Below are positions 1 through 64,000 of a stretch of 64,000 nucleotides of DNA, one piece after another; within the stretch, counting starts at the first letter, position 1, and each line of letters starts with the position of its first letter. The DNA comes from Hymenobacter busanensis (GTDB taxonomy: Bacteria; Bacteroidota; Bacteroidia; Cytophagales; Hymenobacteraceae): positions 186,001 through 250,000 of the forward strand of contig NZ_VTWU01000006.1 of NCBI RefSeq assembly GCF_008727865.1, in the 5' to 3' direction. The notes under the pieces are model-generated. The model was not told the DNA's origin. It was given only the letters and a program-made list of their open reading frames with translations, and did no database searches. The translations under genes and the position numbers were made by a program.

Positions 1-59
1 CGTCGTACCACCACGCGGCCAAGAAAATTGAGCAGTACGTAAACGAAGCTCCCGATTAA
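1..59 (+). CDS. C-terminal end of a probable ECF sigma factor (partial)
   Basis: Only the last 18 codons lie in the window; the frame reads SYHHAAKKIEQYVNEAPD and stops with TAA at 57-59. The His-Ala-Lys-Lys-Ile-Glu run resembles the end of the region 4 recognition helix of Bacteroidota ECF sigma factors. The next gene has the layout of a small anti-sigma protein, and a Spy-like periplasmic protein follows, which is the usual order of a sigma, anti-sigma and envelope-target cluster. Sigma identity is inferred from this context and a short tail; the 5' part lies outside the window. Confidence 0.5.
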   Translation, partial: SYHHAAKKIEQYVNEAPD

Positions 60-83
60 ACTTCGCGGCCCCGGCCGCCTCCA

Positions 84-572
84 ATGCATATGAAAACGCC
101 TTTCCGCTTGGACGAGCACCCGCGGCGCCCCCAGCCGCTGGCCCCGCCGCCCGACGCCTATTTCGATAAACTCCCGCTGCGCATCATGCAGCGCGTGCAG
201 CCGGCCCCGCAGGCCGAAAGCCTGCCGGCATTTGGCTGGCTGCTGGCTTGGCCGGCGCCGCTGCGCACGGCCCTGGCTTCCGTTGTGGTACTGCTGGGCT
301 TTGTGGGGGCGTTTTGGCTCACCAACGACCCGCTGACTTTTTCCCACCCGGTGGCAGTGCAACGTGCCTCGGCCTCCCAGGCCCTGGCCGCCGTGCCCCG
401 CGCCGAACTGGTGCAGTACCTGACTTCCGACGCCGCGCCGCAAGTGGCCCTCACCGACCTGGCCGAAACCGCCGTGGCCGACCAGGATTTGACGCACGTC
501 TTCCTGCCCGGTTCGCCAGCCGACATTCAGGCTGCCCTCGACGAACAGCCCACCGAAGACGTTTACCTATAA
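84..572 (+). CDS. small single-pass membrane protein, anti-sigma-like
   Basis: 162 residues: a proline- and arginine-rich cytoplasmic N-terminus (FRLDEHPRRPQPLAPPP, then YFDKLPLRIMQRV), one hydrophobic span at about residues 66-86 (ALASVVVLLGFVGAFWL) and a C-terminal domain of about 75 residues predicted to be periplasmic. Soluble head, one membrane segment and a small outer domain directly behind a sigma-like gene suggest a membrane-bound anti-sigma factor or sensor partner. No zinc-binding HxxxCxxC motif is present, so it is not a classical ZAS anti-sigma. Two ATGs lie at 84 and 90, and the second is an equally good start. The gap to the following Spy-like gene is only 18 bp, which suggests an operon. 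Confidence 0.6.
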   Translation: MHMKTPFRLDEHPRRPQPLAPPPDAYFDKLPLRIMQRVQPAPQAESLPAFGWLLAWPAPLRTALASVVVLLGFVGAFWLTNDPLTFSHPVAVQRASASQALAAVPRAELVQYLTSDAAPQVALTDLAETAVADQDLTHVFLPGSPADIQAALDEQPTEDVYL

Positions 573-590
573 GTTTCCCTGCTCCTTCCC

Positions 591-1088
591 ATGTCTACTC
601 CACTCTTTTCTATCCGTCGCCCGTTGCCGCACGTGGCATGGGCGTTGCTGCTCGCCTTGCTGAGTTTTGGCGCAGCCCAGGCCCAACAGCACGGCGGCGG
701 CCACCCGCGCTCCGAGCGCCTCGAAGCTGCTCGCGTGGCCTACATCACCGAAAAACTGGCCCTCACCACCGACCAGTCGCAACGGTTCTGGCCGCTCTAC
801 AACGAGTTTACCGACAAGCGCCGCAGCCTGCGCAAGCAGGCCCGTGGCGAGATGCGCAACCAAGACGTGGCCACCATGAGCGACAAAGACCTGCGCGAGT
901 CCATCAACAACCAGTTTGCCATGCGCCAGAGCGAGCTGAACTTGGAGAAGGAATACCTCGACAAGTTTCAGAAGGTCATCACGCTGCGCCAGGTGGCCCT
1001 GCTCTACCAAGCCGAGCGCGACTTCACCAAAGAGTTGCTGAAGCGCTTGGATGGCCGCCCTGCCATGAGCAAATCGATTGAACAGTAG
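591..1088 (+). CDS. Spy/CpxP-like periplasmic protein
   Basis: 165 residues with a Sec signal peptide (hydrophobic core WALLLALLSFGAAQAQ, cleavage near residue 32) followed by an almost wholly helical, charged domain. The LALTTDQSQRFWPLY segment (about residues 57-71) fits the LTxxQ motif of the Spy/CpxP family, small periplasmic chaperones and envelope-stress sensors. In Bacteroidota such proteins often sit behind an ECF sigma and anti-sigma pair, as seems to be the case here. The role is inferred from fold signature and context; no catalytic residues are expected. A strong terminator at 1113-1139 closes the unit. Confidence 0.7.
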   Translation: MSTPLFSIRRPLPHVAWALLLALLSFGAAQAQQHGGGHPRSERLEAARVAYITEKLALTTDQSQRFWPLYNEFTDKRRSLRKQARGEMRNQDVATMSDKDLRESINNQFAMRQSELNLEKEYLDKFQKVITLRQVALLYQAERDFTKELLKRLDGRPAMSKSIEQ

Positions 1089-1112
1089 TCCGACTGCTGT
1101 TGCCGGTTTTCG

Positions 1113-1139
1113 AAAAGCCCGCCGCATTGGCGGGCTTTT
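1113..1139 (+). terminator. intrinsic terminator after the Spy-like gene
   Basis: Perfect 11-bp stem (AAAAGCCCGCC with GGCGGGCTTTT), a 5-nt loop and a run of T to 1141. It lies 25 bp after the stop of the Spy-like gene and just before the aminotransferase start. Confidence 0.85.
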
Positions 1140-1167
1140 TTGTGCCCGATGGCGGTACTTTTGCGCC

Positions 1168-2376
1168 ATGCTTACGCCCCGCCAACTCTTCCTGCGCCAC
1201 CAAGCTCAAACCTCCGACACGCCCCTTCTGCTCGAAGTAGAGCGGGCCGAGGGCGTGTGGATGTACGGCCCCGCTGGTCAGCGCTACCTCGATTTGATTT
1301 CGGGCATTGGCGTAAGCAACGTGGGGCACCGCCACCCGCGCGTGCTGGCCGCCATTCAGCAGCAGCTCGATAAGTACCTGCACCTGATGGTGTACGGCGA
1401 ACTGGTGCAAACGCCACAAGCCGAACTGGCCCACGCCTTGCACCACACCCTGCCCGCCCACCTCGACAATGTGTACCTCGTCAACTCCGGCACCGAGGCC
1501 GTGGAGGGCGCCCTGAAACTGGCCAAGCGCCACACCGGCCGCACCGAGCTGGTGAGCTGCCTGAACGCCTACCACGGCTCCACGCAGGGCGCCCTGTCCG
1601 TCAGCGGCTCCGAAAACTTCAAGCGCAGCTTCCGCCCCCTGCTGCCCGACGTGCGCCACATTCGCTACAATGCGACGGAAGACTTGGCGCAGATTACCGA
1701 GCGTACGGCAGCCGTCATCGTCGAAACGGTGCAGGGCGAAGCCGGTATTCGCGTGCCCGAAAACGACTACTTGCAGCACCTGCGCCGCCGCTGCACCGAA
1801 GTGGGCGCGCTGCTCATTCTGGACGAAATACAGTGCGGCTTTGGGCGCACCGGCACCTTTTGGGCCTTTGAGCAATTCGGCATTGCGCCCGATATCCTGC
1901 TCTGTGCCAAGGGTATGGGCGGCGGCATGCCCATCGGCGCTTTCATTGCGCCTCAAGCCATGATGCACGGCTTCAAATCGGACCCTGTGCTGGGCCACCT
2001 CACCACGTTTGGCGGGCACCCGGTGTCGTGCGCGGCGGCACTGGCTACGCTGCGCGTCATTCAGGACGAAGGCTTGCTGGCCGATGTGGCCGCCAAAGCG
2101 GCCCGGTTCCGCAGCCAACTGGTGCACCCGGCCATTCGGGGTGTGCGCGGCCTGGGCTTGCTGATGGCCGTCGAATTCGACTCCTACGCCGTGCTCAAGC
2201 CCATCATCGACCATGCCCTGGCCCACGAAGGCGTGCTCACGGACTGGTTTCTGTTCTGCGACAATTCTCTCCGGCTGGCCCCGCCGCTCACCATTTCGGC
2301 AGCGGAAATAGATTGGGCCTGCGCGGCGCTGTTGCGTGCTATTGAACACGTAACCGGCCAACCTATTGCGCAATAG
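1168..2376 (+). CDS. class III PLP-dependent aminotransferase
   Basis: 402 residues. Fold-type I class III aminotransferase of the acetylornithine / ornithine / 4-aminobutyrate group. Visible signatures: GIGVSNVGHRHPRV near the N-terminus, VNSGTEAVEGALKLA (phosphate-binding segment), VIVETVQGEAGIRVP, LILDEIQCGFGRTG with the PLP-pairing Asp, and the Schiff-base lysine in LCAKGMGGGMPIG at residue 248. A reading frame stays open upstream to 1078, but 1168 is chosen because the conserved N-terminus (MLTPRQLFLRHQAQT) starts there, after the terminator. No biosynthetic neighbours point to one substrate, so the amino donor is unknown. Confidence 0.85.
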   Translation: MLTPRQLFLRHQAQTSDTPLLLEVERAEGVWMYGPAGQRYLDLISGIGVSNVGHRHPRVLAAIQQQLDKYLHLMVYGELVQTPQAELAHALHHTLPAHLDNVYLVNSGTEAVEGALKLAKRHTGRTELVSCLNAYHGSTQGALSVSGSENFKRSFRPLLPDVRHIRYNATEDLAQITERTAAVIVETVQGEAGIRVPENDYLQHLRRRCTEVGALLILDEIQCGFGRTGTFWAFEQFGIAPDILLCAKGMGGGMPIGAFIAPQAMMHGFKSDPVLGHLTTFGGHPVSCAAALATLRVIQDEGLLADVAAKAARFRSQLVHPAIRGVRGLGLLMAVEFDSYAVLKPIIDHALAHEGVLTDWFLFCDNSLRLAPPLTISAAEIDWACAALLRAIEHVTGQPIAQ

Positions 2377-2389
2377 CACCCCACAAAAA

Positions 2390-2490
2390 ATCGTCGTTCC
2401 GAGCAATGGCGGGAACGTGGCCGGCCCAAACAGCTAGCGGTGCTACGCTGTCAGCCGGCCCCGGTTTCCCGCTTTGCTCGGAACGACGAT
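2390..2490. repeat. long imperfect palindrome (intergenic stem-loop)
   Basis: Outer arms ATCGTCGTTCCGAGCAA (2390-2406) and TTGCTCGGAACGACGAT (2474-2490) are perfect over 17 bp; inside them GGCGGGAACGTGGCCGGC and GCCGGCCCCGGTTTCCCGC pair imperfectly. The element sits between the convergent aminotransferase and TerB-like genes, so it can act as a bidirectional terminator. It resembles the dispersed palindromes at 22723, 32907, 34619 and 45615 in size and placement but has a different core. Confidence 0.75.
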
Positions 2491-2508
2491 GGTACGATGC
2501 AGTTGGCC

Positions 2509-2976
2509 TTACAGCCCGGCCCCGTGCGTGGGGTGGCTGCTGCTGGTGTGGTAATTCAGGAACGACTGCGACTCTTCCTTGATTTGCTCACGGGGCAAAC
2601 CGTCGCGCACGCCCATTGAAATTTTACGCACGAGCACGCCCACAATGGCCTTGCGAAAGCCCAGCTTCTCGGCCATGTCGATGCAAAAGTCCATTTCGTT
2701 GTCGTCCACCACGCCGTCGGCCAGCATCATGTCCACGAGGTCGAAAATCTGGTCGAAGCGCTCCGAGTCGTTGTCGGGCAGGGCGAGCAGAGCTTGGCTG
2801 GTGTTGGCTACCACGCCGCGCACGTCGCTGGCGCTCAGGCCGTTTTTCTTGCCTACGGCCACCAGAAAGTTCATTTCCCGTTCGTCGATGTGTCCATCAA
2901 CGCGAGCCAGAGAAGCCAGGTTTTGGATGTGGCTACGAACCTTTTTGTTTTGCTCGCTTTCGAAAAAACCAAACAT
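2509..2976 (-). CDS. TerB-like protein
   Basis: 155 residues, all-helical, no signal peptide. Two acidic helix turns, LARVDGHIDEREMNFL (about residues 23-38) and MLADGVVDDNEMDFC (about 88-102), are the internal repeat typical of the TerB/DjlA-N family, which carries conserved acidic metal-binding positions. TerB domains occur in tellurite-resistance and membrane-associated stress complexes, but no other ter genes are nearby, so only the domain can be assigned. The C-terminal 25 residues look disordered. Its start faces pfkA across about 255 bp. Confidence 0.7.
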   Translation of the reverse strand: MFGFFESEQNKKVRSHIQNLASLARVDGHIDEREMNFLVAVGKKNGLSASDVRGVVANTSQALLALPDNDSERFDQIFDLVDMMLADGVVDDNEMDFCIDMAEKLGFRKAIVGVLVRKISMGVRDGLPREQIKEESQSFLNYHTSSSHPTHGAGL

Positions 2977-3231
2977 AAGTCGGGCAGGGAAAAACGGTGA
3001 GGGGTAAGCGGACGTTGAATCGGGGCGGGATGCAACTGCCTACGAAAGCCGTTGGGCGCCGTTGCAGACGCTGTTAAGATATCTTTTCGTCCACAACAAT
3101 CAATACGCGGGCCGCAAAAAAAATGCCGGCCCATCCTCCATATTTCCCTGAATGGTGCTAACTCGCGGGCTTGTTTGGCACTGCGGCGCGACGTTGCGGC
3201 GGCCCCTGTTTCTTTTTCCGACCTTGATTGC

Positions 3232-4203
3232 ATGAAACGAATTGGAGTATTGACGAGTGGTGGCGACGCGCCGGGCATGAACGCCTGCGTGCGGGCGGTG
3301 GTGCGCACCGCGCTCTACCACGGCCTGGAGGTGTACGGCATCATGCGCGGCTATTCGGGGCTGATCAAGGGCGAAATCGTGCGCCTCGACACCACGGCCG
3401 TGGCCAACGTGGTGCAGCGCGGCGGCACCATTCTCAAGTCGGCCCGGAGCCAGAAATTCATGACCCGCGAAGGGCGCGAAGAGGCGTACAACCAGCTCGT
3501 GCACCACGGTATCGAGGGCTTGGTGGCCATCGGCGGCAACGGCACGTTCACGGGCGCGGAGCTGTTCGAGCGGGAGTTTGGCATTCCGACGGTGGGCGCG
3601 CCGGGCACCATCGACAACGATTTGTTCGGCACCGACTACACCATCGGCTACGACACGGCCGTGAATACCGCCCTCGAAGCCATCGACAAGATCCGCGACA
3701 CGGCCGACTCCCACGACCGCGCCTTCTTCATCGAAGTGATGGGCCGCGACTCGGGCTACATTGCCATTCCCTGCGCCATCGGGAGCGGGGCCGAAATTGC
3801 CCTGGTGCCCGAGCAGGTGCAAAGCATCGACTCCATCATCGAAACCCTGCAGCGGGCCCGCGGCCGCCAAAAATCTTCCCTGATTGTGATTGTGGCCGAG
3901 GGCGAGGAAGAAGGCAACGCTACCCATATTGCCACGCAGGTAAAGGACGCCATTCCCGAACTCGACGCCCGCGTAACGGTTATCGGGCACATCCAGCGCG
4001 GCGGGGCGCCCTCGGCGGCCGACCGGCTGCTGGCCTCGCAGATCGGCATAGCGGCGGTGGAGGGCCTCATCAACGGCATGCGCTCGGTCATGGCCGGCAT
4101 CGTCGACCGGAAGCTCGTCTACACCCCCTTCCACGACTGCATCACCCGCAAAAAGCCGCTCAACCACTCGTTTGTGCGGATGATTGACATTTTGTCGACG
4201 TAA
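3232..4203 (+). CDS. pfkA: 6-phosphofructokinase
   Basis: 323 residues, the normal length for bacterial ATP-PFK; catalyses fructose 6-phosphate to fructose 1,6-bisphosphate, the committed step of glycolysis. Signatures in order: TSGGDAPGMNACVRA (ATP loop), RGYSGLIKGE, GGTILKSARS, PGTIDNDLFGTDYTIGYDTA with the catalytic Asp, FIEVMGRDSGYIA, and HIQRGGAPSAADR near the C-terminus. Odd point: the nucleotide/Mg motif usually written GGDGS reads GGNGT, with Asn at residue 103 where the E. coli enzyme has Asp103. The start at 3232 is the first ATG that gives the canonical KRIGVLTSGGD N-terminus. All other active-site segments are intact, so activity is likely. Confidence 0.93.
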   Translation: MKRIGVLTSGGDAPGMNACVRAVVRTALYHGLEVYGIMRGYSGLIKGEIVRLDTTAVANVVQRGGTILKSARSQKFMTREGREEAYNQLVHHGIEGLVAIGGNGTFTGAELFEREFGIPTVGAPGTIDNDLFGTDYTIGYDTAVNTALEAIDKIRDTADSHDRAFFIEVMGRDSGYIAIPCAIGSGAEIALVPEQVQSIDSIIETLQRARGRQKSSLIVIVAEGEEEGNATHIATQVKDAIPELDARVTVIGHIQRGGAPSAADRLLASQIGIAAVEGLINGMRSVMAGIVDRKLVYTPFHDCITRKKPLNHSFVRMIDILST

Positions 4204-4276
4204 GCGCTGGTTCAGCGAAACCGCTGGGGGCGCAGCACGCGGGGCTTTAGGGTTCTGCCGTGCTGCGCCCTCGGTG

Positions 4277-5200
4277 TTAAGTAGCTGCTTCCGGGCCCTG
4301 CACCGAGTCGATAATTCTTTCGAACGCCTCATCGGGGTGCAGCCACTGGTACGCCGGGTCGCGGCGGAGCCAGGTGAGCTGGCGCTTGGCGTAGCGGCGG
4401 GTGTTGCGCTTGAGCAGGCGCACGGCTTCGGCGTAGTCGTAGTCGCCGTCGAGGTAGCCGAATATTTCCTGGTAGCCAACCGTTTGCAGGGCCTGCGCGT
4501 GGCGGTACGGCAGCAGGCCGCGCACTTCGCCGAGCAGGCCGTGGGCCAGCATCTGGTCCACACGCTGGTCGATGCGCTGGTAGAGTTCGTTCCGCTCGCG
4601 GCTCAGGGCAATTTTGCGCACCTGAAACGGCCGCTCGGCTTTGGGGCCGGCGCTGTGAAAACTGCTGAACGGCTGCCCGCTGCTCAAGCACACTTCCAGC
4701 GCGCGCAGCACCCGCACGGGGTTTTGCCGGTCGATGCGAGCGTAACACACCGGATCGAGCACGGCCAATTGCGCCAGCAGGGCGGGCAGGCCACCGGCGT
4801 CCAACTGCTGTTGCAGCGCCGCCCGCACGGTGGCATCGGCCGGCGGCAACTCGTCGAAGCCATCGGTAACGGCTTGCAGATACAGGCCCGAGCCACCGGT
4901 CAGAATCACAACCGAGTGGCGTTGAAACAGGTCGCGTAACAGCGCCAGGCAGTCGGTTTCGTAGCGGCCAGCGCTGTAGTCCTCGGTCACGGAATGCGAA
5001 TCGACGAAGTGGTGTGGCACGCCTTGCATTTCCTCGGCGGTGGGCTTGGCCGTGCCGATGCTCATCTCGCGGAAAAACTGCCGGGCATCGGCCGACACGA
5101 CATCGGTGCCGAAGTACTGAGCCAGTTGCACGCACAGCGCGGTTTTGCCCACGGCTGTGGGGCCGGCCACAGTCAGCAGCAGCGGGGTGGTCTTGCTCAT
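4277..5200 (-). CDS. miaA: tRNA dimethylallyltransferase
   Basis: 307 residues, full length. Adds the dimethylallyl group to N6 of A37 in tRNAs that read UNN codons. The P-loop GPTAVGKT is at about residues 14-21 and is followed by VVSADARQFFREMSIGTAKPT, the conserved DSxQ-like region (here SADARQ) with the Gly-Thr-Ala-Lys-Pro motif. Also visible are GGSGLYLQAVTDG and the C-terminal YAKRQLTWLRRDP motif. Its start codon overlaps the stop of the upstream glycosyltransferase by 4 bp (ATGA), so the two are translationally coupled. It converges on pfkA with a 73-bp gap. Confidence 0.93.
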   Translation of the reverse strand: MSKTTPLLLTVAGPTAVGKTALCVQLAQYFGTDVVSADARQFFREMSIGTAKPTAEEMQGVPHHFVDSHSVTEDYSAGRYETDCLALLRDLFQRHSVVILTGGSGLYLQAVTDGFDELPPADATVRAALQQQLDAGGLPALLAQLAVLDPVCYARIDRQNPVRVLRALEVCLSSGQPFSSFHSAGPKAERPFQVRKIALSRERNELYQRIDQRVDQMLAHGLLGEVRGLLPYRHAQALQTVGYQEIFGYLDGDYDYAEAVRLLKRNTRRYAKRQLTWLRRDPAYQWLHPDEAFERIIDSVQGPEAAT

Positions 5201-6327
5201 GCCGGTACGATTTCGGGAGCCGGCAACAGCGCCGTGTACAACTGCAGCAGGGTTTGCTCCTCGTGTTGCCAGTTGAGCTCCAGGCGGGCTTGTCGGCAGT
5301 TGGTGGCTAGTAGCTGGTAGTAAGCCGGTTCGTCGCGCAGCAGGCGGTTGAGGGCAGCGGCCAGCGCGGCCGCCGTCAACTCGGGCACCACCTCGGCCAC
5401 GTGGTACTGCTCGTTGAGGTGGCGGTATTCGGGCAGGTCGGAAATCAACTGGGGAATACCCGCGTGCAGGTAGTCGAAGAATTTGTTGGCCAGCGAATAG
5501 TAGTAGCTCAAGCCCAGATTTTCGAGCACGCTGATGCCTACCGAGGCGCCCTCTGTAACGCGCCGCAGCTCGGCCGGCAGCACGTAGCCGCGAAACTCCA
5601 CCTGCCCGGTTTGCAGCACGCCCAGTTCCGCGGCGCGGCGGCGCAACTCGGCCGACAAGTCGCCTTCGCCGCAGAGCACCAGGCGGCCTGCCACCAGCGG
5701 CATGGCATCGAGCAAGGCTTCGAGGCCCCGCCCGGCGTTCAGGGCGCCTTGGTACAGAATGTAGCCCGCGGCCGGATCGGATGCGCGCGGCGCGCCCTCG
5801 GCCTGCAGCACGCTGATGTTGCGCACCGTGCCAAACGGCCGGCCGTAGCGCTGCTCAAACAGCCGCGCCAAGGCTGGCCCCACGGTGTAGGCCAGCGTAG
5901 CGCGCGGCACCACAAACCGTTCGATGGCCAGCCACACGCGCCGGATAGCCGGCCGCGCTACTACTTCGGGCACTTCGGTAAACAGCTCGTGGGCGTCGTA
6001 CACGAAGGGCAGCCCGCCCAGGCGGGCCCGCAGCCACGTGGGCAGGGCCGCGTCGAGGTCGGCGCAGCCGTAGGCGTGCCAGCCGCGCTGCCCGAGCAGG
6101 TAGAGCAGCAGCCGCAGGTTGTATTCGAGGTAGAAGAGCTTGCCTTTGCTGAACCAGCAGCGCAGCCGGTGCTGTTCAAAGGCCTGCGGCGTAAGCGGTT
6201 GCGACGCCGGCCACTGGCGCCCCACCAGCCGCACGTGGTACCCGTGCCGCGCCAGCGAAGCGCAGATGCGCTGCATGCGCTGGTCGTAATTCAGGTCGGT
6301 GGTAACGGCGAAAAGCAGACGGCGCAC
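5197..6327 (-). CDS. glycosyltransferase (GT4/GT1 type, GT-B fold)
   Basis: 376 residues. N-terminal Rossmann domain (LLFAVTTDLNYDQRMQRICASLARHGYHVRLVGR), then a hinge and a C-terminal nucleotide-sugar domain with ILYQGALNAGRGLEALLDAM and LCGEGDLSAELRRRA. SYYYSLANKFFDYLHAGIPQ carries the family's conserved acidic/Asn region at the sugar-binding site, followed by LISDLPEYRHL. The acceptor cannot be read from sequence; cell-surface polysaccharide is the usual role. It is co-transcribed with miaA through a 4-bp overlap and faces the hybrid kinase across about 150 bp. Confidence 0.8.
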   Translation of the reverse strand: MRRLLFAVTTDLNYDQRMQRICASLARHGYHVRLVGRQWPASQPLTPQAFEQHRLRCWFSKGKLFYLEYNLRLLLYLLGQRGWHAYGCADLDAALPTWLRARLGGLPFVYDAHELFTEVPEVVARPAIRRVWLAIERFVVPRATLAYTVGPALARLFEQRYGRPFGTVRNISVLQAEGAPRASDPAAGYILYQGALNAGRGLEALLDAMPLVAGRLVLCGEGDLSAELRRRAAELGVLQTGQVEFRGYVLPAELRRVTEGASVGISVLENLGLSYYYSLANKFFDYLHAGIPQLISDLPEYRHLNEQYHVAEVVPELTAAALAAALNRLLRDEPAYYQLLATNCRQARLELNWQHEEQTLLQLYTALLPAPEIVPA

Positions 6328-6474
6328 GTATTTACAAACAGCAAACCCGCCGGCAATAGCCGACCGGCCGGGGTTTCAGGATATTTTTGACAAATTTAGA
6401 CGTAAAACCTGCCCCTCTTGCAGGGCCGGGACGCTGGCCGGTACGGCACCCCCGCATTTCTATTGCTGCTGCGC

Positions 6475-10551
<4,077 letters not shown>

Positions 10552-10609
10552 CTCGCTTCGCCTCACGCTCACCACGCCCCTCCCAACCCTAAAAAACTGG
10601 CCGTCAGAC

Positions 10610-10987
10610 ATGTCCGATTCCAAAACCATTCTCATTGCGGAGGATAGCTCCGTAATTCTGAACCTGACCAAAAAGATTCTGGAACTCCAGAAATACCGCA
10701 TCGTGTCGGCCAAAAACGGCGGGGAAGTGGTGAAGCAGCTCGAAGCCCAGCCCATCGACTGCATTCTGCTCGACATCAACATTCCGGTGAAGGACGGCAT
10801 GACCGTGGCCCGCGAGATTCGCCAGCACAGCGACGACAAGATTCGCAAAGTGCCCATCATTGCCATTACCGGCAACGCCAACAACTACTCGATGGACGAT
10901 TTCCGCGAGGCCGGCGTAACCGATTACCTGCCCAAGCCGCTCGACTTCGACGCCCTTGTGCGCACCGTTAAGCAGCACATCGGCTAA
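10610..10987 (+). CDS. single-domain response regulator
   Basis: 125 residues, a bare receiver domain: acidic pocket Glu11/Asp12 (IAEDSS), phospho-accepting Asp55 in ILLDINIPVKDG, Thr in AITGNANNY and the conserved Lys in DYLPKPLDF. There is no output domain, so it works by protein contact or as a phosphate shuttle. It begins 58 bp after the hybrid kinase, whose C-terminal HPt domain is a natural phosphate donor. The pairing is inferred from adjacency. Confidence 0.88.
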   Translation: MSDSKTILIAEDSSVILNLTKKILELQKYRIVSAKNGGEVVKQLEAQPIDCILLDINIPVKDGMTVAREIRQHSDDKIRKVPIIAITGNANNYSMDDFREAGVTDYLPKPLDFDALVRTVKQHIG

Positions 10988-11074
10988 ATGGTCAAATGGC
11001 TGAATGGTTAAATGGCTGGTCGTTCTAAACTACAATCGTCAGAACGACCAGCCATTTAATAATCTGACCATTTA
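10985..11074. terminator. nested hairpin after the response regulator
   Basis: Inner stem TTAAATGGCTGGTCGTTCT (11008-11026) with its perfect complement at 11041-11059, 19 bp and a 14-nt loop. An outer 10-bp stem TAAATGGTCA / TGACCATTTA (10985-10994, 11065-11074) includes the regulator's stop codon. It also overlaps the leader of the next gene, which starts at 11078, so it could serve as a terminator or attenuator. Confidence 0.6.
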
Positions 11075-11077
11075 ACA

Positions 11078-11845
11078 ATGCAAATAACTTTCCTCGGCAC
11101 GGGCACTTCGCAGGGGGTGCCCGTTATTGGGTGCCACTGCCCGGTGTGCAGTTCGCTCGATTTCCGCGACCAGCGGCTGCGTGTGTCGGTACACGTGCAG
11201 GTGCAGGGCCGCAGCATCATCATCGACTCCGGCCCCGATTTCCGCCAGCAGGTGCTGCGCGCCCGCATCGACCGCCTCGATGCCCTCGTGTTCACGCACG
11301 AGCACAAGGACCACACCGCGGGCATGGACGACATCCGGGCCTACAATTTCAAGCAGCAGCAGGACATGCCCGTGTACGCCGAGCCGCGGGTGCTGGAGCA
11401 GCTGCGGCGCGAGTACGCCTACATTTTCGCCGACAAGAAGTACCCCGGCGTGCCGCAGGTACAAACCCACGCCATTCTGAGCGACACGGCCGCTTTCGAG
11501 GTCGAAGGCATCGAGTTTCAGCCCATTCGGGCGCTGCACTACAAGCTGCCGGTGCTGGGTTTCCGCGTCGGCAATTTCAGTTACGTAACCGATGCCAACC
11601 ACCTTTCGCCCGAGTCGCGGGAGCGGCTGCGCGGCTCCGAGGTGCTGGTGCTGAACGCGCTGCGCCACGAGCCACACCTGTCGCACTTTTCGTTGTCGGA
11701 GGCTTTGGAAGTCATCGAAGACGTGCAGCCCCGCTGGGCCTATCTCACCCACATCAGTCACTTGCTGGGCAAGCACCGCGAGGTGGAAGCGACGCTGCCG
11801 CCGAACGTGTTTCTGGCCTACGACGGGCTGCGGCTGGAGGTGTAG
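11078..11845 (+). CDS. MBL-fold phosphodiesterase, PhnP-like
   Basis: 255 residues. Metallo-beta-lactamase fold with the HxHxDH metal motif as THEHKDH (about residues 72-78) and a distal FLGTGTSQGVPVIGCHCPVC N-terminus. This GTGTSxGxPxxGC..C opening is characteristic of the PhnP / phosphoribosyl cyclic phosphate phosphodiesterase branch. Later metal-ligand segments are VTDANHLSPES and LTHISHLLGKH. Phn (phosphonate) genes are absent, so the real substrate may be another cyclic phosphodiester. Cytoplasmic. Confidence 0.8.
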   Translation: MQITFLGTGTSQGVPVIGCHCPVCSSLDFRDQRLRVSVHVQVQGRSIIIDSGPDFRQQVLRARIDRLDALVFTHEHKDHTAGMDDIRAYNFKQQQDMPVYAEPRVLEQLRREYAYIFADKKYPGVPQVQTHAILSDTAAFEVEGIEFQPIRALHYKLPVLGFRVGNFSYVTDANHLSPESRERLRGSEVLVLNALRHEPHLSHFSLSEALEVIEDVQPRWAYLTHISHLLGKHREVEATLPPNVFLAYDGLRLEV

Positions 11846-11857
11846 CGTGGCTGACGG

Positions 11858-12337
11858 CTAGGGGTTTGTGCGGCTCAGGCGAAACCACAGCACGAAGTCC
11901 TTTTTCAGGGGCATTTCCTGCGAGGCCAGCTGCCGCTCTACTTCCCAGCGGGAGTACGTGAGCAGGTAGCGACGGCCATTGGCCTGCACGCTTGCCGTAT
12001 CGAGCCAGCTTGGGTAGTTGGGGCGGGCCGCATTGCGGGGCAATTGCAGCTGCTGGATGCGGCCCTGAGCATCGGTAATGGCCAGCGTCGGCCACGCCAT
12101 GCTGGGAGCCACGCAATACACGTCCTTTGGGCAATAGCTGTATCCCAACTCCGTCATCTGCACCGTCACCTCGGGCGTGGCGGCCGTGGGCAATTGTGCC
12201 TGCTGGCGGTGGTGCAGCGCAAATTCCTGGTCGAAAGCAGCCGTTATTGCCGGGAAGGTAGTTTCGGGTTCGACGCTGGATTTGTGGCACGCGGCCAACC
12301 CCAGGGCGGCTGGCAGAACGAGTAGCAATGCTTTCAT
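11858..12337 (-). CDS. lipoprotein of unknown function
   Basis: 159 residues. The start at 12337 is chosen because it gives a clean lipoprotein signal: MKALLLVLPAALGLAACHKSS with lipobox LAAC (Cys17). The mature part is about 140 residues with no recognised domain; it has two Cys in GYSYCPKDVYCVAP and an aromatic-rich C-terminus (YLLTYSRWEVERQL, FVLWFRLSR) suggesting a small beta-rich fold. It converges on the PhnP-like gene with only 12 bp between stops. Confidence 0.65.
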   Translation of the reverse strand: MKALLLVLPAALGLAACHKSSVEPETTFPAITAAFDQEFALHHRQQAQLPTAATPEVTVQMTELGYSYCPKDVYCVAPSMAWPTLAITDAQGRIQQLQLPRNAARPNYPSWLDTASVQANGRRYLLTYSRWEVERQLASQEMPLKKDFVLWFRLSRTNP

Positions 12338-12497
12338 AAACGGGAAACGTATTGATTGGCGGAGGCGCTGCCAAGGAGAGCCCGCCGCGCCGCCCAACGT
12401 TGCATTGACCACCGATAAAAGCCACCGAGAATTGTTGGCCGCCAGCGTCTACCTATCGGCGGCCCTATCGCACCGCTTGCTTCCATACCCCCGCACT

Positions 12498-12923
12498 ATG
12501 CTCGCCCTGCGTCACCTGCACCACGTCGCCATTATTTGTTCCGACTACGCAGCTTCCAAACACTTCTACACCCAAGTACTGGGCCTGTAGGTGCTGCAGG
12601 AGGTGTACCGCGCCGAGCGCGACTCCTACAAACTCGATTTAGCGCTTAACGGGCAGTATCTGCTGGAACTGTTCTCGTTTCCGGCGCCCCCGCCGCGCCA
12701 GACCCGCCCCGAAGCCGCCGGGCTGCGGCACCTCGCCTTTGCCGTCGATGACCTGGACGCGGCCGTGGCGGAGCTGGCGCAGCAGCACATAGCCTACGAG
12801 CCCCTTCGCACCGACGAGTTTACCGGGCGGCGCTTCACGTTCTTGTTCGACCCCGATCTGCTTCCGATTGAGCTGTACGAAACAGCGGCTGCTCTACCTG
12901 CATCTTCTCCTGCCGCCACGTAA
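12498..12923 (+). pseudogene. gloA2: VOC/glyoxalase-family gene (YaeR/GloA2 type) broken by an in-frame TAG
   Basis: Read through, this 141-codon frame is a complete SMU1112c/YaeR-type vicinal-oxygen-chelate protein: LRHLHHVAIICSDYAASKHF, then EVYRAERDSYKLDLAL, LRHLAFAVDDLDAAV and PIELYE, with metal-binding His and Glu positions kept. Codon 31 is TAG (12588-12590), between GL and VLQEV, where the family normally has a sense codon (often Glu or Gln). A GTG follows immediately and could in principle restart translation, but a product from there would lack the first metal ligand (HHVAI). Everything after the stop is otherwise intact with no frameshift, so this is either a very recent nonsense mutation or a base-call error. 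Confidence 0.8.
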
Positions 12924-12969
12924 GCCCAAGCGCAGCGGGTAACTTGCGGCCTGCCTCGCTTCCGATACC

Positions 12970-14538
12970 ATGCACAACAACTACTATTTCCTGCGCCAGC
13001 TGGCCCCGGCCCTCACGCGCCAGTTGCAAGGCTACCGCGTAGCCGCGTGCTTTTCGCAGGAAAAAGACGAGTTGGTGGTGGGCCTGACCAACGGCACGGC
13101 CGAGTTCTGGCTGAAAGCCCAACTGGCCGGCAGCCAGCCGCTGCTCAGCCTGCCCGAAACCTTCCATCGGGCCCGCCAAAACTCGGTAGACCTGCTGCCC
13201 GATTTGCTGGGCCGGCAAGCCGCCACCGTGGGCGTCTTGCCCCACGACCGGGTGCTGCGCTTGTTGTTTCTGGACGGGGCCGCGCTCTGGCTGAAGCTGT
13301 TCGGGCCGCGCCCCAACGCCGTGTTTCGTCCGCACCCCGAGGCCGCTGCCCAGCTCTTTCAGCAGCGCGTGACCGAAGACGCCACCCTGGGCCAGGGCCC
13401 GCCGGCCGCCGCGCCCACCCGCGAGGAGCTGGCCGCCCACCCCGACCCCGCCCGGCTGTTTCCTACCTTCGGCGACGTGCCGCGCTACTGGCTGCGCCTG
13501 CACGGCTACGAGGCTGCCGCGCCGCCCCAACGGCTGCGGCTGGTGCACCAGCTGCTGGCCCTGCTGGAAACTCCCACGGCCTACTACATCGTGCAGCTCG
13601 AAGGGCGCACGCGCCTGAGCCTGCTGCCGGTGGGCGACGTGGAGCAGACCCTTGCGCCCGATCCGGTGGCCGCGCTGCGGGCGTTTGTGCCGCTGCTGCT
13701 CGGGCGCCGGGCCTACGAAACCGAACACCGCCTGCTGCGCCTGCTGCTGGAAAAGCGGGCCGACGAAGCCACCCAGAGTGCTGCCCTGGCCCGCCAGCGG
13801 CTGCATACCCTGGAGCACGGCGCGAGCCACCGCCAAACGGCCGACCTGATTATGGCCAACCTGCACCAGATTCCGGCTGGCGCGGCGCACGCAGAAGTAG
13901 TCGATTTCTACAACCACGACCAACTGCGCACCATCAAGCTGAAGCCGACGGAAACGCCGCAGCGCACGGCCCAAAACCTCTACCGCAAGGCCAAGAACCA
14001 GCAGCTGGAAATCCAGCAGCTGCAGGAGCGCATTGAGCGGCGCGAAACCGAGGCCTTCTGGTGCCTCGAGCGGCTGGAAGAGCTGGCGGGCCTGACGGAG
14101 CTGCGCGCCCTGCGCAACTGGCGCAAAACCCACGGCCTCGACCCCACAGCCCAAACCAAAGAAGCCACCGAGCTGCCCTTCAAGGTGTTTGAGGACAGCG
14201 GCTTTACCATTCTGGTGGGCCGCAACGCCCAAAACAACGACCTGCTCACCCAGCGCTACGCCCACAAGGACGACTTGTGGCTGCACGCCAAGGATGTCAC
14301 CGGCTCGCACGTGGTGATTCGGCAGCGGCCGGGGCAGGCCGTGCCCGAGCCGGTGCTGGAGCGGGCCGCGCAGCTGGCTGCGTGGTATTCGCGCCGCAAA
14401 AACGATTCGCTCTGCCCGGTCACCATTACGCCCAAGAAATTTGTGCGCAAGCCCAAGGGCGCGGTGGCCGGCCAGGTGCTGGTGGAGCGGGAGAAAGTAG
14501 TGCTGGTGGTGCCTGCCAACCCGTTTGAGCGCAACTAA
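12970..14538 (+). CDS. rqcH: NFACT family protein, RqcH/Rqc2-like ribosome quality control factor
   Basis: 522 residues. N-terminal NFACT-N-like region ([35 protein letters not shown]), a helical middle with [11 protein letters not shown] and a coiled coil (about residues 330-370, rich in Gln/Glu/Arg), then the NFACT-R domain: [60 protein letters not shown]. The family binds 50S subunits with stalled peptidyl-tRNA and directs C-terminal Ala tailing. The branch found in Bacteroidota is shorter than Bacillus RqcH, and this length fits. Cytoplasmic; a stem-loop follows. Confidence 0.85.
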
Positions 14539-14566
14539 GGCGAGACAACGCCCGGGTACAACGCAA

Positions 14567-14600
14567 AACCGGCCGGCTCCTGGGCAGGAACCGGCCGGTT
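14567..14600 (+). terminator. stem-loop after rqcH
   Basis: AACCGGCCGG (14567-14576) pairs perfectly with CCGGCCGGTT (14591-14600), with CCTG/CAGG pairing inside the loop. The T-tract is weak. It separates rqcH from the convergent tRNA-Leu. Confidence 0.65.
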
Positions 14601-14609
14601 GGCTTGCTG

Positions 14610-14691
14610 TGCGCACGGGGAGAGTCGAACTCCCACACCCGAAGGCACCACCCCCTCAAGATGGCGTGTCTACCAATTTCACCACGTGCGC
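14610..14691 (-). tRNA. tRNA-Leu (anticodon GAG)
   Basis: On the minus strand the acceptor GCGCACG pairs with CGTGCGC over 7 bp. The D-arm follows TG as GTGAAATTGGTAGACAC, the anticodon stem CCATC/GGTGG closes the loop TTGAGGG with anticodon GAG, a long class II variable arm (GTGCCTTCGGGTG) is present, and the T-arm is GGGAGTTCGACTCTCC. Discriminator A; CCA is not encoded. The class II variable arm and layout match bacterial tRNA-Leu. Confidence 0.95.
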
Positions 14692-14930
14692 AGAATCGTG
14701 GAAAGCGACGTCAGGGGACGTCCGCTTCGCCGGTTGAGGGCGGCGAAGTGGCGACAAAAGTAGTGCGAACATTCAGACGGTGCAAGCTGCCCGGCAGCTT
14801 TTCGCCCGTTTTGCGCCTAGCCCCAAGGAACTCAGGCATTAAAATTGACTTTGGCGCGGCAATTCACCCGGTATTCACCCAGTTTTTGCGAAGTTGCCGG
14901 GAATCCTTTTGCCGCCGCACCTCCCCTTCT

Positions 14931-15413
14931 ATGACTCCCACCCAAGCTTTTCAGGAAATTACCAGCACCCATAAAGGCACGTTCTTTCAGCGCATGGCCC
15001 AGGCCATTACCCAGTGGTCGGGGTCGTCGTGGGCGTTTGGGCTGGCCTTGGCTACCGTGCTGGTGTGGGCGGCCACGGGGCCGCTGTTCCACTACTCCGA
15101 AACCTGGCAGCTCGTCATCAACACCGGCACCACCATCATCACGTTTCTGATGGTGTTTCTGATTCAGCGGGCCCAGAACAAAGACTCGCTGGTGCTGCAC
15201 CTCAAGCTGAATGAGCTGATTGCGGCCACCAAGGGCGCCAGCAACCGCCTCATCAACGCGCAGGACTTCACGGAAGAGGAAATTGCCATGCTGCACGAGT
15301 TCTACTGCCTGCTCGCCGAAAAAGCCAAGCAAGACAACGACCTCGGCCAAACACACACGGTGGAAGAGGCCGAAGAAAACCATGCCGAAAAGCTGCAAAA
15401 GCACCGGGCGTAA
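14931..15413 (+). CDS. low-affinity iron permease family protein
   Basis: 160 residues. Two membrane spans, [18 protein letters not shown] (about residues 36-53) and [19 protein letters not shown] (about 60-78), are followed by the family-defining segment [29 protein letters not shown]. The C-terminal helix is acidic. The family (Fet4-like, PF04120 type) is named for yeast low-affinity Fe(II) uptake; bacterial members are poorly tested. The start is the ATG at 14931, directly after a pyrimidine-rich leader. Dps and a VIT-type iron/manganese transporter are the next two genes, so a metal role fits. Confidence 0.75.
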
Positions 15414-15429
15414 GGCCTCGGCACGCTTA

Positions 15430-15474
15430 AAACACAAGGGCAGCCGACGCATTGCGTCGGCTGCCCTTGTGTTT
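15430..15474. terminator. bidirectional terminator hairpin
   Basis: Perfect 21-bp inverted repeat, AAACACAAGGGCAGCCGACGC (15430-15450) with its complement at 15454-15474 and a 3-nt loop, flanked by A and T tracts. It lies between the convergent permease and dps genes and can serve both. Confidence 0.9.
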
Positions 15475-15490
15475 AGCGCCTGGCTGTGCT

Positions 15491-16180
15491 TTACGAGTCG
15501 GCGCGGGCCAGGGGGGTATCCACCACGTGCTCCGACACGAACCACACCTGCAGCTCGTTGGTGCGCATCACGTTGCTCACCACCAAGTCGTTGGTGCCGT
15601 CGTCGCCGGCATCGTCGGCCTTCTTGGCGTAGTCGTGGCAGTTCTTGAGCATGATCTGGTGGGCTTCGAGCAGGCGCGACACTTGCACGGGCGCTTCTTC
15701 GCGGTCTTTAGGCGGACGCGGAATGCTGGTCAGCTCGGCCACGTCAGGAGCCATAGCAATGGCCACGCCGCCCAGGATCTGAATGCGCTCGGCAATGAGG
15801 TCGACCAACTCGCTTTGCTCTTCGTAGTGCTTGTCGTAGAGCAGGTGCAGCTGGTAGAACGTGGGGCCTACTACCTGCCAGTGGTGCTTTTTGTACAGGT
15901 CGCGCAGGGTAATGGTGTCGGCCAGCAGCTGGTTGAGCATGGTCACGCTGCTTTGGCGCACTTGCTCGCTCAGCCCAATGGGCAGCCGCTGGGCCACGGT
16001 ACCGTATTTCTGCAGCGGCGCCGGCGAGTTGCGCTGCTGGTTGAGAATGGGCTGCACGCTCAGGGCTACCACGGGCGCGGCGGCTTTGGCGGCCGGTGCG
16101 GCGGCACGGCCGGCGGCAGACTTCTTGGGAGCAGCGGCGGCCTTGCCGGCCGGCTTGCTGGAGGTGGCTTTCGTTGCCAT
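15491..16180 (-). CDS. dps: Dps-family ferritin-like DNA-binding protein
   Basis: 229 residues, about 60 longer than E. coli Dps because of an N-terminal tail of roughly 45 residues made mainly of Lys, Ala, Ser and Pro (KKSAAGRAAAPAAKAAAP), suited to DNA binding and compaction. The core carries the intersubunit ferroxidase ligands with exact family spacing: His100 (HHWQV), His112 (LHLLYD), Asp116, Asp127 and Glu131 (VDLIAER). Function: oxidises and stores iron and protects DNA from peroxide. The start is the ATG at 16180; the frame stays open far upstream but that part is antisense to the VIT gene. It is divergent from that transporter, sharing a 147-bp promoter region. Confidence 0.92.
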   Translation of the reverse strand: MATKATSSKPAGKAAAAPKKSAAGRAAAPAAKAAAPVVALSVQPILNQQRNSPAPLQKYGTVAQRLPIGLSEQVRQSSVTMLNQLLADTITLRDLYKKHHWQVVGPTFYQLHLLYDKHYEEQSELVDLIAERIQILGGVAIAMAPDVAELTSIPRPPKDREEAPVQVSRLLEAHQIMLKNCHDYAKKADDAGDDGTNDLVVSNVMRTNELQVWFVSEHVVDTPLARADS

Positions 16181-16327
16181 GCTGGAAAAAAGGGAATCGG
16201 GTTGCGGAGGTGAAGCGGCTCGGCCGGCCCGGCGCAGCTGCGCGGAGCGGCATCCGCTGCCCTCCATACGCCAAGCCCGGAAGCGAGGTTGAGCCCCACG
16301 CGTATATTTAGCCTCTTTCGCATTCCT

Positions 16328-17038
16328 ATGTCGGCTCGCCACCACCACCCGCACCCCGAAGAACACCTGACCAGCTCGGCCCTGCTGCAGGATATCGTCA
16401 TTGGCCTGTCCGACGGCCTCACGGTGCCGTTTGCGCTGGCCGCGGGCCTGAGCGGGGCCGTGCAGTCGTCGGGGCTGGTGATTACCGCCGGGCTGGCCGA
16501 AATCGTGGCGGGCTCCATTGCCATGGGCCTGGGCGGCTACCTGGCCGGCCGCACCGAGCTCGACCACTACGCCGCCGAGCTGCAGCGCGAGTACCAGGAA
16601 GTAGCCGAGGTGCCGCACGTGGAGCGGGCCGAAGTGCAGGAACTGCTGGCCGACATGGGTCTCTCGCCCGCCACCCAGGAGCTGGCCGTGCGCGAGCTGA
16701 CCGCCGACCCCGACCAGTGGGTGAAGTTCATGATGAAATACGAGCTGGGCCTGGAAGAGCCCGACCCGCGCCGCGCCCGCAACTCGGCCACCACCATTGG
16801 GCTGGCCTACGCCGTCGGCGGCCTCATCCCGCTCAGCGCCTACTTCTTCACGCCCACCCCCGCTGAAGGCCTGCTGTGGTCGGCCGTCATCACGCTGGTG
16901 TGCCTGCTGGTGTTCGGCTACTTCAAAAGCCGCATGACGGGCCAGCCGCCGGTACTGGGTGCCCTCAAAATGGCCGCCATCGGTGCCCTGGCTGCTGCCG
17001 CCGCCTTTGGTGTGGCCAGGCTGGTAGAAGGCCGGTAA
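16328..17038 (+). CDS. VIT family iron/manganese transporter
   Basis: 236 residues with five membrane segments, the first including LQDIVIGLSDGLTVPFALAAGLSGA, the VIT1/CCC1 family signature. The second includes GLAEIVAGSIAMGLGGYLAGRTE, followed by an acidic cytoplasmic metal-binding helix region rich in Glu/Asp (about residues 75-145). Plant and yeast members move Fe(II) or Mn(II) into vacuoles; bacterial ones export the metal. The start at 16328 leads into a His-rich N-terminus (SARHHHPHPEEH), possibly an extra metal site. Divergence from dps supports joint iron control. Confidence 0.88.
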   Translation: MSARHHHPHPEEHLTSSALLQDIVIGLSDGLTVPFALAAGLSGAVQSSGLVITAGLAEIVAGSIAMGLGGYLAGRTELDHYAAELQREYQEVAEVPHVERAEVQELLADMGLSPATQELAVRELTADPDQWVKFMMKYELGLEEPDPRRARNSATTIGLAYAVGGLIPLSAYFFTPTPAEGLLWSAVITLVCLLVFGYFKSRMTGQPPVLGALKMAAIGALAAAAAFGVARLVEGR

Positions 17039-17112
17039 CGCGTCCCGCAGCTTACCGCGCATGCCAGCAAGCCCGTCCTTCCTGATTCATCCTTCTGCAT
17101 TATCCACCACGC

Positions 17113-17637
17113 ATGCCTTTTCCTTTCTTCGGCGACGATAAATCGACCATTGCGCGCTTGCTGGCGACGCTGCCCCAAACCGGCCGCGTGGAGTGGATTG
17201 GCCTGCGCCCCAAACGCCGCGAACCGCTGCTGAGCGTGCCCGAAGCCACCGCCGAAACCGACCGACGCCTCGTCGGCGACCACGCCGCCATCAAGGCGGG
17301 CGGCAAACGGCAGATAACCCTTTTTCAGCACGAGCATCTGGCCACCGTGGCCGGGTTCCTGGGCCTGCCCGCGCCCATCGACCCGGCCCGCCTGCGCCGC
17401 AACCTCGCCATCAGCGGCCTGAACCTGCTGGCCCTGAAAAACCGCCGCGTGCGCATCGGCAACGAGGTAATTCTGGAAATAACCGGCGAGTGCCACCCCT
17501 GCTCGCGCATGGAAGAAGAGCTGGGCCCCGGCGGCTACAACGCCATGCGCGGGCACGGCGGCCTCACGGCCCGCATCGTGCAGGGCGGCCTCATACGGGT
17601 GGGCGACGCGGTGCGGGTGGCGGAAGCCGAAGCCTAG
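17113..17637 (+). CDS. MOSC domain protein
   Basis: 174 residues. MOSC (molybdenum cofactor sulfurase C-terminal) beta-barrel: the segment LEITGECHPCSRMEEELGPG holds the conserved Cys pair region, followed by YNAMRGHGGLTARIVQGG and RVGDAVRV. Family members handle molybdenum cofactor sulfur or detoxify N-hydroxylated bases (YiiM/YuaD types); no molybdenum enzyme is nearby, so the substrate is unknown. It lies 74 bp after the VIT transporter on the same strand. Cytoplasmic, no signal peptide. Confidence 0.8.
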   Translation: MPFPFFGDDKSTIARLLATLPQTGRVEWIGLRPKRREPLLSVPEATAETDRRLVGDHAAIKAGGKRQITLFQHEHLATVAGFLGLPAPIDPARLRRNLAISGLNLLALKNRRVRIGNEVILEITGECHPCSRMEEELGPGGYNAMRGHGGLTARIVQGGLIRVGDAVRVAEAEA

Positions 17638-17649
17638 CCCACGCTGCTG

Positions 17650-18450
17650 CTAATCCTGCTGCGAGGGCAGCCGCTCGGGCGCCGGCGCGGTGGCCTTGCG
17701 AGCAAGGCGGTAGGTCAGGGCCAGCACCACGTTGTTTTTGGCCGAGGTGTTCTGCGGAATAAACTGCCCCTGCTTGAACGCGGGCAGGTTGTAGTTGGCC
17801 TGGTGCACCCAGCCCACCTGCAGGGCAACGTGAGTGGTAGCCTGGTAGCCCACGCCGCCGTACACCCGGTTGCGCTCGAACACCGGTCCGTTCGGGTTCA
17901 GAAACAGCTCGTCGTACACCGACAGAAACACCGTTTTCGGGCCGATGGTCTTGTGGTTGAGCGGCAGGAAGGCGTTGAGGCGGTAGCGCAGCCGCAGGCG
18001 GGTGCTGCTGGTGTCGGCGCGGTAACGGAACCAGCGCTGCTCTACCCGGTAGCGGTGTTCCAGCTTCAGGCGGCTGGTTTGCTGGGAGAGAACCACCTGC
18101 CCCCACAGCCGCTTTTCCACGTTCAGCGGGCCGGCGCCCCAGTCCTGGTAGTCGCGGGTGGCATAGCGGCCGCCGCCCAGCAGCGCCGTAAAGTTGCGGT
18201 CGATGTCGAAGCTCACGCCCCCCTTCAGCTCGTTGTAGAAGTACTGGCGAAACACGGCGTTGGTGCGGGCCTGCGCCTCGAAAAAGCCGCCCCAGCGGTG
18301 CTCGGCGGTGCCCGGCAGCTGCAGCGTGCCAATAAACCAGCTGCCCCACGGCTGCGCCGGGTTGATGGGCGTTTGGGCCCGAGCAGGCGAAGCAAAAACC
18401 GTCAGCAGCCCCAGCAGGGTGCCCGTAGTGAAATCGAGTCGAAGGCGCAT
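17650..18450 (-). CDS. DUF2490 outer-membrane beta-barrel-like protein
   Basis: 266 residues with a Sec signal peptide (TTGTLLGLLTVFASPARAQ). The mature chain is rich in alternating aromatic and polar strands (WGSWFIGTLQLPGTAEHRWGG, VSFDIDRNFTALLGGGRY, KLEHRYRVEQRWFRYR, VGWVHQANYNLP). This matches DUF2490, thought to be outer-membrane barrels of unknown cargo. The start at 18450 is preferred over an upstream ATG because it places the basic residues directly before the hydrophobic core. It converges on the MOSC gene. Confidence 0.8.
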   Translation of the reverse strand: MRLRLDFTTGTLLGLLTVFASPARAQTPINPAQPWGSWFIGTLQLPGTAEHRWGGFFEAQARTNAVFRQYFYNELKGGVSFDIDRNFTALLGGGRYATRDYQDWGAGPLNVEKRLWGQVVLSQQTSRLKLEHRYRVEQRWFRYRADTSSTRLRLRYRLNAFLPLNHKTIGPKTVFLSVYDELFLNPNGPVFERNRVYGGVGYQATTHVALQVGWVHQANYNLPAFKQGQFIPQNTSAKNNVVLALTYRLARKATAPAPERLPSQQD

Positions 18451-18706
18451 GTCGGGAGCCAAAGGTAGGGGGCTTGCGCCCACCGCGCTGCACGGGCCTG
18501 CCCCGCCGGGGCTGCAGCTCCAGCAGCACTACCGTGTCGAAGGCCTGCACGGCCTTGCCACGAAACGATTGGGCGTTTTCCCGAGGCGCTGGCCGCGCAT
18601 GGTTACATCGGGCAATACAATGTGCCGGGTAGACGTGTTGGGTGGGGGGTTAAGGGGTGTACCAGCCCACAACTGGCGGCTCTTACCCGTGAAACGCGGG
18701 TTTTTC

Positions 18707-20464
18707 TTACTGCACCTCCAAGCGCCCCAAGGCTGTCCCGCAACGCACCAGGTACAAGCCGGGTGCCAATCCACGCAGGTCGACCACGGCCATAGTTGCA
18801 TGAGGGAGCACAGCCTGGCGCCGCAGTTCGCGGCCGGTGCCATCGAGCACCTGCAGAGTGCGGTGAGCAGCTTCCGGCGCCACGGCGAAACGTGACGTGC
18901 CGTGAGCGGGGTTGGGATGCAAGGTCAGCGAGGGCTGCGCAGCCTGCCGCACCGCCGAGGGCATGGGGTCGCGCAGGGCCGCCAGAAAGGCGGTAGGCCG
19001 AGCAGTGGCGGCCGCCGTGAGGGTAATGTTGTCGAACCGTGCCGTGGGGTTAGCCGCGTCGGTGCCGAACACTCCGCTGGTGAATACCGTCGCCCCTACC
19101 GGAGTCAGGGCCCGTGGTTCAATGTTTCCCTGCGTGCCGGCATAGGCCCATTGAAACCCGCCGCTGCTTCCTCCGTCGAGGATTTTGGTTACGAATTGAT
19201 TGGGAGCATTGCCGGGGCTGGGCTGCAGCGTAATGCTGCCGAAGCTGGGCGTAGTTGCATTAGCGTAGATGCCCGCCACGTACACGCTGCTGCCCTGCAC
19301 GGCCAAGCGGCGGGACTGCACGCTGGTGGTGCCCCCGGCTGGTAACGCCCACACATATGCGCCGGTAGGCCCCGCATCGGCCAGCTTGGTCAGATACATG
19401 TTACGGCCGCCGTCGGTAGCGGTACGGGCTAGGTTAATGGTGCCGAAGCCGGCCGTGGGCGAATCATATCCCCCCAGCAGGTAAATACCGGAGCCGCTTG
19501 CTTTCAGACCGTCCACGTGTTCGTAGCCGGTGCCGCCCGCCCGCAGGGCCCATACAAAGCTGCTGCTCGCGCCGGCGTCGGTCAGTTTGGCCACGTACAC
19601 GTCCGAGCCGCTCAGGCTGGCATTGGTGAGCACCGTGGCCCCCACCTGCAAGCTGGCCGGACGAAACGCGCCGGCCATGTACACGCTCGTGCCGCTGACG
19701 GCCAGAAACCCGGCCTCCTGTTCGTCGGGGCCACCCAATTGCTGGGCCCAGGTGAAGCTACCGGTCGCCCCGGCGTCGGTGAATTTGGCTATAAACCCAT
19801 CGTAGGAGTTGATGGCCCCCTGGTTGGGCATGGTGTAGGTGCCGATGGTGAGGACGCTGCCGCTGAAATTGCCGCTTAAGTACACGGCATTGCCTTCAAC
19901 GGCCAAGTCGGCATAGGCCACGTTGTTGACGTTGGTCAGCATCGTTTGGCCCCACACCGCCGCCGCGCCGGTGCCCGTGTCGGTGAGCTTGAGCAGAAAC
20001 AGCGCGGGCGTAGAGGTACTATTGGTCAGGGTAACGGCCCCAAAGCTGGCGTTCGGGCCCACAAACGTCCCAGCTACGTAGAGGCTGGTGCCGTTCACGG
20101 CCAGTCGTCCGGCATTGGCAAACCCCGGTCCTCCGCCCCGGATGGCCCACAAGAACCGGTTGGCCGACGGGCTCCATTTGGCCAGAAACATGGACACGGC
20201 GCCGGGGTTGGTGCTTGAGTAGCCGGGACTGGTCAGCGTGGTGGTGCCCAGTGTAAGGGTGCCGTTGAATTCGCCAGCCAGATACACATTGCCACTGGCA
20301 TCGGCAGCCGACGAATTTACCCAGGCGCTACCGTTGGTGCTTTGGCTGGTGGACAAGGCAGCCTGCCACGCCGGTGTTTGGGCTTGGGCGCTACCTGCCA
20401 GCAACAAGGCTAGCAGCCAGAACCCGCAGAAACGAGTGAGCAACGACCGAAAAATGAGCAGCAT
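18707..20464 (-). CDS. secreted beta-propeller (SBBP-like repeat) protein with T9SS sorting domain
   Basis: 585 residues. Signal peptide FCGFWLLALLLAGSAQAQ, then about eight repeats of 50-60 residues built as GNVYLAGEFNGTLTLG / FLAKWSPS / WAIRGGG, typical of SBBP-type seven-bladed propellers. The last 75 residues form a T9SS type A sorting domain (LHPNPAHGTSRFAV, LQVLDGTGRELRR, LRGLAPGLYLVRCG). The product should be exported by Sec, then by the type IX machinery, and anchored or released at the surface. A close paralogue lies at 22941-24677. The PPC-domain lipoprotein gene sits 142 bp upstream on the same strand. Confidence 0.85.
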   Translation of the reverse strand: MLLIFRSLLTRFCGFWLLALLLAGSAQAQTPAWQAALSTSQSTNGSAWVNSSAADASGNVYLAGEFNGTLTLGTTTLTSPGYSSTNPGAVSMFLAKWSPSANRFLWAIRGGGPGFANAGRLAVNGTSLYVAGTFVGPNASFGAVTLTNSTSTPALFLLKLTDTGTGAAAVWGQTMLTNVNNVAYADLAVEGNAVYLSGNFSGSVLTIGTYTMPNQGAINSYDGFIAKFTDAGATGSFTWAQQLGGPDEQEAGFLAVSGTSVYMAGAFRPASLQVGATVLTNASLSGSDVYVAKLTDAGASSSFVWALRAGGTGYEHVDGLKASGSGIYLLGGYDSPTAGFGTINLARTATDGGRNMYLTKLADAGPTGAYVWALPAGGTTSVQSRRLAVQGSSVYVAGIYANATTPSFGSITLQPSPGNAPNQFVTKILDGGSSGGFQWAYAGTQGNIEPRALTPVGATVFTSGVFGTDAANPTARFDNITLTAAATARPTAFLAALRDPMPSAVRQAAQPSLTLHPNPAHGTSRFAVAPEAAHRTLQVLDGTGRELRRQAVLPHATMAVVDLRGLAPGLYLVRCGTALGRLEVQ

Positions 20465-20606
20465 TTGAGTGCGCAGGAAGAGTACGAAAATAGGGTGAAA
20501 AGACAGCCCCCGGTTGAGATTAGGGCCGCCCGAAACATGGTCAGATGCTGGCGGGGCCGGGCACAGCGGAAGTTCCGCTGCGCCCGGCCCCGCCCCGCCG
20601 CCTGCC

Positions 20607-21518
20607 TTACTTGGTGTAAGTGACCAGGAGGCGGGAGCTGAAATAGGTGTTGTAACCGTAGAGCGAGGCGTACCAGGTGCCCGAGCTGGGGTTGGTGAAC
20701 GAGCACACTTCGTCTTCCCGGTTGGGCTTGATGCCGGCGCAGTCGGCCGTCCAGGAATACGCCGGGGTATAGGTCGGCGGCTTGGGGCCCACCACCACCG
20801 GGGCCGAGCCGCGGCGCACAAACAAATCGGCGGTGTTGCGGTACGCCGCGCTGCTTTCCAGCGTCGTCACGGTCAGGGTTTTGGCACCCGTGGGCACGGT
20901 AAACGAGTAGCCTTTCAACTCGTAGTCGTTGCCCGAAACCACCACGTCGAGCAGGGTGAGTGAGGTGGTGCCGCTGGTGGTGCTGCCCGAGGTCGTGCCC
21001 GAAGTTGTTGAGCCCGAGGTCGTGCCACTAGTCGTAGAGCCCGAGGTGGTCGAGCCGCTGGTTGTGCTGCTCGTCGTCGAGCCGGAGGTAGTGGTGCCGC
21101 CGGGCCAATTGGACGAAGGCGGGGCGAAAAACCGCTCTGATAGCCCCTCCGGATTAATGTACATGGCTGTAGCTGATACCCGAATAGTGGCCGGCACCAG
21201 CGTGTTGCTGGTGAAGTCCTTGTGCACTTTCCCTGACCAAGCACTTTCGTTGACGCGCTTGATATCAGTGATGTACGGCTCGCCCACCTTGCACCACGTG
21301 CAGGGTACTTTCGAGAGCTTTGTGATTTTAGCGCTAGGCCAGCCCTTCGGCCCGTCCTCTTCCTTGAGTTCGACGGTCAGACCATCGTAATCGGAAAAGA
21401 TACCCTCGAAGATGTAGTCGTCGAAGCTTTTTTTGCAGCCGTTGGCAAACAGCAGCAGCAGCAGGGCGCCGGTGCTCAGCACCGTGACTTGCAGGCGGGT
21501 AAAGTAGGCGTGTTTCAT
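20607..21518 (-). CDS. PPC-domain lipoprotein with Ser/Thr/Gly linker (copy 1)
   Basis: 303 residues. Lipoprotein signal with lipobox FANGC (Cys28). An N-terminal domain of about 140 residues (GIFSDYDGLTVELKEEDGPKG) has no recognised family. A low-complexity linker of repeated TTSGS/TTSGT units spans about 40 residues. The C-terminal domain of about 120 residues resembles PPC (pre-peptidase C-terminal) domains (TKTLTVTTLESSAAYRNT-like strand, VCSFTNPSSGTWYASLYGY). The C-terminal domain is nearly identical to that of the gene at 24824-25729 while the N-terminal domain differs, which points to recent duplication and domain exchange. Start at 21518 chosen for the lipobox. Confidence 0.75.
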   Translation of the reverse strand: MKHAYFTRLQVTVLSTGALLLLLFANGCKKSFDDYIFEGIFSDYDGLTVELKEEDGPKGWPSAKITKLSKVPCTWCKVGEPYITDIKRVNESAWSGKVHKDFTSNTLVPATIRVSATAMYINPEGLSERFFAPPSSNWPGGTTTSGSTTSSTTSGSTTSGSTTSGTTSGSTTSGTTSGSTTSGTTSLTLLDVVVSGNDYELKGYSFTVPTGAKTLTVTTLESSAAYRNTADLFVRRGSAPVVVGPKPPTYTPAYSWTADCAGIKPNREDEVCSFTNPSSGTWYASLYGYNTYFSSRLLVTYTK

Positions 21519-21896
21519 GCAGGAAGAGTGGAAAAGGGAAAGGTCTGAAGCATGGCAGCCAAGGCGCCCCGTGACGGGAGAAACGGCCGGCTGAAACAAA
21601 AGTAAACCCTGAGCTTGCGGGCTGTCCGACAAACCAGTACGGGTTTCCCAGCCTACAAATATCCGCCACCTTGCCGCAACAACGCAATACCTGTTTCTAG
21701 GTATTTTCCCGTGTTCGTCAGAGCCTACGCTACTACCTCGCGGCGCATGGGCAGACTACGCCGCAGGCCTCAAAAACCGCCAACGCCTACCCGCAAGCCC
21801 TCAATTCTAAATTTCCCATCCTCCCCTTCTATCTTCGCACCCCACGTCATAATTTCTGGTTCATAATTCCCAATTCCATCGTGACCTACCCCGAAT
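21519..21896. other. intergenic stretch with a palindrome upstream of lipoprotein copy 1
   Basis: No gene is seen. The only structured element is AATACCT-6 nt-AGGTATT at 21686-21705; a related palindrome lies upstream of the paralogous lipoprotein gene (25791-25818). The right end runs into the methyltransferase remnant. Confidence 0.5.
21686..21705. promoter_or_regulatory. palindrome AATACCT-N6-AGGTATT, possible operator
   Basis: Perfect 7-bp arms around GTTTCT, 168 bp upstream of lipoprotein copy 1. The matching element at 25791-25818 upstream of copy 2 suggests a shared regulator binding site. The regulator is unknown. Confidence 0.4.
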
Positions 21897-22703
21897 TTGA
21901 AGCCCACTGGCGCCCAGTGGGCTCGAATTCATCAAGCTTGGGTCTTAGCCACAGGGGCAATTTTAGGTGTTGGAGGAACTCCCCGCTACAACAAATCCCG
22001 CTGCTTCGACCCCTTCCCCTTCCCCTTCCCCGACGCCACCCCCGCCCAGCAAACCCGCATCCGGGAGCTGGCCGAACAGCTCGACGCCCACCGCAAGCGC
22101 CAGCAGGCCCAGCACCCCACGCTCACCCTCACCGACCTCTACAACGTGGTGGAAAAGCTGCGCGCCCAGCAGCCCCTCTCACCCAAAGACCAGCAGGTCA
22201 ACCAGCAGGGCCTGGCCTCCGTGGTGCTCAGCCTCCACCAGCAGCTCGATGCCGCCGTAGCCGAGGCCTACGGCTGGCCCCACGACCTGCCCGAAGCCGA
22301 GCTGCTCCAGCGCCTGGTGCGCCTCAATCACGAGCGCGCCCGCGAAGAGCAAGCCGGCCTCGTCCGCTACCTGCGCCCCGCCTACCAGGCCCCCGAGCAG
22401 CAGCAAGCCGCCCTGTCCCTGCCCACGCCGGAGGCCGCCGCCAAAGCTCCCAAAACCAAATCGTCCGGCTCCCCCTCTCCTCTTTCGGAGAGGGGGCCGG
22501 GGGGTGAGGCGCCCTTCCCCGCCGAGCTGGCCCAGCAGATGCAGGCCCTGCGCGACGCCCTCCAGCAAGCCGCCCAGCCCCTCACCGCCGCCCAGGTAGC
22601 CGCCAAGTTCAAGCGCCTCAAGCCCGAGAAAGTGGAGCCCCTGCTGGCCACCCTGGCCGCCCTTTCGCTCATCCGCCACACGCCCGAGGGCTACGCCGCC
22701 TAA
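21897..22703 (+). pseudogene. C-terminal remnant of a class I DNA methyltransferase / type II restriction-modification enzyme
   Basis: The frame of about 268 codons matches only the end of large MmeI/YeeA-like DNA methyltransferases: ARIHQAWVLATGAILGVG followed by PRYNKSRCFDPFPFP, LTLTDLYNVVEKLRAQQPL, DAAVAEAYGWPHDLP and LVRYLRPAYQ, ending in a winged-helix-like tail (LTAAQVAAKFKRLKPEKVEPLLATL). The catalytic NPPY-containing domain and the restriction part are absent upstream, and the only start is a TTG at 21897. The frame is interrupted at 22457-22513 by an in-frame dispersed repeat encoding SPSPLSERGPGGEA. It is read as a decayed fragment of a lost restriction-modification gene, although the remaining frame is still open. 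Confidence 0.75.
22457..22513. repeat. dispersed GGAGAGGGGG palindrome inserted in frame
   Basis: The segment starting AAATCGTCCGG, with the hairpin CCCCCTCTCC / GGAGAGGGGG and a GC-rich tail, recurs at 50087-50137 in intergenic DNA. Here it interrupts the methyltransferase remnant without shifting the frame. Confidence 0.7.
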
Positions 22704-22722
22704 GAGCGTGAGGACTTCAGAA

Positions 22723-22819
22723 CGTCATGCAGAGCGCCGCGAAGCATCTCGCGTGCTGAGGTCAGGAAGCACTTTTACAACCTCAGCACGCGAGATGCTT
22801 CGCGGCGCTCTGCATGACG
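22723..22819. repeat. dispersed palindromic repeat, 40-bp perfect arms
   Basis: Arms 22723-22762 and 22780-22819 are perfectly complementary with a 17-nt loop. Core on the left arm: GTCATGCAGAGCGCCGCGAA then GCATCTCGCGTGCTGAGG. The same core occurs at 34619-34727 and in diverged form at 32907-33008 and 45615-45689. Confidence 0.9.
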
Positions 22820-22940
22820 GGCTTTGTAGCCGACTGTGCACAGCTCCCAACACCCAAACCCGCTCCCAAGCGACAACGGGGGTGGTTGACTGCCGCCCGC
22901 CACCTTTCCTTTTTCACCCTTCCCCCTATTTCCCGTTTCG

Positions 22941-24677
22941 ATGCGTCGTTTTTACCGCCTCTCCCGCCGTTCCGTCCGGCTTCGCCCCGTGCAGCTCCTA
23001 GGGCTGCTGCTACTACTGGCCTGGCCCACCAGCCACGCCTTTGCGCAGGCCCCCACCTGGCAGCGGGCCGTGCCCGTGGCCCAGGCCAGCGGCGGCTACA
23101 CCCAGGTGCTGGCCACCACCACCGACGCGGCCGGCAACGTGTACCTGACCGGCATTTTCTACGGCACCGTCGTGCTGGGCAGCGCCACGCTCGTCAGCAA
23201 CGGCCAGGCCGATGTGTTTGTGGCCAAGTGGAGCAGCGCCACCGGCACCTACGCCTGGGCCGCCGGTGCCGGCGGCAGCCGCATCGACCTGGCCACGGGC
23301 ATTGCCGTCAGCGGCTCCAGCGTGTACATCACCGGCGACTTCGTCGGCACCATCACCTTCGGCGCCACCACCCTCTCCAACGCCGCCGCGCTCAACACCG
23401 ATGTGTTTGTGGCCAAGCTCACCGACGCCGGCACCAGCGCGAGCTTCACCTGGGCCCAGCAGGCCGGCGGCGCCCTCGACGACTACCCCGGCGCCCTCGT
23501 CGTGAGCGGCTCCACCGTCTACCTTTCCGGCGTTAGCCAGCGCCAGGCCACCTTCGGCAGCATCAGCGTCAACACCCCCGGCCCCAATACCTTCGTGGCC
23601 AAGCTCACCGACGCGGGCGCTACCGCCGCCTGGGTATGGGTGCAAAGCAGCGGCGGCGCCAGCCTCGAAAGCGCCCCGGCCCTGGCCCAGAGCGGCAGCA
23701 GCCTGTACGTGGCCGGCTCCTTCCACGGCAGCAGCACCACCTTCGGCAGCACCACCCTCACCAACGCCAACGCCGTGCTCGGCAACCCCGACGTGTTTGT
23801 GGCCAAGCTCACCGACGCCGGCGCCTCGGCCGCCTGGGTGTGGGCCCGCAGCGCCGGCGGCCCCGAGTACGACGAGGCCAAGGCCTTGGCCGTGAGCGGC
23901 CCCAGCGTCTACCTCACCGGGTATTTCCGCAGCGCCACCATCGGCTTCGGCAGCACCACCCTCGCCAACGCCAACCCCACCCTGTTGACTCCCGATGTGT
24001 TTGTGGCCAAGCTCACCGATGCCGGCCCCAGCGCCAGCTTCACCTGGGCCCAGCAGGCCGGCGGCCCCGACATCGAGGAAGTCCGGGCGCTGGCCGTGAG
24101 CGGCGCGCAGGTGTACATTACGGGCAGCTTCAACAGCCCCACCGCCAGCTTCGGCGCTACCACCCTCACCAACAGCGTCGGCGACGGCACCGCCGATGTG
24201 TACGTGGCCCGCCTCACCGATGCCGGCCCCACCGCCAGCATCAGCTGGGCCCAGCAGGCCGGCAGCCCCAACGGCGACATCGGCCGGGCCTTGGCCATCC
24301 GCGGCAATGCCGTGTACGTGGCCGGCGAGTCCGGCGGCGCGGCGCGCTTCGGCAGCCAAACCCTCCCCAGCCCGGCCAGCACCTTCGGCGGCTTCTGGGC
24401 CTCCTTCACCGACCCCCTCTTGCTGGCCAGCACGGCCCCCGCTGGCCCCGCCCCTTTGGCCCTCTTCCCCACCCCCGCCACCGCGTACGTTCGCGTGCCC
24501 GCCTTGCCCGCCGGCACCGCCGTGCAGCTCGTCGACGCCCTGGGCCGCGTGGCCCGCACCACCACCGTCTCGGCCGCCGCGCAGGTATCGGTGCGGGGCC
24601 TGCCCGCCGGCCTCTACACCTTGCGCGCCCCCGGTGCCCACGGCCGCACCCACACCGCCCGCCTGCTGGTGGAGTAA
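22941..24677 (+). CDS. secreted beta-propeller (SBBP-like repeat) protein with T9SS sorting domain (paralogue)
   Basis: 578 residues. Signal peptide with core LLGLLLLLAWPTSHAFAQ. About eight repeats of 60-65 residues follow, each containing VFVAKLTDAG, SFTWAQQAGG and a VSGSxVYLTG strand, forming a predicted propeller. The C-terminal 75 residues are a T9SS type A sorting domain (LALFPTPATAYVRVPAL, VQLVDALGRVART, GLPAGLYTLRA). It is a paralogue of 18707-20464 but stands in the opposite orientation. The repeats are very alike at DNA level, so the copy number may vary between strains. Start ATG at 22941. Confidence 0.85.
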   Translation: MRRFYRLSRRSVRLRPVQLLGLLLLLAWPTSHAFAQAPTWQRAVPVAQASGGYTQVLATTTDAAGNVYLTGIFYGTVVLGSATLVSNGQADVFVAKWSSATGTYAWAAGAGGSRIDLATGIAVSGSSVYITGDFVGTITFGATTLSNAAALNTDVFVAKLTDAGTSASFTWAQQAGGALDDYPGALVVSGSTVYLSGVSQRQATFGSISVNTPGPNTFVAKLTDAGATAAWVWVQSSGGASLESAPALAQSGSSLYVAGSFHGSSTTFGSTTLTNANAVLGNPDVFVAKLTDAGASAAWVWARSAGGPEYDEAKALAVSGPSVYLTGYFRSATIGFGSTTLANANPTLLTPDVFVAKLTDAGPSASFTWAQQAGGPDIEEVRALAVSGAQVYITGSFNSPTASFGATTLTNSVGDGTADVYVARLTDAGPTASISWAQQAGSPNGDIGRALAIRGNAVYVAGESGGAARFGSQTLPSPASTFGGFWASFTDPLLLASTAPAGPAPLALFPTPATAYVRVPALPAGTAVQLVDALGRVARTTTVSAAAQVSVRGLPAGLYTLRAPGAHGRTHTARLLVE

Positions 24678-24714
24678 GCGTATCGCCCAGGCGCGCATCA
24701 GGTCCCCAGCACGC

Positions 24715-24747
24715 AAAGGGCCACCCGGCAATGCCGGGTGGCCCTTT
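24715..24747 (+). terminator. intrinsic terminator after the propeller gene
   Basis: AAAGGGCCACCCGGCA pairs perfectly with TGCCGGGTGGCCCTTT around a single A, 38 bp after the stop codon. It lies between convergent genes and probably works both ways. Confidence 0.85.
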
Positions 24748-24823
24748 GGCTTCTGATACAGGTGGTGCGGGTGTTGCCGAAATGCCCGGGCGCCTCCGCG
24801 CAGACGGGCTGGCTCCGGCCGCC

Positions 24824-25729
24824 CTACTTGGTGTACGTCACCAGCAGGCGGGAGCTGAAGTACGTGTTGTAGCCGTAGAGCGAGGCGTACCAGGTGCCCG
24901 AGCTGGGGTTGGTAAACGAGCACACCTCGCTTTCCCGGTTGGGCTTGATACTGGCGCAGTCGGCCGTCCAGGAATAGGCGGGCTGGTTGGTCGGGGGCTT
25001 GGGGCCCGCCACCACCGGGGCCGAGCCGCGGCGCACAAACAAATCGGCAGTGTTGCGGTACGCCGCGCTGCTTTCCAGAGTGGTAACCGTCAGCGTTTTG
25101 GCACCCGTAGGCACGGTAAACGAGTAGCCTTTCAGCTCGTAGTCGTTGCCCGAAACCACCACGTCCAGAATGGTCAGGGAAGCCGTGCCGCCGGTGGTGC
25201 TGCCCGAGGTAGTGCCGCTTGTCGTGCCCGAGGTCGTGCCCGAGGTGGTACCGCTGGTGGTGCCCGAGGAGTTGGTTCGCGTGAGCTGATACGTCGTTTT
25301 CAGTCGGTACATCTCTATCGCGTCCGGGTCGGGCTTAAAGGTTAGGGTATTGCCCGAGGCATCGGCCTCCACGATGCTGCCGTAGACGTGAGGCGCAAAC
25401 AAGTCCTGGTCGGAGGCCCCTTCTACCCGCCAGGTTCTTTCTCCCGTGCGCTTGACGCCCTTAATCACTTTATCGCCTACGTTGAAAAAGAGGCCGGGTG
25501 TAGCCCCGGTACCGTGCTTGGTGAGGTATCCGTCAATCATGCCATCGTCCCCCCGGCGCTTTAGCTCCACTACGGTGCCCGCCGAGTTGGTGAAGAAGCC
25601 TTCCAGCTTGAAGTTTTCGTCCCACAGGTCTTCCGCCTTTTTGCAGGCGTTGTTGACAAAAACCAGCAGCCCCAGAATCAGGCAGCTCAGGAGCGTTGGC
25701 AGCAGTTTCGAGTTGTAAATGTGTTTCAT
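24824..25729 (-). CDS. PPC-domain lipoprotein with Ser/Thr/Gly linker (copy 2)
   Basis: 301 residues. Lipoprotein signal with lipobox VNNAC (Cys29), an N-terminal domain (LEGFFTNSAGTVVELKRRGDDG) only distantly like that of copy 1 at 20607-21518, a shorter TTSGT linker of about 25 residues, and a C-terminal PPC-like domain almost identical to copy 1 (SGNDYELKGYSFTVPTGAKT, ADLFVRRGSAPVV, SGTWYASLYGYNTYF). Expected location: outer membrane, probably surface exposed. It converges on the adjacent propeller gene. Start at 25729 chosen for the lipobox. Confidence 0.75.
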   Translation of the reverse strand: MKHIYNSKLLPTLLSCLILGLLVFVNNACKKAEDLWDENFKLEGFFTNSAGTVVELKRRGDDGMIDGYLTKHGTGATPGLFFNVGDKVIKGVKRTGERTWRVEGASDQDLFAPHVYGSIVEADASGNTLTFKPDPDAIEMYRLKTTYQLTRTNSSGTTSGTTSGTTSGTTSGTTSGSTTGGTASLTILDVVVSGNDYELKGYSFTVPTGAKTLTVTTLESSAAYRNTADLFVRRGSAPVVAGPKPPTNQPAYSWTADCASIKPNRESEVCSFTNPSSGTWYASLYGYNTYFSSRLLVTYTK

Positions 25730-25790
25730 GCGGTGAAAATGGAAAAGGCAGGAATTACCAGCATCAAAGGTCCCGCCCATTGCGGCGCCC

Positions 25791-25818
25791 CACAATACCT
25801 ACTTCCAGGTATATTGTG
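25791..25818. promoter_or_regulatory. palindrome CACAATACCT-N6-AGGTATATTGTG, possible operator
   Basis: Ten paired bases with a 2-nt bulge, 62 bp upstream of lipoprotein copy 2. Shares ATACCT-N6-AGGTAT with the element upstream of copy 1. Confidence 0.4.
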
Positions 25819-25844
25819 CCGCCCGGCCCACCCGGCCCCAAGCC

Positions 25845-25877
25845 AAACGGCCGCCCGGCAATGCCGGGCGGCCGTTT
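25845..25877. terminator. hairpin, probable terminator of the gene at 26004-26573
   Basis: AAACGGCCGCCCGGCA pairs perfectly with TGCCGGGCGGCCGTTT. It is almost the same hairpin as at 24715-24747 and lies downstream of the minus-strand gene ending at 26004. Confidence 0.7.
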
Positions 25878-26003
25878 GCATTTTTCCGCAGTAGCGGGTT
25901 CGGGGTGCCTTCGGAGTGGGTTCATTGTGAGTATATCCAAAACGCCCCCATTGCCTAAAAAAGAGGGGCACGCGTTTTGGTACAAAACCACGAAACCCGG
26001 CCG

Positions 26004-26573
26004 CTAGAGCGTCCTTGTTTCGGTGGTCGTGTTGTGGGGTTTGTCCGTCGCCCGCACGGTAATCTTGTCGCCCACCAGCGTGGCGTTGGCCTGCGTGGCC
26101 GTAAACACCCAGTCGGGGCCGTTCTGCTGCTGCACGGCCGCGCCGTCCTCCACCACCGAGCCGTCGCTGTTTTCGATGCGCACCGTCACGCCCACCACCT
26201 TAAAGTCGTCCGTCACCCGCACCCGGATGGTGTCGCCCACGCGCCCCTGGTAGTTGCTCAGGTCGATGGTGTGGATGTCGGGCGCCTGAATGAAGTCGGC
26301 CACCGCAATGGCATAGGCACTGGCCGACCCGTCTTCCGGCCGGCCCGCCTCGTACTCGGCCTTGCCGGCCGGGTCGCTCAGCTCGGCCTTGGCATACAGC
26401 GCCGCCTGTTGAAACCGCTCCCGCTGCGCCAGCTGCCCCGCCGTCGGCGCCTTCTCCGACTCGCGCGGCGCCGCCGAGACAATCGTGCGGCCGCCTACCT
26501 GCCGGAACACCAGCGTCCCGCCGATGGTCCCGCTCAGGCCCTGGGTAATAATGTTGTTGGATACTCTGGCCAT
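26004..26573 (-). CDS. conserved hypothetical protein with Ig-like C-terminal domain
   Basis: 189 residues, no signal peptide or membrane span. The N-terminus (MARVSNNIITQGLSGTIGGTLVFRQVGGRT) is a pattern seen in many uncharacterised Bacteroidota proteins of this size. The middle is helical (TAGQLAQRERFQQAALYAKAEL) and the last 85 residues look like a small beta-sandwich (DTIRVRVTDDFKVVGVTVRIENSDG, WVFTATQANATLVGDKITVRATD). No function is known to me. It stands alone, with its start facing the DUF4394 gene across 315 bp. Confidence 0.65.
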   Translation of the reverse strand: MARVSNNIITQGLSGTIGGTLVFRQVGGRTIVSAAPRESEKAPTAGQLAQRERFQQAALYAKAELSDPAGKAEYEAGRPEDGSASAYAIAVADFIQAPDIHTIDLSNYQGRVGDTIRVRVTDDFKVVGVTVRIENSDGSVVEDGAAVQQQNGPDWVFTATQANATLVGDKITVRATDKPHNTTTETRTL

Positions 26574-26888
26574 GTTGTGTGGCTGTTAAAGGGTTAAAGG
26601 GTTAATACCGGTCGTAAACTACCGTTTTCTTCCAGTTCCGCCATACCTCCCCGCCCCGTTTTGCGCCCTGCGCGCCTTGGGTTCCGCCTTTTCGCGGCTG
26701 GGGCTCCGCCAGTACCCCGGCCGCGGGCCTATTGCGCTGGCCCGGTCTTGTCTGCGCGCTGCATTAACATCAAATTAATCCAACCGCGGCAAATCTATAT
26801 TCCCCTTGTGCGCGTACCTTCCCCGGCGCTGCCGAGGTAGTCGGCAGCTGGTTCTGTTTGTTCACATACCCTTTACCCCTAGTCCAGT
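26574..26888. other. intergenic divergent region
   Basis: 315 bp between two divergent starts, so it must hold both promoters. A short direct repeat (GTTAAAGG, GGTTAAT) near 26582 and an AT-rich tract (CATTAACATCAAATTAATCC, 26762-26781) are visible. No exact TAnnTTTG promoter element was found. Confidence 0.4.
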
Positions 26889-29800
26889 ATGAGCACAGTA
26901 GTACCCACGTTCTTTACATCCGGGTTTTGGCGGCGCACCTGCGGGGTGCTGGCCCTCGGCGTACTCGGGTTGGCGGCCGCACCCGCCGCCCAGGCCCAGG
27001 TGGTGTACGGCCTCTCCGGCACCGACCTCACCTCCGTAAATCTGGCCTCGCCGCTCACCTCCCAAACGCGCCAGCCCATCACGGGCATCCTGCCCGGCCA
27101 AACCCTGGTGGGCCTCGATTTCCGCCCCGCCACCGGCGAATTGTACGCCCTGGGCTACAACGCCGCCCCGGCCGACACGGCAGCCAACACGGCCAACCTC
27201 TACGTCATTACCCAGAACACCGCTACCCCCGTCGCCACGGCCACCGTGGTGGGCAGCGGCAGCAAGCTGCGCCTGGGCTCAGCCACCGACCGCATCGGGT
27301 TCGACTTCAACCCCACCGTCGACCGCATCCGCGTCGTCAGCACCAACGACAACAACTACCGCCTCAACCCCAACGACGGCGCCATCGTCGACAGCAACCC
27401 CAGCGTGGGCGGCGTGCAGCGCGACGGCAACCTGGCCTACGCCGCCGGCGACCCGAACGCGGGCCAGAACCCCTTTGTGGGGGCGGCAGCCTACACCAAC
27501 TCCTTCATCGGGGCTGCCTCCACCACCCTCTACTACATCGACGAGCAACGCTCCCTGCTGTTGCGCTCCGATGCGCCCAATGCCGGTACGCTGGCCACCG
27601 TGGCCTTATTGACCCCCTCGGCCGGCGGTAACCCCACGCCCATCAACGCTCCTGGCGCCAGCACCGACCTCGATATCTTCACCTTCGGCCCCGGCGACCA
27701 GCAGGCGTACCTGAACGTGAACCAGGTGAGCGGCGGCTCCTTCATTTCGCTCTTGTACCGGGTTAACCTGGCCGACGGCACAACCACATTCGCCGGGGCC
27801 GTCAACGGCTCGGGCGTGGGCATCACCGACATTGCCGTGCGCATCAACCGCACCGCGCCGGCCGCCAACGGTCAGCTGCTCTACGCCGTCAGCACCAACA
27901 ACAACCTGCTCAGCTTCTACTCGGGCACGCCGAACTTCATCAACTCGGCCGTGCCCATCACCGGCATTGCGGCCGGCCAAACGCTGGTGGGCACCGATTT
28001 CCGCCCCGCCACCGGGCAGCTCTACGGCTTCGGCTACGACGCTACCACCACCGGCAATAACGCCCAGTTGTACGTCATCAACCCGGCCACTGGCGCCGCT
28101 ACCTCGGTAGCCGCCGCCATCCGCCTGGAGTTGGGCGGCCTCACCGCCAACATCGGGTTCGACTTCAACCCCACCGTCGACCTCATTCGGGTGGTGAGTA
28201 CCAACCGCCGCAACTACCGCCTGAACCCCACCACCGGTGCCCTGGCCTTCACCGACGGCCTGCTCACGTACGCAGCCGGTGACACCACCACGCCGCGCAT
28301 CGGCTCGGTGGCCTACACCAACAGCTTCGCCGGTAGCACCACCACCACGCTCTACGACATCGACGAGCTGCGCAGCATCCTGGCCATTCAGGCCCCGCCC
28401 AACAACGGCACGCTCACGCCCGTGGGCAGCATTACCGGCCTGTCGCTGAACAACACCCCGGCGCTGGTTGATCTGGATATTTACTCCGTAGCCGGCAGCT
28501 CCACCAACACCGCGTTTCTGGTTGCCAACCCCAACGGCTTTACCACCAGCAACCTCTACACGCTCGACCTCACTACGGGCAACCCCTCGCTGATGGGCCC
28601 CATCGGCCTGGGCATTCCGGTGCGGGATGTCTCGGCCTTTATTGCGCCGGTCGTCACCGGCTTCACCTGGACGGGCGCCGTGAGCACCGACTGGGGCACG
28701 GCCGGCAACTGGAGCACCAACCAAGTGCCCACCGCCACCGATGACGTGACCATTCCGAACGTGGCCAACGACCCCGTGGTGAGCAACGCCCAGCAGGCCC
28801 GCAGCGTCACGCTCGGCAGCGGCGCCACCCTCACCACGACCAACGGCGGCACGCTGACCGTCAACGGCACCTTCACCAACAACGGCGGCACCACGCTGGG
28901 CAGCGGCTCGGGCACCGTGGCTTTCAACGGACCAGCGGCCCAAACCATCAGCGGCACCACCACCTTCTTCCAGAACCTCACGGCCGGCCCGGCCGGGGTA
29001 ACGGCCGCGGCCCCGGTGCAGGTGCAGCGGGTGCTGCTGCTCAACGGCAACCTGGCTTCCAACGGCAACCTGACGCTGCTCTCCAACGCCACCGGCACGG
29101 CCCACGTCATCAACGCCGCCGGCGCCGTGACGGGCAACGCCACCGTGCAACGCTCCATCAATAATGCCACGGCCCCCGTCGGCTACCGGCATTATTCGAG
29201 TCCGGTGTTGAATACCACCGTGGCCGACCTGGCCACGCCCGGCTACACGCCCGTGGTGAACCCCGACTACAACTCCCAGGGCAACACCGTCACGCCGTTC
29301 CCCACGGTGTTCGGCTACGACCAAAGCCGCGTGACGACCAGCGGCAGCCCGCGCCCCGTCGATTTCGACAAGGGCTTCTTCTCGCCTGCGTCCTTGGCCG
29401 ACCCGCTGGTGCCCGGCCGCGGCTACACGGTCAACATCCCGGCTTCCGAGACGGTCGACTTTGTGGGCGTACCCAACAACGGCTCGGTTGTTCAGGGCGC
29501 CTTGGCCCGCGGTAGCCAAACCGAGTCGGGCTGGCACCTGCTGGGCAACCCCTACCCCTCCCCCCTCAATTGGGACTTCGTGGGCCGCAGCAATATCGAC
29601 GCCGCCGTGTACGTGTACCAGCCCACGGGCCAATACGCCGGCACCTACCGCAGCTACGTCGCCAATTCCGACACCACCGGCCAGCGCGGGCTGCTGGCCG
29701 TGGCGCAGGGCTTCTTTGTGCGCGTGAGCACGCCCAACAGCAACAACGGCCAAGTGAGCTTCACCAACGCCGCGCGGCCGGGCTTCTACGCCAATCCGTC

Positions 29801-30524
29801 GTTCTCGCGCGGGGCGGGCACCAGCCCCCTGGTGCGCCTGAACCTGCGCAGCGCCAGCGGCTTGCTCGACGAAACCATGGTGTACTTCGACCCGCAGGCC
29901 ACCGCCGGTTTCGACTCGGAATACGACGCCTACAAGCTGCAGGGCGGCAGTTCCCTGCTGCTGGCAACTGAGGCCCTCGGCAACCTGCAGCTGTCCGTCA
30001 ACGGCCTGCCCGCCCTGGGCACCACCGACGCGGAAGTGAACCTGGTGGTGCAAGCCCCCGTGGGTGCCAACACCCTGGAAGTAGCGAACCTGCTCCGTCT
30101 GCCGGCCGGCACGCATGCCTACCTGCGCGACGCCCAAACCAGCGCCCTCATCGACCTGGCCGCCCAGCCCAGCTACAGCTTCACGCGGGTGGCGGGTGCG
30201 CCGGCCACGGGCCGCTTCTCGCTGCTGATTACCTCCCGCCAGGTGCTGGCCACCGCGCCGGCCGCGTTGGCGCAGCAAGTGGCGGTGTACCCCAACCCGG
30301 CCCGCAACCTGGTATCGGTGGCTTTGCCCGCCGCCCTGCGCGGCCAGGCAGTAGCGCTGACGCTGGTGAATACCCTCGGCCAAGTAGTGACGCAACGCAC
30401 CGTGCCCGCCACCCGCCCGACCGACACGGCCACGGTGCCGCTGACGGGCGTGGCCGCGGGCGTGTACACGCTGCGCCTGCAAACGGGCCAAGGCGTGGTC
30501 AACAAGCGCCTGGTAATCGAGTAA
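26889..30524 (+). CDS. large secreted protein with tandem DUF4394 domains and T9SS sorting domain
   Basis: 1211 residues. Signal peptide (LALGVLGLAAAPAAQAQ). Two DUF4394 domains in tandem, about residues 38-300 and 325-590; both show VGLDFRPATGELYALGY-type and GFDFNPTVDRIRVVSTN-type strands with NNYRLNP. A cell-surface module then begins WTGAVSTDWGTAGNWS and continues as a GxLTVNGTFTNNGG beta-helix-like stretch (about 600-760). A large region with LLGNPYPSPLNWDF follows, and the C-terminus is a T9SS type A domain (VAVYPNPARNLVSV, VTQRTVPATRP, VYTLRLQTG). Expected at the cell surface or released. Function of DUF4394 is unknown. Confidence 0.85.
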   Translation: MSTVVPTFFTSGFWRRTCGVLALGVLGLAAAPAAQAQVVYGLSGTDLTSVNLASPLTSQTRQPITGILPGQTLVGLDFRPATGELYALGYNAAPADTAANTANLYVITQNTATPVATATVVGSGSKLRLGSATDRIGFDFNPTVDRIRVVSTNDNNYRLNPNDGAIVDSNPSVGGVQRDGNLAYAAGDPNAGQNPFVGAAAYTNSFIGAASTTLYYIDEQRSLLLRSDAPNAGTLATVALLTPSAGGNPTPINAPGASTDLDIFTFGPGDQQAYLNVNQVSGGSFISLLYRVNLADGTTTFAGAVNGSGVGITDIAVRINRTAPAANGQLLYAVSTNNNLLSFYSGTPNFINSAVPITGIAAGQTLVGTDFRPATGQLYGFGYDATTTGNNAQLYVINPATGAATSVAAAIRLELGGLTANIGFDFNPTVDLIRVVSTNRRNYRLNPTTGALAFTDGLLTYAAGDTTTPRIGSVAYTNSFAGSTTTTLYDIDELRSILAIQAPPNNGTLTPVGSITGLSLNNTPALVDLDIYSVAGSSTNTAFLVANPNGFTTSNLYTLDLTTGNPSLMGPIGLGIPVRDVSAFIAPVVTGFTWTGAVSTDWGTAGNWSTNQVPTATDDVTIPNVANDPVVSNAQQARSVTLGSGATLTTTNGGTLTVNGTFTNNGGTTLGSGSGTVAFNGPAAQTISGTTTFFQNLTAGPAGVTAAAPVQVQRVLLLNGNLASNGNLTLLSNATGTAHVINAAGAVTGNATVQRSINNATAPVGYRHYSSPVLNTTVADLATPGYTPVVNPDYNSQGNTVTPFPTVFGYDQSRVTTSGSPRPVDFDKGFFSPASLADPLVPGRGYTVNIPASETVDFVGVPNNGSVVQGALARGSQTESGWHLLGNPYPSPLNWDFVGRSNIDAAVYVYQPTGQYAGTYRSYVANSDTTGQRGLLAVAQGFFVRVSTPNSNNGQVSFTNAARPGFYANPSFSRGAGTSPLVRLNLRSASGLLDETMVYFDPQATAGFDSEYDAYKLQGGSSLLLATEALGNLQLSVNGLPALGTTDAEVNLVVQAPVGANTLEVANLLRLPAGTHAYLRDAQTSALIDLAAQPSYSFTRVAGAPATGRFSLLITSRQVLATAPAALAQQVAVYPNPARNLVSVALPAALRGQAVALTLVNTLGQVVTQRTVPATRPTDTATVPLTGVAAGVYTLRLQTGQGVVNKRLVIE

Positions 30525-30598
30525 TGGGATAGAGTTTCGGCCCGCGCTGCGCAGGCGGCGCGGGCCGGCAACTTGGTTATGTCTTTGCCTTCTTTTCT

Positions 30599-30817
30599 AT
30601 GACCCAGCTTTTCGCCTCGTTTCGACTTCTTGCCGCCGGAGCAGTATTCCTCTTGCTGCTCAGCCCCCACGTCATTCAGGCCCAGGACCCCGGCTCGGGC
30701 GGCCCCCTGCCCGGCTCGCCCACGGCCGTGCCCATCGACGGTGGCGCCTCGCTGCTGCTGGCCGGCGGCGCGGCCTACGCCCTCAAACGCCTGCGCCAGC
30801 GCCGGCAGCGCGCCTAA
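30599..30817 (+). CDS. PID-CTERM sorting-signal miniprotein
   Basis: 72 residues: signal peptide (LAAGAVFLLLLSPHVIQAQ), a very short mature part (DPGSGGPLPGSP) and a C-terminal tripartite tail of Pro-Ile-Asp motif (TAVPIDGGASLLLAGG), hydrophobic stretch and basic end (KRLRQRRQRA). This layout matches the PID-CTERM protein-sorting tails of Bacteroidota, analogous to PEP-CTERM. The mature region is only about 15-20 residues, so the sorted product is a peptide. No sortase-like enzyme is in the window. It follows the DUF4394 gene on the same strand, 74 bp downstream. Confidence 0.7.
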   Translation: MTQLFASFRLLAAGAVFLLLLSPHVIQAQDPGSGGPLPGSPTAVPIDGGASLLLAGGAAYALKRLRQRRQRA

Positions 30818-30842
30818 CCGCCCGGCCACCGCGGCCACCGCT

Positions 30843-30899
30843 GCCGAAAACAACCCCGCCCGACTTGCTTCTTGCAGGTCGGGCGGGGTTGTTTTCGGC
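30843..30899. terminator. bidirectional terminator, 22-bp perfect stem
   Basis: Arms 30843-30864 and 30878-30899 are perfectly complementary (core AACAACCCCGCCCGAC-like, with GTTGTTTT on exit) and enclose a 13-nt loop. It separates the PID-CTERM gene from the convergent CocE-type hydrolase. Confidence 0.85.
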
Positions 30900-30916
30900 C
30901 GCAGTGAAACACCATG

Positions 30917-32821
30917 CTACGGCAACACCGGCAGCGTGAGGCCCGAGGGATGCTTGGCGTCGTGGTAGAGCCGGATGGTGGCTTTCTGGAAGTCTTTGGC
31001 GTCGGCCTTTGGTATATCAACGAACTGCTGCGGGTTGCGGTCGACGAGCGGAAACCAGGAGCTTTGCACCTGCACCATCAGGCGGTGGCCTTTCCGGAAG
31101 GTGTGCAGCACATCGGGCAGCTCGTACTTGATTTCGGCCACCTGCCCCGGCTGAAACGGCTCGGGTTTCTCGAAGGAGTTGCGGAATTTGCCCCGGATGG
31201 GCTCGGCACGCACCAGCCGCTGGTAGCCCGCCCGCGGCGCCGGGGCCGCGCCCGGCGCCGTGCCCACGGCCGAGTCGGGCAGAACGTCAATCAGCTTCAC
31301 CACGAAGTCGGCATCGGTACCCGTGGTCGAGACGAACAAATCGGCGGTGAGCGGGCCGGCCAGCGTGAGGTCTTGGGTGAGCGGTGCGGTCTGGAACGTG
31401 AGTACGTCGGGTCGTTTGGCGGCGAAGCGCTGGTCTTCCACCATGTACTCGTTGTTGCGCTCGGCGTGCGTGCCGCTGGTGTAGGGCACCGGGTTGGCCG
31501 GGTCGCTCACGTATTCGTCGTGGCTGGCGGCGGCCTTAGGCGCATCGAAGGTCAGCTGATGAGCAGCCTGCAAATAAAGCAAACGAGGCTGTGCGGCGCG
31601 GGGCGGCCAGGCGTCGTAGGTGCGCCATTGGTTGGTACCGGCGTCGAACACGGTGGCCTCGGCAGCCGCGAAGTCGCCTTTGCCCTTGAGGTAATGGTTG
31701 AAGAACTTCAGCTCCAGGTTGTCGCGGTAGTACTGGGCGGTGTTCTGGCCGAAGCGGAGCGGGCCGAAGGCGCGCCATTCCTGCCGGGCCCAGGCACCGT
31801 GCGTCCAGGGGCCCATCACGAGGCGGTTGTTGGCACCGGGGCTTTGCTGCTCGATGGCCTTGTAGGTTGCCAGCGCGCCGAAAAGGTCTTCGGCGTCGTA
31901 CCAGCCGCCGACCACCAGCACGGCGGGCTGCACGTTTTTCAGCGCCGTGCGAATGTTGCGGGCCTGCCAGTAGGCGTCGTAGGTGGGGTGCGCGAGGTAC
32001 TCGTTCCAGGTCTTGGCGCGGCCGTTGAAGTACTTCGGGCCGTTGGCGTTTTTGAGGGGGCCAAGCTGCAGAAAGAACGGGTAGGCGTCCTTGAAGTCGA
32101 CTTGAAACAGCGGGTCGTACTTCGCCGTGGGCCCTTTGCGGGGCGCGTCGAAGTAATTCATGAAGCCGAAGTTGTCGAGCAGGTAGAAAGCGCCCTTGTG
32201 GTTGGCGTCGTCGCCGATGAACTCGTCCGTCACCGGGGCCTGCGGCGACACGGCTTTCAGGGCCGGGTGGGCGTTGGGCAAGGCAGCGGTGGCGTAGAAG
32301 CCGGGGTAGCTGATGCCCATCAGGCCCACGCGGCCGTTGTGGTTTGGCACGTTCTTAAGCAGCCACTCAATGGTGTCGTAGGTGTCGGTGCTTTCGTCGT
32401 GGGGCGCGGATTGGTTGCCGGTGGCCTTGGCTCCCGCGGGCAGGGCCGGCGTCATTTCCTCGAACTGCCCTTCGCTCATGTAGCGCCCGCGCACGTCCTG
32501 ATCAACGAAAATGTACTGCTCGCGGCTCAGCTCCTGACTCCGGCCGGGCCCGCCTTTGGTGTAGTTCTTCTCGCCATACGGCCCCGCCGAATACGGTGTG
32601 CGGTGCAGCAGAAACGGGTACGGGTTGGTTTTCGACGCGTCTTTGGGCACGTAAATCGTGGTGTAGAGCTTCACCCCGTCGCGCATCGGAATCTGACGGT
32701 CGAGCTTGGTGTAATGCTCCTGCACGAAGCGCGCATCGGCGGCGGTGGGGCCCTGGGCCTGCACCACGGTAGAGCTGCCGGCGGCCATCAGCGCCAGCGC
32801 AACTAGTAAGAAACGAGACAT
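30917..32821 (-). CDS. secreted CocE/NonD family hydrolase (X-Pro dipeptidyl-peptidase-like)
   Basis: 634 residues. Signal peptide (LLVALALMAAGSSTVVQAQ). Alpha/beta-hydrolase core of the peptidase S15 / CocE type: DVRGRYMSEGQF forms the oxyanion region, the nucleophile Ser171 is in MGISYPGFY, VVGGWYDAEDLFG carries the catalytic Asp region, and MGPWTHGAW has the catalytic His. The C-terminal 230 residues form the jelly-roll domain of X-Pro peptidases (DLTLAGPLTADLFVSTTGTDAD). Likely activity: hydrolysis of acyl esters, amides or X-Pro peptides in the periplasm. It is monocistronic, bounded by a hairpin and a dispersed palindrome. Confidence 0.88.
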   Translation of the reverse strand: MSRFLLVALALMAAGSSTVVQAQGPTAADARFVQEHYTKLDRQIPMRDGVKLYTTIYVPKDASKTNPYPFLLHRTPYSAGPYGEKNYTKGGPGRSQELSREQYIFVDQDVRGRYMSEGQFEEMTPALPAGAKATGNQSAPHDESTDTYDTIEWLLKNVPNHNGRVGLMGISYPGFYATAALPNAHPALKAVSPQAPVTDEFIGDDANHKGAFYLLDNFGFMNYFDAPRKGPTAKYDPLFQVDFKDAYPFFLQLGPLKNANGPKYFNGRAKTWNEYLAHPTYDAYWQARNIRTALKNVQPAVLVVGGWYDAEDLFGALATYKAIEQQSPGANNRLVMGPWTHGAWARQEWRAFGPLRFGQNTAQYYRDNLELKFFNHYLKGKGDFAAAEATVFDAGTNQWRTYDAWPPRAAQPRLLYLQAAHQLTFDAPKAAASHDEYVSDPANPVPYTSGTHAERNNEYMVEDQRFAAKRPDVLTFQTAPLTQDLTLAGPLTADLFVSTTGTDADFVVKLIDVLPDSAVGTAPGAAPAPRAGYQRLVRAEPIRGKFRNSFEKPEPFQPGQVAEIKYELPDVLHTFRKGHRLMVQVQSSWFPLVDRNPQQFVDIPKADAKDFQKATIRLYHDAKHPSGLTLPVLP

Positions 32822-32906
32822 AACGCGGGGAAACGCTAAAGGGAAAGCCGCACAAGAAAGCGCGGCTTCAAACCTAGCGAAGAGTTGCCAGTTGCCAGTA
32901 AAGGAA

Positions 32907-33008
32907 CGTCATCCTGAGCCGAGCGAAGGACCTTCTCTTGCGTGTACGATAATCGAAGAAACGACCCGTTCCAGCGTAAGTAGGTCCTTCGCTCACGCTC
33001 AGGATGAC
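32907..33008. repeat. dispersed palindromic repeat (GAAGGACC variant)
   Basis: Arms CGTCATCCTGAGC.CGAGCGAAGGACC (32907-32932) and GGTCCTTCGCTCACGCTCAGGATGAC (32983-33008) pair apart from one short mismatch, around a loop of about 50 nt. Same plan as the copies at 22723, 34619 and 45615. Confidence 0.8.
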
Positions 33009-33028
33009 ATATTCGACTTCATTACCCC

Positions 33029-34465
33029 CTACTCCCCGCCGTACCTGCTTTTGCCCGAGCCGCCCGCGTCCATGCGCACGATGCGCGGCGTGAACGAGCC
33101 CAGCACATCCACCAAATCGCGCTGGTGCGCCATTACCTGGTGAATGTCCTTGTAGGCCATCGGGGCCTCGTCCAGCCCGCCACCAATCAGCTCCACGCCC
33201 TGGTCGCGCAAGAGCCGCCGCAGCTCGCCTTCGGTTACCTGCTGCTTGGCCTGGGTGCGCGAGAGGCGCCGCCCCGCCCCGTGCGAAGCCGACTGAATGG
33301 AATCCCGCTCGCCGCGCCCGCGCACGATGAAACCCGGTGCGGTCATGGAGCCGGGAATCACGCCCAGCACGCCCGCGCCGGCCGGCGTGGCGCCCTTGCG
33401 GTGCACCACGGCCTGGCGGCCGTCGGGCAGCTCTTCTTTCCAGGCGAAGTTGTGGTGGTTTTCTACCTTGGCCAGCACGTCCTGCCCCAGGGCTTTGGCG
33501 AGGCGGCGGTGAATGTCGCGGTGGCAGGCCGAGGCGTAGTCGCCGGCTAGGTTCATGGCCGCCCAATACTCCTGGCCTTCCTGGGTGTCGAGCCCAAGCC
33601 AAGCGAGGTAGCGGGCTTCGGGCGGCAGCGGGCACTTGTTCATGGCCACCTTGGTGTAGTGCTGGGCAATGGCCGCCCCCAACCCGCGCGAGCCAGAGTG
33701 CGAGAGCAGCCCCAGGTACTGGCCCAGCGGCAAATTCAGCTCGTTGTCCTCGGCCGTGATGTCGACGATGCCCCACTCCACAAAGTGGTTGCCGGAGCCC
33801 GACGAGCCGAGCTGGCTGATGGCCGCCTCGCGCTTGCCGCGCACCACCCCGATTTCCCGGAACTCGGGCCGCTCCAGCACCGGGTCGTCGGCGGGGTTCT
33901 TAAACACTTCCTTGTTGCCGAAGCGGGTGTGGTTGTGCAGCAGTTTCTTGAGCTCGTCGCGGCGCTGCTCCAGGTAGCGCGGCGGCACATCGAACACCGA
34001 CAGGGCCATGCGGCAGCCGATGTCCATGCCCACGCCGTAGGGAATTACCGCGTTGTCGACGGCCAGCACCCCGCCGATGGGCAGGCCGTAGCCTTGGTGC
34101 GCGTCGGGCATCAAGGCCCCGTCGATGGTGACGGGCAACTGCATGGCGGTGTCCATTTGCTTGCGCGCCCCGTCCTCAATGAAGGCGTCGCCGTAGCGGC
34201 GGTAGTCCTTGATGCTGGGGTTCAGGGCCACGTCGCGGCTCGGTTGGGGCACCAGCTCCTGGGCCAGGGGGCGCCAAACTTGGTCGCGCACGTACTTGAA
34301 GGGGTCGGCTTTTATGTCGCGCAGCAACGCTAGGGCGCTGCCTTTATCGAGTTTGCGCAGCTCGCGCTGGTCGAGAATGTCGAGGGCTAGGCTGATCTGT
34401 TTGTCGTCGGTGAAGCCGAGCTGGCGCAGGTCCTTGCCGTGGAGCTTTTGGGTGTTTTTGGCCAT
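33029..34465 (-). CDS. rtcB: RtcB family RNA ligase (copy 1)
   Basis: 478 residues, normal RtcB length. RtcB joins 2',3'-cyclic-phosphate or 3'-phosphate RNA ends to 5'-OH ends using GTP and Mn(II). Signatures: MPDAHQGYGLPIGGVLAVDNAV, Mn ligands Asp148 and Cys151 in GVGMDIGCRM, SGNHFVEWG and LLSHSGSRGLG with metal His residues, VHRKGATPAG, and His395 in SHGAGRRLSR, the residue guanylylated in the E. coli enzyme. The frame is open upstream, but the start at 34465 matches that of copy 2 (MAxxLxGxDLRxLGF). It is last of the minus-strand series PcfJ, Ro60, RNA array, rtcB copy 2, rtcB copy 1. Confidence 0.9.
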   Translation of the reverse strand: MAKNTQKLHGKDLRQLGFTDDKQISLALDILDQRELRKLDKGSALALLRDIKADPFKYVRDQVWRPLAQELVPQPSRDVALNPSIKDYRRYGDAFIEDGARKQMDTAMQLPVTIDGALMPDAHQGYGLPIGGVLAVDNAVIPYGVGMDIGCRMALSVFDVPPRYLEQRRDELKKLLHNHTRFGNKEVFKNPADDPVLERPEFREIGVVRGKREAAISQLGSSGSGNHFVEWGIVDITAEDNELNLPLGQYLGLLSHSGSRGLGAAIAQHYTKVAMNKCPLPPEARYLAWLGLDTQEGQEYWAAMNLAGDYASACHRDIHRRLAKALGQDVLAKVENHHNFAWKEELPDGRQAVVHRKGATPAGAGVLGVIPGSMTAPGFIVRGRGERDSIQSASHGAGRRLSRTQAKQQVTEGELRRLLRDQGVELIGGGLDEAPMAYKDIHQVMAHQRDLVDVLGSFTPRIVRMDAGGSGKSRYGGE

Positions 34466-34531
34466 GACGCGGGGAAAGGATGGTAATGGGTTTACCGCAG
34501 CCGCTTTCCGATAGGTTACGCCAGAACGAAA

Positions 34532-34798
34532 CTCCCCTCTTTTTTGAAGGAGGGGACCCGGCCACGCAGTGGACGCTGGGGTGGTTGCGTCGTTGCTGAG
34601 GTTGAACGACAACCAACAGCCCGTCATGCAGAGCGTAAGCGAAGCATCTCGCGTGCTGATGGCAGGTAGTGATGTTACTATCGAGGTAAACACGCGAGAT
34701 GCTTCGCTTACGCTCTGCATGACGGGCTTTATAAAGAACGACAAACCACCCCAGCGGCAGCTTCGCTACCGCGTCCCCTCCTTCAAAAAAGAGGGGAG
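34532..34798. mobile_element. nested fold-back element (MITE-like, no coding capacity)
   Basis: Three nested inverted repeats share one axis. The outer 26 bp CTCCCCTCTTTTTTGAAGG... (34532-34557) pairs with 34773-34798. The middle 13 bp CGCTGGGGTGGTT (34574-34586) pairs with its complement at 34744-34756. The inner 37-bp perfect arms are 34619-34655 and 34691-34727. The inner part is a copy of the dispersed GAAGCATCT palindrome. The symmetric layering suggests insertion of one palindromic repeat into the centre of another. No target duplication was established. Confidence 0.65.
34619..34727. repeat. dispersed palindromic repeat, 37-bp perfect arms
   Basis: Left arm core GTCATGCAGAGCGTAAGCGA then AGCATCTCGCGTG; the right arm is its exact complement after a 35-nt loop. 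Closest relative in the window: 22723-22819. Confidence 0.9.
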
Positions 34799-34817
34799 CT
34801 TGTCGTTCCATCAAGCA

Positions 34818-34850
34818 AAAACGCCCGCCGGGAATCCCGGCGGACGTTTT
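34818..34850. terminator. terminator-like hairpin after rtcB copy 2
   Basis: AAAACGCCCGCCGGGA and TCCCGGCGGACGTTTT pair with one mismatch; A and T tracts lie on both sides. It lies 18 bp beyond the stop of the minus-strand rtcB copy 2. Confidence 0.75.
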
Positions 34851-34868
34851 CACACTTCAATCAGACAG

Positions 34869-36272
34869 CTACACCCCGCCTTCCATGCGCACGATTTTCG
34901 GCGTGAAGGTGCCGAGCACGTCCACCAGCTCTTGCTGGCTTTGCATCACGGCGAAGATGTCCTTGTAGGTCATCGGCGCTTCGTCCAGCCCGCCGCCGAT
35001 GAGCTCCACGCCGTGCGCCTGCAGGTGCCGGCGCACGTCGGCTTCGCCCAACTCGGCTTTGGCACGGGTGCGCGACATCAAACGGCCCGCCCCGTGCGAG
35101 GCCGACGACAACGACTCAGCCGCGCCGCGCCCGCGCACGATGAAGCCGGGGGCCGTCATCGAGCCGGGAATGACACCCAGCACGCCCGCGCCGGCCGGCG
35201 TGGCGCCCTTGCGGTGCACGATGACCTCGCGGCCGTCGGCCAGGCGTTCTTTCCAGGCGAAGTTGTGGTGGTTTTCCACTTTTGCCAGGGGCCGCTCGCC
35301 CAGGGCTTTGGCTACGCGCTGGTGAATCTGGTGGTGGCAGGCCGAGGCGTAGTCGCCGGCCAGGTTCATGGCCGCCCAGTATTCCTGGCCGCCTTCCGAG
35401 TCGAGCGTCAGCCAGGCGAGGTGCTTGGCTTCGGCGGGCAGCTGGCAGGTGTCCATGGCGAGCTTGGTGTAGTGGTTGGCCACGCTGGCGCCCAGGCCGC
35501 GGGAGCCGGAGTGCGAGAGCAGCCCCACGTACTGCCCCACGGGCAGCCCCATTTCGTTGGTCGGGTCGAGGATTTCGACGATGCCGAACTCCACGAAGTG
35601 GTTGCCGCCGCCGGAGGTACCAATTTGCGCCGCTGCTGTTTCCTGCTTGTTGCGCAGGAAGGGAATCGTGGCAAATTCGTCGCGCTCCAGCACCGCGTGA
35701 CCCAGCTTCTGCCCGTGCCGAAACACGTCGCGGTTGCCGAACTTGGTGGTAGCTAGCAGCACCGCTTTCAGCTCCTGCACGCGCTGGGCGAGGTACTGGG
35801 GCGGTAGCGGGAAGATGGACAAGGCCATCCGGCACCCGATGTCGACACCCACGGCGTAGGGAATCACGGCGTTGTCGGTAGCCAGCACCCCACCGATGGG
35901 CAGGCCGTAGCCGAAGTGGGCGTCGGGCATGAGCGCACCGCCCACGGTAACGGGCAGTTTCATGGCCGTTTCCATCTGGTGCACCGCGCCCGGCTCGATG
36001 TACTCGCTGCCGAAGGTGACGTAGTCTTTGCGTGCCGTCAGCTCGATGTGGCGGTTGGGCGGGGGCAGCAAAGCCGCCGCGGTGTGGCTCCAGTCGAGGT
36101 CGGTGAGGAAATTGGTGGGGGTTTGCAGAATCAGTTTGAGCAAGGCCAGCTGGTCCGTCTGCGAAAGACGCTTCAGGTGCTTGCGCTGCAATTGCGCTAA
36201 AGCCAGCCCAATGGCGCGGCCTTCCGGGAAACCCAGTTCCCGCAAGTCGTTGCCGCGTAGTTGTTGTGCCAT
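34869..36272 (-). CDS. rtcB: RtcB family RNA ligase (copy 2)
   Basis: 467 residues, a paralogue of the adjacent copy 1 with the same layout and a full active site: MPDAHFGYGLPIGGVLATDNAV, Asp144 and Cys147 in GVDIGCRM, GGNHFVEFG, LLSHSGSRGLG, VHRKGATPAG, and the guanylylated His393 in SHGAGRLMSR. The two differ clearly through the N-terminal 100 residues, so they are old paralogues rather than a recent copy. This gene lies directly downstream of the Y RNA-like array and Ro60 on the same strand, the arrangement seen with bacterial rsr-Y RNA-rtcB loci. No RtcA or archease gene is in the window. Confidence 0.92.
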   Translation of the reverse strand: MAQQLRGNDLRELGFPEGRAIGLALAQLQRKHLKRLSQTDQLALLKLILQTPTNFLTDLDWSHTAAALLPPPNRHIELTARKDYVTFGSEYIEPGAVHQMETAMKLPVTVGGALMPDAHFGYGLPIGGVLATDNAVIPYAVGVDIGCRMALSIFPLPPQYLAQRVQELKAVLLATTKFGNRDVFRHGQKLGHAVLERDEFATIPFLRNKQETAAAQIGTSGGGNHFVEFGIVEILDPTNEMGLPVGQYVGLLSHSGSRGLGASVANHYTKLAMDTCQLPAEAKHLAWLTLDSEGGQEYWAAMNLAGDYASACHHQIHQRVAKALGERPLAKVENHHNFAWKERLADGREVIVHRKGATPAGAGVLGVIPGSMTAPGFIVRGRGAAESLSSASHGAGRLMSRTRAKAELGEADVRRHLQAHGVELIGGGLDEAPMTYKDIFAVMQSQQELVDVLGTFTPKIVRMEGGV

Positions 36273-36320
36273 AATGGGGGTTGGTCAAAGCGGAAACGCA
36301 TGGTGGCTTCCGGGTCGCAC

Positions 36321-36353
36321 GGCTCCTGTACCCAAAATGCCGGTGCAGGAGCC
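36321..36353. promoter_or_regulatory. hairpin between the RNA array and rtcB copy 2
   Basis: GGCTCCTGTACC (36321-36332) and GGTGCAGGAGCC (36342-36353) pair over 12 bp with one G-U. It falls in the rtcB leader after the terminator of the last RNA unit, so it may tune read-through into rtcB or be part of its 5' UTR. Confidence 0.4.
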
Positions 36354-36375
36354 GGCCGCAAATGATTGAAAAACA

Positions 36376-36483
36376 AGCCCGACCGGGCCGGAGCAACGGG
36401 CGCGGCGCGTACTGGGTGGGTACCGGCAAGGGCACTTCCCGACGTGGCAGATCGAAGCAACGCGCTGCTACGGCCAGTGGGCT
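36376..36483 (-). ncRNA. Y RNA-like unit 8 (short type, no T-arm)
   Basis: Last unit of the array. The terminal helix pairs AGCCC/GGGCT and CTGG/CCGG; the motif strand is GGCCGTAG and the opposite strand GTTGCTCC, variants of the array consensus. A second stem GCGCGT (36460-36465) / ACGCGC (36405-36410) is followed by TGCTTCG, matching the conserved TTACTTCG. The distal part is about 45 nt and lacks a T-arm. The helix runs into a T-run (36369-36373), an intrinsic terminator for the array. Confidence 0.65.
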
Positions 36484-36586
36484 GGGGCACAGCGAAGGGT
36501 AACCGGCGGGTGCCTGCTATGCCGAGAGGGAAGGTTTTTCCCCAACGGCCCGAAGTATGGCAGCCCTACGACACCTTCGCTTCCCC
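36484..36586 (-). ncRNA. Y RNA-like unit 7 (short type, no T-arm)
   Basis: Terminal helix AGCGAAGG (36574-36581) / CCTTCGCT (36491-36498), extended by GGGG/CCCC at 36583-36586 and 36484-36487. Motif strands GGTGTCGTAG and GGTTACCC match the array consensus with single changes, and CCATACTTCG follows. The distal part is about 35 nt, with a G-rich/C-rich hairpin in place of the tRNA-like body. Confidence 0.65.
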
Positions 36587-36595
36587 GAGAAAATG

Positions 36596-36734
36596 TGATT
36601 GGGCGACAAGCCGCGCAGCCCTTTCTCTTCCTGCTTTACCACATCAGCCACGGTTGGTCTACAACACAACCGGCGGGAGTCGAACCCGCATCCAGAAGTT
36701 AACGCGAAGGATGGCTGCGCTACGGCACCAATCA
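36596..36734 (-). ncRNA. Y RNA-like unit 6 with permuted tRNA-like body
   Basis: Terminal helix TGATTGG (36728-36734) / CCAATCA (36596-36602); motif strands GGTGCCGTAG and TTGTCGCCC. Stem II GCGCAGCC (36713-36720) / GGCTGCGC (36613-36620) is perfect over 8 bp. The body carries a hairpin ATCC/GGAT, the T-arm GCGGG-TTCGACT-CCCGC (36673-36689), then acceptor strands CGGTTG and CAACCG joined by a short loop, then a D-arm-like GCTGATGTGGTAAAGCAG. Confidence 0.8.
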
Positions 36735-36735
36735 G

Positions 36736-36896
36736 AAAAAAAGCTGCTTGCCGGGGCAACACGCGGCGGGCGTTGCCGACGCTCCGCAACCGGGGCGTCG
36801 CTTGCCACCGCTGCGGCGGCAAGCTGCGGGACTTGAACCCGCTCGTTCCGAAGAACTCACCGAAGTAACGCCGACCTACGGCACCCGGCAAGCAGC
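36736..36896 (-). ncRNA. Y RNA-like unit 5 with permuted tRNA-like body and T-run
   Basis: Best closed unit: terminal helix GCTGCTTGCCGGG (36884-36896) / CCCGGCAAGCAGC (36743-36755), 13 bp perfect, followed at once by seven T (36736-36742), a textbook intrinsic terminator. Motif strands GGGTGCCGTAG and GTTGCCCC; stem GGCGTT/AACGCC; TTACTTCG. Body: hairpin GTTC-TTCG-GAAC, T-arm GCGGG-TTCAAGT-CCCGC (36826-36842), acceptor GCTTGCC (36818-36824) perfectly paired with GGCAAGC (36800-36806) through an 11-nt linker, D-stem GACGC/GCGTC. Confidence 0.85.
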
Positions 36897-36904
36897 AACA
36901 ATTA

Positions 36905-37050
36905 TTCGTTGGGGCAACTGGGCGCCCAGCCTACGTGTCCTGCTCTAACCAACTGAGCTACCGCTGAATCGAAGTTCAACGAGCGGGACTCGAACCCGCG
37001 ACCTGGGCGGTGACAGCGCGAAGTAAGGCTGGGCTACGGCACCCAACGAA
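36905..37050 (-). ncRNA. Y RNA-like unit 4 with permuted tRNA-like body
   Basis: Terminal helix TTCGTTGGG (37042-37050) / CCCAACGAA (36905-36913); motif strands GGGTGCCGTAG and AGTTGCCCC. Stem II GCCCAGCC (37027-37034) / GGCTGGGC (36924-36931) is perfect. T-arm GCGGG-TTCGAGT-CCCGC (36983-36999); acceptor TCGTTGA pairs with TCAGCGG (two G-U) across the 8-nt loop ACTTCGAT. A textbook tRNA D-arm follows: TA-GCTC-AGTTGGTTA-GAGC. The order T-arm, acceptor, D-arm is the reverse of a tRNA gene. Confidence 0.85.
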
Positions 37051-37051
37051 A

Positions 37052-37196
37052 CGCAACAAGGCAACAACGGTCTAGCCACGGCGCTGCCCTACCAATGCGC
37101 AGTTGCAATGCGTCCAGAGAAGCATCACTTCGGGAGTCGAACCCGCGACAGAACCTATGTGGAGCGAAGAATGGCTAAGCAACGGCACTTGCTGCG
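37052..37196 (-). ncRNA. Y RNA-like unit 3 with permuted tRNA-like body
   Basis: Terminal helix CGCAGCAAG (37188-37196) / CTTGTTGCG (37052-37060), one G-U; motif strands AAGTGCCGTTG and GTTGTTGCC. Stem II TTAGCCA (37172-37178) / TGGCTAG (37072-37078). T-arm CGGG-TTCGACT-CCCG (37131-37145), acceptor GTGATGC (37122-37128) with GCATTGC (37105-37111, two G-U), linker 10 nt, then AA and D-arm CTGC-GCATTGGTAGG-GCAG. Only 1 nt separates it from unit 4. Confidence 0.82.
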
Positions 37197-37209
37197 GGTA
37201 ATAACTCTA

Positions 37210-37339
37210 CGTCGGGGCAACAAGGCGCCTGCGACATCTGCTCTACCAGCTGAGCTACAGACCCGAACCTCGGACGCCCGAAAGTCTGACACGAATCGAA
37301 CGTATGACCCGAAGTAACGCGTGGCTACGGCACCCGACG
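37210..37339 (-). ncRNA. Y RNA-like unit 2 with permuted tRNA-like body
   Basis: Terminal helix CGTCGGG (37333-37339) / CCCGACG (37210-37216); motif strands GGGTGCCGTAG and TTGTTGCCCC; GCGTTACTTCG follows. T-arm ATACG-TTCGATT-CGTGT (37289-37305) retains pairing despite base changes. Acceptor CAGACTT (37282-37288) pairs with GGGTCTG (37258-37264) over 7 bp with two G-U; the linker folds as TCGG-GCGT-CCGA. The D-arm is tRNA-perfect: TA-GCTC-AGCTGGTA-GAGC. Confidence 0.85.
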
Positions 37340-37373
37340 AGGTATCCTGATTTTCTCCCGCCAACCCCATCAT

Positions 37374-37521
37374 CTTACCGGGGCTACTGGCAACAAGCGA
37401 AACGTTTTCGTTGGCCGGCACTGCGCCAGCCGCGGGATTCGAACCCGCGCGATACAGCAACCGTTGCACTGCACCCGAAAACCAGACCGCGAAGTAACGC
37501 CCGTCTACGGCACCCGGAAAG
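37374..37521 (-). ncRNA. Y RNA-like unit 1 (first in the array), divergent tRNA-like body
   Basis: Terminal helix CTTTCCGGG (37513-37521) / CCCGGTAAG (37374-37382), one mismatch; motif strands GGGTGCCGTAG and TTGTTGCC; GCGTTACTTCG follows. T-arm GCGGG-TTCGAAT-CCCGC (37432-37448), acceptor GGCTGGC (37425-37431) with GCCGGCC (37413-37419, one G-U) and a 5-nt loop GCAGT. The D-arm is replaced by a short hairpin CGAAA-ACG-TTTCG, and extra bases lie between the T-arm and the 5' motif. Confidence 0.75.
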
Positions 37522-37581
37522 GGCGTTGGGGGCAGAGGATGGAAACGAACGGCTGGCCGTAAGCACCGCGCCGCTTCCTGG

Positions 37582-37612
37582 AGTAATTAATCCGATTTCA
37601 TGGCAGCAAAAA
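37582..37612 (-). promoter_or_regulatory. possible promoter of the RNA array
   Basis: On the minus strand TTTTTG (37607-37612) is followed after 17 nt by TAATTACT (37582-37589), a partial match to the Bacteroidota TTTG / TAnnTTTG promoter. It lies between the Ro60 terminator and unit 1. Confidence 0.3.
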
Positions 37613-37623
37613 GTGAATGGCGA

Positions 37624-37659
37624 GGGAGCGGCAACCCGCTTGACAATGTTGCCGCCCCC
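37624..37659. terminator. stem-loop after the Ro60 gene
   Basis: GGGAGCGGCAAC and GTTGCCGCCCCC pair over 12 bp with one mismatch, 12 bp beyond the Ro60 stop. It may end the protein-coding transcript or mark a processing point before the RNA array. Confidence 0.6.
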
Positions 37660-37670
37660 GGCCGCGGGTG

Positions 37671-39200
37671 TTAGAGTTCAATTTTTTCGATTTCGGTCAG
37701 GGCCGAGCCGCCGTTTTCCAGCGCCTGCAGCACGTCGAATACTTTGTCGGACCAGCCGGCAATCAGGGCCACGCCGTTTTCGGGCTTCACCTGCACCGGC
37801 ACGTTGCCGTGGCCGGCCAGGTCGAAGAGGTAGAGGCGGGCCTGCGGGGCCACTGTGCGGCGGTATTCGCGCCACTCCTGGGCTAGCGTGGTGCCCTGGC
37901 CGGTGCTGTCCCAGAGTTGGCAGTCGGTGAAAATCATCACCTTGTCGGCCACCTCGCGACGCTGGCGCAGGTCCTGCACCACCAGGTAGCCGTTGGTGCT
38001 GTAGCCCACCTCGCCTTCGCGCCGGTAGAACTCCTGCACGTTGCGCAGCACCTGGCCTTTTGGCAGGGCTACGCGCTTCCAGGTGTCGCCGAACATGCCG
38101 GTTACCACGTGCCCGCAGCGGCTTTGCAGCAGCATGCCCAGCACCAGGCCCACGTCGTAGAGCAGCACTTTGCTGCGCTGAGACACCGGCTGCTGCATGG
38201 AGCCCGATACGTCGCAGGCTACCACCACGCGGGTTTCAGCCCCGAAACCGCGCAGGTTCTGGATGGAATGCCCGATGGCCGTTTCCAGCGCCTGGAGCAC
38301 CAGCGCCGTGTACCCCGAGCGCAGCGGCAGCAGTTCGCGGTAGGCCGCCAGGTAGCGGAACGGCAGCTGCTTGCTGCGCGCCACCGCGCCGGCATCGGTC
38401 AGCGCGGCCACCACTTGCTCCACCGCCGCCGCCGACACGTCGGCTTCGAGGATGTTGCGCAGGTTGCGCAGCAGGGCCATGTAGCCCAGCTTGTCGCTGC
38501 CGATCAGCGTTTCCCACTTCCGGCGGAAGGCCGTCTGCCGTTCTGCCGCCGAAGCGAACTGCTGCTGTCCCAGGGCCGACAGCTCGGTTTCCCAGGTGTA
38601 AGGCGTTGGCAATTCGCCGCGCACAAGCTGGTCGAACAAGGCTTGCTGCGCGGCGCTTTTGGCTTGCGGGTGCACCAAGAACAGCGCATCGCGCAGGCGC
38701 ACCTGCCCAGCGCGGTCGTACTTGGCCAGCTGGTAGCCATCGAAGCGATTGAAAGCCAAGGCCAACCCTTTCTGCAGCTGCTTCGAGAGGCGGTTGAGGG
38801 TTTTGGGGCCCTGCCGCTGGTTGGCCACAGCATAGAAGGCGAGCAGCTCGGTAATCTCGTCGGCCCGCTGCACCACGCGGGCCACGAGGCGGCTCACCAG
38901 GACGTCGCCGCGGTGCACCTGGGCCAGCTCCACGGCCAGCACCAGGGGTACCGAACGCAGGTAGAGCTGCTCGCGGGCGTACACGGCCAACTGAGCCACA
39001 AAGCGCGGGTCGTTTTGCCGCACCAGCTCGCGCAGGCGCTGCAGGCGGGTACCAGCCGTTTCGTAGAACTGGTCGCTGAGCGCGGCGGTGGCCACGGCGG
39101 CGTAGAGTTCCAGCGCCGGCGTCAGCTGGTAGGCCAGCGCGCCTTCGTGGTTGAGCACCGGGGCGGGCTTGTTTTTGCGGAAGCTGAAGTTGAAGCGCAT
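37671..39200 (-). CDS. rsr: Ro60/Rsr homologue (TROVE + VWA)
   Basis: 509 residues. The N-terminal TROVE domain (about 1-320) is a ring of helical repeats; typical segments are NHEGALAYQLTPALELYAAVATA, DPRFVAQLAVYAREQLYLRSVPLVLAVELA and GYMALLRNLRNILEA. The C-terminal von Willebrand A domain (about 322-505) has the MIDAS motif DVSGSM starting at Asp330 and VMIFTDCQLWD. Ro60 binds Y RNAs on its outer surface and the 3' ends of misfolded RNAs through its central hole. The start at 39200 is favoured because family members begin M(K/R)FNFSF. It is followed on the same strand by the Y RNA-like array and two rtcB genes, and preceded by a PcfJ-like gene 45 bp upstream. Confidence 0.93.
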   Translation of the reverse strand: MRFNFSFRKNKPAPVLNHEGALAYQLTPALELYAAVATAALSDQFYETAGTRLQRLRELVRQNDPRFVAQLAVYAREQLYLRSVPLVLAVELAQVHRGDVLVSRLVARVVQRADEITELLAFYAVANQRQGPKTLNRLSKQLQKGLALAFNRFDGYQLAKYDRAGQVRLRDALFLVHPQAKSAAQQALFDQLVRGELPTPYTWETELSALGQQQFASAAERQTAFRRKWETLIGSDKLGYMALLRNLRNILEADVSAAAVEQVVAALTDAGAVARSKQLPFRYLAAYRELLPLRSGYTALVLQALETAIGHSIQNLRGFGAETRVVVACDVSGSMQQPVSQRSKVLLYDVGLVLGMLLQSRCGHVVTGMFGDTWKRVALPKGQVLRNVQEFYRREGEVGYSTNGYLVVQDLRQRREVADKVMIFTDCQLWDSTGQGTTLAQEWREYRRTVAPQARLYLFDLAGHGNVPVQVKPENGVALIAGWSDKVFDVLQALENGGSALTEIEKIEL

Positions 39201-39245
39201 AGCAGTGGGCAATAGGCAGTGGGGAAAGGCGACGCCGTTGGCGCG

Positions 39246-40544
39246 TTAAAACAGGTGTTTCGGAATCAGAAGCTTGGCTTCGAGGGCCCAGCGGCTCACC
39301 CACACCATTTCCGTGTCGGTGAGGCGGCGGTTGTACTTGCCCCGGGCCTGCACCACGGTGCGGTTGGCCAGCACCTCCAGGGTAATGGCGCGCACGCCGT
39401 CGAGCGTGAGGGAAAAGATGCCGCAGCGCCCCCGGCTGCAGGAGTTGAAGTACGACGACACGCAGTGGCTCAGCGCGTAGCCTTCGGCCAGTAGCTCGCC
39501 GTAGCTGCGCAGCTGGGTAATGCGCACCTTGCACTTGTCGCCGCCGGCAAAATCGGGCACCGGCAGCAGCGGCCAGGTCGTGGCACGCGAAACCTCGGCG
39601 TCGTAGCCGCGGCGGCGGGCCTGCACCAGCTGACGGTGCCACTGGGCAGTTTGGTCCAGCACGCTGTGCATGGAGCGGCCTTTCAGCGAGAAGCCCGGCT
39701 GGGCTGGCTCGCCGCCGATTCCCACGCTGCGCTTCTGGTGAATCCAGTCGCACACCGGGCCAAAGTGCCGGGCATCGACCATGGCCGTAGCGGCAAAAAA
39801 GTCCACCACCGTCAGCCAGAAGGCATCGTCGCGGTCGATGCCGCGCCCCAGGCGCGAGTCGAGCACCGGCCGCAGCCAGTCGAGCTGGTTGCGGCTGGCC
39901 AACTGGGCGTAGCGCAGGGCTTCGAGGAAGGTGCAGGCCGCCGGCGCCAGGCGCAGGTGGTGCTCCAGTTTCTTGGTGAGCGGGACCGGGAGCTTGGGAC
40001 AAGTGCGCAGGGCCTGCCCACGCCCCAGGTGCAGAGTCAGCTCGGCAATGTTGAGGCCGTCCTGCAGCTGGTTGGCCGTCCAGGAGTTGAGCACCCAGCC
40101 CGGCACGTCGCCGTACTGGTCGAACAGGTGCCGCACCAGGCTTTCCAGCTGCCGAAACGGGTTGCGGCTGCGGGGCTTCCAGTCGGCTAGCTCGCGCAGC
40201 CGGCGGTGGTAATGCTCGGCTACGGCCGCCACTGCCGCACTCAGCTCCGGGCGCCAGAGCAGCTCGGGGCACTTGGCTGCCAACGCCAGCATGGCTTTCC
40301 GGCGGCGTGGGCGGCTATCGGCCGGCAGGTTGTGCACGCAGTCCTGGTAGAGCTTGGTCAGGGGCGAGCCGGCGCCGAGGTGGGCGTCGACCACGTGCGG
40401 ACCGCCAGCCAGGCTGAACAGGTACTCGACCTGCTCGGTGGGCGACCAGCGGCGCCAGTCCATGCGCCGGGCCGCCGCCAGTACTATGACGGCTTGCTCG
40501 GCTTGCCAGGCGGCGTGGGATAGGGGTTTGTTGCGGTTTGCCAT
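39246..40544 (-). CDS. PcfJ-like protein
   Basis: 432 residues, no signal or membrane segments, mostly helical and basic. The C-terminal 130 residues carry the PcfJ-domain signature: ITQLRSYGELLAEGYALSHCV, SYFNSCSRGRCGIFSL, then ITLEVLANRTVVQARGKYNRR. The Cys/His cluster (SHC, SCSRGRC) could bind metal or be catalytic. PcfJ-like proteins are best known from plasmids and phages and have no proven function. It lies 45 bp upstream of the Ro60 gene on the same strand, likely in one operon, which suggests an RNA-related role. Confidence 0.75.
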   Translation of the reverse strand: MANRNKPLSHAAWQAEQAVIVLAAARRMDWRRWSPTEQVEYLFSLAGGPHVVDAHLGAGSPLTKLYQDCVHNLPADSRPRRRKAMLALAAKCPELLWRPELSAAVAAVAEHYHRRLRELADWKPRSRNPFRQLESLVRHLFDQYGDVPGWVLNSWTANQLQDGLNIAELTLHLGRGQALRTCPKLPVPLTKKLEHHLRLAPAACTFLEALRYAQLASRNQLDWLRPVLDSRLGRGIDRDDAFWLTVVDFFAATAMVDARHFGPVCDWIHQKRSVGIGGEPAQPGFSLKGRSMHSVLDQTAQWHRQLVQARRRGYDAEVSRATTWPLLPVPDFAGGDKCKVRITQLRSYGELLAEGYALSHCVSSYFNSCSRGRCGIFSLTLDGVRAITLEVLANRTVVQARGKYNRRLTDTEMVWVSRWALEAKLLIPKHLF

Positions 40545-41064
40545 CGGTCAGGATTCCCTTCGCAGGGGTGGTTACCGATTAAAGAATCATTCATTGGAAG
40601 GGCCACTGGGGCCGGCGTATGGAGCAGAAGTCTGAAGCTTTCGTACATGGCAGCGCTTGAAAAAAGGGTGTAACCATCCGTTCGGCAATTCCAATGGAAT
40701 TAATTGCCGTTATGCAAAAATTAATTACTTGAAAAATTCAGGTAATACTCTTCCCAGCGGCTAATTATTAGCCGCCGCTACAGAAAATATATTCCATGAA
40801 TTACACCCAGCTGTTACGTTGCTGGGCGCTGACAATTCGCGGCATTACCGACTGCGTTTTCGGGCGCGGTGTCGGTGGCGAATTATCGACCCGATGCCGC
40901 GCCAATCCAGCGACGCGGGCGTGCCAAAGCAGGGGGCAGAGCGAAACGGGCGGGTATTGGAGAGCATCATGGCAGTAAACGAATGAACAGGTCGAAGAAA
41001 AACAAAACGCCCGAATCTGGCTGGATTCGGGCGTTTCGCACTGGGAGCTTCTATCAAAGAAACC
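40545..41064. other. intergenic region upstream of the PcfJ-like gene
   Basis: No convincing gene. GC content drops between about 40640 and 40800, with several ATTAATT and TAATTA tracts (40697-40770), where the promoter of the minus-strand Ro60 operon is expected. A terminator for the small gene on the right lies at 41005-41036. No copy of the array motif GTGCCGTAG was found here. Confidence 0.5.
41005..41036 (-). terminator. intrinsic terminator of the small AT-rich gene
   Basis: AAACGCCCGAATC and GATTCGGGCGTTT pair over 13 bp; on the minus strand the stem is followed by TTTTGTTTTTC. Confidence 0.85.
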
Positions 41065-41226
41065 TCACGTCGTGGGTTGCGCGCCGAATCCCGGCTGGGT
41101 CTTATCCTCCAGCGAGCTTGGCATTCCTACATATTGATTGAAGTGGCAGCGCATGACGAGTGAAGTCGTTTGTTCGTTTAGGTTTTGGGCTTTGAACGGG
41201 TCAAAGGTAGAAAGGTTATTTTTCAT
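41065..41226 (-). CDS. small AT-rich gene of unknown function
   Basis: 53 codons: MKNNLSTFDPFKAQNLNEQ, then a Cys/His-containing middle (VMRCHFNQYVGMP) and a Pro/Gly/Thr-rich end (PGFGAQPTT). It has the features of a complete transcription unit: a Bacteroidota-type promoter (TAnnTTTG at 41253-41260, TTG at 41281-41283), a start about 20 nt after the expected transcription start, and an intrinsic terminator 29 bp past the stop. Codon use is far more AT-rich than the neighbours. A short polar N-terminus and variable tail could be a modified-peptide precursor, but no maturase is nearby. Function unknown; an in-frame ATG further upstream (41268) would overlap the promoter. Confidence 0.45.
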   Translation of the reverse strand: MKNNLSTFDPFKAQNLNEQTTSLVMRCHFNQYVGMPSSLEDKTQPGFGAQPTT

Positions 41227-41252
41227 AATGCAATAGTTTGAAGAAAAATTTT

Positions 41253-41283
41253 CAAAAATATTTTTCAATTAATCATTTGACAA
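41253..41283 (-). promoter_or_regulatory. Bacteroidota-type promoter of the small gene
   Basis: Minus strand: TTG at 41281-41283, 20-nt spacer, TATTTTTG at 41253-41260, an exact TAnnTTTG element in a very AT-rich tract. Confidence 0.5.
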
Positions 41284-41467
41284 TCCTCCACTCAGTAATC
41301 CACATTAGGAAAAAGCCCTACAGGAAATAATTACGTCATCCACCGCCAATTTTCAGCGCTTAATTACTCATCCTGCAGAACAGAGCCCAAGCACACTTTT
41401 GGGTTACCTGGACAGGCAGAGCTACCTGCTCTGCCGTATGGGAACTGCTACTTGTTTATTGCCCCTG

Positions 41468-42433
41468 ATGCCCTGCCTCGCCACCTCCGACCGCTACACG
41501 CTTGATCTGCCGCCCGGCCACCGCTTCCCCATTGCCAAGTACGACCTGATTCGGGAGCAACTGCTGTGGCAGGGCATTGCACCGCCCGAAGATTTCTACG
41601 ACCCCGGCCTGTGCGCCGAAGAAGACGTGCTGCGCGTGCACACCGCCGACTACTGGCACCGCGTGCGCGACCTGCGCCTCTCCCCCGCTGAGGTGCGCCG
41701 CCTGGGCCTCCCGCAAACCCCGCGGCTGGTGCAACGCTCCCTCTGCAGCTCGGCCGGCACGCTGCAATCGGCCCGGCACGCGCTGCGCGACGGCGTGGGG
41801 CTGAACCTGGCCGGCGGCACCCACCACGCCTTTGCCGACCGCGGCGAAGGATTCTGCGTGCTCAACGACATTGCCATAGCCGCCGCCTACCTGCTGCACC
41901 ACGGCCTAGCCCGGCAGGTGCTGGTCGTCGACCTCGACGTGCACCAGGGCGACGGCACGGCCAGCATTTTCCGCCACGAGCCGCGCGTGTTCACGTTTTC
42001 GATGCACGCCGGCGCCAACTACCCGCTACGCAAGGAGCAGTCGGACCTCGATGTGGCGCTGCCGCTGGGCCTGACCGATACAGCTTACCTCGCGCTGCTG
42101 CACGATACGCTGCCGCCACTGCTGGCGCGCGTGCAGCCCGATTTCGTGTTCTACCAAGCCGGCGTGGATGTGCTGGCCACCGACAAGCTCGGCAAGCTGG
42201 CCCTCACGCCCGCCGGCTGCCGCCGGCGCGACGAGTTCGTGCTCGGCCTCTGCCACCAGCGCCAGCTGCCGGTGGCTGTGAGCATGGGCGGCGGCTATTC
42301 CGAGCGCCTCGCCGACATCGTAGATGCGCACTGCGCCACCTTTGCCGTGGCCTACGCCTTGTGGGGCCACGCGCCCTGCCGACCTTTGCCCGCTCCTGCT
42401 GACACAAGCTCCTATGCCGCTACCCGCCTTTGA
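41468..42433 (+). CDS. histone deacetylase family protein (class II-like deacylase)
   Basis: 321 residues. Arginase/deacetylase fold: PPGHRFPIAKYDLI at the N-terminus, AGGTHHAFADRGEGFCVLNDIAIAA with the tandem catalytic His, VLVVDLDVHQGDGTASIF with Zn ligands Asp and His, YQAGVDVLATDKLG with the third ligand Asp, and SMGGGYSERLADIV. All catalytic and zinc positions are kept. Bacterial members deacylate small molecules such as acetylated polyamines or acetoin-related substrates, or proteins. The start at 41468 is used because the conserved part starts soon after; an ATG at 41438 is possible. Its end overlaps the J-domain gene by 20 bp. Confidence 0.88.
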   Translation: MPCLATSDRYTLDLPPGHRFPIAKYDLIREQLLWQGIAPPEDFYDPGLCAEEDVLRVHTADYWHRVRDLRLSPAEVRRLGLPQTPRLVQRSLCSSAGTLQSARHALRDGVGLNLAGGTHHAFADRGEGFCVLNDIAIAAAYLLHHGLARQVLVVDLDVHQGDGTASIFRHEPRVFTFSMHAGANYPLRKEQSDLDVALPLGLTDTAYLALLHDTLPPLLARVQPDFVFYQAGVDVLATDKLGKLALTPAGCRRRDEFVLGLCHQRQLPVAVSMGGGYSERLADIVDAHCATFAVAYALWGHAPCRPLPAPADTSSYAATRL

Positions 42434-43427
42434 AGAGTTCAACTCGCGCCGCACCCCCGTCACCCAGCGCGGCCTCGCTCGGCCCGGCCACGCTCCCGAT
42501 GCCGGCACGCCCGCGCAACAGGCGTTTCGCGAGGCCATCGAGAAAGTAGAAAGCCTGCGCACCCAGGTGCGGGAACTGGAACAAGCGCAGCGCGAGGCCA
42601 AAAACAAGTACTGGCGGCAGGTTGGGCCGCTGGCCGATACGGTAGTGGCCTTGCGCCGGAGCTTGTTTGAGCCGCTGGAAACGGCCCTGACCACCGGTTT
42701 TTTCACCCGCCTGGAAGAGCAACGCATCGAGGAGCTGCTGCTGCGCAATGCCCGCGCCCTGCAGTACCGCTTCGGCGAAGATGTGGACGACCTGTTGCTG
42801 CGCTACACGCCCACGCGGCCGGTGCCCGAACCCGACGAGGATGAGCAAACCGACCGTAAACAGGACGACGCCCACGCCGAGCACCACGCGCACCAGCGCG
42901 GCAAGCGCAAAACCAAGGCCGAGCGCGACCAGGAAGCCGCTGCCCGCGCCCTGCAGGCCGACCAGCAACGGCTGCAAGCCGGCGCCAAAGCCGTGTACCG
43001 CCAGCTGGCCCGCGCCAACCACCCCGACCTGGAGCGCGACCCGGACCTGGCCCGTCAGAAAACAGCTCGTATGCAGCGCATCACCCGCGCTTACGAAGCC
43101 AATGACCTATATGCCCTGCTTCAGCTGTTGGCCGAGCACAGCGCCCTCGAAACCGACACGGCGTCCGACGAGTTGCTGGCCCGCTACACCCGCGCCCTAC
43201 AGCAGCAGCAAACCGAGTTGAAACTGCGCCTGCAGCAGCTCAAGTACGGCGACCAAAACGCTTTCCAGGGCACCGGCAAAAAACAGGAAGCCGAGCTGCG
43301 GCAAATCAAGCGCGGCTTGCGCGCCGAAGCCGAATACCTGGAATTGGTGCAGAAGTCGATACGGGAGCCGGAAACCCTGCGGCAACTGCTGCGCGAGCTG
43401 GACGCAGCCGGCCAAGAAGAGCTATAA
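42414..43427 (+). CDS. J-domain protein
   Basis: 337 residues, very rich in Gln, Glu, Arg and Ala, with long predicted coiled coils (about 35-65 and 260-300). The J-domain is internal (about residues 190-245): KAVYRQLARANHPDLERD holds the invariant HPD tripeptide needed to stimulate Hsp70 ATPase, followed by RMQRITRAYEANDLYALLQLL. There is no Gly/Phe or zinc-finger region, so it is a class III (type C) J-protein whose other parts choose the client. The start lies inside the HDAC-family gene (20-bp overlap), so the two are translationally coupled. Confidence 0.8.
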   Translation: MPLPAFEEFNSRRTPVTQRGLARPGHAPDAGTPAQQAFREAIEKVESLRTQVRELEQAQREAKNKYWRQVGPLADTVVALRRSLFEPLETALTTGFFTRLEEQRIEELLLRNARALQYRFGEDVDDLLLRYTPTRPVPEPDEDEQTDRKQDDAHAEHHAHQRGKRKTKAERDQEAAARALQADQQRLQAGAKAVYRQLARANHPDLERDPDLARQKTARMQRITRAYEANDLYALLQLLAEHSALETDTASDELLARYTRALQQQQTELKLRLQQLKYGDQNAFQGTGKKQEAELRQIKRGLRAEAEYLELVQKSIREPETLRQLLRELDAAGQEEL

Positions 43428-43468
43428 GTCGATTTTCTTTTGTTCGTGCGAAGCAGCAGACCTTTGGA

Positions 43469-44404
43469 TTAGCGCAGGAACTCGGCCACCTGCCGAATTA
43501 CGCCTTGGTCGCGCATGATTTTGTTGTGCCCCAGGCCGGTAGTGGGGTGAAACTCCAGGCCGGGCCAGCTGCGAACCACTGCCTGCGCGTCGGCAAAGGG
43601 CACCGACTCGTCCTGGCAGTCGTGCAGGAGCAGCACGCGGTCGGCACGCACTTTCCCGGCGGCTTGCGTCAGGCTGAAGCTTTCGGCGTCGCGGCCGCTT
43701 TGTTCGCGCACGTGGCGCAGCATCCGCGCCACCACGGCGTCGGGCAAACGCAGCAAATCGGCGAAGCGACGGGCCACGTCGGGCGTGCTGCTGGGCGCGC
43801 TCATCAGCACCAAGCGCGCCAGGCCCTGGCCCTGGTTGAACAGCACCGGCAGGCCGGCTGTGGTGGCCGCGCCGAAAGAGTGAGCCACCACGGCGTACAC
43901 TGCGGCGCCGGTAGTAGCCACGTGGTCGGCTACGGCCTGGGTGGCGCGGCCAAACTCCGGCAGCGTCGTCAGGCGGCCCGATGAGTCGCCGTGGGCGGGG
44001 GCATCGAACGCCACCACGCGGTAGCCGGCCCGCACCAAGCCATCGGCAAACACGCCCCAAAAGCTGGCGCGGTGCTCCCAGCCGTGCACCAGCAGCACCG
44101 TGCGCTGTCCTTGGGGGTTCCACTCGTAGGCCGCCAGGGTGCCGCCTTCAAACGGCACTCGGAATGCCTGCGCGGTAGCCAAAGCCGCATCTTCCCATTT
44201 CTTGCGCGGCAACCGGCGCGGCGTGCAGAACAGCCGCCACGCCTCCCGAAACGCCCACTCCGTCGACACCGCGGCCAGCAGCCGAAACTTCAGGCGCACC
44301 AGCCCGATGCCGGGCGGCGCGGCGTAGCGGAACGGCATGGGCGCGGCGGGTAGCGGCTCGTGGCGGGCCATCCATTGGTAAGCGGGCGAAAAGGTGTTCT
44401 GCAT
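43469..44404 (-). CDS. alpha/beta hydrolase
   Basis: 311 residues. Alpha/beta-hydrolase fold: LLVHGWEHRASFWG (oxyanion HG motif), VVAFDAPAHGDSSG, nucleophile elbow VVAHSFGAA with Ser, LLLHDCQDESVP with the acid, and GLGHNKIM with the catalytic His. An N-terminal extension of about 75 residues is basic and aromatic. Substrate unknown; this group includes esterases and lysophospholipase-like enzymes. It lies 70 bp downstream of the TetR gene on the same strand, so it may be in that regulon. The start at 44404 is preferred over an upstream ATG. Confidence 0.78.
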   Translation of the reverse strand: MQNTFSPAYQWMARHEPLPAAPMPFRYAAPPGIGLVRLKFRLLAAVSTEWAFREAWRLFCTPRRLPRKKWEDAALATAQAFRVPFEGGTLAAYEWNPQGQRTVLLVHGWEHRASFWGVFADGLVRAGYRVVAFDAPAHGDSSGRLTTLPEFGRATQAVADHVATTGAAVYAVVAHSFGAATTAGLPVLFNQGQGLARLVLMSAPSSTPDVARRFADLLRLPDAVVARMLRHVREQSGRDAESFSLTQAAGKVRADRVLLLHDCQDESVPFADAQAVVRSWPGLEFHPTTGLGHNKIMRDQGVIRQVAEFLR

Positions 44405-44473
44405 AACCGGATAAACGCGAAGGTGAAACAACGAAGCAGCCCACGCTGCCCCAGCCAGTACTTGCGGAAAGGG

Positions 44474-45067
44474 TTAAGACGGCTCCAGGAGCTCGGCGCG
44501 CACCTGCGCCACAATGCGCTGGTACTGCTGCTCGTCGTGCACGCGGGCTACCTGCAGGGCGCCGGCCAGGGTGGTCAGCACTTGCGCGGCCTTGCTCACG
44601 GGGTGGCCGCGGAAGTGCAGCGTCTGGTTGGCGCGGCCGGCGGCCAGCACGCCCGCCAGCCACTCGGTCAGCTCCACGTTCAGCGTGCGCAGCTCCTGCT
44701 GCATGGCGGCGGGCAGCGTCTGAAACTCGGCGGCCAAGGCGCCGAAAAAGCACACCTGCTGGCCGGTAGCGGCGCGGGTGTGGTACACGTCTACCAAGGC
44801 CTCGAACTGCTGCGCGGGCGTCAGCTCGGTTACGCGGGGCAGGCCGCGCCACTTGCGCAAGCGCAGCAACTGCCGCCGAATGATGGCCACGCCCAAGTCT
44901 TCCTTACCGGGGTAGTGGTAATGGATGGCGGCAGACTTCACGGCCAGCTCTTTGGCAATGTGTTGGTAGCTGAAGGCATTGAAGCCGCGGGCCAGCAACA
45001 GCTCCTCGGCTAGGTTGAGGATGCGCGTACGGGTATCGAAAGCGGTGGCGGAAGCAGGCGGTAGCAT
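44474..45067 (-). CDS. TetR/AcrR family transcriptional regulator
   Basis: 197 residues. N-terminal helix-turn-helix: TRTRILNLAEELLLARGFNAFSYQHIAKELAVKSAAIHYHYPGKEDL is the classic TetR DNA-binding domain (about residues 10-56). The C-terminal ligand-binding domain is helical (TELTPAQQFEALVDVYHTRAATG) and has a Cys-Phe-Phe-Gly motif as in the YxaF/LmrA branch. An inverted repeat 15 bp upstream of the start is the probable operator, implying self-regulation and control of the adjacent hydrolase or the divergent DUF3592 gene. Confidence 0.88.
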   Translation of the reverse strand: MLPPASATAFDTRTRILNLAEELLLARGFNAFSYQHIAKELAVKSAAIHYHYPGKEDLGVAIIRRQLLRLRKWRGLPRVTELTPAQQFEALVDVYHTRAATGQQVCFFGALAAEFQTLPAAMQQELRTLNVELTEWLAGVLAAGRANQTLHFRGHPVSKAAQVLTTLAGALQVARVHDEQQYQRIVAQVRAELLEPS

Positions 45068-45082
45068 GACGCCTCAAACATA

Positions 45083-45102
45083 CTTACTTATTAGTAAGTA
45101 AG
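45083..45102. promoter_or_regulatory. TetR-type operator
   Basis: CTTACTTA-TTAG-TAAGTAAG: perfect 8-bp arms, 4-nt centre, just upstream of the TetR-family gene and inside the divergent promoter region with the DUF3592 gene. Confidence 0.75.
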
Positions 45103-45171
45103 CAAAATATTTACGCCATAATATCGGTTTGCTGGCTGGTTTGGCTTAGAATCGTCTTTTCCTGCCTCGCT

Positions 45172-45591
45172 ATGAGCCTAACCTTTCACGCTGAAGCCGT
45201 CATCTTCTTGTTGATGGGTCTCTTGTTTACGGGTGCCGCGCTGTTTGCCCGGCGCAACCAGCAGGCCCGGCAGCTGCGCGGCCGGCCCGCTACGGCCACC
45301 GTCATCGAGCTTATCCCGTCGCGGCAGCTGTTCAGGCCCAAGGTGCGCTTCGTGACGGCCGACCAGCGCACGGTGGAGGCCGAAACCGAAGCGGCGGCCG
45401 ACGCGGGACAATATGAGATTGGGCAGCAGGTTGAAGTGACCTACGACCCCGAGAACCCCGAAAACATGGATTTTGCTGGCGCTGCCCCTGCCGGTTTCCG
45501 CCTTATGTTGCTGCTGGGGCTGTTGTTTGCCGGGCTCGGCGTGTTGCAGATTCTGGGCTATGTGCTGGTGTTTGAGCAGTACGCGCACTAG
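45172..45591 (+). CDS. DUF3592 membrane protein
   Basis: 139 residues with two membrane spans (AVIFLLMGLLFTGAALFA, about 8-25, and FRLMLLLGLLFAGLGVLQILGYVLV, about 105-129) enclosing a soluble beta-rich DUF3592 loop (VRFVTADQRTVEAETEAAA, then VEVTYDPENPENMDF). The YDPxNP motif is the family hallmark. Function unknown; members are predicted envelope proteins. Divergent from the TetR gene, which may control it through the operator at 45083-45102. Confidence 0.75.
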   Translation: MSLTFHAEAVIFLLMGLLFTGAALFARRNQQARQLRGRPATATVIELIPSRQLFRPKVRFVTADQRTVEAETEAAADAGQYEIGQQVEVTYDPENPENMDFAGAAPAGFRLMLLLGLLFAGLGVLQILGYVLVFEQYAH

Positions 45592-45614
45592 GGCTACCCA
45601 ACCACAAAAGAGGC

Positions 45615-45689
45615 CGTCCTGCTGAACTAGCCGAAGCATCTTTACCGCTTCGTTAGTCGGGCGAGATGCTTCGCTAGCTCAGCAGGACG
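45615..45689. repeat. dispersed palindromic repeat (short variant)
   Basis: Left arm CGTCCTGCTGAACTAGCCGA then AGCATCT (45615-45641) pairs with 45664-45689 with two differences; 22-nt loop. Shares GAAGCATCT and the flanking symmetry with the copies at 22723 and 34619. Confidence 0.8.
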
Positions 45690-45820
45690 TGCTACAAGGC
45701 TTTACTCACCAGGCGACAACCAGCGCTATTCGAAGGCCCAAAGGCGGGCGCAGCTTGTAGAGTTTTGCAAAATATTACCCCTTTCAATACTGAGGAGCTA
45801 CATGCGCACCATGCAAACGC

Positions 45821-46288
45821 TTACTCCACGAAGTGGTACAAGAACGTCACTACGCCGTTGTAGGCCGGCTTTTTCTGGTCTTTGATTTCCAGCGTTACCT
45901 CGATCTGCGCCTTGGCAATGCCGCGCAGGTTCTTCACCGACGCTACCCGTGCCCGCAGCCGCACTTCGCTGTTCACCGTTACGGCCTGGTTGAAGCGCAG
46001 GCTCTCGATTTCGTAGTTCACCTGCATCTTCAGGTTCTCCATCGTCACAATCTGGCCCCACAGGTAAGGCAGCAACGACAGCGTGAGGTAGCCGTGGGCA
46101 ATGGTGCCCCCGAACGGCGACTCGGTGCGGGCCCGCTCAGCGTCGGTATGAATCCACTGATGGTCGAGCGTGGCGGCGGCAAACTGGTTGATCTGCTCTT
46201 GGGTAATGGCGAAGTAGGGTGACACGCCCAGTTCCTGGCCGTTGTATTGTTCGAGTTCGGCCAGGCTGCGAATCGTCAGGGTGCTCAT
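45821..46288 (-). CDS. MaoC-like (R)-specific enoyl-CoA hydratase
   Basis: 155 residues, single hot-dog domain. The hydratase 2 motif is present as ITQEQINQFAAATLDHQWIHTD with the catalytic Asp and His, then FGGTIAHGYLTLSLLPYL. Likely reaction: reversible hydration of trans-2-enoyl-CoA to (R)-3-hydroxyacyl-CoA, or dehydration in fatty-acid or polyhydroxyalkanoate metabolism. A PhbB-like reductase occurs at 53575-54321, though not adjacent. The start at 46288 fits the family's usual N-terminus. Confidence 0.85.
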   Translation of the reverse strand: MSTLTIRSLAELEQYNGQELGVSPYFAITQEQINQFAAATLDHQWIHTDAERARTESPFGGTIAHGYLTLSLLPYLWGQIVTMENLKMQVNYEIESLRFNQAVTVNSEVRLRARVASVKNLRGIAKAQIEVTLEIKDQKKPAYNGVVTFLYHFVE

Positions 46289-46604
46289 GCGGGAAGGGTT
46301 GGTGGCCCGCGGAGCGGGCAGAGTGAATGTACCGGGCGAAAGTACGCCGGTTCCGATTTCCAGTTGCTTCACCCCCATGCCACGCCGCTGCAGCATCCCG
46401 CGTTTCGGCAGCCGGTGCACCTACCGCCCGGGAAACACGGCAGTTGGTCACGCCATCGGCCCTGTTGCCACTGCCCCATTCGCAACGCGCCGCCGTGCTG
46501 CCCCGGCTCCTACGCACCCGCGGCTCCCCTCCCGCTTGCGGAAACGGCCATTAGGCAGCAACGCAGCCAACGCGTGGGCCTCGCTCCTCGTTAGCCGGCA
46601 CACC
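46289..46604. other. intergenic divergent region
   Basis: 316 bp between the MaoC and MATE starts. No structured element, promoter consensus or gene was recognised. Confidence 0.4.
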
Positions 46605-48017
46605 ATGCCTGCTCCCACCCACGCCACCGCTGCTCCCCTCACCCAAGGCCCCATCCTGCGCGCCTTGCTCACGCTGGCCGTGCCCATCGTGCTGGCCAAC
46701 TTGCTCCAAACCGGCTACCAGCTCGTCGATGCCTACTGGGTGGGGCAGCTAGGGGCCAATGCCGTAGCGGCTGTGGCCGTGAGCTTCCCCATCAACTTCC
46801 TGCTCGTGGCCCTGGGCTCGGGCTTTTCGGTGGCCGGCTCGGTGCTGGTGGCCCGCCACTTCGGTGCCCGCAACCTGCCCGCCGTCAACCACGTGGTCGC
46901 CCAGTCCCTGGTGCTTACCCTGTCGCTGTCGGTGCTGCTGGCCGTGGGGGCCTACTTCGCCTCGCCGCTGCTGCTGCGCCTCATCGGCGTGGGGCCCGAC
47001 ATCTTTGCCGAGGCCGACGCCTTTCAGCGGGTGTTGTTCCTGGGGCTGCCGCTCAACTTCGGCTTCCTCATGTTTCAGGCCCTGATGCGCGGCGTGGGGC
47101 AGGTGCGCCTCCCGCTCTACATCAACATGCTGGCCCTGGCCCTCAACTTCCTGCTCGACCCGCTCTTCATCTACGGCTACGGCCCCCTACGCGGGCTGGG
47201 CGTGGCCGGCGCCGCCCTGGCCACCGTCAGTACCCAGGCCCTGTCCGTTGTGCTGGGCTTTGTGGTGTTGCTGCGCGGCACCAGCGGCCTCAAGCTCAGT
47301 TTCCGCGGCTTCCGCCCCGATACCGAGCTGATGCTGCGCGCCTTCCGGCTCGGCGCCCCTTCGTCCGTCGACCTCTCGGCCCGGGCCCTGGGCCTGTCCA
47401 TGATGACTATTCTGGCTACCGGCTTCGGCACTACCGTGCTGGCGGCCTACGGCATCGGCTCGCGGCTGCTGGCGCTGGGCATCATTCCGGCGCTGGGTAT
47501 TTCGCTGGCCTGCTCCACGCTGGTGGCCCAAAACCTGGGCGCCCTGCGCCCCGACCGGGCCCGCCAAACCGCCCGCTACGCCATCGGCACCAGTTTCCTG
47601 GGGCTGCTGCTGGTGGGCGCGGCCGTGTACGCCGCCGCCGAGCCACTGGTGCGCTTCTTCCTCACCGGCGACGAAACCGTGGTCGTCGAGGCGGTGCAGT
47701 TTGTGCGCATTGCTGCCTTTAGCCTGGGCTTTACCGGCGTGCAGCAGTCGGTATCGGGCTTTTTGCGCGGCACCGGCAATACCCTCGGGGCCATGCTGCT
47801 TACCATCATCAGCACCTGGGTGCTGCAATTTCCCATTGCCTGGTACCTGGCCATCCACACCGCGCTGGGCTTCCGTGGCCTCTGGTGGAGCTTTGTGGTG
47901 AGCAACGCGCTGGCCGCCACGCTGGCGCTGCTCTGGTTTTTGCGCGGCAGCTGGCAGCAAGCCGACCCGCTCCAGCCCCAGGCGGATGTAGAGGCACTGG
48001 CCGAGGAGGCAGGATAG
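46605..48017 (+). CDS. MATE family efflux transporter
   Basis: 470 residues with twelve predicted membrane helices in two halves. The first half shows LANLLQTGYQLVDAYWVGQLGANAVAAVA and FGARNLPAVNHVVAQSL; the second half repeats the pattern with ALGISLACSTLVAQNLGALRPDRARQTARYA. These match the DinF/NorM-type MATE superfamily, Na+ or H+ antiporters that export cationic drugs or metabolites. The start at 46605 follows an unusual long open leader and precedes TQGPILRALLTLAVPIV, where family similarity begins. No regulator adjoins it. Confidence 0.88.
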   Translation: MPAPTHATAAPLTQGPILRALLTLAVPIVLANLLQTGYQLVDAYWVGQLGANAVAAVAVSFPINFLLVALGSGFSVAGSVLVARHFGARNLPAVNHVVAQSLVLTLSLSVLLAVGAYFASPLLLRLIGVGPDIFAEADAFQRVLFLGLPLNFGFLMFQALMRGVGQVRLPLYINMLALALNFLLDPLFIYGYGPLRGLGVAGAALATVSTQALSVVLGFVVLLRGTSGLKLSFRGFRPDTELMLRAFRLGAPSSVDLSARALGLSMMTILATGFGTTVLAAYGIGSRLLALGIIPALGISLACSTLVAQNLGALRPDRARQTARYAIGTSFLGLLLVGAAVYAAAEPLVRFFLTGDETVVVEAVQFVRIAAFSLGFTGVQQSVSGFLRGTGNTLGAMLLTIISTWVLQFPIAWYLAIHTALGFRGLWWSFVVSNALAATLALLWFLRGSWQQADPLQPQADVEALAEEAG

Positions 48018-48233
48018 CTTAAACGCCAAGGCCAGCATCTGCCGTTCTGTTTCAAACAGTCATTCTTTGCCCCTGGGCCAAAGCGAAGCACCGGGCGGAT
48101 AATGCTAAAACATCCACTCCTCTAGGAAACCCTCTAGCAACGGGCTATATTCCATTGAAAACGCTAGAATTCATTCTCCTCAGGCAATACATTCGCCACC
48201 GTTCCTGCCCCACTTCTTTCGCGAACTTGTTCT

Positions 48234-50006
48234 ATGAAATTGATTCTACGTCCGCACATCCTTGCCACTCTCTACATCATTGCCGGGTCGGCGGCTCCGG
48301 CACTGGCCCAACCCTCCCTGACCAACGTTTCGCCCACTGCCAACCAGTCCAATGCCCCCCGTAACGCCCCGGTCACCCTTTCCTTCAGCCAGGCCCTGAG
48401 TGCCGGAAGCAACGCGGCCCTGCACGTATTCAGTGCGCAGCGCGGCGGCCTGCGCTCCGGCCACAGCGGCATCACCACCGTCAACGGCAACCAGCTTTCC
48501 TTTGCCCCCGCTTCGCCCTGGAAACCCGGCGAAACTGTGCGGGCTACCCTCACCACGGCCGTGCAAAATACCAGCAGCCAGGCGCTGGCCGCCGCCCGGG
48601 TCTTTAGCTTCACCGCGGCGGCCGGCGGCACCGGCCAGGGCTCTTTTACCAACGAATACACGTTCTCCGCCGGCGGATATCCCAACCAAATCAAGCTGAC
48701 CGACGTGGACGGCGACGGGGACCTCGACATGCTTAGCTCCAACTCCACCTACTACGGCGGCAACCCCGTGAGCGTGCGCCTCAACAACGGCGCCGGGCAG
48801 TTCAGTGGCAGCACTGATGTACCCGTGGCCAGTGTGCAGCAAGGCGCCTACTGCCTCACGCTCGGCGACGTAGACGGCGACGGCGACATCGACTTTATCA
48901 CCACCAATACCACCGATAAGGTGAGCTTGCGCCTCAACAACGGTACCGGCGGCTACGGCGCGGGCTACGACCTGACGCTGAACACCAGCTCACTCACCAG
49001 CCTCGATCTGGCCGATATCGACGGCGACGGCGACCTGGACTGCCTCGCCTACGGCTATCTGCTGCCCAGTCGCGAAAGCGTGCTGAGCGTACGCCTCAAC
49101 AACGGCACCGGACTCTTTGCCGGCGGCTACACCGACACCTACTCCGTGCCCCAGGGCAACGAGGGCGGCACCATTCGCACCGCCGACCTCGACAACGACG
49201 GCGACTTAGACCTAGTACGCACCAGCCGCAACGGCTACCGCGTGTTCATCCAGCTCAACGACGGCACCGGTCGCTTTGGCGCCCCGGCCCAGCTACCCGC
49301 CTTGGCAGGAAATGATGTGTCCCTGGCCGACCTCGACGGCGACACCGACCTCGACCTAGTCGTGCTCGATGACAACGGCCTTGGCCGCCTCACCGTGTGC
49401 CTCAACAACGGCGCGGGCACCTTCACGCAGGGCTTTGCCACCTCTTTTCTAGGTAACCCGCCCGGCTTCTCGCTCGGCGACATCGACGCCGACGGCGACC
49501 TGGATTTGCTGGTGACCAGCGGCGCCAGCATCTCGGTGCATTTCAACAACGGCCAGGGCCGCTTTCCCACCTACTACCGCCTCACCGACACCCGCCTCGG
49601 CAACTTTGCCCTCGGCGACGTGGATGGCGACGACGACCTCGACTTGGTGGTTGAATATTGGCCGGCCATTCCGCCCACACCTCCTTGTCCCGTCTACACC
49701 TACCTCAATCAAGCCGTGGCGCCGGTGGTAGTTACTAATTCTCTGCAGGTCGACGCCTTGACCAAAAAGGTTGCGCTCTATCCCAATCCAGCGCAGCAGC
49801 GCTGCACAGTGGCTTTCACTAAGCCCTTGCAAAACGGGCAGCTACACCTCGTTAATGCTCTGGGCCAAACGGTGCTCCGGCAACAGTTGCCCGCCGCAGG
49901 TGCGCGCACCGCCGAACTGGACTTGGCTAATGTAGTGCCCGGCGTGTATACACTGCAGGTGAGCAGCAGTACGGGCCGTATAGTGACTCGTTTGGTAAAA
50001 GAATAG
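48234..50006 (+). CDS. secreted FG-GAP/VCBS repeat protein with T9SS sorting domain
   Basis: 590 residues. Signal peptide (HILATLYIIAGSAAPALAQ), then an SbsA-type Ig-like domain (LTNVSPTANQSNAPRNAPVTLSFS, about 24-130), then six to seven FG-GAP/VCBS repeats with calcium-binding DVDGDGDLD-type loops spaced about 50 residues apart (about 150-500). The C-terminal 75 residues are a T9SS type A sorting domain (VALYPNPAQQRCTVAF, VLRQQLPAAG, GVYTLQVSSS). The repeats should fold as an integrin-like beta propeller at the cell surface. Monocistronic, ending in an intrinsic terminator. Confidence 0.87.
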   Translation: MKLILRPHILATLYIIAGSAAPALAQPSLTNVSPTANQSNAPRNAPVTLSFSQALSAGSNAALHVFSAQRGGLRSGHSGITTVNGNQLSFAPASPWKPGETVRATLTTAVQNTSSQALAAARVFSFTAAAGGTGQGSFTNEYTFSAGGYPNQIKLTDVDGDGDLDMLSSNSTYYGGNPVSVRLNNGAGQFSGSTDVPVASVQQGAYCLTLGDVDGDGDIDFITTNTTDKVSLRLNNGTGGYGAGYDLTLNTSSLTSLDLADIDGDGDLDCLAYGYLLPSRESVLSVRLNNGTGLFAGGYTDTYSVPQGNEGGTIRTADLDNDGDLDLVRTSRNGYRVFIQLNDGTGRFGAPAQLPALAGNDVSLADLDGDTDLDLVVLDDNGLGRLTVCLNNGAGTFTQGFATSFLGNPPGFSLGDIDADGDLDLLVTSGASISVHFNNGQGRFPTYYRLTDTRLGNFALGDVDGDDDLDLVVEYWPAIPPTPPCPVYTYLNQAVAPVVVTNSLQVDALTKKVALYPNPAQQRCTVAFTKPLQNGQLHLVNALGQTVLRQQLPAAGARTAELDLANVVPGVYTLQVSSSTGRIVTRLVKE

Positions 50007-50051
50007 ACGGTTCTGAAAACAACGCACTGGGCCAAACACCTACCTACAAAG

Positions 50052-50075
50052 AAGCCCCGGCAGTTGCCGGGGCTT
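50052..50075 (+). terminator. intrinsic terminator after the FG-GAP gene
   Basis: AAGCCCCGGCA and TGCCGGGGCTT pair over 11 bp with a 2-nt loop, followed by T-rich sequence. Confidence 0.9.
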
Positions 50076-50086
50076 TTTCATTTCAA

Positions 50087-50137
50087 ATCGTCCGGTCCCC
50101 CTCTCTTTTGGAGAGGGGGCCGAGGGGCGAGGCCCCC
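50087..50137. repeat. dispersed GGAGAGGGGG palindrome
   Basis: AAATCGTCCGG followed by CCCCCTCTC / GAGAGGGGG and a GC-rich tail. Second copy of the element that lies inside the methyltransferase remnant at 22457-22513. Confidence 0.75.
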
Positions 50138-51168
50138 TACGGCAAGCCTTTGCCGCCTGCGGCCCCGTACACCTGGCCCGTCGCGTAGCTCGCCTGTGGG
50201 TCGGCCAGCTGCACGTAAATCGAGGCCAGTTCTACGGGTTGCCCCGGCCGGCCCATGGGCGTGTCGCCGCCAAACTTCACCAGCTTTTCCTGCGTGGCCC
50301 CGCCGCTCACCTGCAGCGGCGTCCAGATTGGCCCCGGCGCCACCCCGTTCACCCGAATGCCCTTCGGGGCGAGCTGCTTCGCCAACGACCGCACGTAATT
50401 GGTGGTAGCCGCTTTGGTCTGGGCGTAGTCGTACAAGTCCTCCGAAGGGTCGGTGGCCTGCTCGGAGGTGGTGCCGATGATGGCCGAGCCCGGCTTGAGG
50501 TGCGGCAGCGCGGCCTTGATTATCCAGAACGGCGCGTAGATGTTCGTTTTCATCGTCGCGTCGAAGTCTTCGGTCGTCACGTCCAGTATCGACTTGCGCG
50601 TCTGCTGCCGGGCGGCGTTATTGACTACAATATCGAGTCCGCCAAGCTCGCGCACGGCTTGTTCCACCAGTTTCTTGCAAAACGCTTCCTCGCGCAGGTC
50701 GCCCGGAATGGCCACCGCCTTCTGCCCGGCCGCCTTAATAAGGGCAATAACCTCCTTGGCATCGGCTTCCTCGGCCGGCAGGTAGTTGATGGCCACGTCG
50801 GCCCCCTCGCGGGCGTAGGCAATGGCCGCGGCCCGGCCCATGCCCGAGTCGCCGCCCGTGATGAGCGCCTTGCGCCCCTTCAATCGGCCCGAGCCTTTGT
50901 AGCTTTTCTCGCCGTGGTCGGGCTTGGGCTCCATCTGCGAAGCCAGCCCCGGCCAGGGCTGCTGCTGGCTCTTAAACGGCGGCTTGGGGTATTTGCTGGT
51001 GGGGTCTTCCAGCGGCACCGCTGCTGTTTCTGCGCCTGCTTCTCCGGCCGCGTCGGCGCCGCGCCCCGTGCCTTCCGCCGCAAAAACTGGCCCTACCGCC
51101 GCCACGGCCAAGCTGGCCCCCAGCCCACTAATAACCTGTCGTCGGCTAAACTTCTGTTCTTCTTTCAT
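50137..51168 (-). CDS. Tat-exported SDR oxidoreductase (general-stress type)
   Basis: 343 residues. Twin-arginine signal: Arg9-Arg10 in FSRRQVISGLGASLAVAAVGPVFAAE. A Gly/Ala-rich linker leads to a segment (SKYPKPPFKSQQQPWPGLASQM) typical of the GSP39/YhdF/YhxC branch, then the short-chain dehydrogenase core: ALITGGDSGMGRAAA (dinucleotide motif), VAINYLP, DIVVNNAARQ, and the YAQTKAATT catalytic Tyr-Lys pair. The substrate is unknown; homologues are induced by general stress. The start at 51168 gives the Tat signal. NAD(P)-dependent enzymes in the periplasm need cofactor loaded before export, consistent with Tat. Confidence 0.88.
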   Translation of the reverse strand: MKEEQKFSRRQVISGLGASLAVAAVGPVFAAEGTGRGADAAGEAGAETAAVPLEDPTSKYPKPPFKSQQQPWPGLASQMEPKPDHGEKSYKGSGRLKGRKALITGGDSGMGRAAAIAYAREGADVAINYLPAEEADAKEVIALIKAAGQKAVAIPGDLREEAFCKKLVEQAVRELGGLDIVVNNAARQQTRKSILDVTTEDFDATMKTNIYAPFWIIKAALPHLKPGSAIIGTTSEQATDPSEDLYDYAQTKAATTNYVRSLAKQLAPKGIRVNGVAPGPIWTPLQVSGGATQEKLVKFGGDTPMGRPGQPVELASIYVQLADPQASYATGQVYGAAGGKGLP

Positions 51169-51471
51169 AATGGTGCACAAGGTGTTTTGGTTGAATAGTC
51201 CCTTACGCACAGCCCCCCCCTCGCAGTTGTGCCGTTAGGCGGGTCACCTTGCTATTGCATCACGCTGCTCCTCCAGATTGCCCCACGCCTACCGCACCCT
51301 TGAGGCCTCTCGTATCCGCTTGCCGGTTTCAATTCGCGAAGCCGTCGAGCAAGCCTACTACTACCAAAGCCAACCACCCCAGCCGGGGGCCACGTGGGTC
51401 CCGGCTGGGGTGGTTATCAGTAGCTGGGCAGACACCATCCGGCGGGCCGCAGCGGCCCGCCGGTTGCTACG
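51169..51471. other. intergenic region with a terminator hairpin
   Basis: 303 bp. Contains only the inverted repeat at 51372-51415 and, to its left, the promoter region of the SDR gene, where no consensus was recognised. Confidence 0.5.
51372..51415. terminator. terminator-like hairpin after the amine oxidase gene
   Basis: AACCACCCCAGCCGGG (51372-51387) pairs perfectly with 51400-51415; 12-nt loop. It lies 57 bp past the minus-strand amine oxidase stop. Confidence 0.75.
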
Positions 51472-53172
51472 CTACGCCAGCGACACTTCCCGCTGCTGCA
51501 AGCGGCGGTGCAAGGCGGTTTTGTTGCCTACCAAGGACTTCTGAATGCCTTCGGCAGCCATGCGGCCGGTTTCGGCGGCCCCGTTCATGTAGCCCTGGTA
51601 CCAGGCACTGCAATGCTCACCGGCGAAGTACAGGTTGCCCACCGGGCGGCCTTCGGCGCCGGCAATGCTGGCGTACTGCCCCGGCAGGTAGCAGGCATAA
51701 CTGGCCAGCGTGAGGGAGTGGGTGGGCCAGTGCATGCGCTCCACGCGGCCGTTGTACTGTCCGCGGGCAGCCGGCCAGGCAGCTTCCAGTACCGGCAAGT
51801 ATCGGTTCACCTGCGCCTGCGGCGTGCCGCTGCCCACTCGTTCGCCTTCCAGCCCACCCAGGTACACGGTATAGGCCGATTGCGTGGTGGGCTGCAGTTG
51901 GCCACTGTCCCAGCCGCTTTGCACGGGCTGGTCGGAAAAAATGTAGCCGGTGTAGCCGTTGGTGCGCCAGGGGCGGCTGTTGAAGCCCAGAAACAGCTTG
52001 GCGTTGGTGCCGTAGCCCAAGGTCTGAATGGCTTTGGTTTTCCAGGCCGGCAGCGTCACCTGCAGGTCTACCTGCCGCAGCACGGTAAAGGGCAGCGTCA
52101 GCACCACGTAGTCGGCCAGCACCGTTACGGCCCGGCCCGTGCTGGGCTGGAACGTCAGCACGTACTCGCCGGCGCTGTTTTGGGCCACCCGCACCAGCTT
52201 GTGCTGCAAGGTAATCTGGCCGGCCAGCTGGGCGGCTAGCGCGTCGGTGAGCAGCTGGTTGCCGCCCTGAATCTTGTACCGCTCGTCGCTGATGCCGAAG
52301 ATGTCGAAGGTGCCCTTGTGGGTATCGGCCGAAAACAGCCACAGGAAGTTGATGGCCGTCTGCTCGGCGCATTCGCGGCCGTACTCGGTCACGTAGGCCA
52401 CGTCGAGCAGCGTGCGAATCATACCCGTCAGGCCAATGGAGTCAAAGTATTGGCTGATGGAGAGCTGATCGAAACGGGCGGCGGCCGGCGTCAGGCTGTC
52501 GAAGGTAATGGTGTTGGGCAGCGAGCGGCAATCGGCATCAATCTGGCGCGCGTAGGGCTGAAATGCCTGAATCACCTGGGCCACGGAGTACTGCTGTCCG
52601 CCAAAAAAGTAAGCGTCCTTCCGCAGCACCGTTTCGCTGGCCGACTCCACATCGTACAACGGCAGGCCAAACTCGCGCACCAGGTTCAGCATATCGAGGT
52701 GGCCGCTGTCGATGAACTCGCCGCCCAGCTCGGTGGTGAGGCCTTGCGCCATGAGGTTGCGCGCCGTGAAAATGCGCCCGCCGGCCCGGTTGCTGGCTTC
52801 GTACACGCTGGCCTGCAAGCCAGCTTTCTTCAATTGGTAGGCGCAGTTTAGACCCGCCATGCCCGCACCCACTACCACAATGCGGGGTTGCGCGTCGCCT
52901 TTGGCATTGAAGCTGTTTCGGCCAATCAACGGGGCGGGCTCCACCACGTCGGCGTCGCAGGCGGCCAGCAGCCCACCGGCTCCCACCAGCAAGCCCATCT
53001 TGGCCGTGTTGGCCAGAAAATCGCGGCGGCTTTGGGTGGTGGCCATGTCGGCCAATACTTCAGCGGAGGGCGCGCCGGGCTCGTTAGCAGCCCGCGCCAG
53101 GCCAAAGGCTCGTTGCAAGGCTCGCAGCAAGGGGGTACGAGCAGTGAAAGAAGAAGGAGTAGAATTCAACAT
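51472..53172 (-). CDS. flavin monoamine / L-amino-acid oxidase family protein
   Basis: 566 residues. The N-terminal 48 residues (LLRALQRAFGLARAANEPG) precede a twin-arginine signal, Arg49-Arg50 in SRRDFLANTAKMGLLVGAGGLLAAC with a lipobox-like LAAC (Cys72), so the enzyme is probably Tat-exported and lipid-anchored. FAD motif IVVVGAGMAGLNCAYQLKKAG, then YEASNRAGGRIFTARN (the GG doublet), and the C-terminal FAD clamp NLYFAGEHCSAWYQGYMNGAAETGRMAA. It oxidatively deaminates amines or L-amino acids with H2O2 release; the substrate is not predictable. The long extension before the twin arginine also occurs in family members, so the start at 53172 is kept. Confidence 0.85.
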   Translation of the reverse strand: MLNSTPSSFTARTPLLRALQRAFGLARAANEPGAPSAEVLADMATTQSRRDFLANTAKMGLLVGAGGLLAACDADVVEPAPLIGRNSFNAKGDAQPRIVVVGAGMAGLNCAYQLKKAGLQASVYEASNRAGGRIFTARNLMAQGLTTELGGEFIDSGHLDMLNLVREFGLPLYDVESASETVLRKDAYFFGGQQYSVAQVIQAFQPYARQIDADCRSLPNTITFDSLTPAAARFDQLSISQYFDSIGLTGMIRTLLDVAYVTEYGRECAEQTAINFLWLFSADTHKGTFDIFGISDERYKIQGGNQLLTDALAAQLAGQITLQHKLVRVAQNSAGEYVLTFQPSTGRAVTVLADYVVLTLPFTVLRQVDLQVTLPAWKTKAIQTLGYGTNAKLFLGFNSRPWRTNGYTGYIFSDQPVQSGWDSGQLQPTTQSAYTVYLGGLEGERVGSGTPQAQVNRYLPVLEAAWPAARGQYNGRVERMHWPTHSLTLASYACYLPGQYASIAGAEGRPVGNLYFAGEHCSAWYQGYMNGAAETGRMAAEGIQKSLVGNKTALHRRLQQREVSLA

Positions 53173-53574
53173 GCACTTGTTAAAATGAAAGATGGAGGCA
53201 TTAAACATACCCTCCTGTTTTGAATAAAAAAAAGTTGAGAGTGATTTATTTTTAGAACAATCGGTCATCAAAGGCTTGGCGTAGGCTTTTCGATATAGAT
53301 ATGCCAGCGCTGCTCTTTCAAATCGTCGACAGTCGAATTTCGGAGCACAGCTGCTGCGGTAATTCTTGTTGTTTTCGGTGCTTGCCGGTAGCGCCAAAAC
53401 GCTGCTAGCCCGGCCGTACCGTCTTGGTGCGACCGGGCTAGCGGCAGTTGAGCAGGCCAGCATGCTTGCCGGCTGCAGCAACAAAGATGGATGTGGCGCA
53501 AACCTCGCCCCTCTTACCGAACAGATTGTGACCGTGCTTATGAGGGCGAGGCTGCGGAAGTGCGCGTGAGTCTG
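53173..53574. other. intergenic region with AT-rich promoter zone and hairpin
   Basis: 402 bp. The first 100 bp upstream of the amine oxidase start are AT-rich with A and T runs (53220-53260), the likely promoter. Inverted repeat GCTAGCCCGG (53404-53413) / CCGGGCTAGC (53433-53442). No gene recognised. Confidence 0.45.
53404..53442. repeat. inverted repeat, 10-bp arms
   Basis: Perfect arms around a 19-nt GC-rich loop; possible terminator between two co-oriented minus-strand genes. Confidence 0.5.
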
Positions 53575-54321
53575 CTACGACATGTGCTGCCCGCCGTTGA
53601 TGGCTAGGTTCGAGCCGGTGATGAACCCGCTCTGGTCCGAAATCAGGAACGCCACGGCGTCGGCAATTTCGGTGGGGCCGCCCAGGCGCCCCACCGGAAT
53701 CTGGGCAATAATCCGCTCCCGGATGTTCTCGGGCACGGCCATTACCATTTCCGTTTCGATGTAGCCCGGCGAAATGGTATTGACCGTAATACCGTACTTG
53801 GCCACCTCCAGCGCCAGCGACTTGGTGAAGCCGTGCATGCCCGCCTTGGCCGTGGAGTAGTTGGTTTGCCCGTACTGCCCCTTCTGCGCGTTGATGGACG
53901 AGATGTTGATGATGCGCCCGAAGCGCCGCTCCACCATACCCTGAATCACGTGGCGGGTGCAGTTGAACACACTGTTGAGGTTGGTGTTGAGCACCTCATC
54001 CCAGTCGGCCTTGCTCATCTTCACAAATGAGGTGTCGCGGGTAATACCGGCGTTGTTGATCAGGATGTCGATGGGGCCGATGTTCTGCTCCACCGTCTGC
54101 ACCATGGCCCCCACCGAGTCGAAGTCGCCCACGTCGCCTTTGGCCAGCTCAATGTGCAGCCCTTCTTTGTCGAGTTCCTGCTGCAGCACGGCGGCTTTCT
54201 CGTCGTTGCGGAAATTGCCCACCACCCGGTAGCCCAATTCCCCCAGCTTGCGGCACAAAGCCGTGCCAATGCCGCCCGTACTGCCCGTAATCAACGCAAC
54301 TCGCTTGTTCTCCTGGTTCAT
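53575..54321 (-). CDS. phbB: acetoacetyl-CoA reductase / 3-oxoacyl reductase (SDR)
   Basis: 248 residues, the usual PhbB length. Classical SDR with NADP motif TGSTGGIG (residues 12-19), NNAG (89-92), catalytic Ser142, Tyr155 and Lys159 (INISSINAQKGQYGQTNYSTAKAG). The GQYGQTNYSTAKAGMHGFTK segment and the C-terminal GYIETEMVMAVPE and GFITGSNLAINGGQHM are typical of acetoacetyl-CoA reductase rather than FabG. Reaction: acetoacetyl-CoA to (R)-3-hydroxybutyryl-CoA, for polyhydroxybutyrate or related pathways. No polymerase gene is in the window. Confidence 0.87.
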   Translation of the reverse strand: MNQENKRVALITGSTGGIGTALCRKLGELGYRVVGNFRNDEKAAVLQQELDKEGLHIELAKGDVGDFDSVGAMVQTVEQNIGPIDILINNAGITRDTSFVKMSKADWDEVLNTNLNSVFNCTRHVIQGMVERRFGRIINISSINAQKGQYGQTNYSTAKAGMHGFTKSLALEVAKYGITVNTISPGYIETEMVMAVPENIRERIIAQIPVGRLGGPTEIADAVAFLISDQSGFITGSNLAINGGQHMS

Positions 54322-54748
54322 GTCGTGTAAAAGCCTACTCGGTTGGTGCGTTGCGGGAGGATGGCACGCCAAGCGGATACTTCAGCCTGTTTGCTGTCGG
54401 CTACCGATTCCCCTCGCGCCGCTTTTCGGGCTACAATGAACGAAGGGATGCCCAAACTACCAGCAACCTCGCCTAAAGTAGCGGCCTCAGCCCGCCTATG
54501 AGTGGCCCCGCACCAGCGCAGGCAGTCGGCCTTAAAACACGCCGAAGCTGTGTACCAAGCCCTTTTGCGAGGGGCTGCTCCTTTGGCAAAGCCAATACGT
54601 GCCAAGGCCCGTATATTTAAGTCAGTCAGCCTAAAAAACCTGCTGATCGGGGCCGCGCCGGCTGACTGGTGCCCCGCCGAACCCAACCGCCGCTTGCCGT
54701 ATATCCTGCTCCCGTTCTCATCCGTCGTGCTCTAATCTGGGTTGCCGC
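54322..54748. other. intergenic divergent region
   Basis: 427 bp between the phbB start and the next gene. An open frame on the minus strand has no family resemblance and looks fortuitous. No structured element seen. Confidence 0.45.
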
Positions 54749-55141
54749 ATGGACGTACTCTACGACACCCCTCAGCTGTCCATTTCCTTCGACCCCAGCA
54801 ACGACTGGCTCTACGTCGAATGGAAGGGCAACCATACGGCCGAATCGGCCCGCACGGGCGGCGAGTTGGTGCTACAGTACCTGCGCAGCCACCCCTGTCA
54901 CAAAATGCTCAACGACAACAGCCAAGTGACCAGCGAATGGGAGAAAGGCGCGCGGTGGGTGGGCACCGAGTATTACCAGCGCCTTGCACAGCAGCAGGTG
55001 CGCCATGTGGCCTGGATTTGCCCGCCCAACTGGGGCGCCCGCAAATCCATGGAAACCGCCATGCTCTTCATCACCCAGCCCGTCGTCGTGCTCTTCGACG
55101 ACTTGGCCTCGGCCTATTTCTGGCTGAAACGACTGCAGTGA
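54749..55141 (+). CDS. uncharacterised protein, STAS/SpoIIAA-like fold suspected
   Basis: 130 residues, cytoplasmic. Alternating strands and helices: LSISFDPSNDWLYVEWKGNHTAESARTGGELVLQYL, then HKMLNDNSQVTSEW, HVAWICPPNWGARKSMETAM and VVVLFDDLASAYFWL. The pattern beta-beta-alpha with LNDNSQV resembles SpoIIAA-like/STAS proteins common in Hymenobacteraceae with no assigned function. The fold is an inference from pattern only. It converges on the PmtA-like methyltransferase gene. Confidence 0.6.
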   Translation: MDVLYDTPQLSISFDPSNDWLYVEWKGNHTAESARTGGELVLQYLRSHPCHKMLNDNSQVTSEWEKGARWVGTEYYQRLAQQQVRHVAWICPPNWGARKSMETAMLFITQPVVVLFDDLASAYFWLKRLQ

Positions 55142-55184
55142 GTCCCGAGCCGCCGTTACCAGGCGCACGGCTGCGGTGGTCGAT

Positions 55185-55775
55185 TCAGGCCGCTGCAGTG
55201 GCAGGCTTGCTGGCCGACTCTGCCGCTTTGGGCGCATACACCAGCACGTGCGCGGGCGGCACGTTCAGCAGCACGTGGACGTGGTTTTCGGGCCGAAAAA
55301 ACCGCTCGAACAGCCGCTTGTTGCGCAGCGAATACTGAAACAGCACCAGGCGGCCGTTGGGGTGCAGCAATTGGGCCGTGTGCTCCAGGATGCGCCATCC
55401 CATCCGCCGTGGCAGCGACGAAAACGGCAGCCCGCACACCACGTAATCGACGTGCGGAATGCCCAGCCGCCGCAGGTGCGCGCCTGTTTGGTCGGCCGAG
55501 CCGTGGATGATGTGCACGTTGGGCTGTTCGCGGTAGCGTTCCTGCAGCTGCCGGGCAAAGCGCCGGTTCACTTCCATCAGCACGACGGCCGTTTCGGCGC
55601 GGCGGCGCTGCAGCAGCACGTCGGTGAAAACGCCCGTGCCCGGACCGTACTCCACAATGCATTCGGCGCGGGCAAAGTCGATAGGCGATATTACTTGTTC
55701 GGTCAGCTCGTGCGAACTGGGTACCAACGAGCCCACAACCGATGGATTGCGGATGAATTCGACGAGAAACGACAT
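55185..55775 (-). CDS. class I SAM methyltransferase, phospholipid N-methyltransferase-like
   Basis: 196 residues. The opening MSFLVEFIRNPSVVGSLVPSS is typical of PmtA-type phospholipid methyltransferases related to rRNA adenine dimethylases. The SAM-binding motif I is VEYGPGTGVFTDVLL (about 40-54), followed by VLMEVNRRFARQL, YVVCGLPFSSLP (the family's catalytic (N/D)LPF-like motif IV) and GRLVLFQYSLR. Likely reaction: methylation of phosphatidylethanolamine head groups or a related small molecule. Start chosen at 55775 because similarity begins there. Confidence 0.75.
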   Translation of the reverse strand: MSFLVEFIRNPSVVGSLVPSSHELTEQVISPIDFARAECIVEYGPGTGVFTDVLLQRRRAETAVVLMEVNRRFARQLQERYREQPNVHIIHGSADQTGAHLRRLGIPHVDYVVCGLPFSSLPRRMGWRILEHTAQLLHPNGRLVLFQYSLRNKRLFERFFRPENHVHVLLNVPPAHVLVYAPKAAESASKPATAAA

Positions 55776-55879
55776 GGGGCAGCAAAAGCAAATACAGCCC
55801 GAATACGCAGGAACGGCGCCGGCAGATACGGCCTGGCGCCACGCCCGGGGCAGTGGCACCGGCTAACCGGGTTGCGCCG

Positions 55880-57064
55880 CTAGCGCGGCAGCAGAATCTG
55901 GAACGTGGTGCCCTCTCCCACCGTGCTGGCTACCTCCACGCGCCCGCCCGCCTGGTGCACCAGCCGGTTGACGAGGTACAGCCCCATCCCCGAACCCGGC
56001 ACTTCGGGATGAAAGCGTCGGAAGAGCTGAAACAAGTCCCGGCCGTGGCGTTCCAGGTCGATGCCCAAGCCGTTGTCCTGCACGCTGAGCAGCACGTGGT
56101 TGTGGTCGGCCGGGGCGGTGCGCACCTGCACGTGCGGGGGGCGGCCGGGGGCTGCGTACTTGAGGGCGTTGCTGAGCAGATTAAAGAGGATGCTGTGCAG
56201 GCCGGGTCGGGTCAGGCGCAGCGTGGGCACTGCGGAGAAGTCCAAGTCGAACGTGGCGCCGTCTTCCGGCAGCCGCTCCCGCAGGCTCCGCACAATTTCT
56301 TCGGTAAAGGAGAGCATCGGCACGGCCTCCACGGGCACTTGCTCCAGCATTCGTTGCAGCTGCACCACTTCCGTGAGGCCCGCAATGGTATCGAGAATCT
56401 GTTGCAGCGCGCCGTCGAACATGCCCACGAGTTGCTCGGCTTCGGGGTCGTGAAAGGTGGCCGTGCGCTTCAGCTCCCGAAACAGACCGACCATGTTGTG
56501 CAGGGGCTGCTTGAGGTCGTGCGAGGCCGTGTACACGAAGCTGTCGAGGTCGGCGTTGATGCGCGTGAGCTGCTCGTTCTGGCTCACCAGCTGCTCGTTG
56601 GCCCTGGCCAGCTGGACGCTTTGGTCCTCGGCCTGGGTTTTGGCCCGCAGCAGCTCCTGCTCGTATTTGCGGCGCTCGGTAATATCGAACAGGGTGACGC
56701 GCACCACCAGCGGTTTATCAGCATCGCGCAGGAGCGTGGCGTTCAGCAGCACTGGCAGGGTGGAGCCGTCTTTGCGGCGCAGCAGGTAGCTCATTTCGCG
56801 CACTTGCCCGTGCAGCAGCAGCAGCGGCGCGCAGTGCATTTCGTAGTGCATGCGCGCGCCCGTGGTCAGGAGCTGCTGCAGGCACCAGTTGGCTACCAGC
56901 TCTTCGCGGGTGTAGCCCAGCCAGTCGAGCAGGGTTTGGTTAAGCTTCACCAGGGTGCCATCGGGCAGACAGGAGCAGTAGCCGCAGGGCGCATGCTCGT
57001 AGAGGTCGTCCAGGTTTTCCTGGGTCAGACGCAGGTCCAGCTTGGGCAACGGCTCCTGGCTCAT
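55880..57064 (-). CDS. PAS-domain sensor histidine kinase coupled to the RsbQ-like gene
   Basis: 394 residues, cytoplasmic. N-terminal PAS domain (about 15-130; APCGYCSCLPDGTLVKLNQTLLDWLGYTREEL), a coiled coil (135-170), HisKA-type dimerisation helix with phospho-accepting His182 in YTASHDLKQPLHN, and HATPase domain with NLLSNALKYA, DNGLGIDLE and GSGMGLYLVN. The start ATG overlaps the stop TGA of the RsbQ-like gene (ATGA), so translation is coupled. In Bacillus, RsbQ works with the PAS phosphatase RsbP; here the partner is a kinase, suggesting a modified energy- or ligand-sensing pathway. No response regulator adjoins. Confidence 0.88.
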   Translation of the reverse strand: MSQEPLPKLDLRLTQENLDDLYEHAPCGYCSCLPDGTLVKLNQTLLDWLGYTREELVANWCLQQLLTTGARMHYEMHCAPLLLLHGQVREMSYLLRRKDGSTLPVLLNATLLRDADKPLVVRVTLFDITERRKYEQELLRAKTQAEDQSVQLARANEQLVSQNEQLTRINADLDSFVYTASHDLKQPLHNMVGLFRELKRTATFHDPEAEQLVGMFDGALQQILDTIAGLTEVVQLQRMLEQVPVEAVPMLSFTEEIVRSLRERLPEDGATFDLDFSAVPTLRLTRPGLHSILFNLLSNALKYAAPGRPPHVQVRTAPADHNHVLLSVQDNGLGIDLERHGRDLFQLFRRFHPEVPGSGMGLYLVNRLVHQAGGRVEVASTVGEGTTFQILLPR

Positions 57065-57882
57065 ACTTCTGCGGTGCGTGCCGCCGCCAGAAACTGGTCG
57101 ATGGCGTCGATGGTAGCTTGCGGGACGCTCAGATGGGGGCAGTGCCCGGTGGTATCGAGCACCACCAACTCGCTGGCGGGCAGTTGCCGATGCAGGTACT
57201 CCCCCACGGCGACCGGCGCAATGGCGTCGTGGGCGCACTGCACAATGAGTACCGGCAGGCGCCGCTTTGCCAGGGCCGCTACGTCGGCGCGGTTGTCGGA
57301 GAGAAACGTGACGCGGGCAAAATGCCGGGCAATGGCGGGGTCGGTGCGGCAGAAGCTGGCGTTGAGTTCGGCGGCTAGCTCGGGCCGCTCGGGGTGGCCC
57401 ATGATGACGGGCGTGATGGCGCCCGACCACCCCAGGTAATTTTGGTCCATGGCTTCGAGCAGTTCCTCGATGTCGGCCTGCTCGAAGCCGCCGGTGTAGC
57501 CCGCGTCGTTGATGTAACGCGGCGAAGGCCCTACCAGCACCAGCCGGTCGATGCGCGTTGGTTCGCGCAGTGCTGCCAGCACCGCAATCATGGCACTTAC
57601 CGAATGTCCCACCACCGCCACGTGGTGCAGGTCGAGTGCCGCCAATACCGCCAGTACGTCATCGGCGTGGCCGTCGAGGGTGCTGTAGCGGGCCGGGTCG
57701 TAGGCCGTCAGGTCCGACTGCCCGGCCCCCACCAAATCGAGCAGCACCACGCGGTACCGGTCCTCGAAGGCCGGCGCCACCAAGCGCCACATGCGCTGGT
57801 CGCAGCCAAAGCCGTGCACGAACACCAGCGCCTGGCTCCCCGTGCCCGACACCGACACGTTGTTGCGTTTGAGAACATCCAT
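57061..57882 (-). CDS. rsbQ: RsbQ-like alpha/beta hydrolase
   Basis: 273 residues, close in length and sequence pattern to Bacillus subtilis RsbQ and to the plant receptors D14/KAI2. N-terminus RNNVSVSGTG, FVHGFGCDQRMW, LLDLVGAGQSDLTAYDPARYSTLDGHADDV, catalytic Ser94 in VGHSVSAM, Asp219 in QCAHDAIAP and His247 in TTGHCPHLS; the last two numbers equal those I recall for RsbQ. In Bacillus it supplies or recognises a small hydrophobic ligand that activates the PAS domain of RsbP in the energy-stress pathway. Here it is translationally coupled to a PAS histidine kinase. Confidence 0.88.
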   Translation of the reverse strand: MDVLKRNNVSVSGTGSQALVFVHGFGCDQRMWRLVAPAFEDRYRVVLLDLVGAGQSDLTAYDPARYSTLDGHADDVLAVLAALDLHHVAVVGHSVSAMIAVLAALREPTRIDRLVLVGPSPRYINDAGYTGGFEQADIEELLEAMDQNYLGWSGAITPVIMGHPERPELAAELNASFCRTDPAIARHFARVTFLSDNRADVAALAKRRLPVLIVQCAHDAIAPVAVGEYLHRQLPASELVVLDTTGHCPHLSVPQATIDAIDQFLAAARTAEV

Positions 57883-58092
57883 AAGAACAGTTAAGCAAAC
57901 TGTTGCTGGGGGCAGCGCCGTCACGAGCGGCACCGCGCAGGCCGCTTACCCAGCCCTTAAAGGTAGCAGTTGCAGCCAATCACCGAATCGGTTTCAGCAG
58001 GTATTGCACGGATAAATGTCGCCCACGAAGCCCGGCCTTGCGGCCCACCAACAACGTACCGCCCTTTACCCGAAGCGGCGGGCAGAGCCACA

Positions 58093-58122
58093 AAAAAGCC
58101 CCGGTTTGTGCCGGGGCTTTTT
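58093..58122. terminator. intrinsic terminator, probably bidirectional
   Basis: AAAAAGCCCCGG and CCGGGGCTTTTT pair perfectly over 12 bp with a 6-nt loop. It is downstream of the minus-strand small gene ending at 58145. Confidence 0.88.
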
Positions 58123-58144
58123 CTGATTCGGGGAGTCGGCCGCG

Positions 58145-58420
58145 CTACCCCTGCAAGGTGGCATAGTGCGCGTCGATGGCTTGGCTCATGGCGTCCTGAA
58201 ACGCCACCAGCAGCTTGCTGCGCTCGGCATCGGGCATGCTTTGCAGCGCCTGCTCGATGGTGGCGCGGTACACGTGGGCCATAAACGTGGCGCCGTAGGT
58301 CGTGTAAAACCCGTCGTGGATTTTGTTGAACGCCACTTTTTCGGCCGACGAGATGGTCAGCGACAGGGCCAGCCACTCCTTGGCGTTGTTGGCCAGGCTC
58401 AGTTGTAAATCTTGATTCAC
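58145..58420 (-). CDS. small helical protein of unknown function
   Basis: 91 residues, no signal peptide, predicted all-helical (MNQDLQLSLANNAKEWLALSLTISSAEKVAFNKIHDG...). Ends in a further helix pair (RSKLLVAFQDAMSQAIDAHYATL). Not recognised. It lies 36 bp downstream of the two overlapping small genes at 58457-59088 on the same strand and shares a terminator with them, suggesting a three-gene operon. Confidence 0.6.
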   Translation of the reverse strand: MNQDLQLSLANNAKEWLALSLTISSAEKVAFNKIHDGFYTTYGATFMAHVYRATIEQALQSMPDAERSKLLVAFQDAMSQAIDAHYATLQG

Positions 58421-58456
58421 GGGAGAAAGGAAAAGTAAACGGGAAAACTATTGTGC

Positions 58457-58798
58457 CTACTGCTTCCGGCGAAACGGCCGGAACACAAACGGCACGAAGG
58501 GCGGCTCTGCTTCGCCTATGCCGCCGTGGGCCGCGTAAAATTGTCCGATGGCCGCTTCCAGGGCCGGCCGATCGTGCAGGGAGGTGGTGGCAAACACGTC
58601 GGTGGCGGCCAGCGGGGCCACCTCCGTGCTCAGGCGGCACTGGGCCACGCCCAGCGGATGCTCAATGAACAGCAGGGCGCCGTCTTTGGCCCGGTGGTCG
58701 TGCTGGTAAGACCAAGCGGTGTCGAATGCCGGGCGGGCGCCAAACTGTTCGCGTTGGGTGGGGGCAAAGCCGAGGCTTCGCAGGTAGGCGTCCGTCAT
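58457..58798 (-). CDS. small protein of unknown function (paralogue of the next gene)
   Basis: 113 residues, cytoplasmic, mixed alpha/beta. Opens with AYLRSLGFAPTQREQFG, then AWSYQHDHRAKDGALLFIEHPLGVAQCRLS and ends PFVPFVFRPFRRKQ. The opening helix and the strand GALLFIEHPLG align with ELLRAFGFARFASPAG and TMVLYDDGELTLLEAVEG of the upstream gene, so the two look like diverged paralogues. The start ATG overlaps the upstream stop (58795-58798, ATGA). Not recognised. Confidence 0.6.
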   Translation of the reverse strand: MTDAYLRSLGFAPTQREQFGARPAFDTAWSYQHDHRAKDGALLFIEHPLGVAQCRLSTEVAPLAATDVFATTSLHDRPALEAAIGQFYAAHGGIGEAEPPFVPFVFRPFRRKQ

Positions 58799-59088
58799 GA
58801 TAAAGGGGAAAAAGAAGGCTTGGGAGAGGTCAGGACTTCGGCGGGCCAGTTTACCTGCCGCAGCAGCACCCGCAACTCGGCCTCGGAGGCCACGCGCCCC
58901 TGGAAGCTGTAGAGCAACTGGCCTTCCACGGCTTCGAGCAGCGTCAGCTCGCCGTCGTCGTAGAGCACCATGGTTTCCTGCCCACACTCGCTGGGGCGGC
59001 TGTAGCGCGTTTGGCCAGCGGGCGAGGCGAAACGCGCGAAGCCAAACGCCCGCAGTAGCTCGGCGGAGGGCTGATAAAACGACGACAT
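58795..59088 (-). CDS. small protein of unknown function
   Basis: 97 residues, cytoplasmic, mixed alpha/beta: SSFYQPSAELLRAFGFARF, SECGQETMVLYDDGELTLLE, LLYSFQGRVASEAELRVLLRQV. Not recognised. First of three same-strand small genes (59088 to 58145) with a 4-bp overlap to the second. Start at 59088 preferred; an in-frame ATG 27 bp upstream exists. Confidence 0.6.
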   Translation of the reverse strand: MSSFYQPSAELLRAFGFARFASPAGQTRYSRPSECGQETMVLYDDGELTLLEAVEGQLLYSFQGRVASEAELRVLLRQVNWPAEVLTSPKPSFSPLS

Positions 59089-59443
59089 GAGGGGAACCGG
59101 GAAGAGGTGCCGCAACGGGCACCGGGTGGCATGCGCGATAGGCAGCGCGGGGCGCTGCCACAGTCAACAGTGTTGCTACCACTACGGCCGGTATGCTCTA
59201 CAACCCGGCCCGGCCGCTTAAGTTCAAATAAAGTCGGGTTATATGCCGAACGCCCGATTTTTCGGCAGCCCCAAGCCGCCATCCGTCAGTCGCCGAGCCG
59301 GCCGCCAGCGGAGGTGTCCTGCCTTATGCGCCTTGGGCAGTAGTACCCGCAGGGCACAGGTGAGCAAAACAGTCATGAAAATTCTGTAAATTATTACACC
59401 CATCTATGTGTCACCGGCGTCAGCTTTTACCTCGTTTTCAGCC
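59089..59443. other. intergenic divergent region
   Basis: 355 bp between the small-gene operon and the UspA gene. Contains AT-rich patches (59220-59245, 59375-59400) where promoters are likely, and the self-complementary pair GCCGAACGCC/TTTTTCGGC near 59243-59262. No gene recognised. Confidence 0.45.
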
Positions 59444-60298
59444 ATGCAACATCTTCTCGTTCCCACTGATTTCTCGGCCGAAGCCCATCACGCTTTCGAA
59501 GTGGCGCTGCAACTCGCGCACCGCACCGACAGCCGCCTCACGCTGCTGCACGTGGTCGACTCGCCCGGCGCTACGGGCATGGTCTCGACGGGCGGCGCCT
59601 TGAGCAGCGCCAGCATCAACAGCGTTTTCATGGTGCAGCTGCTGCAGGCCACCCGGCACCGCATGCAGACCCTGCTGGCCGAGGCCTCCCGCCTCCAACC
59701 GGGCGTGCTGGTGCACGACATGGTGGAAACCGGCCCCGTGGAGGCGGCAATTCTGGACGTAGTAAAGCAGCAGCAAATTGACCTAGTGGTGGTGGGCGCG
59801 CACGAGCACCGGGCCGGCTTCCACCTCTTCACGCCCGACTCGGTGGCCGAACGGCTGGTACGGTTGGCACCTTGCCCGGTGCTTACCGTGAAACACCCCG
59901 CACCGCGCTTCGACGTGCATTCCATCGTCTTCGCTTCCGATTTTGCCCCCGAGGCCGATGCGGCGGCGCCCCAGCTGCGCCAGCTACGGGCGGCCTTTCC
60001 CGAAGCCACCCTACACCTGCTCGACGTGGTGGCTGCGCCCGAGGAGTTTTCGGCCGCCATTGAGCGCATTCACGCGTTTGCAGCCCGGCACCACTTCGAG
60101 GTTTATGAGCCCGACGTGTACAGCAGCGCCGAGGTACGTACCGGCATTCCGCGCTATGCCCAGCAGGCCCACGCCGACCTGGTGGTGATGCTCACGCACG
60201 GCCGCACCGGCTTGCGGCATCTGCTGCAAAGCAGCATTGCCGAAAGCGTGGCGGTAAAAGCCTCGGCGCCCGTTCTCACGTTTCACCCACACGCCTAA
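59444..60298 (+). CDS. universal stress protein, two Usp domains in tandem
   Basis: 284 residues. Domain 1 (about 1-145) starts MQHLLVPTDFSAEAHHAFEVALQLA and has VGAHEHRAGFHLFTPDSVAERLVRLAPCPVLTVK. Domain 2 (about 150-284) starts SIVFASDFAPEADAAAPQLRQL and ends LTHGRTGLRHLLQSSIAESVAVKASAPVLTF. The G-x2-G-x9-G(S/T) ATP motif is only partly kept in each half. Tandem Usp proteins of this length are common in Bacteroidota and respond to stress or starvation. Start at 59444 gives the standard N-terminus. Monocistronic. Confidence 0.88.
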   Translation: MQHLLVPTDFSAEAHHAFEVALQLAHRTDSRLTLLHVVDSPGATGMVSTGGALSSASINSVFMVQLLQATRHRMQTLLAEASRLQPGVLVHDMVETGPVEAAILDVVKQQQIDLVVVGAHEHRAGFHLFTPDSVAERLVRLAPCPVLTVKHPAPRFDVHSIVFASDFAPEADAAAPQLRQLRAAFPEATLHLLDVVAAPEEFSAAIERIHAFAARHHFEVYEPDVYSSAEVRTGIPRYAQQAHADLVVMLTHGRTGLRHLLQSSIAESVAVKASAPVLTFHPHA

Positions 60299-60726
60299 CT
60301 CTCTTGACGCTGCCGCGCCAAATGCGGCCTATGCTACTACACAAAAGCGCCCCTAGCCGTCTGCCGGGGGCGCTTTTACACTAGGCGGGCCGTCGCGCAT
60401 GGTACCACACCTGAAACCATGCGAGTTGCCGCATTTGACGACCAACCTCTTTGATTTAAACGACTAACAATGCCCGTAGCTGCGCCATAACTACGGTTCT
60501 TGCACTACGCGATGCACGGATTTTGGCCTACGTGTTTTGTCCCAACCGACCGAAACGCGCCTCAAAAGACAACAGGATTGCGACAACTACGCAGAAGGGC
60601 AGTCTGTTTTTTTACCTTTCGCCAGGAAAAATGAGGGTATTTACGGTCCGTTTCCGACTCTTCTTTGGGCAACTTAGAGCCTAATACCTTCTTTTTGCTC
60701 TTGTCCTCACTCGTTCCGCCCGAGCT
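60299..60726. other. intergenic region with terminator and long AT-richer leader
   Basis: 428 bp. After the terminator at 60343-60377 a lower-GC stretch (about 60440-60700) precedes the next gene; it is long for a leader and shows no recognisable RNA motif or ORF. Confidence 0.45.
60343..60377 (+). terminator. intrinsic terminator after the Usp gene
   Basis: AAAAGCGCCCC-type arm pairs with GGGGGCGCTTTT over 11 bp, followed by a short T-tract. Confidence 0.85.
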
Positions 60727-61038
60727 ATGGAATCAACGCTACTGCTGTCTGAAAGTCCCTGGTACATGTTGCGCGTGCATGTAGAGGCCAGCGGCCCGGT
60801 GGCCGCGCTGTTTCTGATTACCCATACCCGGCGCGGTACCGACGTGCACGAGTTTGAGCTGCCCTACATGCTCTGGGAGTCGCTGGGTACTCGTGCTGCC
60901 GCCGACCTGGTAGCACGCCACTACCGCCAGCACTACCCCGAAGCGGTGCGGCGTCTAGGGGCCCGCATCGTGCAGCGCCGCATTGCGGCCCGCTTGGCGC
61001 TGCACTACGGCGAGTTGCATCCCCGCCCCCACTCCTAA
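60727..61038 (+). CDS. small protein of unknown function, paralogue of the following gene
   Basis: 103 residues, cytoplasmic, beta strands then helices. The segment ELPYMLWESLGTRAAADLVARHYRQHYPEAV aligns residue by residue with MPRLLWSSMGTEEAAAFITERYFDAYPAV of the next gene, so the pair are tandem paralogues. C-terminus basic (RIVQRRIAARLALHYGELHPRPH). Not recognised. 33 bp to the next gene, same strand. Confidence 0.6.
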   Translation: MESTLLLSESPWYMLRVHVEASGPVAALFLITHTRRGTDVHEFELPYMLWESLGTRAAADLVARHYRQHYPEAVRRLGARIVQRRIAARLALHYGELHPRPHS

Positions 61039-61071
61039 GCACGGCGCCCGGTTGACCCCCACTTTTTCAGC

Positions 61072-61365
61072 ATGAGCGGTTCTGTTTCTTATACCATTCA
61101 GGCCAGCGCCGCCCCGGCCACCGCCATGGTGCGCGTACGCATCAAGTGCAGCGCTTCCGAAGGCTCCCACCGCTGGCGCCTCGACATGCCGCGTCTGCTC
61201 TGGTCGTCGATGGGCACCGAAGAGGCCGCCGCGTTTATCACCGAGCGGTATTTCGATGCTTATCCTGCCGTGCGGGAGCCGGTGGGGCCAAGCCACATAT
61301 CCTGGGCCATTGCCACGTCGCTGCTCGATGCCGATCAGTTTTTCGGCCCGAACCCCGAAGGTTGA
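61072..61365 (+). CDS. small protein of unknown function, paralogue of the preceding gene
   Basis: 97 residues. N-terminal strands (SYTIQASAAPATAMVRVRIKCSASEG), then WRLDMPRLLWSSMGTEEAAAF, the segment shared with the preceding gene, and ISWAIATSLLDADQFFG at the end. The shared segment can be written hPxhLWxShGTxxAAxhhxxRY. No known family recognised; the compact size and tandem pairing suggest a homologous functional pair. Confidence 0.6.
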   Translation: MSGSVSYTIQASAAPATAMVRVRIKCSASEGSHRWRLDMPRLLWSSMGTEEAAAFITERYFDAYPAVREPVGPSHISWAIATSLLDADQFFGPNPEG

Positions 61366-61721
61366 AGCAAAGCCAAAATCAGCAGTTGGCCGCAACGCTC
61401 ACAGCTCCTACCCCAACCGGGTTGCCCTGTTGGCCGGCCCCCTCTGCGAATACACGGGCGCTCCTAACGATACGGCCGACGCGGTGCAGGCACCACGCTC
61501 CCATTCCTTTGCGCCGTTGCTTCTTCGGTTGACATCGGTCTACGCTGACCCTACCCACGTGCTCCAGAGCCAACGGGGTTTTGTACCGTGGCAGTCAGGT
61601 TGCGAGCCTTCGTTGCTAGTGGTGCTAAAAAATTCACTCCAAGGCACCTTCTTTGGCATTGAATATAGTACTGCAACCAGCCCGCATTCGGCAGCCTGCC
61701 GGTGCTGATTTTGCCCCGGTG
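61366..61721. other. intergenic region
   Basis: 356 bp between the small gene and the convergent UvrA2-like gene. An open frame is present but has no family resemblance or consistent codon bias. Nothing else recognised. Confidence 0.45.
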
Positions 61722-64000
61722 TTACCCGGCCAGAAAGCGCGCCAGGTGCGGGGCCGTTTTGCTGTTTTTGGACCGTGCTACTTCAGTCGGCGCACCAGCC
61801 ACCACTACTTTTCCGCCCTCGTCGCCGGCACCGGGCCCGATGTCCAGCACCCAGTCGCTGCTGGCTACCACGCGCATGTCGTGCTCCACTACCACCACCG
61901 TGTTGCCGGCCTCTACCAAGCCATCGAGTTGGGTGAGGAGTTTTTCTACGTCGGCGGGGTGCAGGCCGGTAGTGGGCTCGTCGAGGATGTAGAGCGAGTT
62001 GCCGCGCTGGGCTTTTTGCAGCTCGGTGGCCAGCTTGATGCGCTGGGCCTCGCCCCCGCTCAGCTCGGTAGCCGGCTGGCCGAGGCGCAGGTAGCCCAAG
62101 CCCACTTCGCGCAGCACCGTGAGGGCGCGCTGCACGGCCGGCTCTTCGTCGAAAAAGGCCCAGGCGTCGTCCACCGTCAGGGCCAGTACCTCGGCAATGT
62201 TTTTGTCACGGTAAGTTATTTCGAGGGTTTTGGCGTTGTAGCGGGCGCCGTGGCAGGTGGGGCACGGCGCGTACACGCTGGGCAGGAACAGCAGCTCCAC
62301 CATCACGAAGCCTTCGCCCTGGCAATGCTCGCAGCGGCCCTTGGCCACGTTGAAAGAGAATCGGCCGGCGTCGTAGCGGCGCTTGCGGGCGGCGGGCGTG
62401 GCGGCAAACAGCTTTCGCACGTGGTCGAAGAGGCCGGTATAGGTGGCCATGTTGGAGCGCGGCGTGCGCCCGATGGGTTTCTGGTCGACGCGTACCAGCC
62501 GCTTGATGTGCTCCATGCCGCTCACGATGCGTCCGCCGGTTTCGGGGGCCGCCGTGCGCTCCAGTGGGTCAGTTTCCTCGTCTTCCGGTACCAGCTCGTG
62601 CCCCAGGTGTTCGGCCACCAGCTCCACCAGCACTTGGCTTACGAGGCTCGATTTGCCCGAGCCCGACACGCCGGTGACGGTGGTAAACACGCCCAGCGGG
62701 AAATCCACGTCGAGGGCCGCAAGGTTGTTGCGCGTTACGCCTTGCAGGCGCAGCCAGCCGCGCGGGGCGCGCGGCTGGCGTGGCGTGGCGTGGCCCGGCT
62801 CGGCAAACAGGTAATGCCGCGTCTGCGAGTTGTCGATGTTGGCCAATCCGGCGGGCGGGCCGCTGTAAAGTACTTCGCCGCCTTGCTCACCGGCGGCGGG
62901 CCCCACGTCCACCAGCCAGTCGGCCTGGCGCACCACGTCCAAGTTGTGCTCGACCACAAAGAGCGAGTTGCCGGCTTTTTTGAGCGACGCCAGGGCTTTC
63001 AGCAGGGCCTCGGTATCAGAGGGGTGCAAGCCGGCGGAGGGCTCGTCGAGCACATATACCACGCCGAACAGATTGGAATAGAGCTGCGTGGCCAGGCGCA
63101 GGCGCTGCAATTCGCCGGGCGACAGCGTGGGCGTGCTACGCTCCAGCGACAAATACCCCAGCCCCAGATCGAGCAGCACGGCGAGGCGGGCGCACAAGTC
63201 GGCGGCAATGCGCTGGGCTACCACGGCCTGCTCGGGGTGGGCGGCGTCGTGGTGCTTGCGGCCGGGCGCGGTGCCCTCGGCAAAGGGCCGCAGCAGCTGG
63301 GCCACGCGCTTGAGCGGCAGCCGCGACATGTCGGCAATATCGAGCCCGGCGAAAGTAACGGCCAACGACTCGGGCCGCAGGCGTTTGCCGTGGCAGAGCG
63401 GGCATTCGGTGCTCAGCATGTACTGCAGGGCGCGTTTTTTCATCAACGGACTCTGGGTGGTGCCAAACGTGTGCAGCACGTAGCGCTTCACGCCCGTGAA
63501 GGTGCCCATGTAGTTGGGCGGCTCCTTGCGCTTGAGGGCCCGCTGCGTTTCGGCGGGCGAATAGCCGGGGTACACCGGCACCACTGGCTGCTCGTCGGTG
63601 TACAAAATCCAGTCTCGGTCTTTCTGCGGCAACTCCTGCCAAGGCGTGTCCACGTCGAAGCCGAGCGTCACGAGAATGTCGCGCTGGTTTTGGCCGCCCC
63701 AGGCCGGGGGCCACGCCGCAATGGCCCGCTCCCGAATGGTGAGCGTGGGGTTGGGCACCATCGACTGCTCCGTCACGTCGTAGATGCGGCCCAGGCCGTG
63801 GCAGGTGGGGCAGGCGCCTTCGGGCGTGTTGGGCGAAAATCCTTCGGCGTACACAATGCCCTGCCCGGCGGGGTAGTGTCCGGCCCGCGAATAGAGCATG
63901 CGCAGCAGGTTCGAGAGCGTGGTGACCGAGCCCACCGACGAGCGGGTGGTGGGGGTGCCCCGCTGCTGCTGCAAAGCCACGGCCGGCGGCAGCCCGTCGA
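61722..64000 (-). CDS. UvrA2-like ATPase of the excinuclease ABC family (5' end outside the window)
   Basis: 759 codons are in the window and the frame runs off the right edge (reading DGLPPAVALQQQRG at the border), so the first ABC Walker A is missing. Visible in order: zinc-binding CPTCHGLGRIYDV, then a second CPLCHGKR; ABC signature LSPGELQRLRLA and Walker B VYVLDEPSAGLHP of half 1; Walker A GVSGSGKSSLVSQ of half 2; CEHCQGEGF and CPTCHGARYN; LSGGEAQRIKLA and LYILDEPTTGLHP of half 2. The architecture is UvrA; the shorter form without the UvrB-binding insertion fits UvrA2/DrrC-type proteins linked to DNA-damaging-drug tolerance, not the main repair UvrA. The class assignment is tentative. 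Confidence 0.85.
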   Translation of the reverse strand, partial: DGLPPAVALQQQRGTPTTRSSVGSVTTLSNLLRMLYSRAGHYPAGQGIVYAEGFSPNTPEGACPTCHGLGRIYDVTEQSMVPNPTLTIRERAIAAWPPAWGGQNQRDILVTLGFDVDTPWQELPQKDRDWILYTDEQPVVPVYPGYSPAETQRALKRKEPPNYMGTFTGVKRYVLHTFGTTQSPLMKKRALQYMLSTECPLCHGKRLRPESLAVTFAGLDIADMSRLPLKRVAQLLRPFAEGTAPGRKHHDAAHPEQAVVAQRIAADLCARLAVLLDLGLGYLSLERSTPTLSPGELQRLRLATQLYSNLFGVVYVLDEPSAGLHPSDTEALLKALASLKKAGNSLFVVEHNLDVVRQADWLVDVGPAAGEQGGEVLYSGPPAGLANIDNSQTRHYLFAEPGHATPRQPRAPRGWLRLQGVTRNNLAALDVDFPLGVFTTVTGVSGSGKSSLVSQVLVELVAEHLGHELVPEDEETDPLERTAAPETGGRIVSGMEHIKRLVRVDQKPIGRTPRSNMATYTGLFDHVRKLFAATPAARKRRYDAGRFSFNVAKGRCEHCQGEGFVMVELLFLPSVYAPCPTCHGARYNAKTLEITYRDKNIAEVLALTVDDAWAFFDEEPAVQRALTVLREVGLGYLRLGQPATELSGGEAQRIKLATELQKAQRGNSLYILDEPTTGLHPADVEKLLTQLDGLVEAGNTVVVVEHDMRVVASSDWVLDIGPGAGDEGGKVVVAGAPTEVARSKNSKTAPHLARFLAG

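Follow-up and report, generated by a model that had tools for sequence, protein, structure and literature searches.

The closest described systems are the Y RNAs of Deinococcus and Salmonella. In Deinococcus, a Y RNA tethers Ro60 to PNPase in RYPER, according to two papers (PMC8394870, PMC4726728). In Salmonella, RtcB lies within the operon, as it does here, and YrlA is described as not cleaved by the anticodon nuclease (PMC7790460); YrlA is also named as a substrate of DusA and TruB (PMC8394870). Here, we analyzed a window of 64,000 nucleotides from Hymenobacter busanensis (contig NZ_VTWU01000006.1, positions 186,001–250,000), in which eight Y RNA-like units lie on the minus strand between the genes for Ro60 and RtcB.

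The Ro60 (Rsr) protein of 513 aa, encoded on the minus strand at 37671–39212, matched the Pfam families TROVE (E 4e-28) and vWA_Ro60 (E 3e-7) and resembled two TROVE proteins of solved structure, 9l5y and 9kop (E 1e-28). Two RtcB RNA ligase genes adjoin the array on the same strand, at 34869–36272 (Pfam RtcB, E 2.6e-81) and 33029–34744 (E 5.4e-79), consistent with the RNA repair operon (rsr-yrl-rtcBA). The true start of the second RtcB is probably 3′ of the ORF start. Neither RtcA nor RtcR was among the six ORFs scanned by Pfam at the locus. Both in the window and in relatives, the arrays were found 3′ of Ro60, the position adjoining Ro60 that is typical of bacterial Y RNA genes. Scans for promoters were uninformative: the sigma-70 scan returned no sites, and a Bacteroidetes-type promoter pattern had no match within the array.

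All eight units were on the minus strand. Unit 1 (37374–37520) comprised a T arm, an acceptor-like hairpin and a GTTTTC/GAAAAC stem; an extra hairpin preceded its T arm, no D arm was recognised by eye, and its orthologues were aligned. A T/acceptor/D module was found by the parser in units 2 (37206–37341, terminal helix CGTCGGG/CCCGACG), 4 (36903–37053, TTCGTTGGG/CCCAACGAA) and 6 (36593–36736, TGATTGG/CCAATCA). A looser module, with a T arm, an acceptor hairpin and a D-like arm or hairpin, was read by eye in unit 3 (37050–37198, CGCAGCAAG/CTTGTTGCG) and unit 5 (36741–36896, GCTGCTTGCCGGG/CCCGGCAAGCAGC), the latter being followed by seven Ts. No tRNA module was seen in the short unit 7 (36488–36582, AGCGAAGG/CCTTCGCT) or in unit 8 (36370–36490), which was divergent, with an interrupted helix and a T-rich tail.

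The 5′ motif was located at 37513, 37333, 37042, 36884, 36728, 36574, and 36477 (the last by a variant pattern), and unit 3 had a variant of it at about 37187. A descriptor was composed of this motif, the 3′ GTTGC-like motif and the helix joining their flanks; written with the window units in view, it recovered units 1–7 with a chain score of 37.8. The same descriptor found a mean of 1.2 and a maximum of 4 units in 300 dinucleotide shuffles (maximum score 11.4). The array of eight minus-strand units between Ro60 and RtcB that the initial annotation proposed was confirmed. The best other 1.4-kb tile off the array scored 21.9 with 5 units inside a long coding ORF (26889–30524), and therefore single descriptor hits mean little. 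Each unit had also been assigned its own terminal helix. The six helices listed for units 2–7 were exact, but the continuous helix of unit 1 had just 5 bp in a shifted register, and unit 8, which was missed by the descriptor, had a helix interrupted in the folds. Free energy was rejected as a discriminator of units: of the six units tested by shuffling, unit 7 alone stood out (z −2.9) and was the only one below z −2, the others ranging from −0.5 to −1.1. The support for these candidate units comes from comparison; free energy on its own is unremarkable.

Across 54 Hymenobacter loci, 3–12 descriptor units were detected beside rsr in each (mode 6), compared with roughly 0.8 expected by chance, so that the units predicted for close relatives were indeed present. 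In total, 411 units were counted in the true stretches vs. 61 in shuffled, 72 in antisense and 68 in upstream sequence. An array of this size is normal for the genus and nothing special to this genome. Best matches indicated that unit order was broadly kept across the genus, with 93 of the 411 relatives' units having no match. The initial annotation had viewed the locus as an expanded array of interchangeable partners; the expansion in number was borne out, but interchangeability as worded was not supported: the units were distinct and broadly kept their order.

The covariation of the terminal helices claimed earlier was upheld in relatives chosen by inner sequence only, without selection on the helix (16, 18, 86, 12, 31, and 1 relatives for units 2–7, in partly overlapping groups). 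Most of the variable positions paired more often than in the cross-partner control; pairs at the junction were nearly invariant, and unit 7 was compared with one relative only. When 39 rows of unit 4 orthologues were aligned, 22 of the 42 pairs showed changes on both sides. Bacterial Y RNAs feature a long terminal stem in which a bulged element is conserved, and such a stem was found here.

In the lax scans, YrlA (Rfam RF02553) had significant, sub-threshold matches in units 2 (E 1.1e-4), 4 (36.1 bits, E 7.8e-6, the best) and 6 (E 3.2e-3), and in two relatives, L013 (35.3 bits, E 1.6e-5) and L065, a Pontibacter (49.4 bits, E 5.9e-10). All of these matches were below the gathering score of RF02553 (69 bits), and the units are not filed under this family. 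At the gathering score, no Rfam match was obtained in the window and 10 relatives; the same scan missed the tRNA-Leu of the window (48.2 bits in the lax scan and in the genome search, gathering score 29), so its zeros are weak and the lax scans were relied on.

Comparison shows that several units carry a circularly permuted tRNA fold at their far end, running from the T arm through a closed acceptor hairpin to the D arm. A tRNA-like domain in at least one member is likewise a feature of bacterial Y RNAs. The stretches after Ro60 at 76 loci contained 180 strict modules, all on the sense strand, and none was detected on the antisense strand after Ro60 or on either strand upstream. The tertiary pair 15–48 covaried, being G-C in 141, A-U in 40, and another combination in 10 modules (n = 191). 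Loci L081, L083, L084, and L089, which have apparently real tRNA arrays, were left out of the module, pair 15–48, loop and anticodon counts. A covariance model of unit 4, searched against 395 genomes of the phylum, had matches in 253; most of the weak ones (positions 35–117) were rejected and taken as adjoining real tRNAs, the T arm of one with the D arm of the next. Under stricter filters, matches of at least 70 bits were retained in 21 of the 395 genomes, including all 4 listed for the family of the window.

Among the eight window units, only unit 4 had an anticodon arm (37005–37019, minus strand; GCG-CTGTCAC-CGC plus CC at tRNA positions 42–43). The rest of the mimic (36939–37004) comprised the variable loop AGGTC, the T arm, the closed acceptor hairpin, UA (8–9), the D arm, A26 and GG (27–28); this GG, at 36939–36940, is able to pair with the CC. 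Because unit 4 is permuted at 28|29, all 5 bp of the anticodon stem are kept, together with a 7-nt anticodon loop like that of a tRNA. Its anticodon loop was identical to that of the host tRNA-Asp(GTC). Wholesale capture of tRNA-Asp was considered and rejected: the variable loop and T arm matched in 21/22, but the unit 4 consensus already matched in 20/22, and therefore only the anticodon loop is special. No mention of an anticodon arm in Y RNAs was found at the level of titles and the starts of abstracts. The initial annotation mentioned neither this arm nor the permuted tRNA.

The arm was conserved in relatives. In 58 anchored units from 52 loci, the 3-bp stem was present in 55, U33 in 56 and a purine at position 37 in 56. 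Both 27–28/42–43 pairs formed in 81 of 85 modules, and in 66 of the 67 with U33 and purine 37, through eight pair combinations (cross-partner control 0.36); every ARAGORN overlap was dropped from this count, and 2 of the 81 came from later-excluded loci. Position 38 was as variable as the anticodon itself (1.07 bits vs. 1.28, 0.90, and 0.89). On the Ro60 tree of the 52 loci, at least 27 anticodon changes were counted, whichever unit was used in the six two-unit loci. The 46 loci with one unit had 15 anticodons and 23 changes, compared with a mean of 23.4 and a minimum of 20 for shuffled labels, and therefore no trace of inheritance was left. The phylogenetic signal would also be missing if the triplet drifted neutrally, if units recombined or if the tree were poor. 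Two related phages, CcrColossus and CcrPW, carried units with the anticodons CTG (Gln) and TAG (Leu), respectively; their arm stem, variable loop and T arm were identical, and the arm differed in the anticodon only. The existence of Y RNAs with a tRNA-like anticodon suggests that some tRNAs annotated beside TROVE genes, namely the tRNA-Gln of CcrColossus and the tRNA-Ser of Kikimora and Gurke, are mis-annotated Y RNAs.

We favor, at somewhat short of even confidence, a reading in which the array encodes eight Y RNA-like noncoding RNAs through which Ro60 shows tRNA surfaces, the anticodon-bearing members being bait for enzymes that read anticodons. For binding to Ro60, each unit would use the terminal helix together with the GTGCCGTAG/GTTGC bulged element, and Ro60 would then display a set of tRNA surfaces. 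The members with an arm may act as bait or competitive inhibitors; their targets would be enzymes that recognise anticodon loops, most likely the anticodon nucleases of phages, toxins or defence systems. The adjoining RtcB could reseal a tRNA or mimic once it is nicked, and the changing anticodon would follow whichever tRNA is attacked. Members without an arm might tether other tRNA-binding effectors, as with PNPase in Deinococcus. The neighbouring RtcB speaks for this reading. Against it stand the variability of position 38, the lost phylogenetic signal, the distinct loops that match no host tRNA, the uncleaved YrlA of Salmonella and the presence of the arm in just one of the eight window units.

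A less probable explanation, though the strongest competitor, is that these are bacterial Y RNAs of the ordinary kind, only more numerous. Their tRNA modules would link Ro60 with PNPase or a different nuclease, as in RYPER, while the arm would only stabilise the fold and its triplet would drift freely. The tethering described for Deinococcus, the lack of the arm in most window units, the random look of the anticodons on the Ro60 tree and the 18 of 24 distinct loops that match none of the tRNA loops in the genome of the window, only a proxy for the other genomes, all fit this explanation; U33 and purine 37 could also persist for structure alone. However, free drift would not yield 6 exact tRNA loops among the 24 against a mean of 2.0 in column shuffles, of which 42 in 10,000 reached 6. 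Nor would it preserve tRNA-like 36-37-38 combinations, which occurred in host tRNAs for 19 of the 24 loops (shuffle mean 13.6; 0 in 10,000 as high). These shuffle counts are rough because related rows are not independent. Loops pooled from the tRNAs of all loci were set aside, as the pool contained misread units, and the set from five relatives was too small.

It is rather improbable that the arm instead serves tRNA-modifying enzymes, the mimics being modified themselves (t6A37, m1G37 or others) or titrating or recruiting the enzymes. U36-A37 and G36-G37 are marks for the t6A and m1G enzymes, and many loops contain them; modification by DusA and TruB is on record for the Salmonella YrlA (PMC8394870). 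Such a role would leave unexplained why the entire anticodon changes so often from one relative to another, or why it differs between two phages.

In the permuted tRNA genes of algae and archaea, the 3′ half precedes the 5′ half. If the units were genes of this kind, RtcB would join the transcripts at the anticodon arm once the acceptor had been opened, and working tRNAs would result. We regard this as very improbable in spite of the permuted order, the canonical tertiary pair, the adjoining RtcB and the ARAGORN calls of some relatives' units as tRNA-Lys, Arg, Leu, Gly, or Pro. A single unbroken hairpin, 22 nt long in unit 4 and closed by a small loop, forms the acceptor, with no room for a discriminator and CCA, rather than the open acceptor with a CCA-capable 3′ end of a tRNA gene. 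Since this stem is sealed by a loop, unit 4 should not be chargeable. The D arms were mostly GCTC..GAGC regardless of the anticodon, and a working tRNA would also require removal of the Y stem. ARAGORN misread several units of relatives as tRNA and reported none within the window's array region. Chance repeats or a misread coding region, to which the stray descriptor units and the ORF tile would point, can be practically dismissed given the absence of strict modules from antisense and upstream sequence and the covariation of the terminal helices, the unit 4 pairs and the pair 15–48.

Beyond this locus, and more tentatively than the bait reading itself, the Ro60 loci of bacteria and jumbo phages may encode fast-changing anticodon decoys nested in an RNA-repair locus. 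These would be Y RNAs in the form of permuted tRNAs with a genuine anticodon loop, and an arms race against anticodon nucleases would drive the exchange of their amino-acid identities. If the decoy reading is true, the loci of Ro60 and RtcB would be part of the conflict between bacteria, toxins and phages over tRNAs. A tRNA-like Y RNA with a changing anticodon would allow a direct and cheap test of which enzyme reads it.

Compared with known systems, these units share with permuted tRNA genes the 3′ half ahead of the 5′ half, but have a sealed acceptor hairpin and no sign of a working tRNA product. Like tmRNA and other tRNA mimics, they retain the tRNA elbow; they differ in lacking a tRNA-like 3′ end, in the permuted order and in having the Ro60 stem joined within the anticodon stem. 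The Y RNA as a putative tether on Ro60 is shared with the RYPER of Deinococcus, whereas the array and the anticodon loops differ. With YrlA, they share the Ro60 neighbour, the terminal Ro60-type stem and the order from T arm through closed acceptor to D arm. Salmonella YrlA, which escaped cleavage, belongs to a family whose Rfam consensus shows no anticodon hairpin, unlike unit 4. This type of locus differs from YrlA in its ordered paralogues, which number up to eight or more, and to which the unit 4 class adds the anticodon arm.

The locus was located on the minus strand, where Ro60 (37671-39212), eight RNA units and two consecutive RtcB genes followed one another from position 39212 to 33029. 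The Ro60 protein comprised a TROVE domain and a Ro60-type vWA domain and matched two solved TROVE proteins. All eight units lay in the 1.4 kb between its gene and the first RtcB gene (34869-36272), an interval that the initial annotation had read as an array of eight Y RNA-like units. A descriptor (5′ motif, GTTGC-like 3′ motif and a helix joining the flanks), written with the window units in view, recovered units 1-7 at the same places with a chain score of 37.8, and 300 shuffles of the array gave at most 4 units and a maximum score of 11.4; unit 8 was read only with looser criteria. Five descriptor matches also occurred in a tile at 27642-28956 (minus strand) inside the coding ORF 26889-30524, where they were probably incidental to the coding sequence. 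The RtcB genes formed a tandem pair (33029-36272, minus strand), and several relatives too had a second RtcB match nearby. Immediately upstream of Ro60, there was a gene for a PcfJ-like protein (39246-40544, minus strand; Pfam PF14284).

The best 80 loci of 440 Ro60 relatives were kept, and the stretches after Ro60, ending at RtcB or at 2.5 kb, comprised 163,134 bases. These contained 411 descriptor units, compared with 61 in one dinucleotide shuffle per stretch, 72 on the antisense strand and 68 in the upstream stretches (159,031 bases). The number of units per locus ranged from 3 to 12 in 54 Hymenobacter loci (mode 6) and from 1 to 6 in 25 other loci, and was 6 in one Solirubrum locus. The unit order of the window was broadly kept across the genus by best match, with 93 of the 411 units unmatched and some labels repeated or swapped, which indicated that the units are distinct paralogues. 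Other genes were found in these intervals. In 18 loci one ORF cluster lay between Ro60 and RtcB; its copy at L054:7619-8557 (one of these relatives) carried a microbial PARG catalytic domain (PF10021, E 2e-46), and the cluster may be part of the RNA-repair locus. Six relatives had an ORF of one cluster within the array gap, PcfJ-like by Pfam in the copy of locus L052, and four metagenome assemblies (L081, L083, L084, and L089) had arrays of apparently genuine tRNA genes downstream of Ro60.

The terminal helices had been described as differing in sequence with their pairing kept, and this covariation was borne out among the relatives: when these were chosen by inner sequence alone, without use of the helix, their flanks paired above cross-partner controls. 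The fifth position of the unit 4 helix (n = 86) paired in 0.71, against 0.37 in the control. In a unit 4 alignment of 39 rows, drawn from descriptor-selected units and thus favouring the terminal helix but not the inner helices, 95.5% of cells were paired (shuffled 82.2; slid 35-47), both sides had changed in 22 of 42 pairs, and the covariation score of 0.408 (vs. 0.163) was reached by none of 500 shuffles. Rfam scans at the gathering score found nothing in the window or the relatives; the zero for the window carries little weight, because the same scan missed a real tRNA-Leu (14610-14691, minus strand), which scored 48.2 bits in the lax scan. At the lax threshold, YrlA matched unit 4 (E 7.8e-6), unit 2 (E 1.1e-4) and unit 6 (E 3.2e-3), as well as units of the relatives L013 (best E 1.6e-5) and L065 of Pontibacter (best E 5.9e-10), every match being under the gathering score of 69 bits.

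In the inner part of several units, a T arm was followed by a closed acceptor hairpin, two bases that were mostly UA, and a D arm. A tRNA closed at its acceptor and opened in its anticodon stem would show this arrangement. A strict parser (T arm, acceptor of at least 5 pairs, U at base 8, D arm with GG, and pair 15-48) found 180 modules on the sense strand in 76 loci, none antisense and none on either strand of the upstream stretches. Pair 15-48 is a requirement of this parser, so the covariation of the pair was measured in modules chosen without regard to it: among 191 modules with A14, the pair was G15-C48 in 141, A15-U48 in 40 and all others in 10. Therefore, a tertiary contact of real tRNAs has been kept through two-sided changes. 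Over the whole window and both strands, the strict parser found units 2 and 4 only; a looser one also returned unit 6, as well as a match in unit 1 that was taken for an artefact, and the module was read by eye in units 3 and 5. In alignment A2 of unit 1 (37374-37520) with its orthologues, a GTTTTC/GAAAAC stem and an additional hairpin preceding the T arm were seen by eye; no D arm was recognised, and the unit resembled a tRNA whose variable arm is long.

In unit 4, the variable loop was additionally preceded, without a gap, by a hairpin of 3 bp and a 7-nt loop. Bases 42-43, which follow this hairpin, can pair with bases 27-28, which follow the D arm; hairpin and extra pairs add up to a tRNA anticodon stem of 5 bp that is open between positions 28 and 29, at the entry of the Y stem. 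Both extra pairs formed in 81 of 85 modules, and in 66 of the 67 that had both U33 and a purine at 37, through the combinations GG/CC, CA/TG, GA/TC, CC/GG, CG/CG, GC/GC, TC/GA, and CG/TG; random partners paired in 0.36. An anchored pattern, with the 5′ stem strand restricted and the loop free, gave 58 units in 52 loci, of which 55 had the 3-bp stem, 56 U33 and 56 a purine at 37. The anticodon columns of the unit 4 alignment were variable (1.28, 0.90, and 0.89 bits), as was position 38 (1.07), and positions 33 (0.34) and 37 (0.17) were near constant. The window loop, CTGTCAC, was that of the host tRNA-Asp. Six of the 24 distinct anchored loops were identical to a tRNA loop of the window genome (Asp, Asn, Lys, His, Glu, and Gln), a number reached in 42 of 10000 column shuffles (mean 2.0), and the 36-37-38 triple of 19 loops was present in host tRNAs (shuffled mean 13.6; 0 of 10000 as high); A36 occurred in one loop. 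In a wider set requiring the arm, which was present in 76 of 184 modules and 59 of 76 loci, 7 of 36 distinct loops matched (mean 1.9; 7 reached in 6 of 10000). Judged by their sequence, loops of the unit 4 class resemble those of genuine tRNA anticodons.

At least 27 anticodon changes were required on a quickly built 52-tip tree of Ro60, among 16 or 18 distinct triplets, depending on the unit chosen in 6 two-unit loci. The 46 one-unit loci carried 15 triplets, most commonly TTT (22 loci), with 23 changes. Shuffled labels gave a similar count (mean 23.4, minimum 20), so no trace of descent was detectable in the triplet on this tree. The same result would be expected from fast switching, from recombination of units or from poor resolution of the tree. 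The control supports labile anticodons and equally allows drift.

The device was also found in phages. In the 80 Ro60-relative loci kept of 230 on IMG/VR contigs, 34 modules in 33 loci passed the pair 15-48 filter, some loci being near copies of one another and at least one module (L189) looking spurious; with both strands scanned, all 34 lay on the Ro60 strand, and 17 had the anticodon arm. Fourteen viral records (10, then four more) out of 95 phage records that matched Ro60 were examined. In the first 10, CcrColossus, CcrPW, and Kikimora had an arm-bearing unit, Bambus had modules without the full arm, csAssE had one such module, and no modules were found in LR745206, HGTV-1, phiLo, and phiKT1024; a single match in crAss001 was taken for chance. 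In the second batch, the arm was found in Gurke and not in Marchewka, Kabachok, and Domovoi. CcrColossus and CcrPW shared a unit nearly letter for letter, and from the arm through the variable loop to the T arm only two anticodon bases differed (CTG vs. TAG). Features annotated as tRNA-Gln (CcrColossus) or tRNA-Ser (Kikimora and Gurke) overlapped the anticodon-bearing Y units (phage loci L279:1128-1195, L278:1766-1840, and L286:1766-1840).

Anatomy, conservation, tertiary covariation, tRNA-like loop rules and frequent anticodon change were all observed in these RNAs. By analogy with Y RNAs, as treated in passages of PMC4726728, the terminal stem would be bound by Ro60. The mimic would not be chargeable, because its acceptor is sealed, and its partners would be enzymes that read anticodon loops. 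Anticodon nucleases are the favoured candidates on three grounds: the anticodon varies within a loop of constant geometry, the neighbouring gene encodes RtcB, a ligase that repairs tRNA, and RNAs of this kind also occur in phages.

Y RNAs that include a tRNA-like domain and are encoded next to Ro60 and RtcB are already known, and Chen 2014 is said to have described two or more Y RNAs for certain species. For the anticodon arm, anticodon switching and such arrays, no report was found in the titles, abstract beginnings and passages of the literature, where an earlier mention is possible. YrlA has already been proposed as a possible competitive inhibitor of an anticodon nuclease, though it was uncut (Hughes et al., 2020; PMC7790460). 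The anticodon that YrlA lacks is present in the forms from Bacteroidota and phages.
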